From Marinicella litoralis (GTDB lineage: Bacteria; Pseudomonadota; Gammaproteobacteria; Xanthomonadales; Marinicellaceae), in contig NZ_NIHB01000004.1 of assembly GCF_002591915.1 (NCBI RefSeq), positions 142,459 to 206,458 on the forward strand: a stretch of DNA of 64,000 nucleotides, written 5' to 3'. The notes beneath the pieces are model-generated. The model saw only the letters and a list, made by a program, of their open reading frames with translations. It searched no databases and was not told the origin of the DNA. Positions 1 through 64,000 of this stretch are shown in pieces. The number at the start of each line of letters is the position of its first letter. Within the stretch, counting starts at the first letter, position 1. The position numbers and the translations under genes are program-made.

Positions 1-570
1 ATGACCATGCCATTGGGCCGTGCAGAATGGTTGTTGTATCCCAAGTCGCACAAAAGTATTGGAGGCCAACTCAAAGTAGCTAAAGACTTTTACGACCTGA
101 CATTTAATGTTAAAAAGCTAGAAAAGGATTTGTTGTGGGCGGAGTCAGTGCGTGGCTATATTGATTGGCAATTTTTTAAACAATTCCTGAATCTAAAGTA
201 TGGACAATTGACTGGTTATGCTGAATTGAATTTAAACAATATCCAGTACAATCAAAATTCAGGCCTGGCCAGATTAGATGGTGATGTGACTTTAAAAGAC
301 TTTAAACTGACTCAACCCGTACTCAAAGATTTAGGCTTGGTTAAAGTGGTTTTTGAAACGCAAACTGAAGGCATGATTGTTGGACAATTCAGCAGTGATT
401 CTCAGGTCATTCATGTTTCAGGTGCCTTGTTTTTACACCCTCACAGGTGGCAATTGAACTTGGACATTATTCCCAAAGCAGGCAATTTTGAATTGGATGC
501 CATTTTCAATTCAGTGGGTCAAGCTCGGCGGGGCGGCGGTCGAAAATTGAATTTAGCTGGTTTTTATTGA
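1..570 (+). CDS. gspN: Type II secretion system protein N (GspN)-like, C-terminal part
   Basis: The reading frame is open from the first base, so the true N-terminus is probably outside the window; the ATG at base 1 may be internal. The 189 visible residues are beta-rich with alternating hydrophobic residues, contain no membrane segment, and end in a Gly/Arg-rich stretch (GQARRGGGRKL). This pattern resembles the periplasmic part of GspN/PulN, an accessory inner-membrane protein of the type II secretion machine, usually about 250 aa. The assignment rests on remembered family character, not on a catalytic motif. The gene converges on lgt and the two 3' ends overlap by 18 bases. Confidence 0.5.
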   Translation: MTMPLGRAEWLLYPKSHKSIGGQLKVAKDFYDLTFNVKKLEKDLLWAESVRGYIDWQFFKQFLNLKYGQLTGYAELNLNNIQYNQNSGLARLDGDVTLKDFKLTQPVLKDLGLVKVVFETQTEGMIVGQFSSDSQVIHVSGALFLHPHRWQLNLDIIPKAGNFELDAIFNSVGQARRGGGRKLNLAGFY

Positions 571-1473
571 AGGTCTATTTTGGGTCAATATCCAAAGTCC
601 AAAGCCGAGAATAGGTAAGGTCAATAAATGACCCATGGTCATCCAATCAAAGGCAATAAATCCACGGTTCACATCAGGTTCTCTGAAAAATTCGACCACA
701 AAGCGGGCTGATCCATAACACAACAGGAAAGTCGCGGTAACGGTGCCTCTGGTTTTGGCAAAATGGGCCACCGTCCAAACAACAATAAAAGTCAAAAACC
801 CTTCACCAAATGCTTCATATAAGGTGGAAGGGTGTCTGGCAAATACATTTAATTGACCTTCTTGGTACATGGTTTGCCATGCGCCTTCAGACATGTTGTT
901 GGCTTGTAAATGAAAGGGCAGTGAATCCGGGAAAATCATTCCCCATGGTTTATCCGTTATGCGGCCCCAAAGTTCACCATTGAGAAAGTTACCAATGCGT
1001 ACCGACAAAATGCCTGTTGGTACCAGTGGAGCAATAAAATCACTGATTTCATAAAATGATTTATTGCTTTTGTTTTTAAAATAGAACATGGCAATTAAGA
1101 CACCCATTAATCCACCATGAAATGACATGCCGCCTTCCCAAATTCTAAAGGGTAATGTTGGGTCAGTGATCAGTGAAGTATCATTATAAAACAGAATCCA
1201 ACCCAGTCTTCCACCCGCAATGATTCCAATGGCGCCATAGAATAAAAAGTCTGATAATTGTTCTTGGTTCCAAGAAGAGGGGTATTTTTTTAAGCGGTAT
1301 TTACCCAAGAGAAAATAACAGGCAAAACCAATTAAATAGGTCACACCATACCAGTGAATTGAGAGCGGTCCGACGGTCCCTAGCCAGGGCAGGTCAAACG
1401 GTCCAATGGCCAGAAACACTGGGTCAAAATCAATTACTGGGTGCTGTTCAAACATGTTATTGGGTTTAATCAT
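553..1473 (-). CDS. lgt: Prolipoprotein diacylglyceryl transferase
   Basis: Lgt transfers a diacylglyceryl group from phosphatidylglycerol to the lipobox cysteine of prolipoproteins, in the inner membrane. The 306-aa protein has about seven hydrophobic segments and the family hallmarks: GMSFHGG (His119, the equivalent of E. coli His103), the signature RIGNFLNGELWGR near residues 159-171, RHPSTLYEA near 213-221, and a C-terminal RFVVEFFREPD. Two in-frame ATGs (1473 and 1455) are possible and neither has a good ribosome binding site; the longer form is given. It is transcribed divergently from the pyrophosphatase gene. Substrates encoded in this window would include the lipobox proteins at 36.6 and 53.4 kb. 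Confidence 0.97.
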   Translation of the reverse strand: MIKPNNMFEQHPVIDFDPVFLAIGPFDLPWLGTVGPLSIHWYGVTYLIGFACYFLLGKYRLKKYPSSWNQEQLSDFLFYGAIGIIAGGRLGWILFYNDTSLITDPTLPFRIWEGGMSFHGGLMGVLIAMFYFKNKSNKSFYEISDFIAPLVPTGILSVRIGNFLNGELWGRITDKPWGMIFPDSLPFHLQANNMSEGAWQTMYQEGQLNVFARHPSTLYEAFGEGFLTFIVVWTVAHFAKTRGTVTATFLLCYGSARFVVEFFREPDVNRGFIAFDWMTMGHLLTLPILGFGLWILTQNRPSIKTS

Positions 1474-1670
1474 GGAAAGAATTTTTAAAGAGGTATTATA
1501 AGCAATTGTGAATTTATATATTGAAATTATTTAATCCCGTTGTGCCTTGATAGCTATGGGGATTTGTTGAATTTCCAGTCTCAATCCTGAGTGCCAATAT
1601 GATATGATAAATGGAGGTTGTCTGACGACAAGTCTTGCACGATAATAATTATTAAAAAAGAGGAAATTTT

Positions 1671-3716
1671 ATGAATCAAGAGTTAATCCCATTGGTTGTG
1701 GGCGGTTTAGGGCTGCTCATGGCACTGATTATTTTTATGGTGGTCAATAAAATGCCAGCCGGTGAAGGCAAGGTTAAAGAGATTGCCCAACAAATTCACG
1801 AAGGCGCCATGGTATTTATGCGTCGTGAATATACTTTGTTACTGATTTTTGTGGTGGTCATCGTCATCGGATTGTATTTAGGCTTTGGTGATTGGCACAC
1901 GCCTTTTGCCTTTGTATTGGGGGCATTTTGTTCTGGTATTGCAGGGTATTTTGGCATGTTCGCGGCCACCAAAGCCAATGTAAGAACCACCGTAGCTGCC
2001 AACGAGCATGGTGCAGCCAAAGCTTTGTCTGTGGCCTTTTATGGCGGATCAATCATGGGTTTAACAGTAGCAGCCATGGGTCTACTTGGCCTGGGTGCTT
2101 TGTACATGATGTTTGGAGCAGATCCTCATACCGTTGAATCAATCCATGGATTTGGTATGGGTGCCTCAGTGGTTGCATTGTTTTCACGAGTGGGTGGTGG
2201 TATTTTTACCAAAAGTGCAGACGTTGGTGCTGACTTGGTAGGGAAGATTGAAGCTGGCATTCCAGAGGATGATCCACGCAACCCTGGTGTGATTGCCGAT
2301 AATGTTGGTGACAATGTCGGTGATGTGGCCGGAATGGGCTCTGATATTTTCGAATCATATTGTGGCTCAATGATTGCCTGTATTGCGATAGCATCCACCA
2401 TGTCTGTTGGTTTGTATTCTCAAATAGCTGAGCGACAACAAGATTTGATGTTTTTGCCTTTGGCGCTGTCTTCAACTGGTCTGCTGTGTTCGGTTTTAGG
2501 TATATTTTTGGTTAATATGTTTTCATCGAAAAAACCAGATGTTGCCTTGCGATTTGGCACCATGGGTGCGACTGTTCTGTTTATCATTGCGGCTTATTTC
2601 ACCATTCATGCATTGGGTATTTCCACGCAAGTCTGGCAATGCGTGCTGTTGGGTGCAGTGGGTGGCATGATCATCGGTTTGGTGACAGAGTATTATACGG
2701 GTGGCAAGCCAGTCAGAGACATCGCCAAAGGTGGTGAGACCGGTCCTGCGACAGTTATGATTGCTGGTTTGGCAGTTGGTATGGAATCAGTGGTGGTTCC
2801 TGTCATTACCTTGGCAGGCATCATTTTAGGTACTTCGATTTTATTGCCAGAAGGTGCTGGGGTTTATGGTGTTGGTATTGCAGCTGTGGGTATGTTGGCC
2901 ACTGTTGGTATCACCATGGCCATTGATGCCTACGGACCAGTAGCCGATAATGCGGGTGGTATAGCTGAAATGGCCAACCTTGGCGCTGAAACCAGAGCAA
3001 TAACAGATGGTTTAGACGAAGTAGGTAACACCACTGCAGCCATTGGTAAAGGGTTTGCCATTGGGGCGGCTGGTTTAGCAGCATTGGCGATCATTGCGGC
3101 ATTTATCCAAGTGATTTCTAATCAAGTAGACGGCTTTTCATTGGACATCGGTAATCCAAAAGTTTTAATGGGTATGTTCTTGGGTGGTATTTTCCCATTC
3201 ATCGTATCAGCCATGACCATGAGAGCAGTCGGTGATGCAGCCTTTGACATGATCAAGGAAATTCGCAGACAGTTCAAAGAAATTCCAGGTTTGATGGAAG
3301 GTACCGCCAGTCCAGACAGTAAAAAATGTGTGGATATTGCAACCAAGGCTGCTTTAAGACGGATGATGGGGCCTGGTGCTTTGGCTGTGGCTGCTCCCGT
3401 TGTTGTGGGTTTTGGTTTGGGTGCTGCTGCGCTCGGAGGCATGCTTGGTGGCGCTTTGATTACCTGTGTGCTATTGGCCTTAACCATGGCGAATGCCGGT
3501 GGCGCTTGGGACAATGCTAAAAAATATGTTGAAAAGGGCAATTTAGGTGGCAAAGGCTCAGATGTTCATACGGCCGTTGTGGTTGGAGATACGGTAGGTG
3601 ATCCATTCAAGGACACTTCTGGACCTGCCATGAATATATTAATCAATGTGATGGCCATTGTGTCCTTGGTTATTGCACCTTTGTTGGCAAAAATGCCCTA
3701 TGGTATATTTGCTTAA
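1671..3716 (+). CDS. hppA: Membrane-bound ion-translocating pyrophosphatase, K+-dependent type
   Basis: The 681-aa protein, with about 16 membrane segments, hydrolyses pyrophosphate and pumps H+ and/or Na+ across the inner membrane. The PPi-binding signature [13 protein letters not shown] is near residues 193-205, followed by NVGDNVGD; a second acidic motif ([12 protein letters not shown]) and the C-terminal [14 protein letters not shown] are present. Residues 452-457 read GNTTAA: K+-independent enzymes have Lys at the fifth position, so this should be K+-dependent. Asp225 and Glu228 (DIFESY) match the ion-gate arrangement common in Na+-pumping members. A good ribosome binding site (AGAGGAAA) precedes the ATG and an intrinsic terminator follows. 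The ion pumped cannot be fixed from sequence alone. Confidence 0.96.
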
Positions 3717-3738
3717 TACTTAATTGTATGGATAAACT

Positions 3739-3763
3739 AAAGCCCCGAAAGGGGCTTTTTTTA
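3739..3763 (+). terminator. Intrinsic terminator of the pyrophosphatase gene
   Basis: A seven-base stem AAGCCCC/GGGGCTT closed by a GAAA tetraloop is followed by a run of T residues, 23 bases after the hppA stop codon. Confidence 0.93.
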
Positions 3764-3820
3764 TCGCTTAAAAAAAGCACATGAGTTAAAATTATTTCAG
3801 TTGGTTAAGGACATGAGTGT

Positions 3821-4969
3821 ATGAGTTACCACATCAAGCAATACCAAAAAGGAGACGTCATTTTTCATGGTGGCGACAGTTCTGACTGTGCTTACATTAT
3901 AGAAGAAGGCCAGGTCGAGATTTATGTTGAGTCCAGCGAGACCATTATAGACATCTTGAGTGAAGGGGAATTATTTGGTGAAATGGGTGTGCTTGATCAA
4001 TCGCCACGATCAACTTCTGCCAAGGCATTGACAGCCTTAACACTACTGGAAGTAAAAACAGAACAAATCACCAATCGTTTGTCAGAAAGTGATCCAATCG
4101 TAAAAGCTTTGGTGGGGGTTTTACTGAAACGATTCCGAGCCATGTTACCGTCACAAAATATGTCAGCTAAAAACAGCAGTTTATTGGATCAAGTGGCATC
4201 AGTGGTGGAACAAGCGGGTTTGTCAAAATTTAAGCTTGAAAGTGAATTAAGAAGTGCCATAAACAATGGTGACATTCAAACGGTGTTTCAACCGATTCAA
4301 GACATCCAAAATAATCGAATAGCAGGATTCGAAGCGTTAAGTCGATGGACACACCCCGAACGTGGCTTCATATCACCGGTTGAATTTATTGCTTTGGCAG
4401 AAGAAACTGACTTGATCATTGAAGTGGGAGACTTGGTGTTTTCTAGGGCGATTGAGCTGTTAAGTGAATTGCCCGAACATGTTTTTATCAACATCAATGT
4501 ATCTTCTAAACAACTGGATGACAATCTATTTTTAAAACGTGTGGTAGATAAAATCAATCGACATGGCATCAGTCCAAAACGACTGAAGTTGGAAATCACT
4601 GAAACCATGGTGGTCGATTTCAAATTGGCCAAAAAGTGGCTGAAAAAATGCCAGGACATTGGATTTCCGGTTTGTGCAGATGATTTTGGAACAGGTCACT
4701 CAGGAATGGAGCAGTTGGTTCAATTGAACTTTGATGTGTTGAAAGTGGACCAGTTGTTTGTCAGGAATATGTTTGAAAACGACAGGTACTTAACTGTATT
4801 AGAGTCAGTGGCCAAAATGGCAAAAAGATTACATACCCAATTGGTGGCTGAAGGCGTTGAATATGATCAGGAATTGAAAGTCTTACAAGAATTGGGTTTT
4901 GATTATGGTCAAGGGTATTTGTTTGGTAAGCCCATGTCGGTCAGTGATGTTCTTCATCTGAAGTTTTAA
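3821..4969 (+). CDS. Cyclic-nucleotide-binding domain plus EAL (c-di-GMP phosphodiesterase) protein
   Basis: Residues 8-115 form a CRP-type cyclic-nucleotide-binding domain with the phosphate-binding cassette GELFGEMGVLDQSPRSTSA, including the Arg that normally contacts the nucleotide phosphate. Residues 145-380 form an EAL domain with an apparently complete catalytic set: Glu171 of EAL, the NINVSS strand, LEITET, the DDFGTG loop at 287-292, LKVD and VAEGVE near 342-347. The likely role is hydrolysis of c-di-GMP under control of a second nucleotide or another ligand at the N-terminal domain. There is no membrane segment, so it is cytoplasmic. It stands alone between a terminator and a candidate sRNA. 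The ligand is unknown. Confidence 0.92.
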   Translation: MSYHIKQYQKGDVIFHGGDSSDCAYIIEEGQVEIYVESSETIIDILSEGELFGEMGVLDQSPRSTSAKALTALTLLEVKTEQITNRLSESDPIVKALVGVLLKRFRAMLPSQNMSAKNSSLLDQVASVVEQAGLSKFKLESELRSAINNGDIQTVFQPIQDIQNNRIAGFEALSRWTHPERGFISPVEFIALAEETDLIIEVGDLVFSRAIELLSELPEHVFININVSSKQLDDNLFLKRVVDKINRHGISPKRLKLEITETMVVDFKLAKKWLKKCQDIGFPVCADDFGTGHSGMEQLVQLNFDVLKVDQLFVRNMFENDRYLTVLESVAKMAKRLHTQLVAEGVEYDQELKVLQELGFDYGQGYLFGKPMSVSDVLHLKF

Positions 4970-4993
4970 TCTACGTATTATTAATAAAAGAAC

Positions 4994-5022
4994 TTCTCAT
5001 TTCATTTTTTATTGCTTACAAT
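4994..5022 (+). promoter_or_regulatory. Possible sigma-70 promoter for the candidate small RNA
   Basis: TTCTCA (4994-4999) and TACAAT (5017-5022) are separated by 17 bases and lie just after the EAL gene stop codon. Four of six -35 bases and five of six -10 bases match consensus. Initiation would fall near 5029. Confidence 0.35.
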
Positions 5023-5028
5023 AATAGT

Positions 5029-5150
5029 GTGGGTAAGAAGTCGCTACTGTTTTGGGATATGGTCAAAGTCCTTGTAGCGACCATGGATGATGTTGTTTCA
5101 AACAACATCGTCTTTGTTGGCCGAGTTTTAAGACTCGGCCAACCTTTTAG
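5029..5150 (+). ncRNA. Candidate small RNA with three stem-loops
   Basis: The interval has no open frame of note but three perfect hairpins in succession. The first is GTCGCTAC (5040-5047) with GTAGCGAC (5074-5081) around a 26-base loop. The second is a nine-base stem at 5089-5097/5101-5109. The third is an 11-base stem GTTGGCCGAGT/ACTCGGCCAAC at 5116-5143, followed by TTTT, which looks like an intrinsic terminator. A possible promoter lies immediately upstream. I do not recognise an Rfam family. The alternative is a structured 3' UTR of the EAL gene whose last hairpin ends that transcript. Confidence 0.45.
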
Positions 5151-5260
5151 ATTCAACCATTTCCTTATGTAAACTGAAACTGAACGATTATTTTTTATTC
5201 AGATTCTATTCATTCAAAACTGCCTAAAATTCCATCATACCATCCAAATTGGAGCACATG

Positions 5261-5755
5261 ATGAAAAAAACATTAATGACAGCATTGATTATGACTTTAC
5301 CCGTTGTGGCATCTGCCTCACGCTATAACAATCAAATTAATTTTGGCAAGGTGATACAAGTTGATCCTATATATCAAAATGTCACTATTCCAGAGGATCG
5401 AAAGGTTTGTGACAACAGAAGGGTTAATCACAAGCAAAGAAGCAACCATACGGGTAAAACCATATTAGGCGGAATCATAGGCGGAGCCATAGGTAATAAA
5501 TTTGGTAGGGGACATGGCAGAGATGCCTCGACAGCCTTGGGTGTTTTGATTGGAGCCAGTATTGGTGCCAATAAAGCAGATCATCACCGCAGCCAAAGTC
5601 GTACATGTTACATCGAAACCATTTATCACAATGAAGAGCAGATGGTTGGTTATGATGTGACTTATGAATACAATGGTGAATTGTATCAAACACAGATGCA
5701 AAATCATCCAGGTGATCGTGTGAAATTACGCGTTAATATAGACGTGGTAGATTGA
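5261..5755 (+). CDS. Exported glycine-zipper (17 kDa antigen-like) protein
   Basis: The 164-aa product starts with a clear Sec signal peptide (MKKTLMTALIMTLPVVASA). Residues near 70-110 carry a glycine-zipper segment (GGIIGGAIGNKFG, then GVLIGASIGANKA), as in 17-kDa surface-antigen and SlyB-like proteins that associate with the outer membrane. The C-terminal third is a short beta-rich domain with paired cysteines. There is no lipobox, so it is probably not lipidated. The start at 5261 is preferred because GGAG at 5251-5254 sits six bases upstream; 5258 is also possible. The exact function is unknown; family members contribute to envelope integrity. Confidence 0.8.
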   Translation: MKKTLMTALIMTLPVVASASRYNNQINFGKVIQVDPIYQNVTIPEDRKVCDNRRVNHKQRSNHTGKTILGGIIGGAIGNKFGRGHGRDASTALGVLIGASIGANKADHHRSQSRTCYIETIYHNEEQMVGYDVTYEYNGELYQTQMQNHPGDRVKLRVNIDVVD

Positions 5756-5780
5756 AACGGGCTTAATCCAATAGTTAAAA

Positions 5781-5804
5781 AGGTGCTCAATGCACCTTTT
5801 TTTT
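5781..5804 (+). terminator. Intrinsic terminator of the glycine-zipper gene
   Basis: AGGTGC/GCACCT stem with a five-base loop, directly followed by eight or more T residues, 25 bases after the stop codon. Confidence 0.92.
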
Positions 5805-6027
5805 GTTTATTGATTGGTAAATAGGCTTGGGGCAATGAATAAATTGATCGATATCAACATATACACTTTATTTTTTAAAAACCACTTATTTGTCACTGAG
5901 GGCGTTGTAAAATACCCTTGATGGCTCAGGAAAATAACTGTAGCGATGATTGATTAATTTCATGGCCCTGTCAATGGCCGATAAGGGTGCTGCTGACTTG
6001 AAATTAAAACTATATTAAGAAAATCAC

Positions 6028-6963
6028 ATGACAAAAATTAAAAAAACAGAAAATATGAATGCTGAAGAAGCCAAATCATTATTGGTTAAATACACAGATC
6101 ATCGTTATGTGATGAAGCAAAAAAAGAACATCAAAGGCGCCGATTTAATGAAACTCTCCCACTTGGCTGGTGAGTACCCGTATGATAAAAAAATTGAATT
6201 GATCGATTATGAGACTGAAAAACATTTGCTACAAACAGAACTCTTAAAGGTTCAAAGCTGGGTTAAAGAAACGGGCCAAAGGATTGTTTGCTTGTTTGAA
6301 GGCAGGGATGCTGCAGGTAAAGGTGGGACGATTAAAAGGTATATGGAACACTTAAATCCCAGGGCGGCCCATGTTGTGGCATTGGAAAAGCCAACCGAAA
6401 GGGAGCGAGGACAATGGTACTTTCAGCGATACATATCCCAATTACCAACCAAAGGAGAAATGGTATTCTTTGACCGCTCTTGGTATAACCGAGCGGGTGT
6501 TGAACGGGTGATGGGATTTTGTGAAGAAGGGGAGTATTTAGAGTTTATGCGTCAAGTTTTTCCATTTGAACAAATGTTAGTCAATTCAGGTATTATCTTG
6601 TTTAAGTTCTGGTTTTCAGTCACCAGACAGGAGCAACTTAGGCGGTTTCACAGCCGCAAAAATGATCCATTGAAGCATTGGAAGTTGAGTCCAGTGGATG
6701 TGGAATCATTGGATAAGTGGGATGATTACACCAAAGCCAAAAAAGACATGTTTTTTCATACCGATAATCCGTTGACACCATGGACCGTGATTAAGTCTGA
6801 TGACAAGAAGCGGGCCAGAATAAATTGTATGAGGTATTTTTTGAACCAATTGGATTACACCGGAAAAAATGAATCGATTGTTTCTCATTATGATGAAAAC
6901 ATCGTTGGATCAGTAAACAAAATGTATCCTTATGCGGCATTGAAGGTGGCCAGTAATGACTGA
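6028..6963 (+). CDS. ppk2: Polyphosphate kinase 2 family protein
   Basis: PPK2 enzymes transfer phosphate between inorganic polyphosphate and nucleotides, usually making GTP or ATP from the diphosphates. The 311-aa length fits a single-domain PPK2. Visible motifs are the Walker A-like FEGRDAAGKGG (about residues 90-100), the Walker B-like MVFFDRSWYNRAG (about 148-160) and the lid-region RRFHSRKNDPLKHWKLSP with its basic residues. The gene overlaps the following 92-codon gene by eight bases. No ppk1 or ppx is visible in the window. The nucleotide preference cannot be told from these motifs. Confidence 0.95.
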   Translation: MTKIKKTENMNAEEAKSLLVKYTDHRYVMKQKKNIKGADLMKLSHLAGEYPYDKKIELIDYETEKHLLQTELLKVQSWVKETGQRIVCLFEGRDAAGKGGTIKRYMEHLNPRAAHVVALEKPTERERGQWYFQRYISQLPTKGEMVFFDRSWYNRAGVERVMGFCEEGEYLEFMRQVFPFEQMLVNSGIILFKFWFSVTRQEQLRRFHSRKNDPLKHWKLSPVDVESLDKWDDYTKAKKDMFFHTDNPLTPWTVIKSDDKKRARINCMRYFLNQLDYTGKNESIVSHYDENIVGSVNKMYPYAALKVASND

Positions 6964-7234
6964 TTTAATAGAGGCACAAAAGGCTGTTCAGCGTTGTGAG
7001 CAAATTTTAGATCAGGTTGAAAAGCGAGCGGCCGACATAGAATCGTTGTTCGATAAAATTGAACAAAAAATTGAAATGGTTGAAAAGAAATCTGCAACCA
7101 TGAGTCATGCAGAAGGACAGGAAATTAAGCAAGAATTGATGAAAGCAGCCAAAAAAGCAGCCAAAAAAGCCGCTCGAAAAAGTATTGCGATTGCACAAGC
7201 CAGAGAAAATATGGGCATGGATCAATCTGAATGA
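6956..7234 (+). CDS. Small coiled-coil protein with Ala/Lys-rich helix
   Basis: The 92-aa frame overlaps the end of ppk2 by eight bases (ATGACTGA), which favours a real, translationally coupled gene. The product is predicted almost entirely helical: residues 1-65 have heptad-like spacing of Leu/Ile/Val with many charges, and residues 66-85 have an AAKKAAKKAARK stretch. It has no signal peptide or membrane segment. I do not recognise a named family. The context suggests a partner of PPK2 or a polyphosphate- or nucleic-acid-binding helper, which is inference only. Confidence 0.7.
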   Translation: MTDLIEAQKAVQRCEQILDQVEKRAADIESLFDKIEQKIEMVEKKSATMSHAEGQEIKQELMKAAKKAAKKAARKSIAIAQARENMGMDQSE

Positions 7235-7263
7235 TTTTCTGTGCTTGTAAACTTTTTGGTTAA

Positions 7264-7302
7264 AAAAAACCTCGGCTGTGAAGCTTCTATCAGCCGAGGT
7301 TT
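7264..7302 (-). terminator. Intrinsic terminator of transketolase, probably bidirectional
   Basis: The 12-base stem AAACCTCGGCTG/CAGCCGAGGTTT (7267-7278/7291-7302) lies between the converging ppk2 operon and tkt. On the minus strand it is followed by about eight T residues; on the plus strand by TTTGTT. Confidence 0.92.
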
Positions 7303-7307
7303 GTTCG

Positions 7308-9302
7308 TTACAGTAATTCAGTGGCAGTCTTCACAATTTGTTCTGTTGTGAATCCAAAATGTTCAAACAACACATTACCTGGCGCTGATTCTCCAAAAGT
7401 ATTTTGAGAAATAACCTTGCCTTCCAAGCCAACGTATTTATACCAATAATCTCCATGAGCGGCCTCTACCGCAATCCGCTTGGTGCATGAGGCTGGTAAA
7501 ACAGATTGTTTATAAGCATCTGTTTGTTGATCAAATGTTTCAGCACAGGGCATTGAAACCAATCGAACTTGATGACCTTGTTCATTCAGTATTTTGGTGG
7601 CCTCTGCAGCAATACCAACTTCAGACCCTGTCGCAATGACAATGATTTCAGGATGTTTTTCACAATCAATCAATACATATCCGCCATGGTAAATTTTTTG
7701 TATCTGATCAGCGCTTCGTTCCTGGTGTTGGACTTTTTGTCTGGTGAATAACAAGCACGATGGACCATCTGTTTTTTCTACAGCGCATTGCCATGCAATC
7801 ACCGATTCAACGGCATCACAAGGACGCCAGACATTCATGTTGGGTATCATCCTTAAAGTAGGTGTTTGTTCCACGGGTTGGTGAGTGGGTCCATCCTCTC
7901 CCACACCAATCGAATCATGTGTATAGACAAATATATTTCTTATTTTCATCAATGCTGCCATGCGAAGGGCATTACGTGCGTATTCTGAAAACATCAAAAA
8001 TGTCGCACTGTATGGAATGAAACCACCGTGTAAGGCCATGCCGTTGGTGATGGCGCTCATGGCAAATTCACGCACACCATAGGACATGTAGTTACCGCTA
8101 AAATCCCCATCATTGATTGATTTTGAACCCGACCAAAAAGTATTGTTGGAAGGTGTTAAGTCGGCTGAACCACCAAAAAACTCAGGCAACAATGGCCCCA
8201 ATCCTTCTAAAGATAATTTCGAGGCTTGACGTGTGGCCATTTGCGGCGCATCACTGGCTGTTTGTTTGATGTATTTTTGGACTTGTTGTTGCCAGTTATC
8301 AGGCAATTGTCCTTTCATGCGTCTGGTCAATTCAGCTGCCAATTCAGGATGAGCTGATGAGTATGCTGCAAATTTATCATTCCACTGTGCTTCTTTGTCT
8401 GCACCCGATTGAGTGGCATCCCATGCTGCATATACTTCTTCGGGAATCTCAAACGGTGCATAGGGCCAGTCCAATGCTTGGCGAGTGGCTTTGATTTCTT
8501 CAGCACCCAAAGGAGCACCGTGGCAATCATGTGAGCCGGCTTTGTTTGGAGCGCCGTCACCAATGTTTGTTTTGGCACAAATCAGCGTGGGTTTATCTGA
8601 GTTGGCTTGAGCCTCTGCAATGGCTGCTTTAACTGCTTGGCTGTCATGTCCATTGACATTTTCGACAACATGCCAACCATAGGCCTTGAACCTTTGTGGC
8701 GTGTTATCAGTAAACCAGCCACCCACTTCTCCATCAATTGAGATGTTGTTGTCATCATAAATAGCAATCAATTTACCTAGTTTTAAGGTTCCTGCCAATG
8801 AACAGGCTTCATGTGAAATGCCTTCCATCAGGCAGCCGTCGCCTAAGAAAACATAGGTGTGGTGATCGATGACATCATGTCCGGTTTGATTGAACTGTGT
8901 GGCCAATAATTTTTCGGATAAAGCCATGCCAACTGCATTGGCTATTCCTTGTCCCAAAGGACCTGTTGTGGTTTCAATACCAGGTGTGTAACCGTATTCA
9001 GGATGTCCAGGTGTTTTAGAATGAAGTTGTCTGAATTTTTTTAAATCGTCAATAGCTAAATCATAGCCAGATAGGTGTAATGCAGAATATGGCAACATAG
9101 AACCATGACCATTGGACATCACAAAGCGATCTCGATTAAACCACTGTGGGTTTTTGGGGTTGTGTTGTAAAAAATCATTGAACAGCACTTCTGCGATGTC
9201 TGCCATTCCCATTGGTGCCCCTGGGTGTCCTGAATTGGCTTCTTGAACAGCGTCCATTGCGAGGAATCGTATGGCATTGGCCAGTTTTTTTCTATCTGTC
9301 AT
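7308..9302 (-). CDS. tkt: Transketolase
   Basis: Thiamine-diphosphate-dependent transketolase of the non-oxidative pentose phosphate pathway. With the start at 9302 ([13 protein letters not shown]) the protein has 664 aa, matching E. coli TktA (663), and aligns from residue 1. A longer frame from 9344 adds 14 residues without homology and has only AAGG abutting the ATG. Features are [12 protein letters not shown] near the N-terminus, GHGSMLPYS, the ThDP-binding [13 protein letters not shown] near residue 155, and the central Pyr-domain motif [11 protein letters not shown]. It is monocistronic, ends in a strong terminator, and is divergent from the phasin gene. Confidence 0.97.
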
Positions 9303-9470
9303 GGTATAAATCGTCGTGGTTGGTTTTGAATGGCCAAATGGCATCCTTACGGGGATTGTATTTTATGGATTATTACCGCTTTAAACAATGAATAATGATG
9401 TTTTTCCTGAAAGTCGGTATAGATTGTTATTGAATATATTGAATAAAATTAATCTTTAGTGTGAATGCTC

Positions 9471-9476
9471 TATAAT
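9471..9476 (+). promoter_or_regulatory. Likely -10 element of the phasin promoter
   Basis: A perfect TATAAT lies 42 bases before the phasin ATG. The region 16-18 bases upstream is AT-rich but has no clear -35 hexamer. Confidence 0.45.
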
Positions 9477-9517
9477 ATTGTTGATAATGAACAAGGTAAA
9501 ATAAATTCGAGGAAATT

Positions 9518-10096
9518 ATGGCTAAGAAAAAAACTTTAAAAAAATCTGCTACTACTGAAAATAAACCAGCTAAATTGGCTGAAACATTAGTGGGTTCTGC
9601 CAATGAAATTTGGTTGGCCGGTTTGGGTGCATTTGCCAAAGCGCAATCTGAAGGCAAAAAAATATATGACAAGTTAATTGATGAAGGTAAAGATTTTGAA
9701 AAGTTATTTAAATCAGTGCCTCAAAAAGCCGTTAAAGATGTCAAGTCTACTGTCAGTTCAACAGTCAGTACCGCTAAAAAGCGAGCGACTGAAAGCTGGG
9801 ATAAATTAGAAGATGTGTTTGAGAAAAGGGTTGAAAAATCTTTAAAAAGCTTAGGCGTTCCTACCAGTAATGAGTTAGGCGATTTGATTAAACGCATTGA
9901 CAGCTTAACCAAAGAAGTCTCAAAGTTGGCTAAAGACTCTGGTAACACTGCAAGCAAAGAAGTTAAAAAAGCAGCCACTACTGCAAAGAAAACAGCTAAA
10001 AAAGTAACCAAGAAAACAGCTTCGACAGCCAAAGCCGTTAAGAAAAAAGTCACCAAAAAAGCAACAGCCACGAAAAAGAAAGTGACTAAAAAATAA
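9518..10096 (+). CDS. Phasin family protein with histone H1-like Lys/Ala tail (PhaF/PhaI-like)
   Basis: Residues 20-125 form an amphipathic helical phasin domain (the family pattern ANEIWLAGLGAFAKAQSEGKK is seen around 28-48). Residues 145-192 are a low-complexity basic tail built from KKVTKK- and TAKK-type repeats, like the DNA-binding tail of PhaF. Such proteins coat polyhydroxyalkanoate granules and tether them to the nucleoid. The ribosome binding site GAGGAAA is well placed. No PHA synthase or depolymerase gene is in the window, so a storage role is inferred from family only; some phasin-like proteins act in stress or nucleoid organisation instead. Confidence 0.88.
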   Translation: MAKKKTLKKSATTENKPAKLAETLVGSANEIWLAGLGAFAKAQSEGKKIYDKLIDEGKDFEKLFKSVPQKAVKDVKSTVSSTVSTAKKRATESWDKLEDVFEKRVEKSLKSLGVPTSNELGDLIKRIDSLTKEVSKLAKDSGNTASKEVKKAATTAKKTAKKVTKKTASTAKAVKKKVTKKATATKKKVTKK

Positions 10097-10121
10097 GTTT
10101 TGAATGACTGATGTTTGTTTA

Positions 10122-10149
10122 AAAAAACCACCGAAAGGTGGTTTTTTTT
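10122..10149 (+). terminator. Intrinsic terminator shared by phasin and patatin genes
   Basis: A CCACC/GGTGG stem with a GAAA loop (10128-10141) is flanked by seven A residues on the left and eight T residues on the right, so it can terminate both converging genes. Confidence 0.92.
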
Positions 10150-10155
10150 GGTAAA

Positions 10156-11427
10156 TTAAGTGGCTGCTCTGATGCTGCGTTCTAAAGCATCCAAAGAATG
10201 ATTCAATTCTTCCGACCAATGCGATGCATTGATTTTCTGGTTGATAAAACAACGGATTGATCGATCTTGTTGTTTTAAATTAGTTTGGTTGATGTACAAA
10301 CCATGTCTGGCTAACACGGGCTCCAATTCATTCACCTGTTGTTGAATGTGTTTTCTGGTTGATTGATAAGCGTACTCGCACAATTGGTCTCTTTTTGAGT
10401 AACTGAATAAATTCGAATTGAATAAGGTCTCGTCATTGGCGTCCGGTTCAGCCAGAATGATGTCAGCTTTGGGGTAAAGGCTTTCGTATTTATCTAATCC
10501 TGATTTCAATCGAGATTGTACGATTGACCTGAAAGTTTGTGACAGTACCAAAGGCAGGCCGCCATCGGTCAACCCTTTTTCATTGATGTTTAATGTGCGT
10601 TCGAATGGCACTATGGGGTTAACGGCAAATAACAATTGGGTGTCTTGTTTTAAGGCCGCTGATGCATTCATCGTTCGTCGCAAAGCACCGTCAACATAGT
10701 ATTTCCCATCAATATTAACGGGAGAATATAAGCCCGGCAATGCCGAAGAGGCTTGTACGGCTTTAGATATTGGGACTTGGTTGTTGCTGTCATTGCTGAA
10801 TCCAGCGATTTTTCCACTGTTTAACTCACAAGCTACGATGTAAAGTTGTTTTTTTAATTGTCTGAAATCATTGCTTTGACCGTGTTCATTGATGATGGTT
10901 TTAAGAAAATTTTCAAGCTTTTCATTATTGAATACACCAGCAGGCAGCGCCGTGCCGGCCATTTCCAACAGGTCTACCACGCTGGTTTTCAGGGGGTTTT
11001 TAATCCATTTCAGTAGTGTTTTGGTTAACAGCCCAGGCGTTCGGGCCAAGTTTTGTACATAGTCTTTGTATGCAGGCTGCAGAAAATGATCTGGATTGAA
11101 GGGTGTTTCAGTTCTTTTACTGAAAGCAAATATCTTTGACATTTTTTGCAAATTTATGCCATTGGCCAGCCCAGCAGCAATGAAGGCACCTGCGCTGACG
11201 CCAACATAGACATCAAGCTCGGTCATTTCTAAAGGTTCTATGCAATCCTGAATGGCACACAGGGCGCCTAATTCATAGAAGCCTCCCAGTGGGCCGCCGC
11301 CAGCCAGCGCCAGACCAAATTTTTGATTGCTTTTTGTCGGTGTTTTTGCGGGTTTTATAGTAATCATGTCGGTATTATATCTATAAAGAACCATTTGGCT
11401 ATCATTCGAATGCGCTATCTGACTCAT
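10156..11427 (-). CDS. Patatin-like phospholipase
   Basis: The 423-aa protein has a patatin domain: oxyanion-hole loop ALAGGGPLGG (residues 40-49), nucleophile elbow GVSAG with Ser78, and the dyad aspartate in YYVDGAL near residue 246. A Ser-Asp catalytic dyad of this type hydrolyses phospholipids or other acyl esters. There is no signal peptide, so it is probably cytoplasmic or peripheral. The C-terminal 130 residues are helical, with no motif I know. The ATG at 11367 (MITIKPA) is an alternative start; neither has a good ribosome binding site. It does not look like the secreted autotransporter type. Its substrate is unknown; a role in lipid turnover or in mobilising PHA granules beside the phasin gene is speculative. 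Confidence 0.88.
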   Translation of the reverse strand: MSQIAHSNDSQMVLYRYNTDMITIKPAKTPTKSNQKFGLALAGGGPLGGFYELGALCAIQDCIEPLEMTELDVYVGVSAGAFIAAGLANGINLQKMSKIFAFSKRTETPFNPDHFLQPAYKDYVQNLARTPGLLTKTLLKWIKNPLKTSVVDLLEMAGTALPAGVFNNEKLENFLKTIINEHGQSNDFRQLKKQLYIVACELNSGKIAGFSNDSNNQVPISKAVQASSALPGLYSPVNIDGKYYVDGALRRTMNASAALKQDTQLLFAVNPIVPFERTLNINEKGLTDGGLPLVLSQTFRSIVQSRLKSGLDKYESLYPKADIILAEPDANDETLFNSNLFSYSKRDQLCEYAYQSTRKHIQQQVNELEPVLARHGLYINQTNLKQQDRSIRCFINQKINASHWSEELNHSLDALERSIRAAT

Positions 11428-11491
11428 CTGACTGGCTAAAATAAATGCAGGGCAATGAACATATTAATTCAAAAGTTAATTATGTGAATTA

Positions 11492-11521
11492 TTGTCATGT
11501 ATTTTTGTGTTATATTTATAT
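11492..11521 (+). promoter_or_regulatory. Possible promoter of the response regulator gene
   Basis: TTGTCA (11492-11497, five of six to consensus) is followed 18 bases later by TTATAT (11516-11521) in a very AT-rich stretch. The -10 register is uncertain. Confidence 0.3.
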
Positions 11522-11591
11522 TTGATAATGATGCAGGTAAAGGATTTTGCTGGTGTCAATCTAGATGAGTTTGAATTTGAGGGAGTTGTAA

Positions 11592-12251
11592 ATGATTAAA
11601 GTTTTGTTGGTTGATGATCATGATATTGTCAGAATAGGGATCAGGATGGTGATAGAGAAGATGCCAGGAATTAAAATTGTTGGCGAATCTAACGACGGTT
11701 ATCAGGCGATTGAGCAGGTCCAATCGCTTAAGCCCGATGTGGTACTGATGGATGTTAACATGCCAAGAATGAGTGGATTGGAAGCCACCAGAAAAATCAC
11801 AGAGATGGATAAATATGTTCGAATCATCATATTAACCATTCATGCCGAGAACCCATACCCCAAACAAATGCTTGATGCAGGTGCCAATGGTTACTTGACC
11901 AAGGGTTGTGCCGCATTGGAATTAGAAGAAGCGATTAAAAAAGTATACGGTGGGCAAAAATATGTTGGGGCTGACATAGCTCAGCAAATGGCATTGTCAA
12001 TGCTTCCTGGTGGTAAAAAAGATTCGCCTTTTGATATTTTAACCGGCAGAGAATTGGAAGTGATGATGTTGTTGGTTCGTGGTAAAAAAGCCAAAGAAAT
12101 TGGTGTGATACTTGGATTGAATGACAAAACCGTTGCAACATATAAGTACCGCATATTAGAGAAGCTTGAGCTGCAGAATGAAGTTAAGTTAACTCACATG
12201 GCGATCAGGCATGGCATCTTAGAAGCAGATGAGATTGGCGTATTAAATTAA
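11592..12251 (+). CDS. uvrY: LuxR-family response regulator, UvrY/GacA-like
   Basis: The 219-aa protein has an N-terminal receiver domain with acidic pocket VDDHD (residues 7-11), phospho-acceptor Asp54 in LMDVNMPRMSG and the conserved Lys in NGYLTKG. Residues 150-210 form a LuxR-type helix-turn-helix (TGRELEVMMLLVRGKKAKEI, then LNDKTVATYKYRI). Length and sequence are closest to GacA/UvrY, which with BarA/GacS activates CsrA-sequestering small RNAs. A strong ribosome binding site (GAGGGAG) precedes it. In enterics uvrY lies next to uvrC; here the next gene is rpsP, 279 bases away, and no kinase is nearby. The regulon is not inferable from this window. Confidence 0.88.
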   Translation: MIKVLLVDDHDIVRIGIRMVIEKMPGIKIVGESNDGYQAIEQVQSLKPDVVLMDVNMPRMSGLEATRKITEMDKYVRIIILTIHAENPYPKQMLDAGANGYLTKGCAALELEEAIKKVYGGQKYVGADIAQQMALSMLPGGKKDSPFDILTGRELEVMMLLVRGKKAKEIGVILGLNDKTVATYKYRILEKLELQNEVKLTHMAIRHGILEADEIGVLN

Positions 12252-12530
12252 TTATAATTTAAACCAGGATTAAACAGTGGATATGCTTGAAGTGTGAAAG
12301 AACTACCACTGCGCTTGTTATTCTATATATTATGGTATAAAGTCGCCGCTGAATAAGCACAAGCCGGCATAAAAACACTGCAGACAGGCCCATTCATCAT
12401 ACGGATACAGATTAATTCAATCAATTGGCTTAATATTTCACAAAAAACCCAAAATATAGCTGTTATCTGCAAGTGTTTTCCTATAAAATTGCCCGTCTTT
12501 TTTAGTGCCCTGAGTTTTTAGAGGAAAATT
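12252..12530 (+). other. 279-base intergenic region before the ribosomal block; possible rpsP promoters
   Basis: No gene or clear hairpin is seen. Two weak promoter candidates face rpsP: TTGTTA (12315-12320) with TATAAA (12336-12341), spacing 15; and an isolated TATAAA at 12482-12487, 44 bases before the ATG, without a convincing -35. There is no obvious terminator for uvrY. Confidence 0.3.
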
Positions 12531-12779
12531 ATGGTTAAAGTTAAGCTAGTTAGGCATGGCGCCAAGCGTTCGCCTTTCTATAAGGTAGTTGCTACGGATT
12601 CACGTTATGCAGGTGATGGTAAAGCATTAGAACGTTTAGGTTTTTTCAACCCAATGGCCAGAGGTCAAGAAGTTAAGTTGAATTTAAACGTAGAAAGAAT
12701 TAATCATTGGGTTGGTCAAGGTGCACAGGTGTCTGAGCGCGTTGGTAGCTTAATGAAACAAGTACAAAAATCAGCTTAA
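12531..12779 (+). CDS. rpsP: 30S ribosomal protein S16
   Basis: The 82-aa product has the S16 core (VKVKLVRHGAKRSPFYKVVATDSR near the N-terminus, then LGFFNPMA) and the usual bacterial length. It binds 16S rRNA in the body of the small subunit. It heads the conserved rpsP-rimM-trmD-rplS operon, with rimM starting six bases after its stop codon. The ribosome binding site is GAGGAAA. Confidence 0.98.
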   Translation: MVKVKLVRHGAKRSPFYKVVATDSRYAGDGKALERLGFFNPMARGQEVKLNLNVERINHWVGQGAQVSERVGSLMKQVQKSA

Positions 12780-12784
12780 AAGCT

Positions 12785-13285
12785 GTGGCTGAAGATCTGA
12801 TCACAGTTGGTAAGATCACCGGTCATTATGGCGTTAAGGGATGGTTGAAAGTGTTTTCTTACACCCAACCCATGGAAAATATCGCCAACTATGCACATTG
12901 GTATGTGGGTGGTGAGTTGATCAAAGGAATCAAAGCAAAAAAACATGGTAAAACCATGGTTGCCTATTTCAAAGGAATGGACAATCGTGAATGTTCTCAA
13001 AAATACATTGGTTTGGAAGTTGAAATTTCAGCGAAAGAACTTGGCCAGTTGCCAGAGAATGAATATTACTGGATGCAATTGATTGGTCTTGAGGTCAGTG
13101 ACCTTGATGGCCGAGTGCTGGGCGTGTTGGATTCAATGTTTGAAACTGGTGCCAATGATGTCATTGTCTTAAAGGATGCGGAAGGAACGGAGCATTTGAT
13201 ACCTTATATCTTAGGTGGCACAGTGATACAGGTTGATTTGGTGAACAATACCATGACGGTGGATTGGCAAATTGAAGGTGATTAA
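12785..13285 (+). CDS. rimM: Ribosome maturation factor RimM
   Basis: RimM assists 16S 3'-domain maturation by binding S19. The 166-aa protein starts at GTG 12785 (VAEDLITVGKITGHYGVKGWLKV) and shows the N-terminal RimM domain (GKITGHYGVKG) and a C-terminal PRC-barrel-like domain with EYYWMQLIGLEV and the closing LIPYI. It lies directly after rpsP and abuts trmD with no gap. Confidence 0.97.
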   Translation: MAEDLITVGKITGHYGVKGWLKVFSYTQPMENIANYAHWYVGGELIKGIKAKKHGKTMVAYFKGMDNRECSQKYIGLEVEISAKELGQLPENEYYWMQLIGLEVSDLDGRVLGVLDSMFETGANDVIVLKDAEGTEHLIPYILGGTVIQVDLVNNTMTVDWQIEGD

Positions 13286-13978
13286 GTGGAGATTAATGTC
13301 ATCACTTTGTTTCCAGACATGGTCAAACAGACACTCAGTTATGGTGTCATAGGCAAAGCCATTGAACAAGGTCTTTTGGTGTTGAATTGTTTTAACCCCA
13401 GAGATTTTGCGGACAACAAACATCGTCGAGTTGATGACAAGCCATTTGGTGGTGGTGCAGGTATGGTCATGATGTACGATCCATTGATTAAAACCTTGGA
13501 CCACATCAAAAGACTTGGCAGTAACTTGGGGCAAGTGATATTTTTATCACCTCAGGGTGAGAAAATGCTTCAGTCACATTGTAATGAATGGGCTAAGCAA
13601 GAAAACATAACATTGATATGTGGACGATATGAAGGAGTGGACCAACGCTTCATTGAAGAGCACGTAGATTTAGAAATATCTATTGGTGACTATGTCATCA
13701 GTGGTGGGGAAATGGCCGCATGTGTGGCTATTGATGCTTTGGGGCGCCAAATTGAAGGTGTTCTGGGGTCAGAAGAGTCAGCAGCATCTGATTCTTTTAT
13801 GAACGGAAGGTTGGGTTACCCCCAATACACCCGTTCGGATTTATTGGGACAATCGGGCGTCCCTTCGGTTTTGTTAAGCGGTCATCATGAAGACATTAGA
13901 AAATGGCGTGATGATCAATCACTAAAACTAACAAAAATGAGAAGGCCCGAGTTATTGGAAGGCACCTCTGAGAGCTGA
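13286..13978 (+). CDS. trmD: tRNA (guanine-N1)-methyltransferase
   Basis: TrmD methylates G37 of tRNAs with a G36 neighbour, using SAM bound in a trefoil knot. The 230-aa protein begins at GTG 13286 (MEINVITLFPDM), immediately after the rimM stop. Visible motifs are KPFGGGAGMVM, LICGRYEGVDQRF and the knot sequence SIGDYVISGGEMAACVAIDA with LGSEES. It is somewhat shorter than E. coli TrmD (255) because the C-terminus ends soon after RKWRDDQSLKLT, as in many other bacteria. Confidence 0.98.
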   Translation: MEINVITLFPDMVKQTLSYGVIGKAIEQGLLVLNCFNPRDFADNKHRRVDDKPFGGGAGMVMMYDPLIKTLDHIKRLGSNLGQVIFLSPQGEKMLQSHCNEWAKQENITLICGRYEGVDQRFIEEHVDLEISIGDYVISGGEMAACVAIDALGRQIEGVLGSEESAASDSFMNGRLGYPQYTRSDLLGQSGVPSVLLSGHHEDIRKWRDDQSLKLTKMRRPELLEGTSES

Positions 13979-14029
13979 TACGCTACTTATGTACCCAGAA
14001 AGAAATGAATGATTAAAGAGAAATAAATC

Positions 14030-14386
14030 ATGAGTGACATTATTAAACAAATAGAAACTGCACAATTACGCAGTGATTTACCAGACTTCAACCCAGGCGA
14101 CACTGTTGTTGTTGGTGTGAAAGTTATCGACGGTACCAGAGAGCGAGTTCAAAACTACGAAGGTGTGGTTATTGCGATTAAAAATCGTGGATTGAATTCA
14201 GCATTTACAGTAAGAAAAATTTCATACGGTGAAGGCGTAGAACGTGTGTTTCAAACACACAGCCCGATGATTGACAACGTTGTTGTTAAACGCCGTGGTA
14301 AAGTTCGAAGAGCCAAATTGTACTACTTACGTGGTAGAGAAGGTAAGGCTGCTCGTATTACTGAGAAACTGGATATTAAGAAGTAA
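14030..14386 (+). CDS. rplS: 50S ribosomal protein L19
   Basis: 118 aa, with [20 protein letters not shown] and the C-terminal [20 protein letters not shown] that contacts 23S rRNA at the subunit interface. It is the fourth gene of the rpsP operon, as in most gammaproteobacteria. Confidence 0.98.
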
Positions 14387-14408
14387 TCACTGAATAGAGA
14401 GAAGAATT

Positions 14409-14645
14409 ATGTCAAGAGTTTGCCAGGTTACTGGAAAGAAAACAGTGTTTGGAAATAATGTTTCACACGCTATGAACAAAACCCGCAGAAGATTTCTGCC
14501 TAACCTTCAACACCATAAATTTTGGGTTGAAACAGAGAACAAATGGGTTCGTTTAAGAGTCTCAGCCAAAGGCATGAGAATCATTGATAAAAAAGGCATC
14601 GATGCTGTATTGGCTGAAATGCGTCATCGCGGCGAGAAGGTGTAA
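14409..14645 (+). CDS. rpmB: 50S ribosomal protein L28
   Basis: 78 aa, with the typical start [20 protein letters not shown] and [12 protein letters not shown]. Only one cysteine is present, so it is the zinc-independent form. It lies 22 bases after rplS and two bases before rpmG. In E. coli rpmBG sits elsewhere, near dfp and mutM; here the pair has joined the rpsP block. Confidence 0.98.
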
Positions 14646-14647
14646 TC

Positions 14648-14809
14648 ATGAGTGCAAGAGATAAAATAAAATTGGTTTCAAGTGCCGGTACAGGTCACTA
14701 CTACACAACCGATAAAAACAAAAAAAACACACCTGACAAAATGGAAATCAAAAAATACGATCCCGTTGTCAGAAAACATGTGATTTATAACGAAAAGAAA
14801 ATCAAGTAA
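14648..14809 (+). CDS. rpmG: 50S ribosomal protein L33 (zinc-free form)
   Basis: A 53-codon frame starting ATG at 14648 encodes [20 protein letters not shown], then a Lys-rich middle and a [19 protein letters not shown] end, a full-length L33. The four zinc-binding cysteines of the C+ form are absent, so this is the C- paralogue. It starts two bases after rpmB. Confidence 0.97.
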
Positions 14810-14956
14810 GTCTTGGTTTAAATGTGCTGTGGTTGTTGATTCGTTTGAACAGCCACAGAAAATGTCAATCAACATCACAATTCTCAACTGGGTGCTTATA
14901 TAAGTTGTTGGGATTGGTGTTGGTTTTGAAACAACCCTAAATAAAGGAAAACTATA
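14810..14956 (+). promoter_or_regulatory. rpsB leader region, possible S2 autoregulatory structure
   Basis: The 147-base gap before rpsB holds an imperfect hairpin with arms CTGTGG (14827-14832) and CCACAG (14853-14858), and a possible pairing of GTTGTT (14904-14909) with AACAAC (14930-14935) just before the ribosome binding site. TATATAA near 14898 could be a -10 element. S2 represses its own mRNA in E. coli; whether this leader is the target is inference. Confidence 0.3.
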
Positions 14957-15949
14957 ATGGCAAAAATTACTGTCAAACAGCTGCTGGAAGCTGGTGCACA
15001 CTTCGGGCACAATACCAGATACTGGAATCCTAAAATGGCCCCTTATATCTTTGGTGCCAGAAACAAAATTCACATCATTGACTTGCGTAAAACTGAAGAA
15101 ATGATGAATGATGCCATGAACTTCATGGGCAAAATCGCATCAAGACGCGGCAAAGTGATGTTTGTTGGTACCAAAAGAGCTGCCAGCAAAGCCGTTAAAG
15201 AAGAAGCTGTTAGATGTGGCATGCCTTTTGTTTCACATCGTTGGTTGGGTGGAATGCTGACCAATTTTAAAACTGTTAGGGCTTCTATCAATCGATTGAA
15301 AGACATCGAAGCAATGCAACAAGATGGTCGCATCGAACGTTTCGTTAAGAAAGAGCAGTTAGAAATGGAACGTGAAAGAACCAAGTTAGAAAAGACTTTG
15401 GGCGGAATCAAAGACATGAAAGGTTTGCCTGATGCTTTGTTTATTCTAGACACACGTTATGAAGCGATTGCCATCAATGAAGCGAAAAAATTAGGTATCC
15501 CTGTGGTAGCTGTGGTTGATACCAATAATAATTTTAATCATGTTGATTACGTTATTCCTGCAAATGATGATGCCATGAAAGCCATCAGATTGTATGCAGG
15601 TGCAGCAGCTGATTCTATTTTAGAAGGTAAAGCGGCCATGCAAATTAACGTTAAAGAAGAAAAGCCTGCTGAAGCAAAACCTGCGAAAACAGAAAAAGTT
15701 GCTGAAGAAAAAGTGGTTAAGAAAGAAGTGGCAGCTGCACCTGTTGCAGATAAGGTTGAAAAAACTGCAGAAGCAATCAAGGAAGAAGTGGTTGCTGAAG
15801 TGAAAGAAACCAAAGCTGCACCGAAAAAAGCAAAAGCTGAAACCAAAGAAGTTAAAGCCGAAGCCAAAACCACAAAGAAAGTAACCAAGAAAAAAACAAC
15901 CAAGAAAAAAACCACTAAAAAGAAAGTGGTAAAAAAAGCTGAAGAGTAA
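14957..15949 (+). CDS. rpsB: 30S ribosomal protein S2 with long lysine-rich C-terminal tail
   Basis: The first about 228 residues are an ordinary S2: [63 protein letters not shown]. The protein is 330 aa, about 90 more than E. coli S2 (241). The extra segment starts near residue 228 and is Glu/Ala/Lys-rich, ending in histone H1-like repeats ([19 protein letters not shown]). No frameshift is seen and the normal stop is followed by tsf after 83 bases, so the tail is a real in-frame extension. It resembles the basic tail of the phasin at 9.5 kb. Confidence 0.97.
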
Positions 15950-16032
15950 ATCTTCACTTAGATGTAATAAACCAAAAGTCTGGTCCTTGAAAAAGGGCCG
16001 GGCTATTTTCACATATTGAACGAGGAAAAATT

Positions 16033-16914
16033 ATGAGCATTACAGCTTCAATGGTTAAAGAGTTACGTGAAATCACCGGTGCCGGTATGATGGAATGTAA
16101 AAAAGCATTGGTGGAAACCGATGGTAATTTAGAAGTGGCAATTGAAAACTTAAGAAAATCAGGTGCTGCCAAAGCGGCTAAAAAATCTGGTCGAGTTGCT
16201 GCAGATGGAATCATCAAAATAGCAACATCAAGTGATAACCAAACTGCAGTTTTGGTTGAAGTCAATTGTGAAACTGATTTTGTGGCTAAAGATGAAAACT
16301 TCTTGGCATTCACTGATCAAGTGTTAGCGGCAGCTTTGAACGCCAAGGCCAATGACGTAGAAACCGTAATGTCTGCTGAAGTCGATGGCAAATCTTTAGA
16401 GCTTATCAGAACAGATTTAGTGGCTAAAATTGGTGAAAACATTCAAGTAAGACGTGTCCAGTTGGTTGAAGCCAAAGAAGGTGGCATGGTCGGTTCATAT
16501 GCCCATGGTAAAAACATCGGTGTTGTGGTTTCTATCACGGGTGGTGATGATGAATTGGTTAAAGATTTGGCCATGCATGTTGCAGCTGCCAATCCTGAAT
16601 ATGTTTCAGAGGAACAAGTACCTGCTGCTCAATTAGAGAAAGAAAAAGAAATTTTAATTGCTCAAGCACAAGATTCTGGTAAGCCAGCTGAAATCATTGA
16701 AAAAATGGTGGGTGGTAGAATCAGAAAATATTTGGCTGAAATTACCTTAAAAGGCCAGCAATTTGTTAAAGACCCAGACACCAGTGTAGAAAAATTACTG
16801 AGTGCCAAAAACGCAAATGTGGTAGAATTTGTGCGTTTTGAAGTTGGTGAAGGTATCGAGAAGAAAGTCGATAACTTTGTTGAGGAAGTAATGGCGCAAG
16901 CACGTGGTAACTGA
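16033..16914 (+). CDS. tsf: Elongation factor Ts
   Basis: The 293-aa guanine-nucleotide exchange factor for EF-Tu. The N-terminal UBA-like domain has [16 protein letters not shown], followed by the signature [16 protein letters not shown] near residues 75-90 and [11 protein letters not shown] further on. It is paired with rpsB as in nearly all bacteria, and its last 11 bases overlap the start of pyrH. Confidence 0.98.
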
Positions 16915-17626
16915 TTCGATTAAATACAAAAGAATACTGCTGAAACTCAGCGGTGAAGCATTGATGGGTTCTGAGGATTATGGAATTGATCCTCAGGTCA
17001 TCAATCGAATCTCAAAAGAAATTGCCCAAGTTCATCAGTTGGGTATCGAAATTGGTATCGTCATAGGCGGTGGAAATATTTTCCGTGGGGCCGGTTTAAG
17101 TAAGTCAGGGATAGATCGAGTAACCGGTGATCACATGGGCATGTTGGCCACTGTGATGAATTCTTTGGCTTTGCAAAATGCACTGGAAAAACAAGGTGTA
17201 AAAGTCAGGGTCATGTCTGCCATTGGTATCCATGAGGTCTGTGAAGATTACATCAGACGCCGAGCCATCAGACATTTGCAAAAAGGAAACATCACTGTTT
17301 TTGCTGCCGGCATCGGTAATCCGTTTTTTACCACTGATTCAGCAGCCAGTCTACGGGCCATTGAAATCAATGCCGACATTGTGCTTAAGGCCACTAAAGT
17401 GGACGGTATTTATTCAGCCGATCCAGTGAAAGATCCTACAGCCTTTAAGTATGAGCATTTGACCTATGATGAAGTCATTGAGAAAAAATTAGCTGTGATG
17501 GATACTTCTGCTGTTGTGCTTTGTCGTGACAGGAAAATGCCGATTCGAATATTCAATATGAATACCGATGGTGCTTTGATGCAAATTGTAAAAGGCAGTA
17601 ACATTGGCACGATTGTTACCGCTTAG
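16904..17626 (+). CDS. pyrH: UMP kinase
   Basis: UMP kinase of the amino-acid-kinase fold, the first committed kinase of pyrimidine nucleotide synthesis. The 240-aa product starts at GTG 16904 inside tsf and reads [15 protein letters not shown], then the Gly-rich loops [13 protein letters not shown] and [15 protein letters not shown]. The closing [14 protein letters not shown] is typical. The 11-base overlap suggests coupling to EF-Ts translation. Confidence 0.98.
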
Positions 17627-17643
17627 CCAGAAAGAGGAAAAAG

Positions 17644-18201
17644 ATGATAGAAGAAATTATTAATGAAGCCAGTCAAAGAATGGGTAAAACCTTAGAGGCT
17701 TTACATAATGAATTAAAGGGTGTGAGAACAGGCCGTGCAAACGCCAGTTTACTCGACGGCATTATGGTCGATTACTATGGTTCATCATCGGCATTGAATC
17801 AAGTGGCTAATGTGGCAGTTCAAGACTCAAGGACTTTGACAGTCACTCCTTGGGAAAAAACCATGATAGAACCCATTGAAAAAGCCATCATGTCTTCAAA
17901 CCTTGGACTGAACCCCGTCAGTGCGGGCATAGTCATTCGTATACCTTTGCCACCATTGACTGAAGAACGTCGAAAAGATTTGGTCAGATTGGTAGGTCAA
18001 ATTGCTGAAAACAGCAAAATTGCATTGCGTAACATCAGACGTGATGCCAATACCCATCTTAAGAACTTGTTGAATGAAAAAGAAATCACAGAAGATGATT
18101 TACGTGGTTCTGAAAAACGAGTTCAAGATGTTATCGACAAATATGTTAAGCAAGTGGATGATGTGATTGCAGACAAGGAAAAAGAGTTGATGGAAATCTA
18201 A
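17644..18201 (+). CDS. frr: Ribosome recycling factor
   Basis: The 185-aa RRF splits post-termination ribosomes together with EF-G. It shows [15 protein letters not shown] near residue 25, the domain [16 protein letters not shown] near residue 100, and a long C-terminal helix ending [14 protein letters not shown]. The normal length is 185. It has a good AGAGGAAAA ribosome binding site. Confidence 0.98.
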
Positions 18202-18230
18202 TTCTGAAATTACAGGTATAAATCAACCCA

Positions 18231-18944
18231 ATGAATTTAAAGCACATCGCCATAATCATGGATGGAAACGGGCGATGGGCTACCCATCGTAAACGTCCAA
18301 GGACATTTGGACATCAAGCTGGTGTTAAATCAGTTCGTGCAGTGATTGAAGCCTGTGTAAAAATGGGTGTTCCCAACTTGACCCTGTTTGCATTCAGTAG
18401 TGAAAATTGGTCCAGACCTGAAAAAGAAGTTCAGCGCTTGATGGAATTGTTCATGCGTTCATTGAAAAAAGAAACGCCTGAATTACTGGAACAAGGCGTG
18501 CAGCAAAATTTTATTGGAGACCTTTCTCGGTTTTCCGATAAATTACAGGCTAAGATGCAAGAAGTTAGCCAGTTAAAACCCAGCACCACTCAATTAAACT
18601 TAAATATCGCTGTTAACTACGGTGGTAAGTGGGATATATTGAATGCCGCAAAATCCATGACTCAAAAAGTGTGTAGTGGCGAGCTTGATGTCAATGCCAT
18701 TGATGAAAATCAATTCAACGCATACCTGTCGTTAGGCAATGCCCCTGCTGTTGATGTTTTAATCAGGACTGGTGGAGAGCACCGCATCTCAAATTTTTTA
18801 TTGTGGCAAATCGCTTATGCTGAAATATTTTTTACTGATACATTGTGGCCGGATTTTGGAGCCAAACAGTTAGAACAAGTGATTTGTGAGTTCAACCAAA
18901 GAGAACGCCGGTTTGGGAAAACCAGTGAACAAATCAATGCTTAA
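18231..18944 (+). CDS. uppS: Undecaprenyl pyrophosphate synthase
   Basis: A cis-prenyltransferase making the C55 lipid carrier for peptidoglycan and O-antigen. Asp11 is in IIMDGNGRWA; the substrate-binding FAFSSENWSRP is near residues 64-74, and the C-terminal IRTGGEHRISNFLLWQIAYAE is intact. The length of 237 aa is close to that of the E. coli enzyme. Its final bases overlap the start of cdsA by eight. Confidence 0.98.
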   Translation: MNLKHIAIIMDGNGRWATHRKRPRTFGHQAGVKSVRAVIEACVKMGVPNLTLFAFSSENWSRPEKEVQRLMELFMRSLKKETPELLEQGVQQNFIGDLSRFSDKLQAKMQEVSQLKPSTTQLNLNIAVNYGGKWDILNAAKSMTQKVCSGELDVNAIDENQFNAYLSLGNAPAVDVLIRTGGEHRISNFLLWQIAYAEIFFTDTLWPDFGAKQLEQVICEFNQRERRFGKTSEQINA

Positions 18945-19731
18945 GCAAAGAATTATAACGGCTTTATTATTAGGCCCCCTTTTATTGGCCATAGTCATTT
19001 ATGGCAACCTGTATTGGTTTTTATTATTGGTTGGCGTCATTCAAACCGCAGCAACCTTTGAATGGTTGAAAATCAATAAAATTAAAGCACCTCTGGCATT
19101 AATCAATGGCATTGTCATTACCGTATTGACCTTGTTTTTGTGGCATCAGTTGACCTTGGATGTAAAAGCTTGGTTTTGGCTCTACGTCGTTATTTGGGTA
19201 TTGGCTTTGTTGTGGTTGCTTAAACACCAATGGGGTTATCAAAATACGACGATTCAATTATTAATCAAAGGTGTTTTGGGTGCTCTGGCTATTCTGCTTT
19301 TCTCGCTCAGTATGATTCAATTGTTTAATTTGGAGCAAGGGAATTGGTGGACATTGTCGTTGTTTCTATTGATATGGGTAGCTGACATTGGTGCGTACAT
19401 CAGTGGTAAAACCTTTGGCAAGCATAAATTAGCGGTTAATATCAGCCCAGGTAAAACTTGGGAAGGTGTGATTGGAGCACAAATTTTGGTGGCTGTGTAT
19501 GCTATTGTTGTTAGCCAGTTTTTAGCCATTGAATGGACCCATGCCGTTATGATTATGGTTCCGATTGCCTTGTTCTCAGTGGTGGGTGATTTGGCAGCCA
19601 GTTTAGGTAAAAGGCAGGCCAAAATTAAAGACAGTTCGAACCTCTTACCGGGGCATGGTGGCTTCATCGACCGTTTTGACAGTTTGATTGCAGCAGCTCC
19701 GCTGTATTTCATTTTGCTTAACTATTTATGA
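18937..19731 (+). CDS. cdsA: Phosphatidate cytidylyltransferase
   Basis: CdsA makes CDP-diacylglycerol, the precursor of all phospholipids, in the inner membrane. Starting at ATG 18937 (MLKQRIITALLL) it has 264 aa, about eight membrane segments and the signature near the C-terminus: DLAASLGKRQAKIKDSSNLL then PGHGGFIDRFDSL. A longer frame from 18886 would overlap uppS by 59 bases and adds non-homologous residues, so the shorter start is chosen. It overlaps dxr by four bases (ATGA). Confidence 0.97.
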   Translation: MLKQRIITALLLGPLLLAIVIYGNLYWFLLLVGVIQTAATFEWLKINKIKAPLALINGIVITVLTLFLWHQLTLDVKAWFWLYVVIWVLALLWLLKHQWGYQNTTIQLLIKGVLGALAILLFSLSMIQLFNLEQGNWWTLSLFLLIWVADIGAYISGKTFGKHKLAVNISPGKTWEGVIGAQILVAVYAIVVSQFLAIEWTHAVMIMVPIALFSVVGDLAASLGKRQAKIKDSSNLLPGHGGFIDRFDSLIAAAPLYFILLNYL

Positions 19732-20912
19732 AACAAGTTTCTGTATTGGGTGCCACAGGGTCAATTGGTGATTCAACCTTGGCCGTTATTCGCAAACACC
19801 TTGATCAATTTAAAATCCACAGCTTGTCCGCTCACACCAATGTTAAAAAAATAGTTAAGCTGACACTAGAATTCCTTCCTGAATATGTTGTGATCACGGA
19901 TGAAGTTGCCTATGTCAGTGTCAAGTCTGAATTAGAAAATTGCCAAACCAAAGTCGTCTATGGCACAGCTTGTTTAGATCAACTGGTGTCTGAATCGGTT
20001 GTTGATTTGGTGGTGGCTGGCATTGTCGGAAATGCCGGGATGCCTTCTGTTTTGGCTGCCGTTGCTGCTGGTAAAACACTGTTATTAGCCAATAAAGAAG
20101 CCATTGTATCTGCAGGCCATTTGGTGATGTCATTGGCAGCTAAATCTGGTGCTAAAATCATACCATTGGATTCAGAGCACAATGCCATATATCAATGTTT
20201 GGGTCAACAATACCAAGTGGGTGTCAGACCCGCGGATGTTAACAGCATTACATTAACGGCTTCTGGCGGTCCATTTTGGCAAAAACCAGAAAATGAATTT
20301 TTACACATCACACCAGAACAAGCGGTGGCTCATCCCAAGTGGGATATGGGCGCCAAAATATCAGTCGATTCTGCAACTTTAATGAACAAAGGATTAGAAA
20401 TCATTGAAGCCCATTGGTTATTTAACATGCCTAACAATGACATCAATGTATTGGTTCATCCACAAAGCATTATCCATTCTATGGTGAACTTTATCGATGG
20501 GTCGGTACTTGCTCAAATGGGCAATCCAGACATGCAAATTCCTATTTCATATGGATTGGGTGTAGACAAACGTTTGAAAAATGACGCCAATTTTTTGAAT
20601 TTATTGGAAATTGGCTCTTTGACATTTGTTGCCGCTGATTGTCAAAAGTTTAAATGCTTACAATTGGCCAGAGATGCCATTTCACTTGGCGGTATTGCAC
20701 CTGCTATATTGAATGCGGCCAACGAAGTGACTGTGGATGCGTTTTTGAATCGCAGAATTGGTTTCAACCAAATCGCAGAATACAATGATAGAATGTTGAA
20801 TCAAATTGACATCGAAGCCGTTGAGTCCATGGAACAATTGTTACAATTGGATCAACAAGTAAGAACTCAAACAAACACACTCATTAAACAAAAAACAAAT
20901 CATCAATCATGA
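19728..20912 (+). CDS. dxr: 1-deoxy-D-xylulose 5-phosphate reductoisomerase
   Basis: The second enzyme of the MEP isoprenoid pathway and the target of fosmidomycin. The 394-aa protein has an N-terminal NADPH-binding GATGSIGDSTL, LLANKEAIVSAG near residue 125, PLDSEHNAIYQ, ASGGPFW and MNKGLEIIEAHWLF with metal- and substrate-binding acidic residues. It feeds UppS, encoded just upstream. ATGA overlaps link it to both cdsA and rseP. Confidence 0.98.
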   Translation: MKQVSVLGATGSIGDSTLAVIRKHLDQFKIHSLSAHTNVKKIVKLTLEFLPEYVVITDEVAYVSVKSELENCQTKVVYGTACLDQLVSESVVDLVVAGIVGNAGMPSVLAAVAAGKTLLLANKEAIVSAGHLVMSLAAKSGAKIIPLDSEHNAIYQCLGQQYQVGVRPADVNSITLTASGGPFWQKPENEFLHITPEQAVAHPKWDMGAKISVDSATLMNKGLEIIEAHWLFNMPNNDINVLVHPQSIIHSMVNFIDGSVLAQMGNPDMQIPISYGLGVDKRLKNDANFLNLLEIGSLTFVAADCQKFKCLQLARDAISLGGIAPAILNAANEVTVDAFLNRRIGFNQIAEYNDRMLNQIDIEAVESMEQLLQLDQQVRTQTNTLIKQKTNHQS

Positions 20913-22276
20913 CGACATTCCTAGGCAGCATATTTTGGTTAATCATTACATTGGGTGTTTTGGTTACTTTTCATGAGTTGGGTCATTTTTGGATGGCTCG
21001 ATTATTCAAAGTTAAAGTACTGCGGTTTTGTGTCGGTTTTGGAAAACCCATATGGTCAAGGTTTGATAAGCAAGGTACTGAAATTGCCATAGCACCAATT
21101 CCCTTGGGTGGTTACGTTAAATTATTGGATACCAGAGATTGTGAAGTGCATCCAGATGACTTGGAGGCTACTTATAACCAGAAACCCATCTGGCAAAAGT
21201 TTTTAATCATGTTTGCCGGACCCGCATTCAATTTTATATTGGCATTTGCCTTATATTGGCTGATGTTTGTGGTTGGTAAAAATGAAATCAGACCGACGAT
21301 TTCAGATCCAACCAAATTAATGCAAAGTGCAGGGTTCCAAAATAAGGACCAAATAAAAAATATTGATGGTGAGGAAATCAGGACTTGGTCAGATGTATCA
21401 TTACACCTAATCACATCAGGCATTGATCGCAAAGATATCGTGGTTGAAGTATCAACCGCATCCAATACCCGGATAAACAGAACTTTGGCTCTGTCACAAA
21501 TACCAGCCAGTGTGGCTGAGGAAGAATTGATAGATTACATTGGATTACAGGCTTATCGTGTGCCCATGCCTGCAATCATGGGGGAATTGGATGAATCCAT
21601 GCCGGCAGCCAAAGCTGGATTGATGACCAAAGACCTGATCACAAAAATAAATGACCAAGCAGTGAAGGATTGGTACCAGGTGACTGAAATAATTGCTGCC
21701 ATCAAGAGCGGACCCATCAAGCTTGATGTGGTAAGAAATCAACAAAATATAACAATCGAAGTGCCAGGTTTAATCCCTGATCCGAATGACGACAGTCGCA
21801 TGGTATTGGGTATCACAGCACAATTGCCTGCAGAGAATGAAATTGAATACTACAGAAGTCTGTTCTTTTCATTGTCCTATGGGCCCTTGGAATCCATTCC
21901 TCAAGCTTTTCATCAAATCAATAAAATCACCAGTAAATCACTGGAAATGATGTGGAAATTGGTTTCAGGCAAGGCTTCATTAAAAAACTTATCTGGACCC
22001 ATTACCATTGCTCAAGTTGCCAATGATTCAGCCTCAAGGGGATTTTCTTGGTACTTGTCTTTTTTGGCTTTGGTAAGTCTCAGTTTGGGCATTATTAACT
22101 TACTTCCAGTGCCGATGTTGGATGGTGGGCAAATGTTGTTTTTAATGTTTGAAAAAATAAAAGGTTCGCCGCTAAGTCAACAATTTGAGTTAAGAGCCCA
22201 ATTTATTGGGATGTTTCTTTTAATTTCTTTGATGTCTTTAGCTTTTTATAACGACATTTTAAGGTCAGTGTCTTAA
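20909..22276 (+). CDS. rseP: Site-2 protease RseP
   Basis: An intramembrane zinc metalloprotease that cleaves anti-sigma factors such as RseA and clears signal-peptide remnants. The 455-aa protein has HELGH at residues 22-26 in the first membrane segment, an adjacent membrane-associated loop (GFGKPIWS), PDZ domains in the periplasmic part, and the conserved INLLPVPMLDGGQMLF near residues 393-408 that supplies the third zinc ligand. It is followed by bamA, its usual neighbour. Confidence 0.97.
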   Translation: MTTFLGSIFWLIITLGVLVTFHELGHFWMARLFKVKVLRFCVGFGKPIWSRFDKQGTEIAIAPIPLGGYVKLLDTRDCEVHPDDLEATYNQKPIWQKFLIMFAGPAFNFILAFALYWLMFVVGKNEIRPTISDPTKLMQSAGFQNKDQIKNIDGEEIRTWSDVSLHLITSGIDRKDIVVEVSTASNTRINRTLALSQIPASVAEEELIDYIGLQAYRVPMPAIMGELDESMPAAKAGLMTKDLITKINDQAVKDWYQVTEIIAAIKSGPIKLDVVRNQQNITIEVPGLIPDPNDDSRMVLGITAQLPAENEIEYYRSLFFSLSYGPLESIPQAFHQINKITSKSLEMMWKLVSGKASLKNLSGPITIAQVANDSASRGFSWYLSFLALVSLSLGIINLLPVPMLDGGQMLFLMFEKIKGSPLSQQFELRAQFIGMFLLISLMSLAFYNDILRSVS

Positions 22277-22305
22277 AATACAGAAAAAACAATAATCAAT
22301 AATAT

Positions 22306-24780
22306 ATGCGAAATCTAATTTTACTTTTGGTGCTTTTATCTTTTAATGTAAAAGCATTTGATCCATTCACTGTGAGCGACATCCGAATTCTAGGCGCTGA
22401 CAGAATCTCCCATGGCACCATATTTTCATATTTGCCCATAGAAAGGGGAGATGTGGTGGATGCTGATACCATTCGCAATGGCATCCAAAGCGTGTTTTCT
22501 ACCGGTTATTTTCACGATGTGAAAATGTTACGTGAAAATGATGTATTGATTGTAAAAGTGGATGAGCGTCCTGCCATCGCTACCATCAGAATCAGTGGTA
22601 ACAAAAGCATCAAAACTGAGGAATTGATGCAGGGTTTGAACAGCATTGGCCTGTCAGAAGGTGAGGTGTTTGACCAGTTGGAACTTGATAAGGTTAAAAA
22701 TGAGTTGGTGACACAATTTTTCTCACGCGGAAAATACAATGTAAAAATTGATACCAATGTCAAAGAATTGGATCGCAATCGAGTGATGGTAAACATCAAT
22801 ATTGATGAAGGAAAATCAGCTAAAATTAAACACATTAAAATTGTTGGTAACACCGTTTTTTCTGACGAGGAATTGATCGATGCTTTTGAATCCGACACAT
22901 CCAACTGGTTGTCATGGTATTCTCAAGATGATCAATATTCAAAAGAAAAACTCAATGGTGATTTGGAAAAACTAAAGTCTTATTATTTGGATCGCGGGTA
23001 TGTCAATGCCGAAGTGGAATCTGTTCAGGTAACCATCAGTAATGATAAAAAAGACATTTATTTGACCGCAAATATTCAAGAAGGTGATCAGTACAAATTT
23101 GGCAAACAGGAACTGACTGGTAATTTGATTTTTGATAAAAGCATCATGGAAAAGTACTTGATCACTTCAGAAGGCAGTATTTTTTCCCAAAATAAAATTG
23201 AAATGACCAACACCACATTGAAAGCTGTTTTGGCCAATCGTGGTTATGCTTTTGCCGAAATTCAACCCATTACCCAGCCCAATGAAGATGACAAAACAGT
23301 TGATGTAACCTTTTTTGTGCTACCTGGTAAAAAAGTTTATGTAAGAAGAATTAACTTCATTGGAAACACCAAAACCAAAGATGAAGTGCTGCGTCGTGAA
23401 ATGCGTCAGTTTGAAGGTGCCTGGTTTTCACAAGTGCTGATTGACCGTTCTAAACTGCGACTGCAACAAAAACCTTATTTTGAAGAAGTCAACATTGAAA
23501 CCGAACAAGTGCCAGGGACTGATGATCAGATTGATGTCAATGTCACGGTGAAAGAACGCAACTCAGGCCAATTCACCTTTGGCTTAGGTTTCTCTCAAGT
23601 CAGTGGCTTGAATTTTTCTACCAGTGTTTCATTACAGAACTTATTAGGAACAGGAAACACCTTATCAGTTGCGGTGAATACATCTGATTTTTATAAACGA
23701 TTGAATTTGTTGTATGAAAACCCATATTTTACTGATGATGGAATCTCTCTGGGTTACACCATGAATTTCACCAACATCAATCAAGGTGATGCGAACATCG
23801 CGCAATACAACTCAACCAACGGTAGTTTGGGTGTGCAAGCCAGTTTCCCAATCACTGAATACGATCGCATTTACACCAATTTAGCTTATGAACGGATTTC
23901 TTTGCGTGCCAATGAAAGCTTTACTGCTCAAGCCATTGTCGATGACTTGTTGTCCCTAGGTGGTTATGCATACAGCTGTTTCAATCGTGTCCTTAGACCA
24001 GAAAATGATGAGGATTTACCCCGATTAACAGAACAATGTTTCCCTGATGAAATCATTCCTCCGGCAACTGGTGAAGATGGTGAAACCATTCAAGTACCAC
24101 TTCAATATCGCAGGGCATTTAGTTTATTCAAAGCACAAGCCAGGTGGGCCAGAGACAGCAGAAACAGGTATTTCAACCCGACACGAGGCGCTTATCATTC
24201 AATTGGGTTTGAAGCTTCATTACCAAGCAGTACCGCTGAGTTTTATAAAATCAATGTCAAAGAAAACATCTTGTTTCCATTGACTGATAAATTGACCTTG
24301 TCACTCAGGGGAGAACTTGGCTATGGAGATGGTTATGGCAACACGAACGGTTTACCATTTTTTGAAAACTTTTTCGCCGGCGGTGTGAGTTCAGTCAGAG
24401 GCTATGATGACAACACCCTTGGACCTAAATCATCAGTAGGCGGTGTATTACAGTCAGAGCTTGGATTACCAACCACATCAAGATCAGGCGATCCAATTGG
24501 TGGTGCATTCAAGGTAGTTGGATCGGCAGAAATTGTTTTCCCTACACCGTTTGCTAAAGACAGCAGCAATGCCGCTCGATTGGCATGGTTCTTTGATGTG
24601 GGCAACGTATTTGATGATGTCGATTCGTTTGAAGCACGTGAATTGCGCATGGCAACTGGGTTTGCCTTGAAGTGGCAAGCACCGGTCGGACCCATCGTTA
24701 TTTCATATGCATACCCATTTAATAAAGATAAACTGGACAGAACAGAGCGCTTGCAGTTTACATTTGGGAATACATTCTAA
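22306..24780 (+). CDS. bamA: Outer membrane protein assembly factor BamA
   Basis: The central subunit of the BAM complex, which folds beta-barrel proteins into the outer membrane. The 824-aa precursor has a signal peptide (cleavage after about residue 20, NVKA/FDPF), five POTRA domains to about residue 420, and a C-terminal barrel. The barrel has the loop-6 motif VRGYDDNTLGP near residue 696 and ends in an aromatic residue (TFGNTF), the usual beta-signal. It contains no premature stop and is of normal size. Confidence 0.98.
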   Translation: MRNLILLLVLLSFNVKAFDPFTVSDIRILGADRISHGTIFSYLPIERGDVVDADTIRNGIQSVFSTGYFHDVKMLRENDVLIVKVDERPAIATIRISGNKSIKTEELMQGLNSIGLSEGEVFDQLELDKVKNELVTQFFSRGKYNVKIDTNVKELDRNRVMVNINIDEGKSAKIKHIKIVGNTVFSDEELIDAFESDTSNWLSWYSQDDQYSKEKLNGDLEKLKSYYLDRGYVNAEVESVQVTISNDKKDIYLTANIQEGDQYKFGKQELTGNLIFDKSIMEKYLITSEGSIFSQNKIEMTNTTLKAVLANRGYAFAEIQPITQPNEDDKTVDVTFFVLPGKKVYVRRINFIGNTKTKDEVLRREMRQFEGAWFSQVLIDRSKLRLQQKPYFEEVNIETEQVPGTDDQIDVNVTVKERNSGQFTFGLGFSQVSGLNFSTSVSLQNLLGTGNTLSVAVNTSDFYKRLNLLYENPYFTDDGISLGYTMNFTNINQGDANIAQYNSTNGSLGVQASFPITEYDRIYTNLAYERISLRANESFTAQAIVDDLLSLGGYAYSCFNRVLRPENDEDLPRLTEQCFPDEIIPPATGEDGETIQVPLQYRRAFSLFKAQARWARDSRNRYFNPTRGAYHSIGFEASLPSSTAEFYKINVKENILFPLTDKLTLSLRGELGYGDGYGNTNGLPFFENFFAGGVSSVRGYDDNTLGPKSSVGGVLQSELGLPTTSRSGDPIGGAFKVVGSAEIVFPTPFAKDSSNAARLAWFFDVGNVFDDVDSFEARELRMATGFALKWQAPVGPIVISYAYPFNKDKLDRTERLQFTFGNTF

Positions 24781-24783
24781 ATA

Positions 24784-25302
24784 ATGTATTCAATGAAACC
24801 AATTTTCCCCTTTTTCTTTGGCCTTATTTTGTTGGCTGGAGTGGCTCATGCTGAAGGTAAAATTGGTTATGTTGATATGAATGCATTGATTAACAATTCT
24901 CCGCAGATTTTAGATGCCAACAGAACCTTAACTGCGGAGTTTGAAGATCAAAATAATAAAATTTCACAACAAGCCAGTGACTTAAAATTGTTGGAAGACA
25001 GCATCAGCAAAGAAGGCAATTTCATGACTCCGGATAAATTGGCGGAATTACAAGAAAGGGCCAGGATATTAGATCGACAAGTTCGACGTGCCAAGGAAGA
25101 TTTGAAAGATGCCATTACCATCAGAAATTCTCAGTTGGTAGATGAAGTGCAAAATAAAATCAAACGAGTGGTAGCCACTTATGCAGAACAAAATGGCTAT
25201 GATGCCATATTGATCAATGCCATTTTGTATGCCAACGAAAAAATTGACATAACAGATGAAATTTTACTACAACTCAGGTCAGACTATTCATCAGGCCAAT
25301 AA
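24784..25302 (+). CDS. skp: Periplasmic chaperone Skp/OmpH
   Basis: The 172-aa precursor has a signal peptide ending VAHA/EGKIGYVDMN, then a long charged coiled coil (residues 50-125) that forms the tentacles of the trimeric chaperone holding unfolded outer-membrane proteins. The start is three bases after bamA and has a poor ribosome binding site of its own, suggesting coupling. ATG 24793 is an alternative start. Confidence 0.95.
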   Translation: MYSMKPIFPFFFGLILLAGVAHAEGKIGYVDMNALINNSPQILDANRTLTAEFEDQNNKISQQASDLKLLEDSISKEGNFMTPDKLAELQERARILDRQVRRAKEDLKDAITIRNSQLVDEVQNKIKRVVATYAEQNGYDAILINAILYANEKIDITDEILLQLRSDYSSGQ

Positions 25303-25314
25303 GGTGATGAATCC

Positions 25315-26328
25315 ATGAAAACCTTAGCTGAACTGGCGACATCGCAACAATTAACTTATCAAGGTAATGGAGAAGTGGCATTAACTGCAGTGGCTACTTT
25401 GGAACATGCCAAAGGCAATGAAATCAGTTTTTTGGCCAATCCAAGTTACACCAAATTCCTCGCAGGTACAAAAGCGGGTGCCGTTATTCTGACTGCAAAG
25501 ATGGCAGCAGACTATGAGGGCAATGCCTTGATTTCAGACAACCCATACGTTACTTTTGCTTATGTTGCTCAGCTGTTTGTAAAACAACAAAGGCCTGTAG
25601 CTAAAATTCATCCAACTGCTGTTATTGAAGCGGGTGTTGAAGTGGGTGAAAATGTATCGATTGGTGCTTTTTCAGTGTTGCATCAATCTGTATGTGTTGG
25701 TGCAGGAACAACCATCGAATCTCATGTATCGATTGCGGATGACGTAGTGATTGGCGAGGCTTGTGTGATTAAATCTGGAGTAAAGATTGAACCAGGTTGT
25801 GTCATCGGCGACAGGGTAATTTTGCATCCTGGTGCGGTCATAGGTGCAGATGGGTTTGGTTTAGCAAGAGACAAAAGTGGTTGGGTTAAAATACCACAAA
25901 CTGGCGCGGTGGTGATTGGTAATGATTGTGAAGTTGGTGCCAATACGACCATTGATTGTGGTGCCATAGAACATACTGTTTTGGGACAAGATGTCAGGTT
26001 AGACAATCAAATTCAAATTGGTCACAATGTCATCATAGGAGATCACACGGTGATTGCCGGCTGTACTGCTGTTGCAGGCTCTACTGAGATTGGACGCAAT
26101 TGTTTGATTGGTGGTGGTGTCGGTATTGTTGGGCACATTAAAATTTGTGATGGGGTCACCATCCAAGCCATGGCATTGGTAACAAATTCCATCAAAGAAC
26201 CAGGTTCTTATAGTTCTGTGTCACCTTTACAACCAACCAAACAGTGGCGTAAAAATGCAGTACGAGCCAGACAATTGGATCAAATTGCCCGTAAAGTAAA
26301 TCAATTGGAGAAAAAATTAAATGACTGA
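25315..26328 (+). CDS. lpxD: UDP-3-O-(3-hydroxymyristoyl)glucosamine N-acyltransferase
   Basis: The third step of lipid A synthesis. The 337-aa protein has an N-terminal uridine-binding domain (FLANPSYTKFL) and a left-handed beta-helix of hexapeptide repeats from about residue 100. The catalytic histidine is in QIQIGHNVIIG near residue 236, and GADGFGLARDKSGW is conserved. It overlaps fabZ by eight bases. Confidence 0.98.
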   Translation: MKTLAELATSQQLTYQGNGEVALTAVATLEHAKGNEISFLANPSYTKFLAGTKAGAVILTAKMAADYEGNALISDNPYVTFAYVAQLFVKQQRPVAKIHPTAVIEAGVEVGENVSIGAFSVLHQSVCVGAGTTIESHVSIADDVVIGEACVIKSGVKIEPGCVIGDRVILHPGAVIGADGFGLARDKSGWVKIPQTGAVVIGNDCEVGANTTIDCGAIEHTVLGQDVRLDNQIQIGHNVIIGDHTVIAGCTAVAGSTEIGRNCLIGGGVGIVGHIKICDGVTIQAMALVTNSIKEPGSYSSVSPLQPTKQWRKNAVRARQLDQIARKVNQLEKKLND

Positions 26329-26773
26329 TCAAAATAAAAGTATTGGTGTGGAACAAATCATGGAGATGCTGCCCCATCGATATCCTTTTTTATTGGTAGA
26401 CAAGGTCTTGGACTATGAAGCGGGCCAATGGATTAAAGCAATAAAAAATGTGACATTCAATGAACCTCAGTTTCAAGGTCATTTTCCAAATCACCCAGTG
26501 ATGCCTGGTGTGATGGTGATTGAAGCCATGGCCCAAGCAGCTGGTGTACTCACTCAGTTGTCTCGTGATGGCTTGGCCAATGACGCTTTGTTTTATTTGG
26601 TCAAAGTGGACAAAGCCAAATTCACTCAAATCGTGGTGCCCGGTGACCAAGTCGAATTTGAATGTCATATCAAGAAAGTCATTAAGAACATGACCCTGTA
26701 TCAATGTAAAGCCTCAGTGGCAGGAAAAGTAGTGGCCAAAGCAGAATTGCTGTGCGCAGAGAAAAGTAAATGA
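26321..26773 (+). CDS. fabZ: 3-hydroxyacyl-ACP dehydratase FabZ
   Basis: A 150-aa hot-dog-fold dehydratase of fatty acid elongation that competes with LpxA/LpxD for hydroxyacyl-ACP. It has LPHRYPFLLVDKV and the catalytic segment GHFPNHPVMPGVMVIEAMAQ with His and Glu. Its position between lpxD and lpxA is the standard gammaproteobacterial order. Confidence 0.98.
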   Translation: MTDQNKSIGVEQIMEMLPHRYPFLLVDKVLDYEAGQWIKAIKNVTFNEPQFQGHFPNHPVMPGVMVIEAMAQAAGVLTQLSRDGLANDALFYLVKVDKAKFTQIVVPGDQVEFECHIKKVIKNMTLYQCKASVAGKVVAKAELLCAEKSK

Positions 26774-27540
26774 TTCATCCAACAGCCATCATAGATCCCA
26801 ATGCCGTTATTGGTAAAAATGTTAAAATTGGGCCCTATTGCATCATTGAAAATCACACCGAAATTGGTGATGACTGTGTCTTGAAATCACATGTGGTGGT
26901 GGCTAATCACACCAAGATAGGCACAGGTAATACCATTTACCCATTTGCCTCAATTGGTGAAGACCCACAAGACAAAAAGTTTGCTGATGAACCAACTCAA
27001 TTGATCGTTGGTGACAACAACACCATCCGCGAATACGTAACCATCAATCGCGGCACTGTAGATGATGAAGGCATAACCAGAGTAGGCAGTGACAATTGGA
27101 TCATGGCATACGTACACATCGCCCATGATTGTGTGTTGGGTGATCACACCATACTTGCCAATTGTAGTTCACTGGCAGGTCATGTACATGTTGATGATTA
27201 TGCCATCCTAGGTGGCTTCACCAAGTTGCATCAATTTTGTCGAGTTGGCGCTCATGCTTTTTCAGCCATGGATTCAGGTTTTCAAAAAGATTTACCACCC
27301 TTTGTGATGGCCCAAGGTAACCCAGCCAAACCACGTGCCATCAATTTTGAAGGCTTAAAAAGGCGTGGCTTCAGCAAAGAAAGAATCGCGGCCATCAAAG
27401 CCGCTTACCGTACATTGTATAAATCAGACCTTAAATTAGAACAAGCGATGAACGAGCTGGAACAAATGGCCACAGAATCGGAAGATGTAAAAATGATGGT
27501 TGATTTCATCCAGAAATCATCTCGCAGCATCATACGTTGA
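26770..27540 (+). CDS. lpxA: UDP-N-acetylglucosamine acyltransferase
   Basis: The first step of lipid A synthesis. The 256-aa protein starts MIHPTAIIDPNAVIGKNVKIGP and is a hexapeptide beta-helix with the catalytic His in AYVHIAHDC near residue 121 and a helical C-terminal domain. It overlaps fabZ by four bases and lpxB by one. Confidence 0.98.
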   Translation: MIHPTAIIDPNAVIGKNVKIGPYCIIENHTEIGDDCVLKSHVVVANHTKIGTGNTIYPFASIGEDPQDKKFADEPTQLIVGDNNTIREYVTINRGTVDDEGITRVGSDNWIMAYVHIAHDCVLGDHTILANCSSLAGHVHVDDYAILGGFTKLHQFCRVGAHAFSAMDSGFQKDLPPFVMAQGNPAKPRAINFEGLKRRGFSKERIAAIKAAYRTLYKSDLKLEQAMNELEQMATESEDVKMMVDFIQKSSRSIIR

Positions 27541-28682
27541 TGCCCAAACCAGTGTTCAAAATCGCTTTGGTGGCTGGCGAAGCTTCCAGTGACATGATTG
27601 GTGCTGACTTAATTCGTGACTTACAACGGTTACATTCCGATCTACAAATCATTGCGGTTGGTGGTGACAAAATCAAACAGACCCAAGCGGTTTTGATTCA
27701 AGACAATGAAGTATTCTCAGTCATGGGATTGGCGGAAGTATTGAAAGATTTACCACGTTTGTTGAAAATAAAAAAACAAATTGTAAAGGACATTGTTACA
27801 TTCGAACCAGATGTGTTTATTGGTGTGGATTCCCCAGATTTGAATTTTTCAATCGCCAAAAGCTTAAAAAAACTGGGTATCCCCACTGTACATTATGTCA
27901 GCCCTTCCGTTTGGGCATGGCGACCCAAGCGGGTATATAAAATGGCAGAATATATCGAATGTCTTTTGACCTTGTTTCCTTTTGAACCTGCTTTGTACAA
28001 AAACACCTCGATACAAGCTGAGTTTGTAGGTCACCCATTGGCTAAATCAATTCCATTGGTGGTTGACAAAGTCGCAGCCAAAGAAAAAATCAATGCCAGC
28101 GAAACCAAAGTCTTGGCAGTATTACCGGGTAGCAGGAACCGAGAAATTAATAAGCTGATGCCAATCTTTTGTGATGCCATCAAGCACATGCAGTTGTCTG
28201 GTGAATGGACTATTTACAGCAGCAATGTAAATCGAGGTAAAATTGATCTGGTACAGTCCATTGCGGTACAGCATGGCGTTAAAATTGAGTGGGTGTCTGA
28301 TACCACAGCGTTGTTGAAGTCTGCTGATTTTGCTTTGTTGGGTTCTGGAACGGTGGCATTAGAGGCCATGTTATGTAAGACACCCATGGTAGTGGCCTAT
28401 CAAATTTCTGCAATGACATGGTTTATTGTTAATACTTTTAAAATGATGCAATTGCCATATTACTCTTTACCCAATGTACTTTTTGGTGATTTTTTGGTGC
28501 CAGAAGTGATGCAGAATAATTTAACGGTTGAAAACCTTTCACAAGCTTGTTTAAAAGTAATCAATCAACAAGACAGTTTACAAACGGTCGAGACATTCAC
28601 TCAAATTCACCAAAGCTTATTGGCTGAATCACCGAACCAAGCGGCTTTGACAGTGATGGCTTTTATGGAAAACAAATGTTGA
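27540..28682 (+). CDS. lpxB: Lipid-A-disaccharide synthase
   Basis: A family GT19 glycosyltransferase that joins UDP-diacylglucosamine and lipid X. It has an N-terminal VAGEASSDMIGADL, YVSPSVWAWRPKRV near residue 120, VGHPLAKSIP, LPGSRNREI and GTVALEAMLCKTPMVVAY. ATG 27540 overlaps the lpxA stop (TGATG) and gives 380 aa; a TTG three bases upstream is possible. It overlaps rnhB by seven bases. Confidence 0.98.
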   Translation: MPKPVFKIALVAGEASSDMIGADLIRDLQRLHSDLQIIAVGGDKIKQTQAVLIQDNEVFSVMGLAEVLKDLPRLLKIKKQIVKDIVTFEPDVFIGVDSPDLNFSIAKSLKKLGIPTVHYVSPSVWAWRPKRVYKMAEYIECLLTLFPFEPALYKNTSIQAEFVGHPLAKSIPLVVDKVAAKEKINASETKVLAVLPGSRNREINKLMPIFCDAIKHMQLSGEWTIYSSNVNRGKIDLVQSIAVQHGVKIEWVSDTTALLKSADFALLGSGTVALEAMLCKTPMVVAYQISAMTWFIVNTFKMMQLPYYSLPNVLFGDFLVPEVMQNNLTVENLSQACLKVINQQDSLQTVETFTQIHQSLLAESPNQAALTVMAFMENKC

Positions 28683-29245
28683 TCGCAGGCGTAGATGAAG
28701 CAGGCAGAGGACCATTGGCTGGACCTGTTACAGTTTCTGCGGTTATCCTGGCAGGAGCGATTGATGGTTTAGATGATTCAAAAAAACTGTCAGAAAAGAA
28801 ACGCAGGCTATTGGTGAATAACATCAAAGCGCAGGCATTGGCCTGGTCAGTGGTTCATATTTCAGTGGATAAAATTGATCAAATTAATATATTTCAAGCC
28901 ACCATGTTAGGCATGAAAAATGCAGTCAGTGCATTGCATATCGAACCCCATAAAATATTGGTTGATGGTAACAAAACACCCGACTTCAAAATCCAAGCCG
29001 AGGCCATAGTGGGTGGTGATGGAAAAATTGCAGCCATCAGTGCAGCCTCTATTTTGGCCAAAACAGCTCGAGATGACTTGATGATTCAATTAGATAAGGA
29101 ATTTCCAGATTATGGTTTTGCACAACACAAAGGCTATGGCACCCAACAACATTTGGCTGCATTGAATTCATTGGGTCCCTGTGTTCACCACAGAAAAACA
29201 TTTGCACCGGTTAAAAACTTGTTACAAATGGAGTTGTACTCATAA
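28676..29245 (+). CDS. rnhB: Ribonuclease HII
   Basis: Removes ribonucleotides from DNA:RNA hybrids. The 189-aa protein starts MLIAGVDEAGRGPLAGPV with the catalytic Asp-Glu pair, then LVDGNKTP and the third acidic site region AAISAASILAKTARDD. It is coupled to lpxB and dnaE by overlaps, the same order as in E. coli. Confidence 0.98.
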   Translation: MLIAGVDEAGRGPLAGPVTVSAVILAGAIDGLDDSKKLSEKKRRLLVNNIKAQALAWSVVHISVDKIDQINIFQATMLGMKNAVSALHIEPHKILVDGNKTPDFKIQAEAIVGGDGKIAAISAASILAKTARDDLMIQLDKEFPDYGFAQHKGYGTQQHLAALNSLGPCVHHRKTFAPVKNLLQMELYS

Positions 29246-32200
29246 TGCAACAGTCTTTTATCCATTTGAACCTCCACACAGAGTATGCGATTGTTGATTC
29301 AACCATCAAAATACCACAATTGATCAGCAAAATAAAAGACCTCAATATGCCGGCAGTGGCCATCACAGACATGAACAATGTGTTTGCCACCATTAAATTT
29401 TTTAATGCAGCAAGAAAAGCGGGTATTAAACCAATCATAGGTGCCGATGTTTGGGTCACAGACCCAAATGATCCTGAACTGGTTTTTGAGTTGACCTTGT
29501 TGTGCCAAAACCGTGCTGGCTATTTGAATTTAAGTCAAATCATCTCACACGCACAATACAACAGAAACAACAAACATCAGCCCTGTATCAGTCAAGAATT
29601 CATCAAGGAACACCATGAGGGCCTGATTGTCTTGGCTGACAGTATGTTCAGTGACATTGGGGTTAATGTTGTCAATCAAAAATTAGATTTGGCAGCGGCT
29701 GCCATGGTTTCATGGAAACAAGTGTTTGGCGATCGTTATTACATGGCCATTGCTGAAATCGGACGCAACAAAGAAAAACAAGTCAACTCGGCTGTTATTT
29801 ATATGGCAGCTCACCAAGAAGTTGCCATGGTCGCATCGGGGCGATGTAGGTTTTTGGATGAAGATGATTTCAATGCACATGAAGCCAGAATTTGCATCAA
29901 TCGGGGTAATGTTCTGGCTGATCCTAAGCGACCCAAAGATTATACGGTTGAACAGTATGTTAAATCATCTGAACAGATGTCAGAATTGTTTGAGCAGTTT
30001 CCAACCATGGTTGAAAACAGCTATGCCATTGCGCAGCGTTGTAATTTAGATTTTAATTTCAAAGATTATTATTTGCCGGAATTTCCAATTCCTGCAGGTG
30101 AAACCATTGAAAGCTATTTTGAGAAATTGTGTCGAAATAATTTAAATGAATTTTTGGCCACCCATGGACCAGACCCCGACTACAGCGAAAAGGATTATCA
30201 TGATCGTCTGGATCATGAAGTGAAAGTCATTTTAGACATGGGATTTCCTGGATACTTTTTGATCGTTTCTGATTTCATCAAATGGTCCAAAGACAATTTG
30301 ATTCCAGTTGGTCCTGGACGTGGTTCAGGTGCCGGTTCACTGGTGGCCTATGTATTAAAGATCACCAACTTGGACCCCTTAAAATATGAGTTGCTGTTCG
30401 AACGGTTTTTGAACCCTGAACGGATTTCGATGCCTGATTTTGACGTTGATTTTTGTATGGATCGACGAGATGAAGTGATTGCATATGTGTCAGATAAATA
30501 TGGCAAGGAAAAAGTCAGTCAAATCATTACGTATGGGTCCATGACGGCCAAAGCAGTGATCAGAGATGCCGGACGTGTATTGGGTTACCCTTATCCGGTG
30601 GTTGACGGCATTGCTAAGCTCATTCCAAATGATTTAGGTATCACCCTAACAGAATCGTTAAAAAAAGCCCCTGAATTGTCTCAGTTGTATGAAGAAGACG
30701 ATGAAGCCCAAGAAGTGATTGATTTGTCTTTGAAGTTGGAAGGTTTAAAGAGGAATGTGGGTAAACATGCTGGAGGGGTAGTGATTGCACCCAGTGCAAT
30801 CAGTGACTTTTGTCCCGTTTATGTTGAGGAAAGTTCACAGTCTGTGGTTTCTCAATTTGATAAAGACGACGTTGAATCTATTGGTCTGGTTAAATTTGAC
30901 TTTTTGGGTTTACGTACCTTGACTATCATCGATTGGGCACTGCAATCGATTGAAAGTGAAACCGGTGAAAAGCTTAATATTGATACCATTCCACTTGATG
31001 ACAAGAAAACATTTGCCTTGTTGCGCTCAGCCAAAACGACCTCGGTGTTCCAGCTCGAGTCTTCCGGCATGCAATCATTGATTGGTCGTCTGCGGCCAGA
31101 CAGTTTTGAAGACATCATTGCATTGGTGGCTTTGTATCGTCCAGGACCCTTGGATTCGGGCATGGTAGATACCTATGTTAAGTGTAAACATGGTTTAGAC
31201 ACCCCCAATTATATGCATGACAGCTTGGTTGATATCCTTGAGCCAACTTATGGGGTTATTTTGTATCAAGAGCAAGTGATGCAAATTGCCCAAGTTTTGT
31301 CGGGTTTTACCTTGGGTGGCGCAGATATTTTGCGTAAAGCCATGGGCAAGAAAATTGTTGAAGTCATGACCCAACAAAAACAAGTGTTTATCGATGGTGC
31401 TGTTGCGCGTGATGTGGACGGTGATTTGGCCGCAGAAATATTTTCTCAAATCGAAACATTTGCCGGCTATGGATTCAATAAATCGCATTCTGCCGCTTAT
31501 GCCTTGGTTTCCTATCAAACTGCTTATTTAAAGGCGCATTATCCCGTTCATTTTATGGCAGCCGTACTGTCTGCAGATATGGACAATACAGAAAAAGTGG
31601 TTAATCAACTGTTCGATATACGCAGTTTTAAGATCGAAGTCAAAGCACCGGATGTCAATGAATCAGTCTATAAGTTCAAAGCCAAAGATGGGGCCATTAT
31701 TTATGGCATGGGTGCCATCAAAGGGGTCGGTGAAGGTGCGATAGAGGAAATTGTACTGTCACGTGAAAAAGACGGTCGCTTCGAGTCTTTTCAAGATTTG
31801 TGTACCCGAGTTAATTTGAGAAAAGTCAATAAACGAACATTGGAAGCGTTGATTAAAGCCGGTGCTTTTGATCAACTGAATGCCAATCGTCGACAATTAT
31901 TGGATGGGATGGCCAGGGTGGTAAAAGCCGCTGATCAAATGAGTAAAGACCGGGATTCCGGTCAGTTTGATTTGTTTGGCAGTGTTACTGGCAACACGTC
32001 CTATCAGTCGATTCAGTTACCAGAAGTTGCTGAGGACGACCAATTGGATAAACTATTGGCTGAAAAGTCGGTAACGGGCACCTTTTTAACCGACCACCCA
32101 TTGCGTTTTGCCGCCAGTTGTTTATCACATGTAACGACATTTAAATTGGCAAAATTTCATCAAATGAACATCAAAAATGCCACCACCAAGGAGTTTCGAG

Positions 32201-32700
32201 TATTGGGGTTGGTGACTTCTGTCAGACCTGGGTTCAGAGGCAAAATGAAAGTAAGCATCATTGATCAGTCTGGGGTTTTTGAATTTAACTTAAGTGAACA
32301 AGTGTTTTATGAATACCAGCCCTTGTTAGAGACCCATTCAATGATATTCATTGAAGGAACTGCGGGAATGAAAACCTTTAAAGGCAAAGAAGGTAAGGCC
32401 GACAATGAAGTTTTTGTGACTTCGGTAAGTCATTTATACAGTGTTGAAGAGGCGGTGGCACTGTACTGTGATCGAATTTGTTTTGTCAGTAAAAAGAACA
32501 GTGATCGTTTGTCTGAGGACATCAAACAATTATTGGAGAAACATGGCAAAGGCAAGGCACAGTTGTATGTGCACTATAAAAAAACAGGACAAAAAGTCAA
32601 TTTGAAACTGTCCGAAACTTACAAGATCAGACCTTCCTATTCACTGCTGTTGGAGGCTTTGACCAAACCATCCATTCAACAAGTTTTAACCAAAAATTAA
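29245..32700 (+). CDS. dnaE: DNA polymerase III alpha subunit
   Basis: The replicative polymerase, 1151 aa (E. coli 1160). It has an N-terminal PHP domain (FIHLNLHTEYAIVDS, then AITDMNNVF), the Pol III catalytic aspartates in ISMPDFDVDFCMDRR near residues 393-406 and VKFDFLGLRTL near 552, YQEQVMQIAQVLSG, and GYGFNKSHSAAYALVSYQTA. The C-terminal OB-fold follows. The gene ends a long co-directional block; accA, the usual next gene in E. coli, is replaced by a convergent unknown gene nine bases away. Confidence 0.98.
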   Translation: MQQSFIHLNLHTEYAIVDSTIKIPQLISKIKDLNMPAVAITDMNNVFATIKFFNAARKAGIKPIIGADVWVTDPNDPELVFELTLLCQNRAGYLNLSQIISHAQYNRNNKHQPCISQEFIKEHHEGLIVLADSMFSDIGVNVVNQKLDLAAAAMVSWKQVFGDRYYMAIAEIGRNKEKQVNSAVIYMAAHQEVAMVASGRCRFLDEDDFNAHEARICINRGNVLADPKRPKDYTVEQYVKSSEQMSELFEQFPTMVENSYAIAQRCNLDFNFKDYYLPEFPIPAGETIESYFEKLCRNNLNEFLATHGPDPDYSEKDYHDRLDHEVKVILDMGFPGYFLIVSDFIKWSKDNLIPVGPGRGSGAGSLVAYVLKITNLDPLKYELLFERFLNPERISMPDFDVDFCMDRRDEVIAYVSDKYGKEKVSQIITYGSMTAKAVIRDAGRVLGYPYPVVDGIAKLIPNDLGITLTESLKKAPELSQLYEEDDEAQEVIDLSLKLEGLKRNVGKHAGGVVIAPSAISDFCPVYVEESSQSVVSQFDKDDVESIGLVKFDFLGLRTLTIIDWALQSIESETGEKLNIDTIPLDDKKTFALLRSAKTTSVFQLESSGMQSLIGRLRPDSFEDIIALVALYRPGPLDSGMVDTYVKCKHGLDTPNYMHDSLVDILEPTYGVILYQEQVMQIAQVLSGFTLGGADILRKAMGKKIVEVMTQQKQVFIDGAVARDVDGDLAAEIFSQIETFAGYGFNKSHSAAYALVSYQTAYLKAHYPVHFMAAVLSADMDNTEKVVNQLFDIRSFKIEVKAPDVNESVYKFKAKDGAIIYGMGAIKGVGEGAIEEIVLSREKDGRFESFQDLCTRVNLRKVNKRTLEALIKAGAFDQLNANRRQLLDGMARVVKAADQMSKDRDSGQFDLFGSVTGNTSYQSIQLPEVAEDDQLDKLLAEKSVTGTFLTDHPLRFAASCLSHVTTFKLAKFHQMNIKNATTKEFRVLGLVTSVRPGFRGKMKVSIIDQSGVFEFNLSEQVFYEYQPLLETHSMIFIEGTAGMKTFKGKEGKADNEVFVTSVSHLYSVEEAVALYCDRICFVSKKNSDRLSEDIKQLLEKHGKGKAQLYVHYKKTGQKVNLKLSETYKIRPSYSLLLEALTKPSIQQVLTKN

Positions 32701-32709
32701 TGGATTCAT

Positions 32710-33261
32710 TCAAACTTTTCGGCGGCTTAATACAAAGTCGTTGTCAGTCATAAGCAAGTCATACTCTAGATTGCGTCCAATTAATTTGATGTCTGGCATG
32801 ATGTTGATTACATGCTCATTTTTTATGCCCGTCTGGCTATGCCAAATCAGGCTTGGGTTTTCCGTCACCACGCCCAGTTGCAACGGCTGAGGCTGATTGT
32901 TTTGTAAGACCAACTCTTGAGATTTTTTCGCCCAAGTAAGCACCATCACTTTTGATTCATCGTTGCCTTGATAACAACAATAAAACATCACTTTGGGCTG
33001 GCTGTATTCAAACGCATGTTGACCGATCCAAACGGCCAAAGCGCCATGAGGGAATAGGCTGCTGACGATATCAATGCCTTTGTATCGAATAAGCAGCATC
33101 AGCAAAGCAAATCCACTAGACATCAAGGAAAATAGCAGGAAAAAACCGCGAAACACATCACCAATGGAAAAAATTCCAGGACTTGAGTCTGGCACATAAA
33201 CCCACAGCAACACCCAGAACAATGCCACTAAAATAAAAAATGAAACGGATTTTCTGAACAC
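32710..33261 (-). CDS. Uncharacterised two-TM membrane protein
   Basis: The 183-aa protein has two membrane segments (about residues 7-25 and 35-60) followed by a soluble domain of about 115 residues with a beta-rich pattern. I do not recognise a family. It converges with dnaE and lies 62 bases downstream of the cysteine-rich secreted protein gene, with which it may be co-transcribed. Full length, an intact frame and codon use like its neighbours support a real gene. Confidence 0.65.
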   Translation of the reverse strand: MFRKSVSFFILVALFWVLLWVYVPDSSPGIFSIGDVFRGFFLLFSLMSSGFALLMLLIRYKGIDIVSSLFPHGALAVWIGQHAFEYSQPKVMFYCCYQGNDESKVMVLTWAKKSQELVLQNNQPQPLQLGVVTENPSLIWHSQTGIKNEHVINIMPDIKLIGRNLEYDLLMTDNDFVLSRRKV

Positions 33262-33322
33262 AATAAAGTTTCTGGTTGAAATTTTAATTTTAACAGAAGC
33301 TTGGTATTTTAATGTCGATAAA

Positions 33323-34612
33323 TTAATCTAAAACTGGGTCCAATCCATTTTCGAATTCAGCAAAGAATAGCCCATACACCGCATCACACTGTCCTGGTCC
33401 CAAACACTGAGTTTGACCTTCAGTCGGTTGAATTTCACTGTCTGGACAGCTTAAACAATGGGTTGCACCGTCTATGCTTTGGAATGAACCACTGGGGCAT
33501 AAGGTACATTCATTGGCTCCGCTGAAGGGTGAATAGGAACCGGCGGCACAGTCGTAACAAATATTTTGACCCACATCATTTTGATACCTGCCTGCTGGGC
33601 ACAAAGTACAGCTGTCCTGTCCCGTCTGATCGGTATAAGTGCCTGGGCCGCACACTTTGCAATTCAGTCCACCGGTCATGTCTTGATAGGTGCCTTCATT
33701 ACATGACAGACAGAATTCTTGACCGCTGGAGGCTGCAAATTCTCCGGGATTACAGGCTGTGCATGCTGTGGCTCCTGCCATACTGTTGGCTGTTCCAGCT
33801 GCACATAAATGGCAACTTGACTGACCTGGTTGATTTTGAAATTGCCCCTGTGGGCATAAAATGCATTGAGCCTGACCTGATTGGCTGTTGTATGTGCCAG
33901 CAAGACAGGCGTTGCATTGCGCTGCACCCGTTATATTGCTGGCGGTACCTGTTGGACAAGGTTTGCAAGAGGGTTGGTCTGTCAAATCTTGGTAAAAACC
34001 AGCATCACAAGGGATACAATTTCCATTGGCATTGTAGGTACCCGGTAAGCATTGAATGTAGGAAATTGAGTCATTCAGCGTGTCTGATTTGTTATCGGCC
34101 TGCATCACGACCAAGGACAAATTCTGCCCATTGCCTGCAGGAGTGACACAGTCGATTGATTGATGCGAATAGCTTAAAACTTGGCACAGCTCTCCACCAA
34201 TCAAAACCGTGCCTGAGGTACCAAAATTTTGCCCCGTTATGTTCAGAGTTTCGCTGCCAGTTTGAGCGATGCTATTGGGCGCGACAACTTGAATGTTGGG
34301 TGCATCATAGCTAAAGACATCGGTGACATGATTGAAACTTTGAGCCGTGTCACTGCTTACAAAGACGGTGTGATTGCCCATTCCACTTGGAACCAGGCAT
34401 GTTATTTGGTTGGGGCCAGAAACAGATACATTTGAACAAGCTTGATTACCAATCATTACATCTGATACCGAGGATGGATTAGGGATGTCGGAAATCACCA
34501 TTGGATAGTTGCCCATTGTATTGCCATTTTGAGGTGAAACACTGTACCCTGACGGAGGGCCGGCAAAGACAAGATGACTGAACATCAGTAAATATAATCC
34601 AATTCTTGACAC
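33323..34612 (-). CDS. Secreted protein with IPT/TIG-like domains and TNFR/GCC2-type cysteine-rich repeats
   Basis: The 429-aa precursor has a signal peptide (MSRIGLYLLMFSHLVFAGPP). Residues about 20-185 hold two IPT/TIG-like immunoglobulin folds (NITGQNFGTSGTVLIGG is typical). Residues about 187-405 hold roughly a dozen repeats of about 16 residues with the pattern CxxCxxGxY/FxxxxGxxxC, closest to GCC2/GCC3 ephrin-receptor-like or TNFR-type repeats. The C-terminus, FFAEFENGLD, loosely resembles the IFxNGFE tail found on other secreted proteins in the window. The probable location is the cell surface or outside; no enzyme motif is seen. Such modules usually mediate adhesion or protein binding. 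Confidence 0.85.
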   Translation of the reverse strand: MSRIGLYLLMFSHLVFAGPPSGYSVSPQNGNTMGNYPMVISDIPNPSSVSDVMIGNQACSNVSVSGPNQITCLVPSGMGNHTVFVSSDTAQSFNHVTDVFSYDAPNIQVVAPNSIAQTGSETLNITGQNFGTSGTVLIGGELCQVLSYSHQSIDCVTPAGNGQNLSLVVMQADNKSDTLNDSISYIQCLPGTYNANGNCIPCDAGFYQDLTDQPSCKPCPTGTASNITGAAQCNACLAGTYNSQSGQAQCILCPQGQFQNQPGQSSCHLCAAGTANSMAGATACTACNPGEFAASSGQEFCLSCNEGTYQDMTGGLNCKVCGPGTYTDQTGQDSCTLCPAGRYQNDVGQNICYDCAAGSYSPFSGANECTLCPSGSFQSIDGATHCLSCPDSEIQPTEGQTQCLGPGQCDAVYGLFFAEFENGLDPVLD

Positions 34613-34741
34613 AACTATCTCCAGAGTTTTATTTGATTATTCTATTATAAATATTAAATATTTTCAAAAAGCATGACTTTATCAACGTGTGTTTCACCCA
34701 TTTAGTTGATAGAATCAAAAAAAATTACAATTGGATACAAC

Positions 34742-35254
34742 ATGAAAAAAGTGAGTTGGCTGTTATTGATGTTTTTTTGCGCTGTGGTTCAGGCCAAGAG
34801 TTTTTATCTGATCCGACATGCCGAAAAAGTAGATGATGGCAGTAAGGATCCGGTTTTGACCTTACAGGGTCAACAAAGGGCGTTGAATATTGCCCACATG
34901 TTGTCTGAAGCAGCCATCACTCAAGTCTATGCCACTGACTATCAGCGAACTCAATTGACAGCCAAGCCCCTGGCTGACCATTTAGGGTTGCCAGTGACTA
35001 TATATGACCCTCGTGAACTGACAGCATTTGCCGATCAATTGAAAGCGCAAGAAGGCAATGTACTGATTGTAGGGCACAGCAACACCACGCCCATGCTGGT
35101 TCACTTGTTGTCAGGCGAACCGGCTTTTAAAATGAGTGAGGCAGAATATGACAACATCTATCAGCTGGTCATCGAAGCCGGACAAATCACTTTAACCCAG
35201 TTCAAAAGCCTGCCAATGCAAAGTGGTGGAAATCAAAGCACAATTGAAAAATAA
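34742..35254 (+). CDS. Exported histidine phosphatase (SixA/phosphoglycerate mutase family)
   Basis: The 170-aa protein has a signal peptide (MKKVSWLLLMFFCAVVQAKS), then the family active site YLIRHAEK at the start of the mature chain, the second basic region TDYQRTQLTAKPLA, and the C-terminal VGHSNTTP with the second catalytic His. The upstream frame opens with a TTG at 34706, but ATG 34742 starts exactly at the signal peptide. SixA itself is cytoplasmic, so this exported version probably acts on a periplasmic phosphoester. The substrate is unknown. Confidence 0.88.
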   Translation: MKKVSWLLLMFFCAVVQAKSFYLIRHAEKVDDGSKDPVLTLQGQQRALNIAHMLSEAAITQVYATDYQRTQLTAKPLADHLGLPVTIYDPRELTAFADQLKAQEGNVLIVGHSNTTPMLVHLLSGEPAFKMSEAEYDNIYQLVIEAGQITLTQFKSLPMQSGGNQSTIEK

Positions 35255-35261
35255 ACAGTGT

Positions 35262-36347
35262 TTAATTCATATTCTTGAATAAGTTTTTGGTTTCACAGTG
35301 GTCTATTGGTGTTTGATTTAGCCAAGTTTTAGTATGTTCAGTAACTAGTTTTGTCAGGAATTTAATGTGATCTGGTTGGTCATTCAGGGCTGGAATGTAA
35401 CTGAATTCTTGGCCGCCAGCTTCGATAAAATAACCTTTGTTTTCTACCGCAATCTCTTCCAGTGTCTCAAGGCAATCAGACGCAAAGCCGGGGCAAATGA
35501 TCTGTACGTGTTTGTTGCCTTCTGCTGGAAGGGCTTTTAGGGTGTCCATGGTATACGGTTTGAGCCATTCTTCGCGACCAAAAATGGATTGGAAAGTGAC
35601 GCGGTATTGGTCTTTGTTAAGCCCGAGTTTTTCTGCCAATAAACGACCTGTCTTGTGGCATTCACAATGGTAGGGGTCGCCATTGATCAGATAGCGCTTT
35701 GGAACACCGTGAAAAGACATCAATAATTGGTCAGGTTGGCCATGTACCTGCCAATGGTTTTTCACACTGTGAGCCAATGCATCTATATATCCAGCATGGT
35801 CGTGGTAGTGATTAATAAATCGTGTTTCGGGTATCAATCGCCAAGATTGTAATTCTGAACTCACCGCATCAAAAATGGAAGCTGTGGTGGAGGCGGAATA
35901 CTGTGGATACAGTGGTAATACCAATAAACGATCGACATTTTGTACTTTGAGTTTTTCCAAACCAGATTTAATTGATGGGTTGCCGTAGCGCATGGCCAAT
36001 TCTGTCACGATTTCAATGTTGTTGTTATTCAATTCTGCACTGATGGCTTGGTGTTGTTGTTTACTGATCGCTAACAAGGGTGAACCTGCACCAGCTTCAT
36101 TCCAAATGCTGGCATACGCCGCTGCTGATCTTTTGGGTCGTATGTTCAATATGATTCCGTTGAGGATCAACCACCATACCCAACGAGGAAATGTAGGTTC
36201 CACCACTCGTGGGTCTGAAAGGAATTCTTTTAAATAGATTTTGAGTGCTTTTTTGGTGGGCGCATCTGGGGTGCCTAAATTGACTAAAAGAACACCAATT
36301 TTTAATTTATCACCATGCTGATATGCTGTGGTATTTTTGTATTTCAC
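35262..36347 (-). CDS. hemH: Ferrochelatase
   Basis: Inserts Fe2+ into protoporphyrin IX, the last step of haem synthesis. The 361-aa protein has VLLVNLGTPDAPTKKAL near the N-terminus, LPLYPQYSASTTAS, the catalytic His in LLMSFHGVPKRYL, YHCECHKTG, and the acidic ligand site CPGFASDCLETLEEI. It converges on the phosphatase gene with seven bases between stops. Confidence 0.97.
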   Translation of the reverse strand: MKYKNTTAYQHGDKLKIGVLLVNLGTPDAPTKKALKIYLKEFLSDPRVVEPTFPRWVWWLILNGIILNIRPKRSAAAYASIWNEAGAGSPLLAISKQQHQAISAELNNNNIEIVTELAMRYGNPSIKSGLEKLKVQNVDRLLVLPLYPQYSASTTASIFDAVSSELQSWRLIPETRFINHYHDHAGYIDALAHSVKNHWQVHGQPDQLLMSFHGVPKRYLINGDPYHCECHKTGRLLAEKLGLNKDQYRVTFQSIFGREEWLKPYTMDTLKALPAEGNKHVQIICPGFASDCLETLEEIAVENKGYFIEAGGQEFSYIPALNDQPDHIKFLTKLVTEHTKTWLNQTPIDHCETKNLFKNMN

Positions 36348-36611
36348 TGCGCTTTTGTTCCATTAATAAACCTTTCGCTATTTTAGCGGTTACAAGTGTT
36401 ATTTGGGTGAAAGATTTGCTTTACTGTATGTCACAAGTTCAAACACGGCCAATTGCTGAAACTTGCAAGGGTGTTGAAAGCGTAAATTCACTGCTCTGCC
36501 ACCTCAATTAATTGGCGACGCAGCATGTTCACATGAATTTGATTGTTGTGTGTTTAAACTTCGTGACTTATTATCTATTGTTGAATCTTTTTTAAAGCAT
36601 ACATCCCAAGC

Positions 36612-37325
36612 ATGACAAAGCATATTTATAACTTCAAAATCACCCCGTTACTTCTTTGGCTGTTGGTGCTGTATGGATTGACAGCATGCAGTGAGCAAAG
36701 CAGCCATACAACAACAAACGGCAGTGAGGGACAGGCCAATTTAAAGAATAAACAGAAGACAAGTCAAAGTTATGTGATTTTGGCATTGGGTGATTCTTTG
36801 ACTGAAGGACTGGGCGTTAAACAGGACGGCAATTATCCGGCCATCCTTGAAAAGCGCTTGAAGGCAAAAGGCTATGATTACGTCAAAGTGGTCAACTCTG
36901 GATTGAGTGGTGAGACCAGCAGTGGATTAAAAAATCGCTTGGATTGGGTGTTACAATTGAAACCACAACTGACCATCCTGAACATTGGAGCCAATGATGC
37001 CATGCGTGGTTTGCCGCTGGCATTAACCCGCGATAACATCAGCGAAATTATCAACAGAATCAAAGCAGCTGATTCAAAAGTTATTTTGGCAGGGATGCAA
37101 ATTTATGATAATTTAGGCCGTGAATATGTCACTGGTTTTAAAGACATGTATCCTAAATTGGCCAAACAACATGGATTGAGCATGATTCCTTTCTTTTTAG
37201 ATCAAGTCGCTGGAAACCCACAATTGAATCAAGCTGATATGATTCACCCCACCTCTGCAGGTTACGAAGTAATCGTTGATCAAAATGTATTGCCTGTGGT
37301 TTTATCAAACATTGAAGCGCATTGA
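36612..37325 (+). CDS. tesA: GDSL-type lysophospholipase/thioesterase, lipoprotein-like (TesA-like)
   Basis: The 237-aa protein has an SGNH-hydrolase core: block I LALGDSLTEGLG with the catalytic Ser, SGLSGETSSG, NIGANDAMRGLP (block III) and DMIHPTSAGY with the catalytic Asp-His. The N-terminus is a signal with a lipobox (LTAC/SEQ), so the mature form is probably lipid-anchored in the periplasm, unlike free E. coli TesA. An Asn/Ser/Gln-rich linker follows. It is co-directional with the YbbA/YbbP ABC genes, its partners in E. coli (where it is divergent). Confidence 0.93.
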   Translation: MTKHIYNFKITPLLLWLLVLYGLTACSEQSSHTTTNGSEGQANLKNKQKTSQSYVILALGDSLTEGLGVKQDGNYPAILEKRLKAKGYDYVKVVNSGLSGETSSGLKNRLDWVLQLKPQLTILNIGANDAMRGLPLALTRDNISEIINRIKAADSKVILAGMQIYDNLGREYVTGFKDMYPKLAKQHGLSMIPFFLDQVAGNPQLNQADMIHPTSAGYEVIVDQNVLPVVLSNIEAH

Positions 37326-37359
37326 ACAACCTGTAATAACCAACATTAGAATAAAAAAT

Positions 37360-38025
37360 ATGACTGAAAACGTATTAACGGCTAGCAACATCATAAAATC
37401 ATTTGCATTGGATGACAGCGAAATCAAAGTATTGGAAGACATTTCACTGCATGTTAAACAGGGAGAATTTGTAGCCATTATGGGCAAGTCAGGTTCAGGC
37501 AAATCTACCTTGCTCAGTATTCTGGCTGGGTTGGACCAACCAACGTCAGGGATAGTCATACTCAATGGGGATGAATTGACACAGATGAGTGAAGAAGATT
37601 TAGCACTTAAAAGACAGACTGATATAGGTTTTGTGTTTCAATCCTTCCATTTGATCCCAACCCTATCTGTTCAAGAAAACATTCAATTCCCTCTGAGCAT
37701 TGCAAGAAAGCAGGATCAGAATCGGGTCAATGAGCTGATCGAAGCGGTTCAACTGGGCCATCGCATAAACAGTTTTCCGCATCAATTGTCAGGTGGAGAA
37801 AAACAACGCACGGCCATTGCTCGCGCTCTGGTGGCTCAACCTAAAATTCTTTTTGCAGACGAACCCACAGGTAATTTAGATGAAAAAAATGCCGATCAAG
37901 TGATGAAGCTGCTTTTGGACTTACAAAAGGCTTTCAACACCGCATTGGTCATTGTAACCCATGACCCAGCGTTGGCTGCCTTGGCAGACAGAACCATAAC
38001 CATCGTTGATGGCCAGCTGGTGTGA
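37360..38025 (+). CDS. ybbA: ABC transporter ATP-binding protein, YbbA/LolD type
   Basis: A 221-aa ATPase with Walker A MGKSGSGKST, Q-loop FVFQSFHLIPTL, signature LSGGEKQRTAIARAL, Walker B ILFADEPTG and the H-loop VTHD. ATG 37360 gives the normal length; the longer frame runs back into tesA. It overlaps the permease gene by four bases (GTGA). With the next gene it forms a MacB/FtsX-superfamily ABC exporter. The cargo is uncertain; adjacency to TesA suggests a role in lipid or thioester handling. Confidence 0.93.
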   Translation: MTENVLTASNIIKSFALDDSEIKVLEDISLHVKQGEFVAIMGKSGSGKSTLLSILAGLDQPTSGIVILNGDELTQMSEEDLALKRQTDIGFVFQSFHLIPTLSVQENIQFPLSIARKQDQNRVNELIEAVQLGHRINSFPHQLSGGEKQRTAIARALVAQPKILFADEPTGNLDEKNADQVMKLLLDLQKAFNTALVIVTHDPALAALADRTITIVDGQLV

Positions 38026-40547
38026 AAACAATGAAAGCCAATGTGCTCAGTCATGCAATCATAAGGAGAGAGTGGTTCGGTCACTATATATACCCGTTGT
38101 TGTTTTGTTTCAGTTTACTGGTATCGTTGGGCGCTTACCTGACCTTGGATTCATTGCAAACGGCTGTTGATGATTACATCAATGACAATCAAAAAGCCAT
38201 GGTGGGCGGTGATGTTGTGGTCACTTCTCGCCAAGAATTTCCAGCAGAAGTCAATCAATGGGCCGCAGATTTACCGACTGAAAATGTGGTCAGGGATCGT
38301 CAATTCAATGCGATGACTTATGCCGGTGATGCCTCTTTACTGGTGCGGGTGAAGGCAGTTGATGTCAATTATCCACTTTATGGTGAGTTGAAGTTAGCCA
38401 ATGGCTCAACTTTGGCTGGATTGAAACCAGGTCAGGTTTTGGTTGAACGACAAGTATTGACTGGTTTGGGTTTGCAAATTGGTGATCAAATGACTCTGGG
38501 CGAAAGCCAGTTAATGATTGCAGATGAAATTCTTGAAGAACCTGATAGGCCTTTGACTGCTTTTGGTTTTGGTGCCCGGGTTATGATGCTTAATAATGAT
38601 CTTGAAGCCACTGGGTTAATGGGACAGCGCAGTCGAGTGAACTATCGACTTGAAATTAAATCATCGGACGAGCAAAGTGTGGTTTACCTCAATCAATTGA
38701 ATAAGTTGACTGCTGCCAGCAAAATCAATGTCACCTCAGTCAATGACGCACAAACCAGTATTTCGACCTTATCCACCAACTTTTTAAAGTTCCTTAAATT
38801 GCTGGTCGTGGCTGTGATTGTACTTTCTGGGGTTGGATTAATGAGTGTGGTCAAAGCCTTTGTCAATCGACAACAGCACACCAACGCCATCAGGCGAGCG
38901 ATTGGTGAACCGATAAAACAACTGAAAAACGCGTATTATCGTTTGTTTTTAATCATGACCTTGGCAGCAGTTGTCTTGGCCTATGGCCTCAGTCAGTGGG
39001 TATTGTATTTTGGTTACGATGCTTTTGCTGCCATCATACCGGCCCAAGTAACCTTGAGTATCAGTTGGCTCAGTGTGATTAAGGTTTTGGTCATTGCAGC
39101 AGCCTTGACTTTATTAATGACTCACAGCACCATCCAATCATTATCAATGATTAAACCAGTCGCGGTTTTACAACAACAAAAACAAACCACATCGGGCTGG
39201 TATTTTTCCAAATATTGGTTAATCTTGTCGGGTGCTTGTTTGTACCTTCTGATGTCACTGGAACTGTCTTCATGGTGGCTGGGTTTGCAAGTTTCTATCG
39301 GCTTGCTGTTGATCAGTGTGGTGTTTTGGTTCTTCAGTCAATTGATTTTGCGATTGTTAAAAATGTCAATTAACCGCCAGTGGATTAACCATTGGTTGTT
39401 CAAGCTTTCAATCCAAAATATTTTCCGCAAAGGTAACCAGTCGATGTTGTTTTTTACCACCATGTCGATGGCAGTGATGGTGATGTGGAGTATTGCTGCA
39501 TTAAACCACACCATAGACCAGCAGCTGATCAGTACGTACCCAGAGGATTCGCCCAATATGTTTATTTTGGATGTCCAAAGTGATCAACATGAAACACTGG
39601 ATGAATTGATCGTATCACCGGTGACTTATTATCCTGTGATCCGAGCCCGAATTGAATCTGTAAAAGGCGTACCGGCTGAAACCTTAAAGGATCAATTGGG
39701 TAATTATGACAACATCAGTCGAATCTTTAACCTCAGTTATGGCAATGAAATATTGCCAACGGAACAATTGATCGAGAGCCAAACCAGTAATCGACTTTAT
39801 ACCATTGATGAAAGTCAAACCGCATCAGGTGCTGTGCCGATTTCAATCTTGGACAGTTTTGCTGAATACCTGCAAGTTTCTCTCAATGATGAAGTGGTAT
39901 TTGATATTCAAGGCGTACCAGTAAAAGCATACATCAGCAGTGTCAGAAGCCGATACCAAAGGGGGCCAAGTCCGTTCTTTTATTTTATGTTTCAACCTGA
40001 AGCCATGGCCAACGCGCCGCAAATTCAATTTGCCACTGCGAAAGTTGATGCTGAGGTGATTCCTCAATTACAAACCACCATTGCAAAACAGTTTCCTGGC
40101 ATTACCACTTTGAATGGAGCCAGTATCGCTAAACAGTTGAAAGGTTTTGTCGATCAATTGACACAATTGGTCCAAATCTTTACCGGTCTGAGTGTAGTGG
40201 CTGGGGTGATGATTTTGGTCACATCATTGGTTTCCACATCTCAAGACAGGTTACAGGAGAGTGCTTATTTTAGATTGATGGGGATGTTGACCAAAGATTT
40301 GTATGCGATCAATGTGATAGAACTTCTGTTGCTGGGTATGTTGGCATTTGTATCCGGTGGGTTGTTGGGCTTGTTGGTTTCCTATGGTATCACCACTTAT
40401 TGGTTTGCTTTGCCCTTTGTATTTCCTTGGGTTGTGAGCGTATGGTCGCTGGTGGTATTGATGGGTATTTTGTTGTTGGTCAGTTACCTTTATGGCAGGT
40501 TTGTGATTAAATCTAATGTGATGAACATGGTCAGACAATTGGTTTAA
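38022..40547 (+). CDS. ybbP: ABC transporter permease, FtsX family (YbbP-like)
   Basis: The 841-aa protein has one N-terminal membrane segment (about residues 22-45), a large periplasmic domain, three segments around 255-370, a central pair near 395-445, a second periplasmic domain, and a C-terminal trio near 715-835. This is the duplicated FtsX arrangement of YbbP. Translation can start at GTG 38022, overlapping ybbA, or at ATG 38031. The protein is full length with no frameshift. Confidence 0.92.
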   Translation: MKTMKANVLSHAIIRREWFGHYIYPLLFCFSLLVSLGAYLTLDSLQTAVDDYINDNQKAMVGGDVVVTSRQEFPAEVNQWAADLPTENVVRDRQFNAMTYAGDASLLVRVKAVDVNYPLYGELKLANGSTLAGLKPGQVLVERQVLTGLGLQIGDQMTLGESQLMIADEILEEPDRPLTAFGFGARVMMLNNDLEATGLMGQRSRVNYRLEIKSSDEQSVVYLNQLNKLTAASKINVTSVNDAQTSISTLSTNFLKFLKLLVVAVIVLSGVGLMSVVKAFVNRQQHTNAIRRAIGEPIKQLKNAYYRLFLIMTLAAVVLAYGLSQWVLYFGYDAFAAIIPAQVTLSISWLSVIKVLVIAAALTLLMTHSTIQSLSMIKPVAVLQQQKQTTSGWYFSKYWLILSGACLYLLMSLELSSWWLGLQVSIGLLLISVVFWFFSQLILRLLKMSINRQWINHWLFKLSIQNIFRKGNQSMLFFTTMSMAVMVMWSIAALNHTIDQQLISTYPEDSPNMFILDVQSDQHETLDELIVSPVTYYPVIRARIESVKGVPAETLKDQLGNYDNISRIFNLSYGNEILPTEQLIESQTSNRLYTIDESQTASGAVPISILDSFAEYLQVSLNDEVVFDIQGVPVKAYISSVRSRYQRGPSPFFYFMFQPEAMANAPQIQFATAKVDAEVIPQLQTTIAKQFPGITTLNGASIAKQLKGFVDQLTQLVQIFTGLSVVAGVMILVTSLVSTSQDRLQESAYFRLMGMLTKDLYAINVIELLLLGMLAFVSGGLLGLLVSYGITTYWFALPFVFPWVVSVWSLVVLMGILLLVSYLYGRFVIKSNVMNMVRQLV

Positions 40548-40704
40548 AGCAATAAATGTGGCCATTTTCAAAAATAGTAGCAAAAACTAATGTCCATCAA
40601 TTTAAATCAATTGTTGTTATTTTATAGAAATAAAAATAGGATATATGTACATTTGTGTGGCAGAGAAACCAATTTTCCCCAACTGATTTGAGAAGCAACA
40701 AAAG

Positions 40705-42939
40705 ATGACTGAACAGTCAAGTAGTGACAAAAATAAAACAAACAAACCAAGGACAGAAGGTATTGATGTTGGTGAAAATTTTGCCAAGCATTTGCATGAA
40801 ATCCACAGGATATTTGTGCAATACCTTAATCCCAGATTGAAGAAATTTTATGACGGCTTGAATGATTTCTTTTTTGATTTGGCAGAAGCGGCGAGAAACA
40901 ACGTTCAGCAGAATCAATACTTTGCTGCCATTGGTGACACGCGTAAAAACAACGCAAAATTGATGCGAGAATTTGCCAAGAACGTCAATATCATATTTCA
41001 AAAGTTCAAAAACCATGACTTTGTGTACTTTGTCGAACTATCAGCACAAACCGAACATGATAAAAAGACCTTAACACTGATTAAAGAAGATGATTTAGAT
41101 CAAAAACTGGCAATCACCAATGTGACAGGCAAAATCAGTCAAATTTACCATGAAGAATTGTATTTACTGAATGAAAGATTTTCTGACATGGTAAGCAGTG
41201 GAGAAATTGATAATCAAAGCAACCCGATTGGTCCTGATGCCATCGTCAATGCCTTTGCATTGTCCTTAAGCGCGCTTAAATCCGAAAACAACATCAAACT
41301 AATCATCATCAAATTGTTTGAAAAAAACATGGTAGAAAGTTTAGGGCCTGTTTATAAGTTGGTTAATAAATACCTGAAAAAGCAGGGTGTCCTCCCTGAA
41401 ATTAAGTTCGAGGTGAAACACAATGTCAGACAAAGTGATCAAGTCAGTAATTCCATCAATTATTTGGCGCAGGCTTTGTCAGAGACTGACGAAAACTATA
41501 AGAAAATAGCTGAAATTCTGCACCAAGATCCTGAACAGGTCAAAGCGCAAGAACCTGGTGCGCAATACACCCCTGAAAAAATAATTGAGTTCTCACAGTT
41601 AACCAATGCATTGGATCAAATTAAAGCCGAACTGTTGACTGACCAAGAGTTAGAAACCAAACAAACCATCAGTCCTCTTGAGTTAAAAGATGAGTTACTC
41701 CGTAAACTGAAGTCGCTTAAAGCATTGACCGGTAAAACCAAGATCAAACAAGCAGATATGAGGACGATAGACCTCATAGGTGAATTGTTTCAATTTCTGG
41801 TTGACGACCGGAATTTACCGGAAACCATTCAATTGGTACTTTCAAAATTACAATTACCTTATTTACAGATTGCGTTAAAAGATGAAACCTTCTTTTCTGA
41901 CAAAAAGAACAATGCCAGACAGCTGTTGAATATCATGGCTCAATCCTCAATTGGGTGGACCATCGAAACCGATGAAAAAGGTTTGTTTTTAAATAAAATC
42001 AAAGAGATTGTTGGGTTTATCCTGAAAAACCATGAAAAGAGCATTAACTACGAAAAACTCATCATGAGGTTTCTGCAGTTTGAACAACAAATCAAAAAAA
42101 GAACCCTGATCGCTGAACGTCGTCATTCGGAAAAAATGTCAGGCAGAGAGCGTTTGAATAAAGCCAAAGTTGAAGCTGCCAAAGTATTGAAACAGGCACT
42201 CAAAGGACAAAAAGTTCCAGATGCTGTCAGGTCATTGCTACTGAAACCGTGGGCCAATGTTTTGGTCTTGTCTGAATTGCGACACAAAGAATCACCCAAG
42301 CTGTTGAAAAAATACCAAAAATTTGTTGTGGACTTGGTCAAAGCGACCAACCCTGAAAGTGATAAAAAGGCCTCTAAACTAATCATCGACAAGCTTTGTG
42401 AAATTATGCAAGAGGGCTTGGAGTTGGTGGCTTTACAAGAATTGGAGTTGAAAAAGAAATCCAAGGAAATCAGAAAAGTGTTGTTACAAACCAATGGCTT
42501 ATCAAAAACCAACAAGCATTTGGCTTATATTGATCCTGCAGAAATATTGATGTTGTCAAAAGAGTTCAATAAACAGTCCAGTGTAGGGGCATTTATGAAA
42601 ACAGATGTTGATCCTACAGTGGCGCCTGAAGATGCCAATCAGGCAGAAGATGAATTTCATCATGCTTCCCTCGAGGCTAAAGTAGAAGACTGGATGGAGT
42701 TCCAAACTGAAGAGGGAACCAAAAGGCTTAAAATTTCATGGATCAGTCCCATCAGTGGAAAACTGTTGTTCGTCAATGGCAAAGGAGGACGTGAATTTGA
42801 TTTATTTCGGGTTGAATTGGCTGAAAAGTTTCGCAATGGTTCATGTAGATCTTTACAGCAATTACCGTTGATTGATCGCGCCATGCAAAGCATTGCCAAG
42901 AAAATGGAAGAAAAAACTGGCACCACTGAAGTTCAGTGA
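40705..42939 (+). CDS. DUF1631 family protein
   Basis: The 744-aa cytoplasmic, mostly helical protein ends with a PilZ-like beta region (residues about 655-735): VEDWMEFQTEEGTKRLKISW, then GKLLFVNGKGGREFDLF and PLIDRAMQSIA, the pattern I associate with DUF1631. Family members are about 700-800 aa and of unknown function; the C-terminal part suggests possible c-di-GMP or protein binding. Canonical PilZ RxxxR and D/NxSxxG motifs are not seen, so nucleotide binding is doubtful. It is monocistronic, with 157 bases upstream and a convergent gene downstream. Confidence 0.82.
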   Translation: MTEQSSSDKNKTNKPRTEGIDVGENFAKHLHEIHRIFVQYLNPRLKKFYDGLNDFFFDLAEAARNNVQQNQYFAAIGDTRKNNAKLMREFAKNVNIIFQKFKNHDFVYFVELSAQTEHDKKTLTLIKEDDLDQKLAITNVTGKISQIYHEELYLLNERFSDMVSSGEIDNQSNPIGPDAIVNAFALSLSALKSENNIKLIIIKLFEKNMVESLGPVYKLVNKYLKKQGVLPEIKFEVKHNVRQSDQVSNSINYLAQALSETDENYKKIAEILHQDPEQVKAQEPGAQYTPEKIIEFSQLTNALDQIKAELLTDQELETKQTISPLELKDELLRKLKSLKALTGKTKIKQADMRTIDLIGELFQFLVDDRNLPETIQLVLSKLQLPYLQIALKDETFFSDKKNNARQLLNIMAQSSIGWTIETDEKGLFLNKIKEIVGFILKNHEKSINYEKLIMRFLQFEQQIKKRTLIAERRHSEKMSGRERLNKAKVEAAKVLKQALKGQKVPDAVRSLLLKPWANVLVLSELRHKESPKLLKKYQKFVVDLVKATNPESDKKASKLIIDKLCEIMQEGLELVALQELELKKKSKEIRKVLLQTNGLSKTNKHLAYIDPAEILMLSKEFNKQSSVGAFMKTDVDPTVAPEDANQAEDEFHHASLEAKVEDWMEFQTEEGTKRLKISWISPISGKLLFVNGKGGREFDLFRVELAEKFRNGSCRSLQQLPLIDRAMQSIAKKMEEKTGTTEVQ

Positions 42940-42957
42940 TGCCAGTTAGATTGTTGT

Positions 42958-45351
42958 TTAAATTTTATCTGGATTGCGGGTATCAAATACTGATCTTTTA
43001 AACTTTTGTTTGTTTTTAAACTCGTGGTAAATGATTTCCATTTCCCCCATCATGGGATTTTTGATGGAGGTCTTGAAAGGAATTCTTAAGCCGTGTTGTT
43101 CGCGGTAATCAGCATAAGTGATTTGCACACCCACAGCACCCACTGATGGGATTAACAGTTTGGTTTTTATCTTAACCAAATCCCCATTTTCTATATCTAC
43201 ATATGCAGTGGTTACAGGCAGGTCTGTTTGTTTGAGTAACACCGCATAAACTGGTATTTGGTTGATTTCGGAACGTCCGAGTACTTTAATTTCATCGTAG
43301 TGATTTTGCCAATCTATACTGGCCAATGGGCTTTCACTCATGGCTTGTTTTAGGTATTTGCCGGTTAATTTTGTGTATGGGTTGATGCCGTAGGTGCTGC
43401 CATGTTTTTTGTTGACCACGGTAATGATTTGGCCAAATACACCAAAATCCATCAATTTTTTATAACTTGATTTGGCATCAAACTGTGTTTTCAACTGCCC
43501 CGTAATACCTGAGCTCTTGATATTAATCACACCGGTTAACTCAAATCCATCGTTCTTTTTTAAAGCTTTGATGCGTGATTTTGACTGTCTTAATTCCATA
43601 ATCTGGTTAACAGAAGGCAGTGCTTCAACCACTGTGTCCTCAAGTTTAGGTGCGGTTTCAACCAATTCAATTTTGTTTTTATATAACTGAACTGCAGTAA
43701 CCACACCAGCTTCATTTTTAACAAACTTGACACTGGTATCAGATTTGATGCGGAATTCACGAAAACCGTTTTCATCTGGTAATTGGAGCTCAAATGCCAT
43801 TTGGTTAGGCACATCCATGGTTAATCGGTGGTTTTGGATGAGTGCTTTTATGTGACCGTTTAATTTTTTTGACTCATAGGAACCTAGGTACTGGTTAAAT
43901 GTGCCTGTATCAACTTCCGGCTCTATGTTATAACCTTTGCGAGGTAATTCGAAATTCATGCCATTTTGTTGCATCCGCATGGCAGCCACATTACCTTGTT
44001 TTGATAAATCGAATGACACAGAAATGGAGTTGGTCACTTTAAAGTACCATTTCCCAGTTTCATCAGGGTCTAACAACTCATAAACAGTTTGTCCAGGAAC
44101 ATCGACTGCAGGACTGCCATTATCTTTGATTAAAAAGGTAAAGATGGCATCTTTGAATGGTCCAAAATTGGCATGGTATTCACCAACGAATTCCTGATAA
44201 TCTGTTTTTGTTTCTTTTATTTCTTCTTGGGTTGCCAAGTGACGCCAAACCATGTTGATTGACTCTTGTTGTAAGGGCGTGGCTGTGAGGTTGGTTAACA
44301 ACACAAACCCCAACTTTTCGTCAGGCAACAAAGCCACTTGTGCGCCATAACCATCGATGTTTCCACCATGTTCAATGACTGGACGGTTTTGCCACTTTCG
44401 TAACATCCAACCCATGCCATAATCGACCGTGCTGGCAATATCAATTTGTGCTTGATGGGTTGCTTGGAGTTGTTGTTGTGAAATCAAGGGTTGTTGGTTG
44501 ACTTTTCCTTGATTCAGTTGGAATTTGATCCATTGAGCCATGTCGTTGACGTTGGAATAAATGCCACCGGCCGGAGCCACGTTGTTTAAATTTCTGCGTG
44601 GCATCAAATCATGTTGCTCTGTTTCTTCATTCCATTGATAACCCAAAGAGATGTGTGGACTGGACTCAGCAATTTCATGAATTGAAGTTGTGTTATTCAT
44701 CCCTAAAGGTTGGAGTATCAGGTCATTTAATAGCGCATCCCATGATGAATCAGACAACTTTGCCATGGCTTCACCGGCGGCTAAATACATCACATTGTTG
44801 TAATAAAAGTTCTTTCTGAATGCATCGACGGGTTCAGCTTTTGCGGCTGTTTTCAGTATCAGCGCTTTGCTGGCTTTGCCATTGGCCCACAATAAATCGT
44901 TGCGGGTATATCCAGTGCGGTGTGACAGCATGTCACGATAGGTGATCGGTAATACGTCACCGTCAACTGTAAACTGATAATCTGGCAATTGTGCTGTCAC
45001 CAAATCATCCCAAGCCAGTTTGTTTTGATCTACATACATGCCTACCATGGTGGCAGTGAATGCCTTTGAGCTGGAGCCTATAGAAAACACAGTTTCGGCT
45101 GTCACCGGTGTTTTCTGTTCAATGTCCATGACGCCAAACCCTTGAGCTATGATGATTTTGTCATCTTTGACCACAGCGATGGCCATCCCAGGGATGCGGT
45201 ACTCATTGCGCTTGGCTTCCAGCTCGATAGAAAGGCGTTCTATTTGTTGTTGTAAATGATTTGGTTCGGTGAATGCATAGGCTGGTAAGGTCAACATCAC
45301 AATCAGGGTGATCATTAACAGCATCGCTTGAATGGGTGGTTTGATTTTCAT
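42958..45351 (-). CDS. Exported serine beta-lactamase-fold hydrolase with DUF3471-like and LolA-like C-terminal domains
   Basis: The 797-aa precursor has a signal peptide (cleaved after LPAYA, residue 26). Residues about 30-370 are a penicillin-binding/class C beta-lactamase fold: SxxK at Ser93-Lys96 (GSSSKAF), YNN in the YxN position (FYYNNVMYLAAG) and HGG in the KTG position. Two tandem DUF3471-like beta domains follow (about 385-570). The last 200 residues resemble an outer-membrane lipoprotein-sorting/LolA-like fold. The start at 45351 has an AGGAAA ribosome binding site; a longer frame exists. It is third in the GntR operon. It is likely a peptidase or esterase rather than an antibiotic-hydrolysing enzyme. 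Confidence 0.88.
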   Translation of the reverse strand: MKIKPPIQAMLLMITLIVMLTLPAYAFTEPNHLQQQIERLSIELEAKRNEYRIPGMAIAVVKDDKIIIAQGFGVMDIEQKTPVTAETVFSIGSSSKAFTATMVGMYVDQNKLAWDDLVTAQLPDYQFTVDGDVLPITYRDMLSHRTGYTRNDLLWANGKASKALILKTAAKAEPVDAFRKNFYYNNVMYLAAGEAMAKLSDSSWDALLNDLILQPLGMNNTTSIHEIAESSPHISLGYQWNEETEQHDLMPRRNLNNVAPAGGIYSNVNDMAQWIKFQLNQGKVNQQPLISQQQLQATHQAQIDIASTVDYGMGWMLRKWQNRPVIEHGGNIDGYGAQVALLPDEKLGFVLLTNLTATPLQQESINMVWRHLATQEEIKETKTDYQEFVGEYHANFGPFKDAIFTFLIKDNGSPAVDVPGQTVYELLDPDETGKWYFKVTNSISVSFDLSKQGNVAAMRMQQNGMNFELPRKGYNIEPEVDTGTFNQYLGSYESKKLNGHIKALIQNHRLTMDVPNQMAFELQLPDENGFREFRIKSDTSVKFVKNEAGVVTAVQLYKNKIELVETAPKLEDTVVEALPSVNQIMELRQSKSRIKALKKNDGFELTGVINIKSSGITGQLKTQFDAKSSYKKLMDFGVFGQIITVVNKKHGSTYGINPYTKLTGKYLKQAMSESPLASIDWQNHYDEIKVLGRSEINQIPVYAVLLKQTDLPVTTAYVDIENGDLVKIKTKLLIPSVGAVGVQITYADYREQHGLRIPFKTSIKNPMMGEMEIIYHEFKNKQKFKRSVFDTRNPDKI

Positions 45352-45385
45352 ATTCTTTTCCTGTTTGTCTGTCTGAGTAGTTGGT

Positions 45386-46249
45386 TCAACTGGTTTCCGA
45401 ATCTGCTCGGTACACATCGAAATTTATGTCTTCCAGTCGGTTGTTGTGTAACATGTACCCCATTGAAATGACCACGATGAATTGTAAGAACAAACTCATC
45501 GCTACAGGCATCATGGATTTAAGACCGTGGATACTAACGGCGAGGGCGAAGACCATAAAAAACGCGCAAGCCATCATGGTGTAACAATACGTTTTTATAA
45601 CCAGTGTGATTGTTTTTATTCGATCAGTTTTACTTTGATAGGGATCAGGTTTTTTACCATAAATTAACCAGCTCATCATGCCAAAGAAAAAAGCATAACA
45701 GAGCAACAGAATAACACTCATCTGAAAGGCTTTTCCATCCAGTTCAAATTTGCAGCCCTCGATATAAAAAGCAATCACAACAAAAACAAAATAAGTAATG
45801 ATAACGGCGCTTAATAATTGGGGTGATACGTATTCAGTTAAACGTCTTGGAGCCAACGTGGCAGATTTTTGCTTTCTGGTGTCTTCTTGTTTCATCAGTT
45901 TAGACAGTCTAAAACCAAAAATTTCTAACAACCAAGTCGGAATCATTTGGATCATGAAATAAACCCAAGGAAGCATTTGGTTGATTCCTTTTTCACTGAC
46001 TAAGCTGCCTTCATGGACATAATAGACGATCACCCAGCCTAAGATAAAAATCAAACCATTGATAATGCCGTAAAAGCTGGACATTTTTTGGTAGTAATTG
46101 GTCGATTTTGGGTACAGTTTCGGATGGGTAGATTCTGGGTACTTTTTTTGAATGGTACGCATTCTTTGTAAAAGTTTCCCTGGGTAAAACACAGACAGTA
46201 AAAATATTTGTGTCATAAAAACGAGGGTAAAAATAGATAGGTTTGTCAT
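45386..46249 (-). CDS. Seven-TM membrane protein of the GntR operon
   Basis: The 287-aa protein has about seven hydrophobic segments (around residues 5-22, 58-77, 92-112, 148-167, 180-197, 225-246, 253-270) and no recognisable catalytic motif. The start at 46249 is fixed by a perfect Shine-Dalgarno (AAGGAGG) whose last bases overlap the end of the GntR gene; the two genes are separated by one base. YtrA-type GntR regulators commonly sit beside membrane transport genes, so a transport or membrane-stress role is plausible, but there is no ABC ATPase here. Function unknown. Confidence 0.75.
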   Translation of the reverse strand: MTNLSIFTLVFMTQIFLLSVFYPGKLLQRMRTIQKKYPESTHPKLYPKSTNYYQKMSSFYGIINGLIFILGWVIVYYVHEGSLVSEKGINQMLPWVYFMIQMIPTWLLEIFGFRLSKLMKQEDTRKQKSATLAPRRLTEYVSPQLLSAVIITYFVFVVIAFYIEGCKFELDGKAFQMSVILLLCYAFFFGMMSWLIYGKKPDPYQSKTDRIKTITLVIKTYCYTMMACAFFMVFALAVSIHGLKSMMPVAMSLFLQFIVVISMGYMLHNNRLEDINFDVYRADSETS

Positions 46250-46250
46250 G

Positions 46251-46634
46251 TTATCCTCCTTGAGGCTGGTTAAGTACATCAGCAAAAGCGATGCGAATTT
46301 CTGAATCTGTGACGCCCGCTTTTCTAAAGGTGGCGATGGTTTCTCTGAGTTGTTTGGTGACCCAGGCATTGAGGTCAACTGTGCAGTTGGCCATGGCATC
46401 AGGGTGAATGAATGTTCCCCTATAACCTTTGGTTTGAATCACTGAATCACGTTCCAATAAACGATAAGCCTTGGCCACGGTTTTGTTGTTCATTTCCAAA
46501 TCATTGGCTAACTGGCGGATCGATGGTAAAGGATCGCCTGGTGCGACTTTGCCATGCTGTACTGCTTGTTTGATTTGCATCACCAGTTGTGAAAACATCG
46601 GTGTTGCACTTTCTATATCGACTGTAATTTCCAT
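46251..46634 (-). CDS. GntR-family transcriptional regulator, YtrA subfamily
   Basis: The 127-aa protein has an N-terminal winged helix: PMFSQLVMQIKQAVQHGKV, PGDPLPSIRQLANDLEMNNK and TVAKAYRLLERDSVIQTKGY. The short C-terminal dimerisation segment lacks a ligand domain, as in YtrA-type members. A palindrome 19 bases upstream is a likely autoregulatory operator. No Shine-Dalgarno precedes the ATG, so translation may be leaderless or weak. It heads an operon with the seven-TM protein and the serine hydrolase. Confidence 0.92.
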   Translation of the reverse strand: MEITVDIESATPMFSQLVMQIKQAVQHGKVAPGDPLPSIRQLANDLEMNNKTVAKAYRLLERDSVIQTKGYRGTFIHPDAMANCTVDLNAWVTKQLRETIATFRKAGVTDSEIRIAFADVLNQPQGG

Positions 46635-46652
46635 CGTTTATAATGTCCCATA

Positions 46653-46676
46653 TGTACCGTATGTCCTAATGGTACA
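46653..46676. promoter_or_regulatory. Likely operator of the GntR regulator
   Basis: The perfect inverted repeat TGTACC-N12-GGTACA lies 19 bases upstream of the gntR ATG and overlaps any promoter for the operon. Spaced GTAC half-sites fit what I recall of YtrA-type operators. Binding is inferred. Confidence 0.6.
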
Positions 46677-46925
46677 ACTGGTTCATATTAAATTACAAGA
46701 AAATTCTGCTGAAATTATTCAGGCTGTTTCGCAGGTATTGCAAAATTATTGTTAATTTATCTATTGAAAACAATAGGTTAAGGCTTAACAAATAGATGCT
46801 TTTTAAGATGTATATAGTTTGGTGAAAACGGTGTCAAAAGTATTTAATGGTGGTTTTTATTGGGCTTGTACCCCACCGGGTGTCCACAATGTACCCCCGT
46901 GAATTGCCCTTAAATGAAACATCAA
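46677..46925. other. Intergenic region between the GntR operator and the MFS gene
   Basis: AT-rich, no credible gene. Two direct TGTACCCC copies (46867-46874 and 46890-46897) lie close to the MFS stop codon; they share the TGTACC half-site with the GntR operator but are in direct orientation, 23 bases apart. Confidence 0.3.
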
Positions 46926-48179
46926 TCAGTGGGCTGTGGCATCTTTATGAGTATTGATGAACCGCATCATGGTGATGGCCAACATGATGGCCAGGAAAGG
47001 AATGCAGGTGTACAGGATGCCTTGCCATTGGTAGTTGAATAGCACCCAGCCAGCCATCAAGGAAGACAAGCCTTGAAAGGTGAAGATGCTGAAATCGTTG
47101 ATGCCTTGGACTTTGTGACGTTCATGGTTGTGATAGCTCAAAGGCAATAATGTGGTGCCAGCATAGAATAAAAAATTCCAACCAATGCCTAATAAAATCA
47201 GTGCCCACCAGTAATGCAATAACTCATGACCTTGACTGGCGATGACCACCACGCCAATGAACATCAAAGTACCCACCAATAAAAAGTATTTGGTTTTGAT
47301 TCTAGAGCCCAACCAGATGGTCAACAGAGAAGGCAGGTACATGGCGGCTACATGTGATTGAATCACCCACTTGGTGTGTTCCAATGAATGGTTGTGAAGT
47401 TGGTGCATACTCAATGGGGTGGCTGTCATCACAAAACTCATTAAACCAAACCCCAGAGCCGCAGCGACCATGGCCACTATAAATACGGGTTGTTTGGCAA
47501 TTTCAGTCATCGAGCGGGTGGGTTGGCTGATGACATCTTCTGCTAATTCGGGTGCTTTGAACCTTGAAACAATGGTGATGGCAATTGCAGCCAATATCAT
47601 GATACCGAAAAAGGTACCGGTATAATCTTGTGAAGCAGCCATCCAGTCTTTACTGACAAAGGCCAATTCAGGACCTATCAAGGCAGCGAAAATTCCAGTC
47701 AACATCAAAAGTGAAACGGCTTTGGGTATGTCTTTCTGGTCAGCCAAGCTTTCTATCGCTGCAAACCTGAGTTGTTGCGCAAATGAACCACTGAAGCCCA
47801 TCACAAAAGCTGCAGTAACAAAAAGATAAAAAAGTGCAGTTTTTATGGCCAATACAGCCAATAAACCACCAACTATTCCAGAACAAAAGCCCAACATGGT
47901 CGCTTTGCGCCGGCCAAGTTTTTTGGCCAAAAAGGCTGCTGGAATGGTGGCCACTGCTGTGCCAGCAATCATGAATGACAAAGGCAATGTAACCAGTGAT
48001 GGACTGGGAGCCATTTGTTTTGAAATGATGCCGCCGATGAATACCATCATTGGGGCCGCCGCTGTAATCAGCGGTTGGGTTAAAAACAAGATGCTGATGT
48101 TTTTATGCAGTCCAGAAAATCGATTGATCAAAAAAGAAATCAGTAACAATGCAATAAATATCATCAATAATTGGTACAT
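46926..48179 (-). CDS. Major facilitator superfamily transporter
   Basis: The 417-aa protein has twelve predicted membrane segments. The loop 2-3 motif is present as AKKLGRRKATMLG (about residues 84-96), which is the general MFS gating sequence. A central charged loop separates the two halves around residue 205-220. The substrate cannot be named; drug efflux or sugar/peptide uptake are both possible. It is a single gene on the minus strand, divergent from the metalloprotease gene. Confidence 0.85.
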   Translation of the reverse strand: MYQLLMIFIALLLISFLINRFSGLHKNISILFLTQPLITAAAPMMVFIGGIISKQMAPSPSLVTLPLSFMIAGTAVATIPAAFLAKKLGRRKATMLGFCSGIVGGLLAVLAIKTALFYLFVTAAFVMGFSGSFAQQLRFAAIESLADQKDIPKAVSLLMLTGIFAALIGPELAFVSKDWMAASQDYTGTFFGIMILAAIAITIVSRFKAPELAEDVISQPTRSMTEIAKQPVFIVAMVAAALGFGLMSFVMTATPLSMHQLHNHSLEHTKWVIQSHVAAMYLPSLLTIWLGSRIKTKYFLLVGTLMFIGVVVIASQGHELLHYWWALILLGIGWNFLFYAGTTLLPLSYHNHERHKVQGINDFSIFTFQGLSSLMAGWVLFNYQWQGILYTCIPFLAIMLAITMMRFINTHKDATAH

Positions 48180-48396
48180 GAAAGCTTCGTCCTAAATATG
48201 GTTATGCGTGGTGAAATAACAGATTGTAATTCTGCTGGGTGAAAATAGCGAACATCAATCAAGCAGATTGATTTTTATTTCATGTTAATAAAATAGGTGT
48301 CTACAATTCGCGCCTGTTGGACAATGGGTTAAAAAAGTCAGTATATTTAGCAACATAAAATATGAACCAGTTGGCTTTTTCCACCGCAAGCCTGTT

Positions 48397-48402
48397 TATA
48401 AT
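48397..48402 (+). promoter_or_regulatory. Possible -10 element of the metalloprotease promoter
   Basis: A perfect TATAAT lies 31 bases before the ATG. The best -35 candidate, TTGGCT (48371-48376), is 20 bases away, longer than optimal. Confidence 0.3.
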
Positions 48403-48432
48403 GGCTGTAAGTAAATATTAGATGCGATCATC

Positions 48433-50058
48433 ATGACAAACAGAACTGGACAAAAAACAACAGGTAGATTTTATAATTCATTGGATAGGAATTTTTATAT
48501 CTACCGTCAGCGATTGTGGGTAGTCTTGATTTTGTCGTTTAATGTGACCGTACACGCTAAGCTGCAAACGCAACAGAATGAGGTGTTCACTGCGGAGACT
48601 TTCGCCTGTACATTGTATCAAGTGGCAAGCCAGCAGGTTGATTCAAAGCATGCAGTCAGTTTGCATTGTGAAGATGACCAAGGATTGTCGTATGAAGTCA
48701 AAGGATTGAATGCAGCGATCAAACAACAGTATTTTCTGGCCAATCAAGCCATTGAAAATAAATTAATGGAAGGCCTTGAAAGAATGACTGGCATCAAAGC
48801 AACGCACACGGCACAAATGTTGAATGCCAAGTCGAAACTAAGACAACAACTTAAGCAGGCAGCACATCCAAAATTAATGGTCAGTCATTTTCAATGGTTC
48901 TCTGACAAAATAAATATTAATGACCAATCCAATTGGCAGGTTGATTGGGATGAAGTGGCTATAGATGCCAAATTGAAAGATTTTTCAGTGGCCGAAATGT
49001 CTAATTTGTTGGCCGTCACTGAAGGTTTGGTTGAAAGAACGGCTTTGGTGATTCATGTCACCGCCAATGATTTCAGTACCACAGCGACGCCAACTTCATT
49101 GGGTGATTCTGTTTTTGGCACCGATGGAGACGCCGTTAATTTGGCCTCTCAATACAGCGCTTGTTCCTATGACCAGTTTAATTTCTTGGCAGCCCAAGGT
49201 CAGCACATTGTTGATGGCGTGGTCCAATTGACCATAGATATGGATGTTCAAGGCATTTCCAGTGGGACTGTGAGGAACGCAGTGGTTACTGCGGGCAATG
49301 AATTATTTGGTAGCTTGTTTTCCCAGGCCGATCACATCATGTTTGCTTTGCCACCAAATACAGATGGCAGTTGGATTGCTTATGCTTCAGTGAATGGTTC
49401 ATCTTCGGTATACAACGACAATTGGGCCACCTATGTCAGTGCTCAAATGCATGAATTGGGGCACAACTTGGGTATGGGACATTCAGGCATTGGTGGCAAT
49501 GAGTATGCCGACACTTCTGGCATGATGGGTTATTCATATTCCAATGATGATGGTCCCTTGATGTGTTTTAACTCGGCAAAAAGTTCAAAATTTGGTTGGT
49601 ACAATAACAAAGAACTGACCTTCTTTGAGGATGATTGGCTAATTGGGCAGGGTACTTGGTCAGGTAAAGTCATCGGTTTGGCTGATTATGATCAAGTGGC
49701 AGCAGATCAATATGTATTACTCAAAATTCATACAGAAAATGGTAATGTGAATTCCTCCAGTCTGAACATCAATTTTAATCGAGACGCCGGAATCAACAGT
49801 GGGACGCGTATTGGAAAAGATCGGTTGATGGTGGTATCAACCAACTCGCCAACTGGCTACAACACCACTTTATTAGAGGCTGACCTTGGAATTGGTGAAT
49901 CGCATACTTTTGCAAATTATTGGCTGAGTGGTACGGATTTAATCATCACCGTGAACGATATCAGTACAGACGTCAATGGTTTGATGTATGCTGATGTTGA
50001 AATCAGTGTTGATTTCAATATTCTGGATATCATTTTTGGCAATGGATTCGATTTGTAG
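48433..50058 (+). CDS. Secreted zinc metalloprotease (gametolysin/M11-like) with C-terminal IFGNGFD tail
   Basis: The 541-aa protein has an N-terminal hydrophobic segment (WVVLILSFNVTVHA, about residues 30-44) preceded by an unusually long charged region. The zinc site HELGHNLGMGH near residues 339-349 is a complete HExxHxxGxxH metzincin motif, with a probable Met-turn in SGMMGYSYS about ten residues later. The C-terminal part is beta-rich and ends IIFGNGFDL, a tail shared with other secreted proteins in the window. It is likely exported and acts on extracellular protein. No clear ribosome binding site precedes the ATG. Confidence 0.85.
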   Translation: MTNRTGQKTTGRFYNSLDRNFYIYRQRLWVVLILSFNVTVHAKLQTQQNEVFTAETFACTLYQVASQQVDSKHAVSLHCEDDQGLSYEVKGLNAAIKQQYFLANQAIENKLMEGLERMTGIKATHTAQMLNAKSKLRQQLKQAAHPKLMVSHFQWFSDKININDQSNWQVDWDEVAIDAKLKDFSVAEMSNLLAVTEGLVERTALVIHVTANDFSTTATPTSLGDSVFGTDGDAVNLASQYSACSYDQFNFLAAQGQHIVDGVVQLTIDMDVQGISSGTVRNAVVTAGNELFGSLFSQADHIMFALPPNTDGSWIAYASVNGSSSVYNDNWATYVSAQMHELGHNLGMGHSGIGGNEYADTSGMMGYSYSNDDGPLMCFNSAKSSKFGWYNNKELTFFEDDWLIGQGTWSGKVIGLADYDQVAADQYVLLKIHTENGNVNSSSLNINFNRDAGINSGTRIGKDRLMVVSTNSPTGYNTTLLEADLGIGESHTFANYWLSGTDLIITVNDISTDVNGLMYADVEISVDFNILDIIFGNGFDL

Positions 50059-50178
50059 TATATCCCGCGTTTAAATAGTTATCCCAGTAATGCATGGAAT
50101 CTCTGCTTAATGTTGAACTGAACTGGAATAGGGTGCTTATTTGACATAGCAAAACCTTTTAAGCCATTCAAAGTGAAA

Positions 50179-51039
50179 ATGAATATGGACAAAGATAAGA
50201 AAGTACAGCAGATCATCCTGATCGAAGGTTTGTACAACGTTGTGGTTCTGGTGTTGAAAGTGATTGTGGGCTTGGCAACCCATTCATTGGCAATTTTAGG
50301 TGATGCGATTCATTCATTGACTGATGTTTTGAATAATGTGGTGATTTGGATGGTGATGCGCGTGGCGGTTAAACCTGCTGATGATGATCATCCTTATGGC
50401 CACAGAAAATTTGAGACCATGGGGGTGTTTGCCTTGGCCTCTTTGTTGGTTGTTTTGGCGGTGGAGTTAATACTTCAAACCATCAGAGCCGAAAGTCAGG
50501 AAATCATCAGTGAACCTTGGGGTCTGGGATTGATGATGGTGGTGCTGTTACTGAATATATCCGTTTCCTTATGGGAACGTCATTGGGCCAAGAAACTGGA
50601 CTCCGATATTTTACTTGCCGATGCACAACATACCCTGGTTGATGTGATCACCACAATCTTGGTGATTGTCAGTTGGCAACTCTCAGTCATGGGCTACCTG
50701 TGGTTGGACAAGTTGTGTGCGGTGGGTGTGGCTTGTTTGGTGTTGTATTTTGCGTTTGGTCTTTATCAAAAAGTGGTGCCCATTTTGGTCGATGGATTTG
50801 CCATTGACCCAGAGTTGTTAAGTAAAGCGTCAATGAAAGTGGCTGGGGTCAGGGAAGTGCGACAGGTGCGTTCTCGCTGGATTGGTGACATCAAGGCCGT
50901 CGACTTAATCATTGCGGTTGATGCACACCTGAACATCACTGAGTCGCATGACATTGCACATGAAGTTGAAGACATATTGGTGGCCGCGTTTAAAGTGGCC
51001 GATGTTTCCATACATGTAGAACCTTATGAGGTGGATTGA
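50179..51039 (+). CDS. Cation diffusion facilitator (CDF) metal exporter
   Basis: The protein (286 aa from ATG 50179; GTG 50173 is possible) has six membrane segments and a C-terminal cytoplasmic ferredoxin-like domain. The metal site is HxxxD in TM2 (His45-Asp49, AIHSLTD) and HxxxD in TM5 (His151-Asp155, AQHTLVD), the HD-HD arrangement that favours Zn2+ or Cd2+. DDDHPYGHRKFE is the usual TM2-TM3 loop. It exports divalent metal ions in exchange for protons. It converges with the PycTM-like gene, 13 bases apart. Confidence 0.92.
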   Translation: MNMDKDKKVQQIILIEGLYNVVVLVLKVIVGLATHSLAILGDAIHSLTDVLNNVVIWMVMRVAVKPADDDHPYGHRKFETMGVFALASLLVVLAVELILQTIRAESQEIISEPWGLGLMMVVLLLNISVSLWERHWAKKLDSDILLADAQHTLVDVITTILVIVSWQLSVMGYLWLDKLCAVGVACLVLYFAFGLYQKVVPILVDGFAIDPELLSKASMKVAGVREVRQVRSRWIGDIKAVDLIIAVDAHLNITESHDIAHEVEDILVAAFKVADVSIHVEPYEVD

Positions 51040-51052
51040 ATTGATGAGAAGC

Positions 51053-51634
51053 TTATGCCACCCAACCCATAAAAGGTATCAATTGCAACACAAATAAAGT
51101 GACCAAACTGACGGAAGCAACAGACATGGCTTGTAAAAATCGTCGTCGTTTCATGTCTCTGAGGTATGAGACTTTGAGTAATTCATAGGACAACTCTTGT
51201 TCAATGTTCATACCATTTAATTGGTTCATGAATTCAGACATGCTTTTACCATTGCTTAAGTAAAACAGACCTTTGACTTGATCTTGGTCTTTCAATACTT
51301 CAGGTGCGACTCGTCGAGTGGGGTACAGAACTGAGCCAAAAAATGTAGCCGGTAATATAATCAATATCCAAGTGGCGATGGTCGCCAAGTGATACCACTG
51401 CGTTGAAATCCCCGACCATGTGTTGAACTTTATCACCATTCCGATGGTGAAAATAAACCCAATACCGACAATTTGTGCTTTGGTGTCATAGGTGCGTATG
51501 TTGTCTTGAGCTTCTTTCAAGGCCGCATAGATGAATTGGGTTTTCTGTTCACTGAACAAGGGGTGTTGTTGCACCTTCTGGGTCATTTTGGTGACGGACA
51601 TGGCGGTAATTTTTGAAGCCGTAAAAGTTCGCAT
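51053..51634 (-). CDS. Pycsar-effector-like (PycTM/DUF5706) membrane protein
   Basis: The 193-aa protein has a helical N-terminus, then the family-type DTKAQIVGIGF (Asp50, Lys52, Ala53) at the start of a membrane hairpin (segments about 54-70 and 83-104), an LYPTRR exit (residues 103-108), GLFYLSNG, a charged helical region with ELLKVSYLRDMKRR, and a third membrane segment (167-187). This order matches the PycTM effector of the cyclic-pyrimidine (Pycsar) defence system, which damages the membrane on binding cCMP/cUMP. No pyrimidine cyclase gene is nearby, so it is an orphan; solitary homologues also occur, and their function is unknown to me. Confidence 0.65.
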   Translation of the reverse strand: MRTFTASKITAMSVTKMTQKVQQHPLFSEQKTQFIYAALKEAQDNIRTYDTKAQIVGIGFIFTIGMVIKFNTWSGISTQWYHLATIATWILIILPATFFGSVLYPTRRVAPEVLKDQDQVKGLFYLSNGKSMSEFMNQLNGMNIEQELSYELLKVSYLRDMKRRRFLQAMSVASVSLVTLFVLQLIPFMGWVA

Positions 51635-51767
51635 TCTATCCGAGTTTATTCAGACAGGCTATGCCTTTTTGTGCTAAATATAGGTTTTTTTGTTTATATT
51701 CTTAAGGTGAGGTCGATCAGTCAATTGAGCATTTAAGGGTTATAAAAAATAACCCTTGATCACAGCC

Positions 51768-52544
51768 TTATTTTTTGTCAGTCAGTTTTTCAAAGACCAC
51801 AATGAATCGATCGGTTTTGCCACGTACTTCAGGATCAAAAACAGACTGGCTTTTGTCATCATCTGGGTTGGCCAATGCAACAGATTCAGCCACCCGTTTA
51901 AAGCCCAATGCTTCCATTTGATCAATCGCAAAGTCTTTTTCAATGCGATGCAATGAATGTGTATCTTGGGCTTGACGTGCTGAGTTGGCTTGGTGGTCAA
52001 CTATCAGAAAGCGTCCTCCTGGTTTTAAGCCGCGGTGTATTTGTTGAATGAAGTTGTTATGATCAATTTGTGGCCAATTATTGACCTTATCGTCATAAAA
52101 TAAATCATGGTAAGACATGATGATGAGCGCCGCATTGAGCGTATTTTCCTGGATACCCAGGTCATCGACTTCACGATCATGTTGAATCATTTGAGTCATG
52201 TTGTTTTGGCTCATGCGTTGACTCAAGGCGTCATTGACAAAATTTCGATAGGCTTGGTTGTTGTGCAAATAGACCTTGCCGCCTTCACCAACCACTCGTG
52301 CGATCAATTCTGAGTAATACCCACCGCCACCGAATACGTCAAACACGACATCACCATGACCGATGTTTAACAAGGCCAAAGTGACATCTGGACGGCTTCT
52401 TGTGTCGCGTTGTCTGTCGGCTTCACTGCGATCTGGGGCAGACAGGGCTTGTGTGATGATGTCACTTGCGTGGTTTTCTGGCTTGTGTGCTTGAACAGGT
52501 GATAATATTAATATCAATGAAATCAGGATCCATGATTTATACAT
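51768..52544 (-). CDS. Exported class I SAM-dependent methyltransferase-like protein
   Basis: The 258-aa protein starts with a signal peptide (MYKSWILISLILILSPVQAHK). The mature chain has a Rossmann methyltransferase core: motif I VFDVFGGGGYYSELIARVVG near residues 67-86, IMSYHDLFY, and GLKPGGRFLIVDHQA. It resembles the COG4798 family of predicted exported methyltransferases. SAM is not expected in the periplasm, so either the signal is retained as an anchor or the fold has another role. Monocistronic. Confidence 0.85.
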   Translation of the reverse strand: MYKSWILISLILILSPVQAHKPENHASDIITQALSAPDRSEADRQRDTRSRPDVTLALLNIGHGDVVFDVFGGGGYYSELIARVVGEGGKVYLHNNQAYRNFVNDALSQRMSQNNMTQMIQHDREVDDLGIQENTLNAALIIMSYHDLFYDDKVNNWPQIDHNNFIQQIHRGLKPGGRFLIVDHQANSARQAQDTHSLHRIEKDFAIDQMEALGFKRVAESVALANPDDDKSQSVFDPEVRGKTDRFIVVFEKLTDKK

Positions 52545-52740
52545 TTTAAACCTCGTTTTAGGCTTTCAACTCTGTAGTTATTATAACAGTTCTGTATGGT
52601 GGGTAATGTGCAGATAGTCATCGACTGTGATATTACATTTGGCTTGAATGAATGATCATTGGAACGACTCAGTAAAAACCAGGCATCATGGCAGACATTG
52701 AATTATAATTGCTGAGACAAAAGAAACAGACACCGCAATA

Positions 52741-53355
52741 ATGAATTGGTTGGCCCACACATTACTTTCTAAAAACAACATTGAATACCAGCTGGGGAAT
52801 GTCCTGGCTGATCCTTTAAGAGGTGCTGCATGGAAGGGTGCCAGCCAATCATTGATTGAAGGCATGAAAATGCACAAAGCAATTGATAAATTCACTGATA
52901 AACATCCGGTTTTGACATTGAGTAAGTCAAAACTAGGTTCCAAGGGTCACCTCAAGGGCGTGGTATTGGATTTATTGTACGATCATTTTTTGTCGCAAAA
53001 TTGGCAAGCCTATTGCCGATATGACCTGACAGACTTTTTGTTGGTGTTCAATCGTAAGGCCTTTGTGTCGTCTCGTGATTATCCTGACAAAGCCAAAAGG
53101 ATAGTCAGTCGCATGGCTGAGACCAATTTATTGGGTAATTATCAAACATTTAATGGTTTGATCATAGCTTTAGAACGCATCGATCAACGCCTATCGGCCA
53201 GAACGCATGCCAGGGAAACTGCCACACAATACTTGCCTGTTTTAGAGCAGCATTATGACGACCTCAAAGCAGACTTCACTGCATTTTTTCCTGAGTTGGT
53301 GGTGTATTTTAAAAACCATCAACTCGGTAGTGCCAACAACCATTGTTTGCTTTAA
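52741..53355 (+). CDS. acpH: Acyl carrier protein phosphodiesterase
   Basis: The 204-aa protein has the AcpH/DUF479 pattern: MNWLAHTLLSKNNIEYQLGN, MHKAIDKFTDKHPVL with metal-binding His and Asp, and VLDLLYDHFLSQNW. The enzyme removes the 4'-phosphopantetheine arm from holo-ACP. Length is close to that of the E. coli protein (193). It is followed by the metallo-beta-lactamase gene 70 bases on. Confidence 0.93.
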   Translation: MNWLAHTLLSKNNIEYQLGNVLADPLRGAAWKGASQSLIEGMKMHKAIDKFTDKHPVLTLSKSKLGSKGHLKGVVLDLLYDHFLSQNWQAYCRYDLTDFLLVFNRKAFVSSRDYPDKAKRIVSRMAETNLLGNYQTFNGLIIALERIDQRLSARTHARETATQYLPVLEQHYDDLKADFTAFFPELVVYFKNHQLGSANNHCLL

Positions 53356-53425
53356 TCAACAGCTGGCAACGCATTGATTTTACAATGACCATTAATAACC
53401 ATTAAATGAGGCAAACCAAACAACC

Positions 53426-54136
53426 ATGAAATTACTGCTACCTTTGTTGTTTTTTCTATTGAATGGCTGTACGTCCAAGGACATAGACAGGTCATTACAA
53501 ATCAAAGCGATTGACGAGGATGTTTATCTGCATACATCTTTTAAGATAATTGAAGGTTATGGTTGGGTAGGTTCAAACGGCTTGGTGGTGGTCATTAATC
53601 AGCAAGCCGTTATTATCGACACGCCTTGGTCAGAACAAGACACAGCCGAATTGCTGTCGTGGATTGCCGCACAAAATTTGACAGTGGTGGCCAGCATTTC
53701 AACCCACTTTCATGACGACAGAACGGCAGGTATTGGGTTGCTTAATGCGAAATCAGTGCCAACCTATACATCTTTATTTACCGATGAAATCCTCACCAGT
53801 AAAGGCCTGCCTACAGCCAGTCATGTATTCACAGGGGATCATGTTTTGATGTTCAATGAACGGCTGGAAATTTATTACCCTGGTGAAGGACACAGCAGTG
53901 ATAATTTGGTGGTGTGGTTACCGCACAATCAACTTTTGTTCGGTGGTTGTTTGGTCAGGCCACTGGCATGGCAGAGTTTGGGCTTTACCGGAGATGCCAA
54001 TGTAGCGCAATGGGCTGATTCAATCAACAACATCCAAAGTAAATTTCCAGTCATTGATAAAGTGGTCCCTGGTCATGGGGAGATGGGTGATGCAGCTATA
54101 CTCAGCCACACCATCGACTTGGTGGGTAAGCATTGA
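53426..54136 (+). CDS. Subclass B1 metallo-beta-lactamase, predicted lipoprotein
   Basis: The 236-aa protein carries all six B1 zinc ligands: His94, His96 and Asp98 in THFHDDRTAG, His156 in GEGHSSDNLVVW, Cys175 in LFGGCLV and His217 in VPGHG (standard H116, H118, D120, H196, C221, H263). Arg177-Pro178 and a downstream GDAN match the substrate-binding segment (Lys224/Asn233 region) of B1 enzymes. The N-terminus has a lipobox (FLLNGC/TSKD), so it is probably membrane-anchored in the periplasm, as NDM is. B1 enzymes hydrolyse most beta-lactams including carbapenems. No mobile element or resistance gene surrounds it, so it looks like a resident chromosomal gene. Activity is predicted only. Confidence 0.92.
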   Translation: MKLLLPLLFFLLNGCTSKDIDRSLQIKAIDEDVYLHTSFKIIEGYGWVGSNGLVVVINQQAVIIDTPWSEQDTAELLSWIAAQNLTVVASISTHFHDDRTAGIGLLNAKSVPTYTSLFTDEILTSKGLPTASHVFTGDHVLMFNERLEIYYPGEGHSSDNLVVWLPHNQLLFGGCLVRPLAWQSLGFTGDANVAQWADSINNIQSKFPVIDKVVPGHGEMGDAAILSHTIDLVGKH

Positions 54137-54297
54137 AGTTAAACTAAAATACCGCAAAGTGGGTTTCATGATTTTCTTCAATCACTTGAGCTGATTGATG
54201 CCGCCCAGACTTTGACAACAATTTGACAGACAGTGTAGGAAAATACGTCTTGCAAGTTTTTACACCCTTCAACAACCAATTAATTGGGAGAATCACT

Positions 54298-54795
54298 TTG
54301 TACTTAAAAAGCAAACAACAACAAATCTTCGGATTGGTCTTCTGGCTGCTGCTGTGTTTTGGTATTTCTGCCATAGGTGCCATGGCATCAATCCAAGCCA
54401 GATCGTTTTATGTTGAGTTGATCCAACCGGCTTGGGCTCCACCTGGGTGGTTGTTCGGCCCAGTGTGGACAGTGTTGTATGCGATGATGGCGATAGCTGC
54501 ATGGTTGGTGTGGCGCCAAGGCGGATTCAAAGAGAATCGAGTGGCACTGACATTGTTTTTGCTGCAGCTGTTCATCAATGGACTGTGGAGCTGGTTGTTT
54601 TTCGCCTGGCAAATGGGTGCAGCCTCATTATTCAATATTGTTGTGTTGTGGGGCTTGATCGTGGCAACTCTGTGGACATTCATACGAACCAGTCATTGGG
54701 CAGCGGGCTTGTTGGTTCCTTACCTCTTGTGGGTCAGTTTTGCGACCGCACTGAATTATGCCATGTGGCAATTGAATCCACAGATACTGGGATAG
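54298..54795 (+). CDS. tspO: TspO/MBR family tryptophan-rich sensory protein
   Basis: The five-TM protein has the family motifs IQPAWAPPGWLFGPVWTVLY (around residues 42-61), NGLWSWLFF and, near the C-terminus, PYLLWVSFATALNYAMW. Members bind tetrapyrroles and cholesterol-like ligands. The start is probably TTG 54298, giving 165 aa, because GGGAG lies eight bases upstream and the length is normal; the longer frame begins at another TTG (54223) without a ribosome binding site. There are no carotenoid genes nearby. Confidence 0.92.
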   Translation: MYLKSKQQQIFGLVFWLLLCFGISAIGAMASIQARSFYVELIQPAWAPPGWLFGPVWTVLYAMMAIAAWLVWRQGGFKENRVALTLFLLQLFINGLWSWLFFAWQMGAASLFNIVVLWGLIVATLWTFIRTSHWAAGLLVPYLLWVSFATALNYAMWQLNPQILG

Positions 54796-54840
54796 TATGT
54801 GGTTTTTAAATTGCATGCAAATTCTTGGATTTTATGCTGT

Positions 54841-54880
54841 TAAAGAAACAACGGTATGTCAATCAATTGGCATACCGTTG
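54841..54880 (-). terminator. Intrinsic terminator of the gene at 54910
   Basis: A perfect ten-base stem CAACGGTATG/CATACCGTTG (54849-54858/54871-54880) with a 12-base loop is followed on the minus strand by TTTCTTTA. It may also stop tspO transcription, though the plus-strand side lacks a T run. Confidence 0.7.
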
Positions 54881-54909
54881 GGTTGTTACGAAAAAGGCCC
54901 ATTGAGTGC

Positions 54910-55740
54910 TTAATCAAAGCCATTGCGAAAAATCAAATCATTTTCTCTGATCATCAAGGATGTCAGCTTTAAAGGATTTTCAAATTCGCCAAAGGACAAT
55001 ATGGTATAAAACCACCGCCATGTCCGGTTGCTGGGTGCATAGCTGAGAATCCAATGATTGTCATAATTAAATTCATCCTTATAGTCCCCATCATTTTCCA
55101 GACTGATCCCATATTCGCCGGTTGACATCATACTGATTGCATTGATGTTTTTGTAAACCCCAATGCCGTCTATGGATGAACTTGAGTCATACTCTAAACT
55201 GAAAACACTGCCATCATAACGAACCATGTCGGCCGCAACAACACCCAATGAGCCGATGGTGGCTGGGCCATCAATAGAAAAAATCAAATCCCCATTTTCA
55301 ACGTCGAAAGTAAATGCATTGATGTTGATGTGTTGGAGGTTTTGTGCCACCGAATCAAAGAAATAGCCGAAAGTGGTACAGTTAAAATCATTACAACGGA
55401 TGATGTCAGATTTTAAGACTGAAGCGCCATTAACTCGAGTGTCCACATCAAATGAAAAATATTTTGTTCCATCGACTTCGTAATGAAAGCCGTCAACAAT
55501 GGCCCCTCTGATGTCTCTGATTACCGTTGGTGAAATTGAACCACTGGGTGCTACACCATCGCCATAGTCAATCAATAAGTCATTTGGAAGAATGGAAATT
55601 CCGCCGTCATTGAGGTGACCGATGTCTACCGAATAATTAATTTGTTGTACATAACTAGGAATGGCTTGAGCATGGACAATCATTACATTGAACAACAAAG
55701 CCAGCATCACTGAACCTTGTTTGATGAGTTGTTTATTCAT
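54910..55740 (-). CDS. Secreted beta-rich protein of unknown function with IFRNGFD C-terminus
   Basis: The 276-aa precursor has a signal peptide (ending MIVHAQA) and an all-beta, Asp/Ser/Gly-rich mature part with repeating strands such as YFSFDVDTRVNG and LIFSIDGPATIGS. The chain ends DLIFRNGFD, part of a tail shared with other secreted proteins here. The start at 55740 has a GAGGAG ribosome binding site and lies 18 bases below the stop of the beta-helix gene, so the two form an operon. No catalytic motif is recognised. Confidence 0.8.
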   Translation of the reverse strand: MNKQLIKQGSVMLALLFNVMIVHAQAIPSYVQQINYSVDIGHLNDGGISILPNDLLIDYGDGVAPSGSISPTVIRDIRGAIVDGFHYEVDGTKYFSFDVDTRVNGASVLKSDIIRCNDFNCTTFGYFFDSVAQNLQHININAFTFDVENGDLIFSIDGPATIGSLGVVAADMVRYDGSVFSLEYDSSSSIDGIGVYKNINAISMMSTGEYGISLENDGDYKDEFNYDNHWILSYAPSNRTWRWFYTILSFGEFENPLKLTSLMIRENDLIFRNGFD

Positions 55741-55757
55741 TTCAGTTCTCCTCAAAA

Positions 55758-56453
55758 TTAAGGACACAATGAACTACCACAAGTACTGCCATTGGTGTAG
55801 TTAAGACAATTGTCAGCGCCATTATTTGACAGGTATACATTGCTACATGTGATGGCAATTATGCTGAAGTTTCGATTGCCTACGGCATAAGAATCTTTAA
55901 CAAACAATCGACTGAATAAGCCATTGCTGATGCCTGTATCTAAATTTCGGTTGGCCACACAGTTACTCACCATGCCATTAATAACTGAAAAGCCAAATTC
56001 ATTTTCACTGCTGTGGATGTTTTCAGCCACATTGCCTCGTGAGCTGGATGAGGTTAAGCTGATACCTGTATCAAAACCTTTGACCGTTCCGTTTTTGACT
56101 TTGACGTTTTTGCGGCTGACTGCTGAAACACCATGTGCGGTCATGCCATTGTTGGTACAAACTAAAGTGGTGTTGTCACCAGTGCATGTTCGAGGGCCAA
56201 TGATGGAAAATCCATTGAGATCCAAGGTGACATTGTCGGCATTGATTTGAATCACATCGGTGGTGGTCGATGATGAAACGATGTTGGATGTCAGTTGGTA
56301 ACTGCCGGGTTCAGTGATGGTTATTGGAAATCCACTGGAGTCCCCAGGAAAACAACCAAAGGCATCACAAATGTCGTTAATTGCAAAAACCCCGTTACTG
56401 GCGTTGGCATGACCGAACATCAAAGCACAGCTTAATAAAATAATTTTTTTCAT
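55758..56453 (-). CDS. Secreted right-handed beta-helix protein
   Basis: The 231-aa precursor has a signal peptide (MKKIILLSCALMFGHANAS). After residue 45 it shows parallel beta-helix rungs: VTLDLNGFSIIGP, NVKVKNGTVKGFDTGISL, GNVAENIHSSENEFGFSV, MVSNCVANRNLDTGIS. This fold is used by pectate-lyase-like enzymes and adhesins; no catalytic Asp cluster stands out. Eleven cysteines suggest disulphides. It is shorter than most beta-helix enzymes and lacks the IFxNGFE tail, which occurs on its downstream neighbour. Confidence 0.8.
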   Translation of the reverse strand: MKKIILLSCALMFGHANASNGVFAINDICDAFGCFPGDSSGFPITITEPGSYQLTSNIVSSSTTTDVIQINADNVTLDLNGFSIIGPRTCTGDNTTLVCTNNGMTAHGVSAVSRKNVKVKNGTVKGFDTGISLTSSSSRGNVAENIHSSENEFGFSVINGMVSNCVANRNLDTGISNGLFSRLFVKDSYAVGNRNFSIIAITCSNVYLSNNGADNCLNYTNGSTCGSSLCP

Positions 56454-56650
56454 AAAATTCTCCTTACTTAGTCAGACGATAAAAATGTACCTCAACGAGA
56501 CCACTCGCTTTTGGCTATAAACATCTATTCGAGAATTGGAATGAATTTATGACATAAAATATTTAATTAATGTTTTTGTCTGTGTATCAAGCATTGGCTC
56601 AATGACAATGGAGCGTTTAATAATTCGGTTGGGTTGGCAATGAATTTAAG

Positions 56651-57607
56651 CTAAGCCATAAAGCGATTGGTAGCTAACACCAGCTCACTGGCTATGGCAG
56701 GTTCAAAAGCCGAATGTCCTGCATCTGGCACCACGATCAACTCGGCTTCAGGAAAAGCCGTATATAAATCATAGGCAGTTTGCATGGGGCACACCACATC
56801 ATAGCGCCCTTGGATGATGATGGTGGGAATGTGTCTGATGGCATCAATTTCATCCAGCAGTTGGTTTTCATGGGTGAAAAAGCCATTGTTCATGAAATAA
56901 TGATTTTCGATCCGAGCAAAAGCCAAGGCAAATTCAGCATCAGCCGTTTCTTCGATGTGTTGTAAGTCAGGATAAAGGTGGCAGGTTGACCCTTCCCATA
57001 CCGACCATCGTTTGGCAGCTTCTAAACGGACAGATTCATCATCGGATAATAGGCGTTTTTGATAAGCGGTCATCATGTCATGCCGTTCATCTTCCGGAAT
57101 GTGCGATAAGTAAGGATGCCAGGCGTCAGGAAATATTCGACTGGCGCCTTCTTGATAAAACCAATGCAATTCTTGTTTTCGCAACAGGAAAATCCCTCTG
57201 AGAATCAGTTCAGTGACACGATTCGGATGCTTTTCAGCATAAGCCAAAGCCAAAGTACTGCCCCATGACCCGCCAAAAACTTGCCACTTTTTGATTCCAA
57301 GCATGTTTCGAATGTTTTCCATATCGTTGATCAAATCCCAAGTGGTGTTTTCTTCTAAACAGGCATGTGGTGTACTTTGGCCACACCCTCTTTGATCAAA
57401 CTGTATGATGTGGTACTTTTCTGGATTGAAAAATCTTCGGGTTGCTGGCGATGTGCCGCCACCTGGCCCGCCATGAACAAATACCACTGGTTTGCCTTTG
57501 GGGTTTCCACAACTTTCCCAGTATACGCGATGTAAGGAACCCGCTTTTATGTGGCCTGATTGATTGACGGATGCGACAGGGTAAAGTGGTGTTAATGGCT
57601 TATTCAT
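56651..57607 (-). CDS. pip: Proline iminopeptidase
   Basis: An alpha/beta hydrolase releasing N-terminal proline from peptides (family S33). The 318-aa protein has the oxyanion-hole HGGPGGG, nucleophile FGGSWGSTLALAYAEKHP, Asp in IIQGRYDVVCP and His in DAGHSAFEP. The start at 57607 overlaps the upstream stop by eight bases (ATGAATAA); 57628 is possible. It is translationally linked to the tandem-DNRLRE surface protein gene. It has no signal peptide and is cytoplasmic. Confidence 0.96.
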   Translation of the reverse strand: MNKPLTPLYPVASVNQSGHIKAGSLHRVYWESCGNPKGKPVVFVHGGPGGGTSPATRRFFNPEKYHIIQFDQRGCGQSTPHACLEENTTWDLINDMENIRNMLGIKKWQVFGGSWGSTLALAYAEKHPNRVTELILRGIFLLRKQELHWFYQEGASRIFPDAWHPYLSHIPEDERHDMMTAYQKRLLSDDESVRLEAAKRWSVWEGSTCHLYPDLQHIEETADAEFALAFARIENHYFMNNGFFTHENQLLDEIDAIRHIPTIIIQGRYDVVCPMQTAYDLYTAFPEAELIVVPDAGHSAFEPAIASELVLATNRFMA

Positions 57608-58931
57608 TGGTTTCAAATCCATTGGCAAAAATTAAATCTAATACATTGTATTCTATGGTTAATATCGGTGCTGTTGCACCAGATTCTTTGCTGCCGAGGC
57701 TGCGTACATTACCGGCGTTGGTCTCATCACCCAGGATAACCCAGCCATGATTGTCAGCACTGTTTTGAATCCAAGTGCTGACATCAGCAATGAGTTCAGC
57801 GGTGCTGCTGAAATTGATCATACCTGTGCTGGTACCAAAGTTAGTGACTGCTGAGGGTTTGATGACGAAGTCCCCACCAGAATTAACCCATGGTTGTGGG
57901 TTGGTGTCATCATAAAAAGTATATAGCCATGTGGCATCATCGACTTCAGCGGGAGCCGGTTGCCCGCCGCCGCCACCAGTTGCCACAGAACTGCCTTCAC
58001 CCCATTCAGCCAGCGCCAGGTGTAAGTTGGCTGTGCCATTCAAAGCAGAGCCTGGCGGCACATTCAACACATTGAGTTGGACTGTAACCGCTGAAATATT
58101 GGCATTGGCTGGAATGGATGAAACATCAAATTCCATCAAACCACGTCGATTGATCCCGCTTTGAATTTTGCCCATAAATAATTTACTACCAGCGCCGTTG
58201 CTGGTATCACCAAAGGGATTCTCGAACAGGGTATTGTCTTTCACTGAATTGAGTTGAACCACCACCGGAGGCGGTGTAAAGTTGACCACTAAATTAGGTG
58301 GGGTGCTGGCATTTTCTCGAGAGTTGAATCTGAATGCGGTGGTTCCAGAGGCTTCATTGCCAATCACAATCCAACCAAAGTTGTTTGCAGGGTTGTTGAA
58401 CCAATTTTGTACATCGCTGGTAAGCCCTGGCGCATTGAACGTCACTAAACCGGTACCATTGGCGGCTGTTGTTGCAGAAGCGGTGGCATTGTAATGTCCA
58501 CCTAAAGAAAGCCATGCAATGTTTTCATGGTATGCATCTGTCCAAGTGGCATCACCTGGCTCGGCAGGGGCACCTATTCCACCACCAGAGGCATTTGAAT
58601 TGGAGGTGGATTCTCCCCAGTCTTGTGACAGTGAATGTAAAGTCAGGTTTTGCTCACCTGCGATAGACATCGTGGATGTGATTTCTAAGGTGGCATCATT
58701 AATGGTTGATCCGCTGGGAATGGCAGATAAATCAAATTTCAACAATCCCCGTCTGATACTGTTCTCTTGTTGTGCCGTTCTGCCCACAAAAAAATAGACC
58801 CCCGCACCATTGCTGAGTGCATCGGCAGTGGTTTCAATCAGTGTATTGTCTTTACTGGCTGGAATATTGATGGTATCAGCGAAAACACTGGATGTAGAAA
58901 AAACAAAGGTGATTACAGCTGTTATTTTCAT
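57600..58931 (-). CDS. Secreted tandem DNRLRE-domain protein A
   Basis: The 443-aa precursor has a signal peptide (cleavage near FADTI) and two copies, each about 200 residues, of a beta-sandwich domain: SKDNTLIETTADALSNGAG, FVGRTAQQ, SIRRGLLKFDLSAIP in copy one and VKDNTLFENPFGDTSNGAG, FMGKIQSG, INRRGLMEFDVSSIP in copy two. This is the DNRLRE/CBM6-like pattern used in surface and secreted proteins. It ends LIFANGFETNE. A paralogue lies 139 bases upstream in the same orientation. Binding to carbohydrate or adhesion is likely but unproven. Confidence 0.88.
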   Translation of the reverse strand: MKITAVITFVFSTSSVFADTINIPASKDNTLIETTADALSNGAGVYFFVGRTAQQENSIRRGLLKFDLSAIPSGSTINDATLEITSTMSIAGEQNLTLHSLSQDWGESTSNSNASGGGIGAPAEPGDATWTDAYHENIAWLSLGGHYNATASATTAANGTGLVTFNAPGLTSDVQNWFNNPANNFGWIVIGNEASGTTAFRFNSRENASTPPNLVVNFTPPPVVVQLNSVKDNTLFENPFGDTSNGAGSKLFMGKIQSGINRRGLMEFDVSSIPANANISAVTVQLNVLNVPPGSALNGTANLHLALAEWGEGSSVATGGGGGQPAPAEVDDATWLYTFYDDTNPQPWVNSGGDFVIKPSAVTNFGTSTGMINFSSTAELIADVSTWIQNSADNHGWVILGDETNAGNVRSLGSKESGATAPILTIEYNVLDLIFANGFETNE

Positions 58932-59013
58932 TGCTAGCTCTCTTGTGTGGAGTGATGATTATAAATGTGGGTGGGTTAGTCTGGCAAGGAAACCCATAAC
59001 GAACTTCATGGGA

Positions 59014-59047
59014 TTGGAACAAACCAGCTGCAATTACATGCAGCTGG
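59014..59047 (-). terminator. Intrinsic terminator of DNRLRE gene B
   Basis: A perfect nine-base stem CCAGCTGCA/TGCAGCTGG (59024-59032/59039-59047) is followed on the minus strand by TTTGTTCC. The T run is short. Confidence 0.65.
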
Positions 59048-59070
59048 GTATTGAGCCTGAAGGGTTGGAC

Positions 59071-60378
59071 TTAAGGTTGTTGTTCAAAACTATTTATAAA
59101 AATTAAATCATCAGCCAGTGAATATGTGATGATGAGGGTAGGTCGACTTTCAGCGGTTAAATGCTCTAAACTGGCAAAACTGCGTACATTACCATTGTTG
59201 GTTTCATCGCCAATTAAAACCCAACCATGGTTGTCATTGCTGTCTTGTATCCAAGTCGTGATATCAGCAATGAGTTCAGCAGAGCCAGGAAAGGTAATTG
59301 AAGTGGATTGGTCATCAAAGGCAGCCGTGTCAGATGCAACAGGCATAAAATCACCGCCTGGGTTATTCCAGAATGTGGTGTCAAAAAAGCGATGAATCCA
59401 GGTGGCGTCATTTGCTTGTGATGGGGCGCCTTGACCGTTACCACTGGAACCAGCTTCGCCCCATTCTGACAAGGCCAAGTGTAAAGATGCCACGCCACTT
59501 TGTGCTGCCCCCGGGATATCTGTCACGGTTAAGTTCAAGGAAGCTGACGTAATGGTTGCATTGTTTGGAATACTTGAAACATCAAATTCTAAAACACCAC
59601 GTCGAATCAATCCATTATTGGGTTTACCCATGAAAATTTTGTCGCCCGCTCCATTACTCACAGAACCATCAACAGTCTCAAATAAGGTGTTGTCTTTACT
59701 TGGATTGGTAACCAGCGTGGGTGGGGTGAAATCAACAGTCAATTCAGGTGTTGTGCTGGAATTTTCTCTGGCATTAAATCGATATGCTGTGCCTGCTGTG
59801 CTTTCATTGCCAATTAAGACCCAACCAAAATTTTCAGTGGGGAAATCAACCCAATTTTGTACATCGCTGGTTAAACTGGCAGACGCGAAGTTATAAGTTT
59901 GGAGCCCATCGACCAGTAATGAGGCCGAAATATTGGGGGCAAAATCACCACCAAGTGTCATCCATTGATTTCCTCCATTGAAAGCACTGGTCCAAGTGGC
60001 ATCACCGGGTTGGGCAGCAGTCCCACCGCCTTCATTGCCACTGGCATCAGAGCTGCCTTCACCCCAGTCCTGACTGACTTTGTGTAGGTTGATGGTTTGG
60101 CTAGAACCCCTGAATCTTGATGCGGTTATTTTTAAGGTGACCGAGTTAATGGTTGATCCATTGGGAATGGCTGATAAATCAAACTGCAGTAAACCACGCC
60201 GAAGTGAATTGCTCCCTTGAAAAGTACGCCCCACAAAAAAATAATTTCCTGCGCCATTACTCAAGCCAGGATCTGGGCTTTCGTACAAAGTATTGTCTTT
60301 GTTTGCTGCTAAAAACAAAACGTCTGAATAAACGTTCAATGAGGTGAAAGCTAATATGATGCCTGTGATGGTTTTCAT
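59071..60378 (-). CDS. Secreted tandem DNRLRE-domain protein B
   Basis: The 435-aa precursor has a signal peptide (ending LNVYSD) and two DNRLRE-type domains: NKDNTLYESPDPGLSNGAG, FVGRTFQG, SLRRGLLQFDLSAIP, and SKDNTLFETVDGSVSNGAG, FMGKPNNG, IRRGVLEFDVSSIP. It is a clear paralogue of the gene at 57600, probably from tandem duplication. It ends LIFINSFEQQP, a slightly altered form of the shared tail (Ser replaces Gly). The two genes may be expressed separately, since a hairpin terminator lies between them. Confidence 0.88.
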   Translation of the reverse strand: MKTITGIILAFTSLNVYSDVLFLAANKDNTLYESPDPGLSNGAGNYFFVGRTFQGSNSLRRGLLQFDLSAIPNGSTINSVTLKITASRFRGSSQTINLHKVSQDWGEGSSDASGNEGGGTAAQPGDATWTSAFNGGNQWMTLGGDFAPNISASLLVDGLQTYNFASASLTSDVQNWVDFPTENFGWVLIGNESTAGTAYRFNARENSSTTPELTVDFTPPTLVTNPSKDNTLFETVDGSVSNGAGDKIFMGKPNNGLIRRGVLEFDVSSIPNNATITSASLNLTVTDIPGAAQSGVASLHLALSEWGEAGSSGNGQGAPSQANDATWIHRFFDTTFWNNPGGDFMPVASDTAAFDDQSTSITFPGSAELIADITTWIQDSNDNHGWVLIGDETNNGNVRSFASLEHLTAESRPTLIITYSLADDLIFINSFEQQP

Positions 60379-60560
60379 GTATGGTCTTTGTATCAGAGGG
60401 AAATATCAATCATTATAAGTGTGAATTCAGTGAATTAACAAGCACGTCTTTTTAAGCAGCGATTCCAAATGAAAGACTCATGTGTTCTTACACAGGATAT
60501 TTGAATCACACAAGTTGGCATGCATGCTTTAAAATAATCACATATTATTTTGAGACAATC

Positions 60561-61760
60561 ATGACAGCTAAACGATTTTCGATTGGACCTGCGGCCTTGG
60601 TTGCGGCTGCTTTTATCGGACCGGGAACGGTAACCACTTGCACATTGGCTGGAGCCAATTTTGGTTACGCCTTGATTTGGGCCCTGGTATTTTCGGTGAT
60701 TGCTTGTATGTTGTTACAAGAAATGTCAGCGCGTTTAGGTGTGGTGACACAACAAGGTTTGGGTGAGGTGTTGAAATCACAGTTCAATAACCCGGTGTTG
60801 AAAGCGGTGGTTTTTGGATTGGTGGCGGTGGCCATATTTATTGGCAACGGTGCTTATGAAGGTGGGAACATCGCAGGGGCGGCCTTGGGGTTGGATGCCT
60901 TATTACCATCGGTTGATTTTCCATGGCCAGTGCTGATTGTGGCAATGGCATTTTTGATTTTGGTCCAAGGGAGTTACCAAGTGCTTGAAAAGGCTTTAAT
61001 CGTATTGGTGTTGTTGATGAGCTTGGCTTTTGTTACCACATTTGTTATGACCAAACCTGATTTGGCTGCGTTGTTTTCGGGCCTGAAACCCCAAGTTCCA
61101 GAAGGGGCTTGGTTGACTGTGATTGCCTTAGTCGGCACCACAGTGGTTCCTTACAACCTGTTTCTGCACGCATCTGCGGTGAAAAACAAATGGCAGCATG
61201 CCGATGACTTGCCTCAGGTGCGTAAAGACACCATGATCTCTATTGGTGTCGGTGGTTTGATTTCCTTGGCGGTTATATCAACCGCCGCCGCTGCATTCTT
61301 TGGGCAACAAGTGGCGATCAATTCTGCAGCTGACATGTCGGTACAATTGCAACCGTTGTTGGGTTCTTGGGCTGCCATTTCTATGGGTGTTGGTTTATTT
61401 GCAGCTGGAATCTCATCATCGATCACTGCGCCATTGGCGGCGGCTTACGCCATTGCTGGGATGCTGGGGTGGTCAAGTGATGGTAAAGACATGCGCTTTA
61501 AATTGGTTTGGGCGGTGGTGTTGTTCAGTGGTTTGCTGTTGTCATTGTCTGGCTATAAACCGATCACCATCATTTGGTTTGCCCAAATCGCCAACGGCAT
61601 TTTGTTGCCATTACTGGCAGGGTTTTTATTGTATGTAATGAACCAATCAAATTTACTGGGCAAATACAGAAATACATGGATTCATAATCTTCTGGGGGCT
61701 TTTGTTATCTTGGTGACTTTGTTCCTTGGTGGTAAATCATTGTACTTTGCATTTACATAG
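60561..61760 (+). CDS. Nramp-family transporter of the 5-oxoprolinase operon (YcsG-like)
   Basis: The protein, 399 aa from ATG 60561, has about eleven membrane segments with the Nramp topology. TM1 reads FIGPGTVTTCTLAGANFG, where the metal-binding DPGN of true Nramps is replaced by GPGT; TM6 reads GTTVVPYNLFLH, where MPHN is replaced by VPYN. Both metal-coordinating side chains of canonical Nramps are thus absent. It is 12 bases upstream of pxpA. B. subtilis has a similar ycsG beside ycsF, kipI and kipA. The context suggests uptake linked to 5-oxoproline or an accompanying ion; the substrate is unknown. Confidence 0.88.
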   Translation: MTAKRFSIGPAALVAAAFIGPGTVTTCTLAGANFGYALIWALVFSVIACMLLQEMSARLGVVTQQGLGEVLKSQFNNPVLKAVVFGLVAVAIFIGNGAYEGGNIAGAALGLDALLPSVDFPWPVLIVAMAFLILVQGSYQVLEKALIVLVLLMSLAFVTTFVMTKPDLAALFSGLKPQVPEGAWLTVIALVGTTVVPYNLFLHASAVKNKWQHADDLPQVRKDTMISIGVGGLISLAVISTAAAAFFGQQVAINSAADMSVQLQPLLGSWAAISMGVGLFAAGISSSITAPLAAAYAIAGMLGWSSDGKDMRFKLVWAVVLFSGLLLSLSGYKPITIIWFAQIANGILLPLLAGFLLYVMNQSNLLGKYRNTWIHNLLGAFVILVTLFLGGKSLYFAFT

Positions 61761-61772
61761 AAGGTCAGATAT

Positions 61773-62543
61773 ATGAGCTTGCAGATAGACTTGAATTGTG
61801 ACTTGGGAGAATATGATGATGCCAAGGAGTGGCAACATGATGCAGACATCATGCCATACATCAGTTCATGCAATATTGCATGTGGAGCCCATGCTGGAAA
61901 CCCTGCGGTGATGGCCAAGACCATTGAAATGGCGAAAGCCAATAAGGTACAAATAGGCGCCCACCCAAGTTTTCCGGACCGAGAAAATTTTGGCCGCAGC
62001 AAGATGGATTTTTCTATCAGTCGACTCAAACCGATTGTAGTTGAACAAATTCAATGTTTACAATCATTGGTCATTGCTCAAGGTGCAAAACTGACTCACA
62101 TCAAACCACACGGTGCATTGTATAACCAAGCAGCCACTGACCAGTCTCTGGCCTGTTTACTGGCTGAAATTACCGCCGAATTTGATCAACCTTTAAGTTT
62201 TTATGGACTGGCCAATTCAGCGATGCAAGCGGCCTGCCAACAATATGGTGTTAGGTTTGTGCCCGAAGGGTTTGCTGACCGCTCTTATACTGCCGATGGC
62301 TTGTTACTGGCCAGAGACAAAAAGGGAGCGATCATTAATGACATGGCATGTATGAAACAGCGAGTGATTACAATGATCAAGCAGCACACAGTGACTTCAG
62401 TTGATGGTATAGATGTTCCCTTGTATCTGGAGACTTTGTGTATTCATGGAGACCATTTGAATTCAATTCAGACGGCACAATCCTTACACCATGCCCTGAA
62501 AAGAGCCGGCATTGCTGTTAAAGCACCGCCGTTAATTCTTTGA
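61773..62543 (+). CDS. pxpA: 5-oxoprolinase subunit A (LamB/YcsF family)
   Basis: The 256-aa protein has the family pattern DLNCDLGEYDD, SSCNIACGAHAGNP near residues 30-43, IGAHPSFPDRENFGR, HIKPHGALYN and EGFADRSYTADGLL. With PxpB and PxpC it cleaves 5-oxo-L-proline to glutamate using ATP. The three genes are consecutive here and overlap by four bases each, as expected for one complex. Confidence 0.97.
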   Translation: MSLQIDLNCDLGEYDDAKEWQHDADIMPYISSCNIACGAHAGNPAVMAKTIEMAKANKVQIGAHPSFPDRENFGRSKMDFSISRLKPIVVEQIQCLQSLVIAQGAKLTHIKPHGALYNQAATDQSLACLLAEITAEFDQPLSFYGLANSAMQAACQQYGVRFVPEGFADRSYTADGLLLARDKKGAIINDMACMKQRVITMIKQHTVTSVDGIDVPLYLETLCIHGDHLNSIQTAQSLHHALKRAGIAVKAPPLIL

Positions 62544-63241
62544 GTTTGCTTCAACAAGGATTAAAAATAGAAAGCATCATGAACAATGGTGACTGTGCAT
62601 TGACCATTAATTTTATTGCGACTGAAACTCGTTTGGCATTGATTCATGCATTGTGTGCTGAATTTTTAACTGAGCCGATGCCTGAAATGATTAATGTGAT
62701 TCCAGCAACCACCAGTTTAACTTTGGTTTTTGCCAAGCAAATCAAACATAACAACATCATATACGATGGTGTTTTGGATCGAGTTAATGCAGTAAAAATA
62801 CATGAAAAAGCGACTATATTACATACCATTCCTGTTTGCTACCATCCGGATTTGGCCCCAGATTTACCTGCAGTCCTGGCTGCCCTATCAATGCAAGTCG
62901 AAGCATTGATTGAAATGCATACGGCAACCACTTATCAAGTCTCTATGCTGGGCTTTTTGCCAGGCTTTGCTTATCTCAATGACAACCACCAAGCGCTTAA
63001 TGTCATGCGCAAAGCCACACCAAGTTTGCAGGTTGACGCCGGTAGTGTTGCGATTGCGGGCAATCAAACAGGTATATATTCAATGGCCAGCCCCGGTGGG
63101 TGGCAAGTCATTGGACGCACTCCGTTGGAATTGTTTAACTGGCATGAACCCGAAAAACCCATGCAACTCAATCCATTGGATCAAGTGGTCTTTGAATCCA
63201 TCAGTCTGAATCAATTCCTCAGTATGAAGTCGCAAGCATGA
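62540..63241 (+). CDS. pxpB: 5-oxoprolinase subunit B
   Basis: The 233-aa KipI-type protein has GDCALTINF at the N-terminus, VCYHPDLAPDLPAV, MLGFLPGFAYL and a conserved C-terminus (VAIAGNQTGIYSMASPGGWQVIG, split by sequence into two motifs). Translation probably starts at TTG 62540 overlapping the pxpA stop (TTGA), because the first ATG (62579) would remove the first conserved strand. The C-terminus overlaps pxpC by four bases. Confidence 0.95.
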   Translation: MSLLQQGLKIESIMNNGDCALTINFIATETRLALIHALCAEFLTEPMPEMINVIPATTSLTLVFAKQIKHNNIIYDGVLDRVNAVKIHEKATILHTIPVCYHPDLAPDLPAVLAALSMQVEALIEMHTATTYQVSMLGFLPGFAYLNDNHQALNVMRKATPSLQVDAGSVAIAGNQTGIYSMASPGGWQVIGRTPLELFNWHEPEKPMQLNPLDQVVFESISLNQFLSMKSQA

Positions 63242-64000
63242 AAATCAAAATCATTCAACCTGGTTTGTTGACCACCGTGCAAGATTCAGGACGATTTGGA
63301 CTGGCTCATCTGGGTGTTCCCTGTGCTGGGTTTATGGATGAGCCATCGGCAGCACTGGCTAACCACATGGTCAATAATTCCACCGATGAAGGCTTGTTAG
63401 AACTCACCTGGACTGGTATTGAGTTTAAGTCTGAAGCGGCTTGTTCCGTGGCATTGGCTGGTGCAGAATTCGATGTGTCGGTGAATGGAGCAAGGGTTTC
63501 CACTGATGCGGTGATTCACTTGCAAGCAGGTGATGTGTTCAAAATGGAAAAATTAAGGACTGGGGTGAGGGCGTATTTGGCTTTTGCAGGTGGGTTAGCC
63601 ATTGATTCGATGGCCAGCAGTGTCAGCACCTTAATGGTGGCACAATTGGGTGGTTATAAGGGGCGAAAATTACAATCTGGTGATGTTTTATTTTTAAAAA
63701 AGCCAACCACCTTACCCAATAATAAGAAACCTGGTTGGAAAAAACTAAAGACACCAAGCCTACACGTTATCAGAGCCACCTTGGGACCAGAATTCAATTT
63801 ATTTTCCACAGAAACATGCCGCCAAGCCTTAGGACAGGCTTATTATTTGACTCAAGATTGTAACCGCCAAGGCTTCAGGTTGCAGGGTGAAACCATATCT
63901 TTTCCAGAAAATTATGGGATGATCAGTTCAGGCTTGGTGCCAGGCAGTTTGCAAGTAACACCTGATGGACAAACCATTTTGGCGATGAAGGATGCTCAAA
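63238..64000 (+). CDS. pxpC: 5-oxoprolinase subunit C, N-terminal part (runs off the window)
   Basis: An open frame starts at ATG 63238, overlapping the pxpB stop (ATGA), and continues to the last base: 254 codons without a stop. It reads MKIKIIQPGLLTTVQDSGRF, then LGVPCAGFMDEPSAALAN, and later YLAFAGGLAI, which is the KipA/biotin-dependent carboxyltransferase-like family. The full protein is usually 300-330 aa, so most of it is present. Confidence 0.95.
   Translation, partial: MKIKIIQPGLLTTVQDSGRFGLAHLGVPCAGFMDEPSAALANHMVNNSTDEGLLELTWTGIEFKSEAACSVALAGAEFDVSVNGARVSTDAVIHLQAGDVFKMEKLRTGVRAYLAFAGGLAIDSMASSVSTLMVAQLGGYKGRKLQSGDVLFLKKPTTLPNNKKPGWKKLKTPSLHVIRATLGPEFNLFSTETCRQALGQAYYLTQDCNRQGFRLQGETISFPENYGMISSGLVPGSLQVTPDGQTILAMKDAQ

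Follow-up and report, generated by a model that had tools for sequence, protein, structure and literature searches.

The gene at 53426 to 54136, called bla here, raises two questions: whether it encodes a genuine subclass B1 metallo-beta-lactamase, and whether such an enzyme is resident in the lineage of Marinicella litoralis or belongs to its accessory genes. It lies in a window (the whole stretch of DNA that was analysed) of 64,000 nucleotides.

53426 to 54136, plus strand: bla, subclass B1 metallo-beta-lactamase, GIM-like; 236 amino acids from an ATG start, with the zinc ligands, Arg178 at BBL 224 and Trp182 at BBL 228

Upstream of this ATG there is no alternative in-frame start before a stop. 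The data showed that bla is a complete subclass B1 metallo-beta-lactamase gene, as a sequence-only reading of the window had proposed. The protein matched the B1 model NF033088 (bla_subclass_B1) with 253 bits (E 2.3e-75; cut-off 200), and Pfam assigned it to Lactamase_B. Altogether 57 NCBIfam models matched it, and among the 25 shown only NF033088 was above its own cut-off. The best bit score, 294.8, was obtained with the blaGIM model, whose cut-off is 525, which places the protein outside the GIM family even though it is GIM-like; the model of the DIM/SIM/IMP family (NF012145) gave 278.9 bits, also below its cut-off of 288. The six zinc ligands His94, His96, Asp98, His156, Cys175 and His217 are all found at the residue numbers given in the sequence-only reading, and they complete the BBL pattern of H116, H118 and D120 (HxHxD), H196, C221 and H263. 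They are conserved in all 89 compared rows of the alignment, which is expected because the rows were chosen as relatives. The GDAN motif noticed earlier occupies residues 189-192, while the arginine of the GGC-x-(V/I)-(R/K) segment, read as residue 177, is present as Arg178 in GGCLVR, at BBL 224. The sequence-only reading had set this arginine against the Lys224 of IMP and NDM, but it occurs in 30 of the 89 rows, including GIM-1 and TMB-1, and so is no mark of a separate lineage. A placement outside B1, among glyoxalase-II-like hydrolases, was considered and rejected, as all matches elsewhere in the genus, except that of M. sediminis, score 20-62 bits on this model, against 253 here. The same model gave matches in 13 of 14 control genomes and exceeded its cut-off in one of them; in the window genome bla is present in a single copy.

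The AlphaFold model of the protein (mean pLDDT 94) is consistent with this assignment. The best solved relative by sequence is GIM-1 (PDB; E 2.1e-80), and the model superposed on GIM-1 chains at 0.9-1.8 Å. With VIA-align the rmsd was 0.9 Å over 215 residues for GIM-1 Y233A (5acs_B), 1.8 Å over 219 residues for native GIM-1 (2ynt_A), 1.2 Å over 217 residues for TMB-1 (5mmd_E), and 2.0 Å over 218 residues for native di-zinc IMP-1 (5ev6_B), while Foldseek gave 0.9 Å for 2ynt_A. These superpositions show the B1 fold; the zinc site of the model consists of the ligand residues alone, as the model contains no zinc.

Judging from the sequence, the bla protein is most likely an active enzyme that hydrolyses carbapenems. 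Its closest relatives include GIM-1, TMB-1 and IMP-1, which are known carbapenemases. B1 enzymes open the beta-lactam ring with a zinc-activated hydroxide and hold the carboxylate of the substrate with an arginine. In the bla protein Zn1 would be bound by His94, His96 and His156, and Zn2 by Asp98, Cys175 and His217, while Arg178 would hold the substrate carboxylate; such activity would be expected to shield the cell wall enzymes from penicillins, cephalosporins and carbapenems. Alternatively, the protein could be a B1-fold hydrolase that acts on another substrate and has no useful carbapenemase activity. Such cases may occur, given that 3 of 21 newly predicted B1 genes were inactive and 18 hydrolysed imipenem in the tests described in the excerpted text of Berglund et al. 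2017 (PMC5637372). The presence of all six ligands together with the arginine at BBL 224, the kinship with the three carbapenemases, and a B1 score far above both the cut-off and the other matches in the genus make this alternative very unlikely.

The known enzyme most similar to the bla protein in these respects is GIM-1, a subclass B1 enzyme carried on a plasmid in a class 1 integron (PDB 2ynt, 2ynu, 2ynw), with which it has Arg224, Trp228 and the fold in common. The titles of PDB entries indicate that W228 has been studied as an active-site residue of GIM-1. On the other hand, the loop with the HxHxD pattern reads HFHDD in the bla protein and HSHED in GIM-1, and Phe187 of the bla protein stands where GIM-1 has a tyrosine. 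The pocket of GIM-1 is described as narrower and lined by aromatic residues in the excerpted text of a recent paper (PMC12009420, 2025).

The N-terminal region of the protein also differs from that of GIM-1.

53426 to 53470, plus strand: signal sequence with a possible lipobox, L-N-G-C15, recognised by inspection of the sequence and alignment

The cysteine reported at residue 15 is indeed there, directly after LNG. By the usual lipobox rule, however, the asparagine at -2 falls outside. A cysteine at the end of the signal sequence is common to the bla protein and its sister protein L020 (L-E-S-C), while the signal sequence of GIM-1, the product of an integron cassette, has no such terminal cysteine. 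The precursor would be exported and probably held in the periplasm, and lipid anchoring via Cys15 is possible.

The setting of bla is chromosomal, as had been claimed: the contig is 220 kb long, and the window contains genes for ribosomal protein S2, EF-Ts and the DNA polymerase III alpha subunit. The claims that no mobile element and no resistance cluster surround the gene hold as far as the Pfam scan reached, which was 39 of the 51 window genes: none of these encodes a transposase, integrase or recombinase, and the only other product that might relate to resistance is a PF00144-family protein. This protein (42958-45417, minus strand, 819 aa) has a serine beta-lactamase-family domain unrelated to the B1 gene and is presumably a peptidase or esterase. 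Two other window genes were noticed for their domains: 33323-34612 (minus strand, 429 aa) encodes six cysteine-rich Ephrin_rec_like and two TIG stretches, domains better known from animals, and 48433-50058 (plus strand) a gametolysin-type peptidase M11 domain. The immediate surroundings of bla are as follows.

52741 to 53355, plus strand: ACP phosphodiesterase (ACP_PD, PF04336), the upstream neighbour, present in 13 of 18 genus genomes including its own
53356 to 53425, plus strand: gap of 70 bases from the ACP_PD stop to the bla start, with no promoter-like or terminator-like site called on the plus strand and no attC-like site called
54298 to 54795, plus strand: TspO/MBR (PF03073), the downstream neighbour, present in 16 of 18 genus genomes including its own
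54910 to 56453, minus strand: two genes with no Pfam match, syntenic with abh and Nramp in G007 (65% and 75%), where bla is absent
56651 to 57628, minus strand: alpha/beta hydrolase (abh), a gene of the conserved flank that adjoins ACP_PD, bla being absent, in G004 and G017

No promoter-like site was called directly before bla, which leaves its expression uncertain; the promoter scan itself says little, because it called fewer sites than in its own shuffles. Rfam and tRNA scans of the window were both empty.

Comparison with other Marinicella genomes showed that the neighbours of bla come from conserved blocks. Two genomes (G004 and G017) keep a block of cation efflux gene, the counterpart of the gene at 51053, methyltransferase, ACP_PD, abh, CBM96-type gene and Nramp. 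In these genomes the distance from ACP_PD to the abh gene behind it is 177 and 538 bases, respectively, with no bla between them, and the 538-base gap holds one ORF of 137 codons, which is not bla. G007, which has no ACP_PD match, has TspO, the counterparts of the genes at 54910 and 55758, abh and Nramp in order, with an inserted ORF of 558 codons and no bla. G008 and G010 have the two neighbours in the reverse order, with TspO a short way upstream of ACP_PD. The order in the last two genomes and the absence of ACP_PD from G007 indicate that the bla site was also rearranged; the exact ACP_PD-TspO arrangement lacking bla was seen in none of the genomes compared. Within the stretch from ACP_PD to abh, bla is the only gene that has no counterpart in these relatives.

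The term resident, if taken to mean present throughout the lineage, does not agree with the distribution of the gene. A B1 gene above the cut-off was found in only two of the 18 genus genomes, the window genome and M. sediminis F2 (L048, the same genome as G017), and these two genes are not sisters: in a tree of 34 rows, a grouping of the two is worse by 46.9 log units (p-AU 0.0008). Beyond the B1 gene itself, the stretch of M. sediminis F2 that was examined (G017:C6) shares no gene with the window. The composition of bla is not strongly foreign, a possibility that was tested and rejected, as both measures are within the range of the host: its codon use is the 12th least typical of the 51 window genes, which places it in the less typical quarter, and its GC content is 0.447 against a mean of 0.422 (sd 0.025). 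A repeat search around bla for the ends of an insertion found only weak repeats and one near-perfect inverted repeat at 54849-54880, with arms of 15 nt and 2 nt between them. This repeat is located between the convergent tspO and 54910 genes and is likely a two-way terminator.

These observations bear on whether bla was inherited vertically, that is, whether it was present in the genus ancestor and then lost from almost every sampled relative, which would make the term resident historically right. The host-like composition and the junctions, which show neither a mobile element nor a clear repeat, agree with such a history, as does a related gene (about 62% identity) in another genus of the same family (G019, locus L020). 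By themselves, however, the composition and the lack of repeats and mobile genes favour neither transfer nor loss. It speaks against vertical inheritance that the GIM-like gene is present in the window genome alone of the 18, that the B1 gene of M. sediminis is no sister of it, and that the stretch from G019 (L165) shares no other window gene, although this stretch extends almost entirely to one side of the gene because the contig ends close by. We regard vertical inheritance as unlikely. We consider it quite probable that bla, gained horizontally as a single accessory gene, is chromosomal and encodes a GIM-like subclass B1 beta-lactamase that is exported and binds two zincs. The gain would most likely have occurred between ACP_PD and tspO, and long enough ago for the composition of bla to match the range of the host.

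To place bla among its relatives, genome_contigs was scanned with two peptide patterns, a procedure that may miss members; it returned 131 matching stretches with 113 relatives, and the analysis continued with the best 80. Start codons at several loci were set at the nearest upstream ATG, which may be wrong. The nearest relative among these best 80 of 113 was L020 (also L002 and G019), with 61-62% identity, from a metagenome-assembled genome (MAG) labelled Alcanivoracaceae BB32, which belongs to the same GTDB family as the window genome and to another genus. The nearest named relative is the mobile GIM-1 (57.8% identity over residues 22-232, and 55% over 233). In PLSDB, 2713 plasmid records matched the bla protein, all below 60% identity and the best being GIM-1 at 57.8%; a plasmid-borne allele in that database was therefore rejected. 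Carriage by phages was also rejected, because none of the 28 viral-contig stretches that matched a pattern encoded a relative, as far as seen. By sequence, bla represents a new family, about 62% identical to the nearest protein found, and under the 70% rule given in the excerpted text of PMC5637372 it would form a family of its own. The earlier description of bla as distinct from mobile B1 families stands in this sense, at 55-58% identity, but not in the sense of remoteness, since GIM-1 is its nearest named relative and has the R224 and W228 pair in common with it. As a separate observation, the protein encoded at locus L055, on a Myxococcota MAG contig, agrees with IMP-1 at every column used for the tree, which could reflect a mobile gene or a misbinned contig.

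The GIM-like group is defined here by Arg at BBL 224 plus Trp at BBL 228. The two residues occur together in 6 of the 89 rows, which are the window, L020, L021, L022, L025 and GIM-1. Two trees were calculated, one from 88 of the 89 proteins (the incomplete L088 was left out) and one from 34 hand-chosen proteins, for which the pair to be tested was chosen with the first tree already known. The bla protein and L020 are sisters in both, with support of 100/99 in the 88-row tree and 99/96 in the 34-row tree. The 88-row tree joins the six rows with L023 in a group of seven (80/96, not starred), while in the 34-row tree the six form one side of a branch with modest support (67/93, not starred). L020 resembles the bla protein in having R224 and W228 and a cysteine ending the signal sequence, but its locus has a GC content of 34% and no neighbour in common within the stretch examined. 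The proteins of L025 (Gilvimarinus polysaccharolyticus) and L022 (MAG OFTM154) also have both residues, in contrast lack a lipobox-like cysteine, and in the case of L022 the gene is adjoined by attC-like sites. Among the 89 compared proteins, L025 is nearest to GIM-1 (69%).

The attC-like sites raise the question of whether bla arrived as an integron cassette that later lost its attC or was placed outside an integron. GIM-1 is itself a class 1 integron cassette. On its plasmid it comes first after intI1, ahead of other resistance genes, and its last codons run by eye into an apparent attC site, which the 3′ tail of L022 resembles, also by eye. In L022 (1-8780) a GIM-like B1 gene is preceded by a series of short, co-directional ORFs that includes two attC-like sites, one of which, called by scan, ends 12 bases before the start codon. 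At L029 (411-1195) a B1 gene that is placed elsewhere in the tree runs at its 3′ end into an attC-like site, as GIM-1 does. The 3′ sites of GIM-1, L022 and L029 were recognised by eye from the general layout of attC sites. The strict scan called the upstream site of L022 and, probably by chance, two hits that overlap each other at L022 9301-9443; the relaxed scan called the L029 site and missed those of GIM-1 and the L022 3′ end. A third scan called two sites on the plus strand of L022 1-8780, where 20 shuffles gave 0.3 on average and never more than 1, and it also called one on the plus strand in 12 kb of the window. Because the scans are blunt, the cassette reading of L022 draws on the layout and the similarity to the GIM-1 tail more than on the counts, and the L022 gene is likely a cassette member. 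After the cassette-like row, a transposase-like ORF was seen by eye at L022 9443-10069.

The window genome itself carries two integron integrases above the TIGR02249 cut-off, which none of the 14 control genomes reach.

C1:1040766 to 1041716, minus strand: integron integrase of the window genome (G000, locus L178), TIGR02249, with an attC-like site of 96 bases at L178 17402-17497
C1:1180685 to 1181635, minus strand: integron integrase of the window genome (G000, locus L179), TIGR02249, with no attC-like site called nearby in the same scan

The presence of these integrases, the first about 0.7 kb from its attC-like site, together with the cassette nature of GIM-1 and the cassette-like setting of L022 with its R224 and W228 pair, makes an integron route for bla possible. 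However, both integrases are on another contig, no attC-like site was called in the flanks of bla, and the strict scan called none at the genes of L020, L021 and L025. The attC scans are weak evidence of absence, because the strict and relaxed scans also missed GIM-1's own site. The hits in the window at 51884-51985, in a methyltransferase-like gene, and at 54421-54480, in tspO, are inside genes and were rejected as chance. Taken together, a cassette origin of bla seems rather unlikely to us, and a single-gene gain of the kind proposed above is the preferred reading.

The bla gene can also be compared with the environmental reservoir as described in the literature. Berglund et al. 2017 (PMC5637372) described groups B1-1 and B1-2, the identified chromosomal hosts of B1-2 being all Gammaproteobacteria in the excerpted text, and the bla protein would belong to B1-2. 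Neither Marinicella nor Gilvimarinus is named in the main text of that study. Searches of open-licence PMC full texts found no paper on Marinicella or Gilvimarinus with metallo-beta-lactamases, and none on GIM-1 with W228 or GIM-1 with a marine chromosomal integron.

In summary, bla encodes an ordinary B1 enzyme close to GIM-1 and is better described as an accessory than as a resident gene; it enlarges by one the environmental reservoir already known for resistance genes of this type. On its own, its importance hardly exceeds that of any one of the 59 novel B1 families reported in that single study (PMC5637372). A more far-reaching reading, which we consider less likely than not, is that the clinical carbapenemase GIM-1 came from a marine gammaproteobacterial pool of GIM-like genes, carried in part as chromosomal integron cassettes, of which the Marinicella gene would be a branch that has settled and may be lipid-anchored. 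Among the 89 compared proteins, even the nearest chromosomal relative shares only 69% identity with GIM-1, so that these data identify no direct donor. Nevertheless, the R224 and W228 group comprises four environmental genomes besides that of the window, in one of which the gene lies by attC-like sites, and this narrows the search for the origin of GIM-1. The interest of the finding is thus in this small GIM-like group and its likely cassette member, rather than in bla alone.
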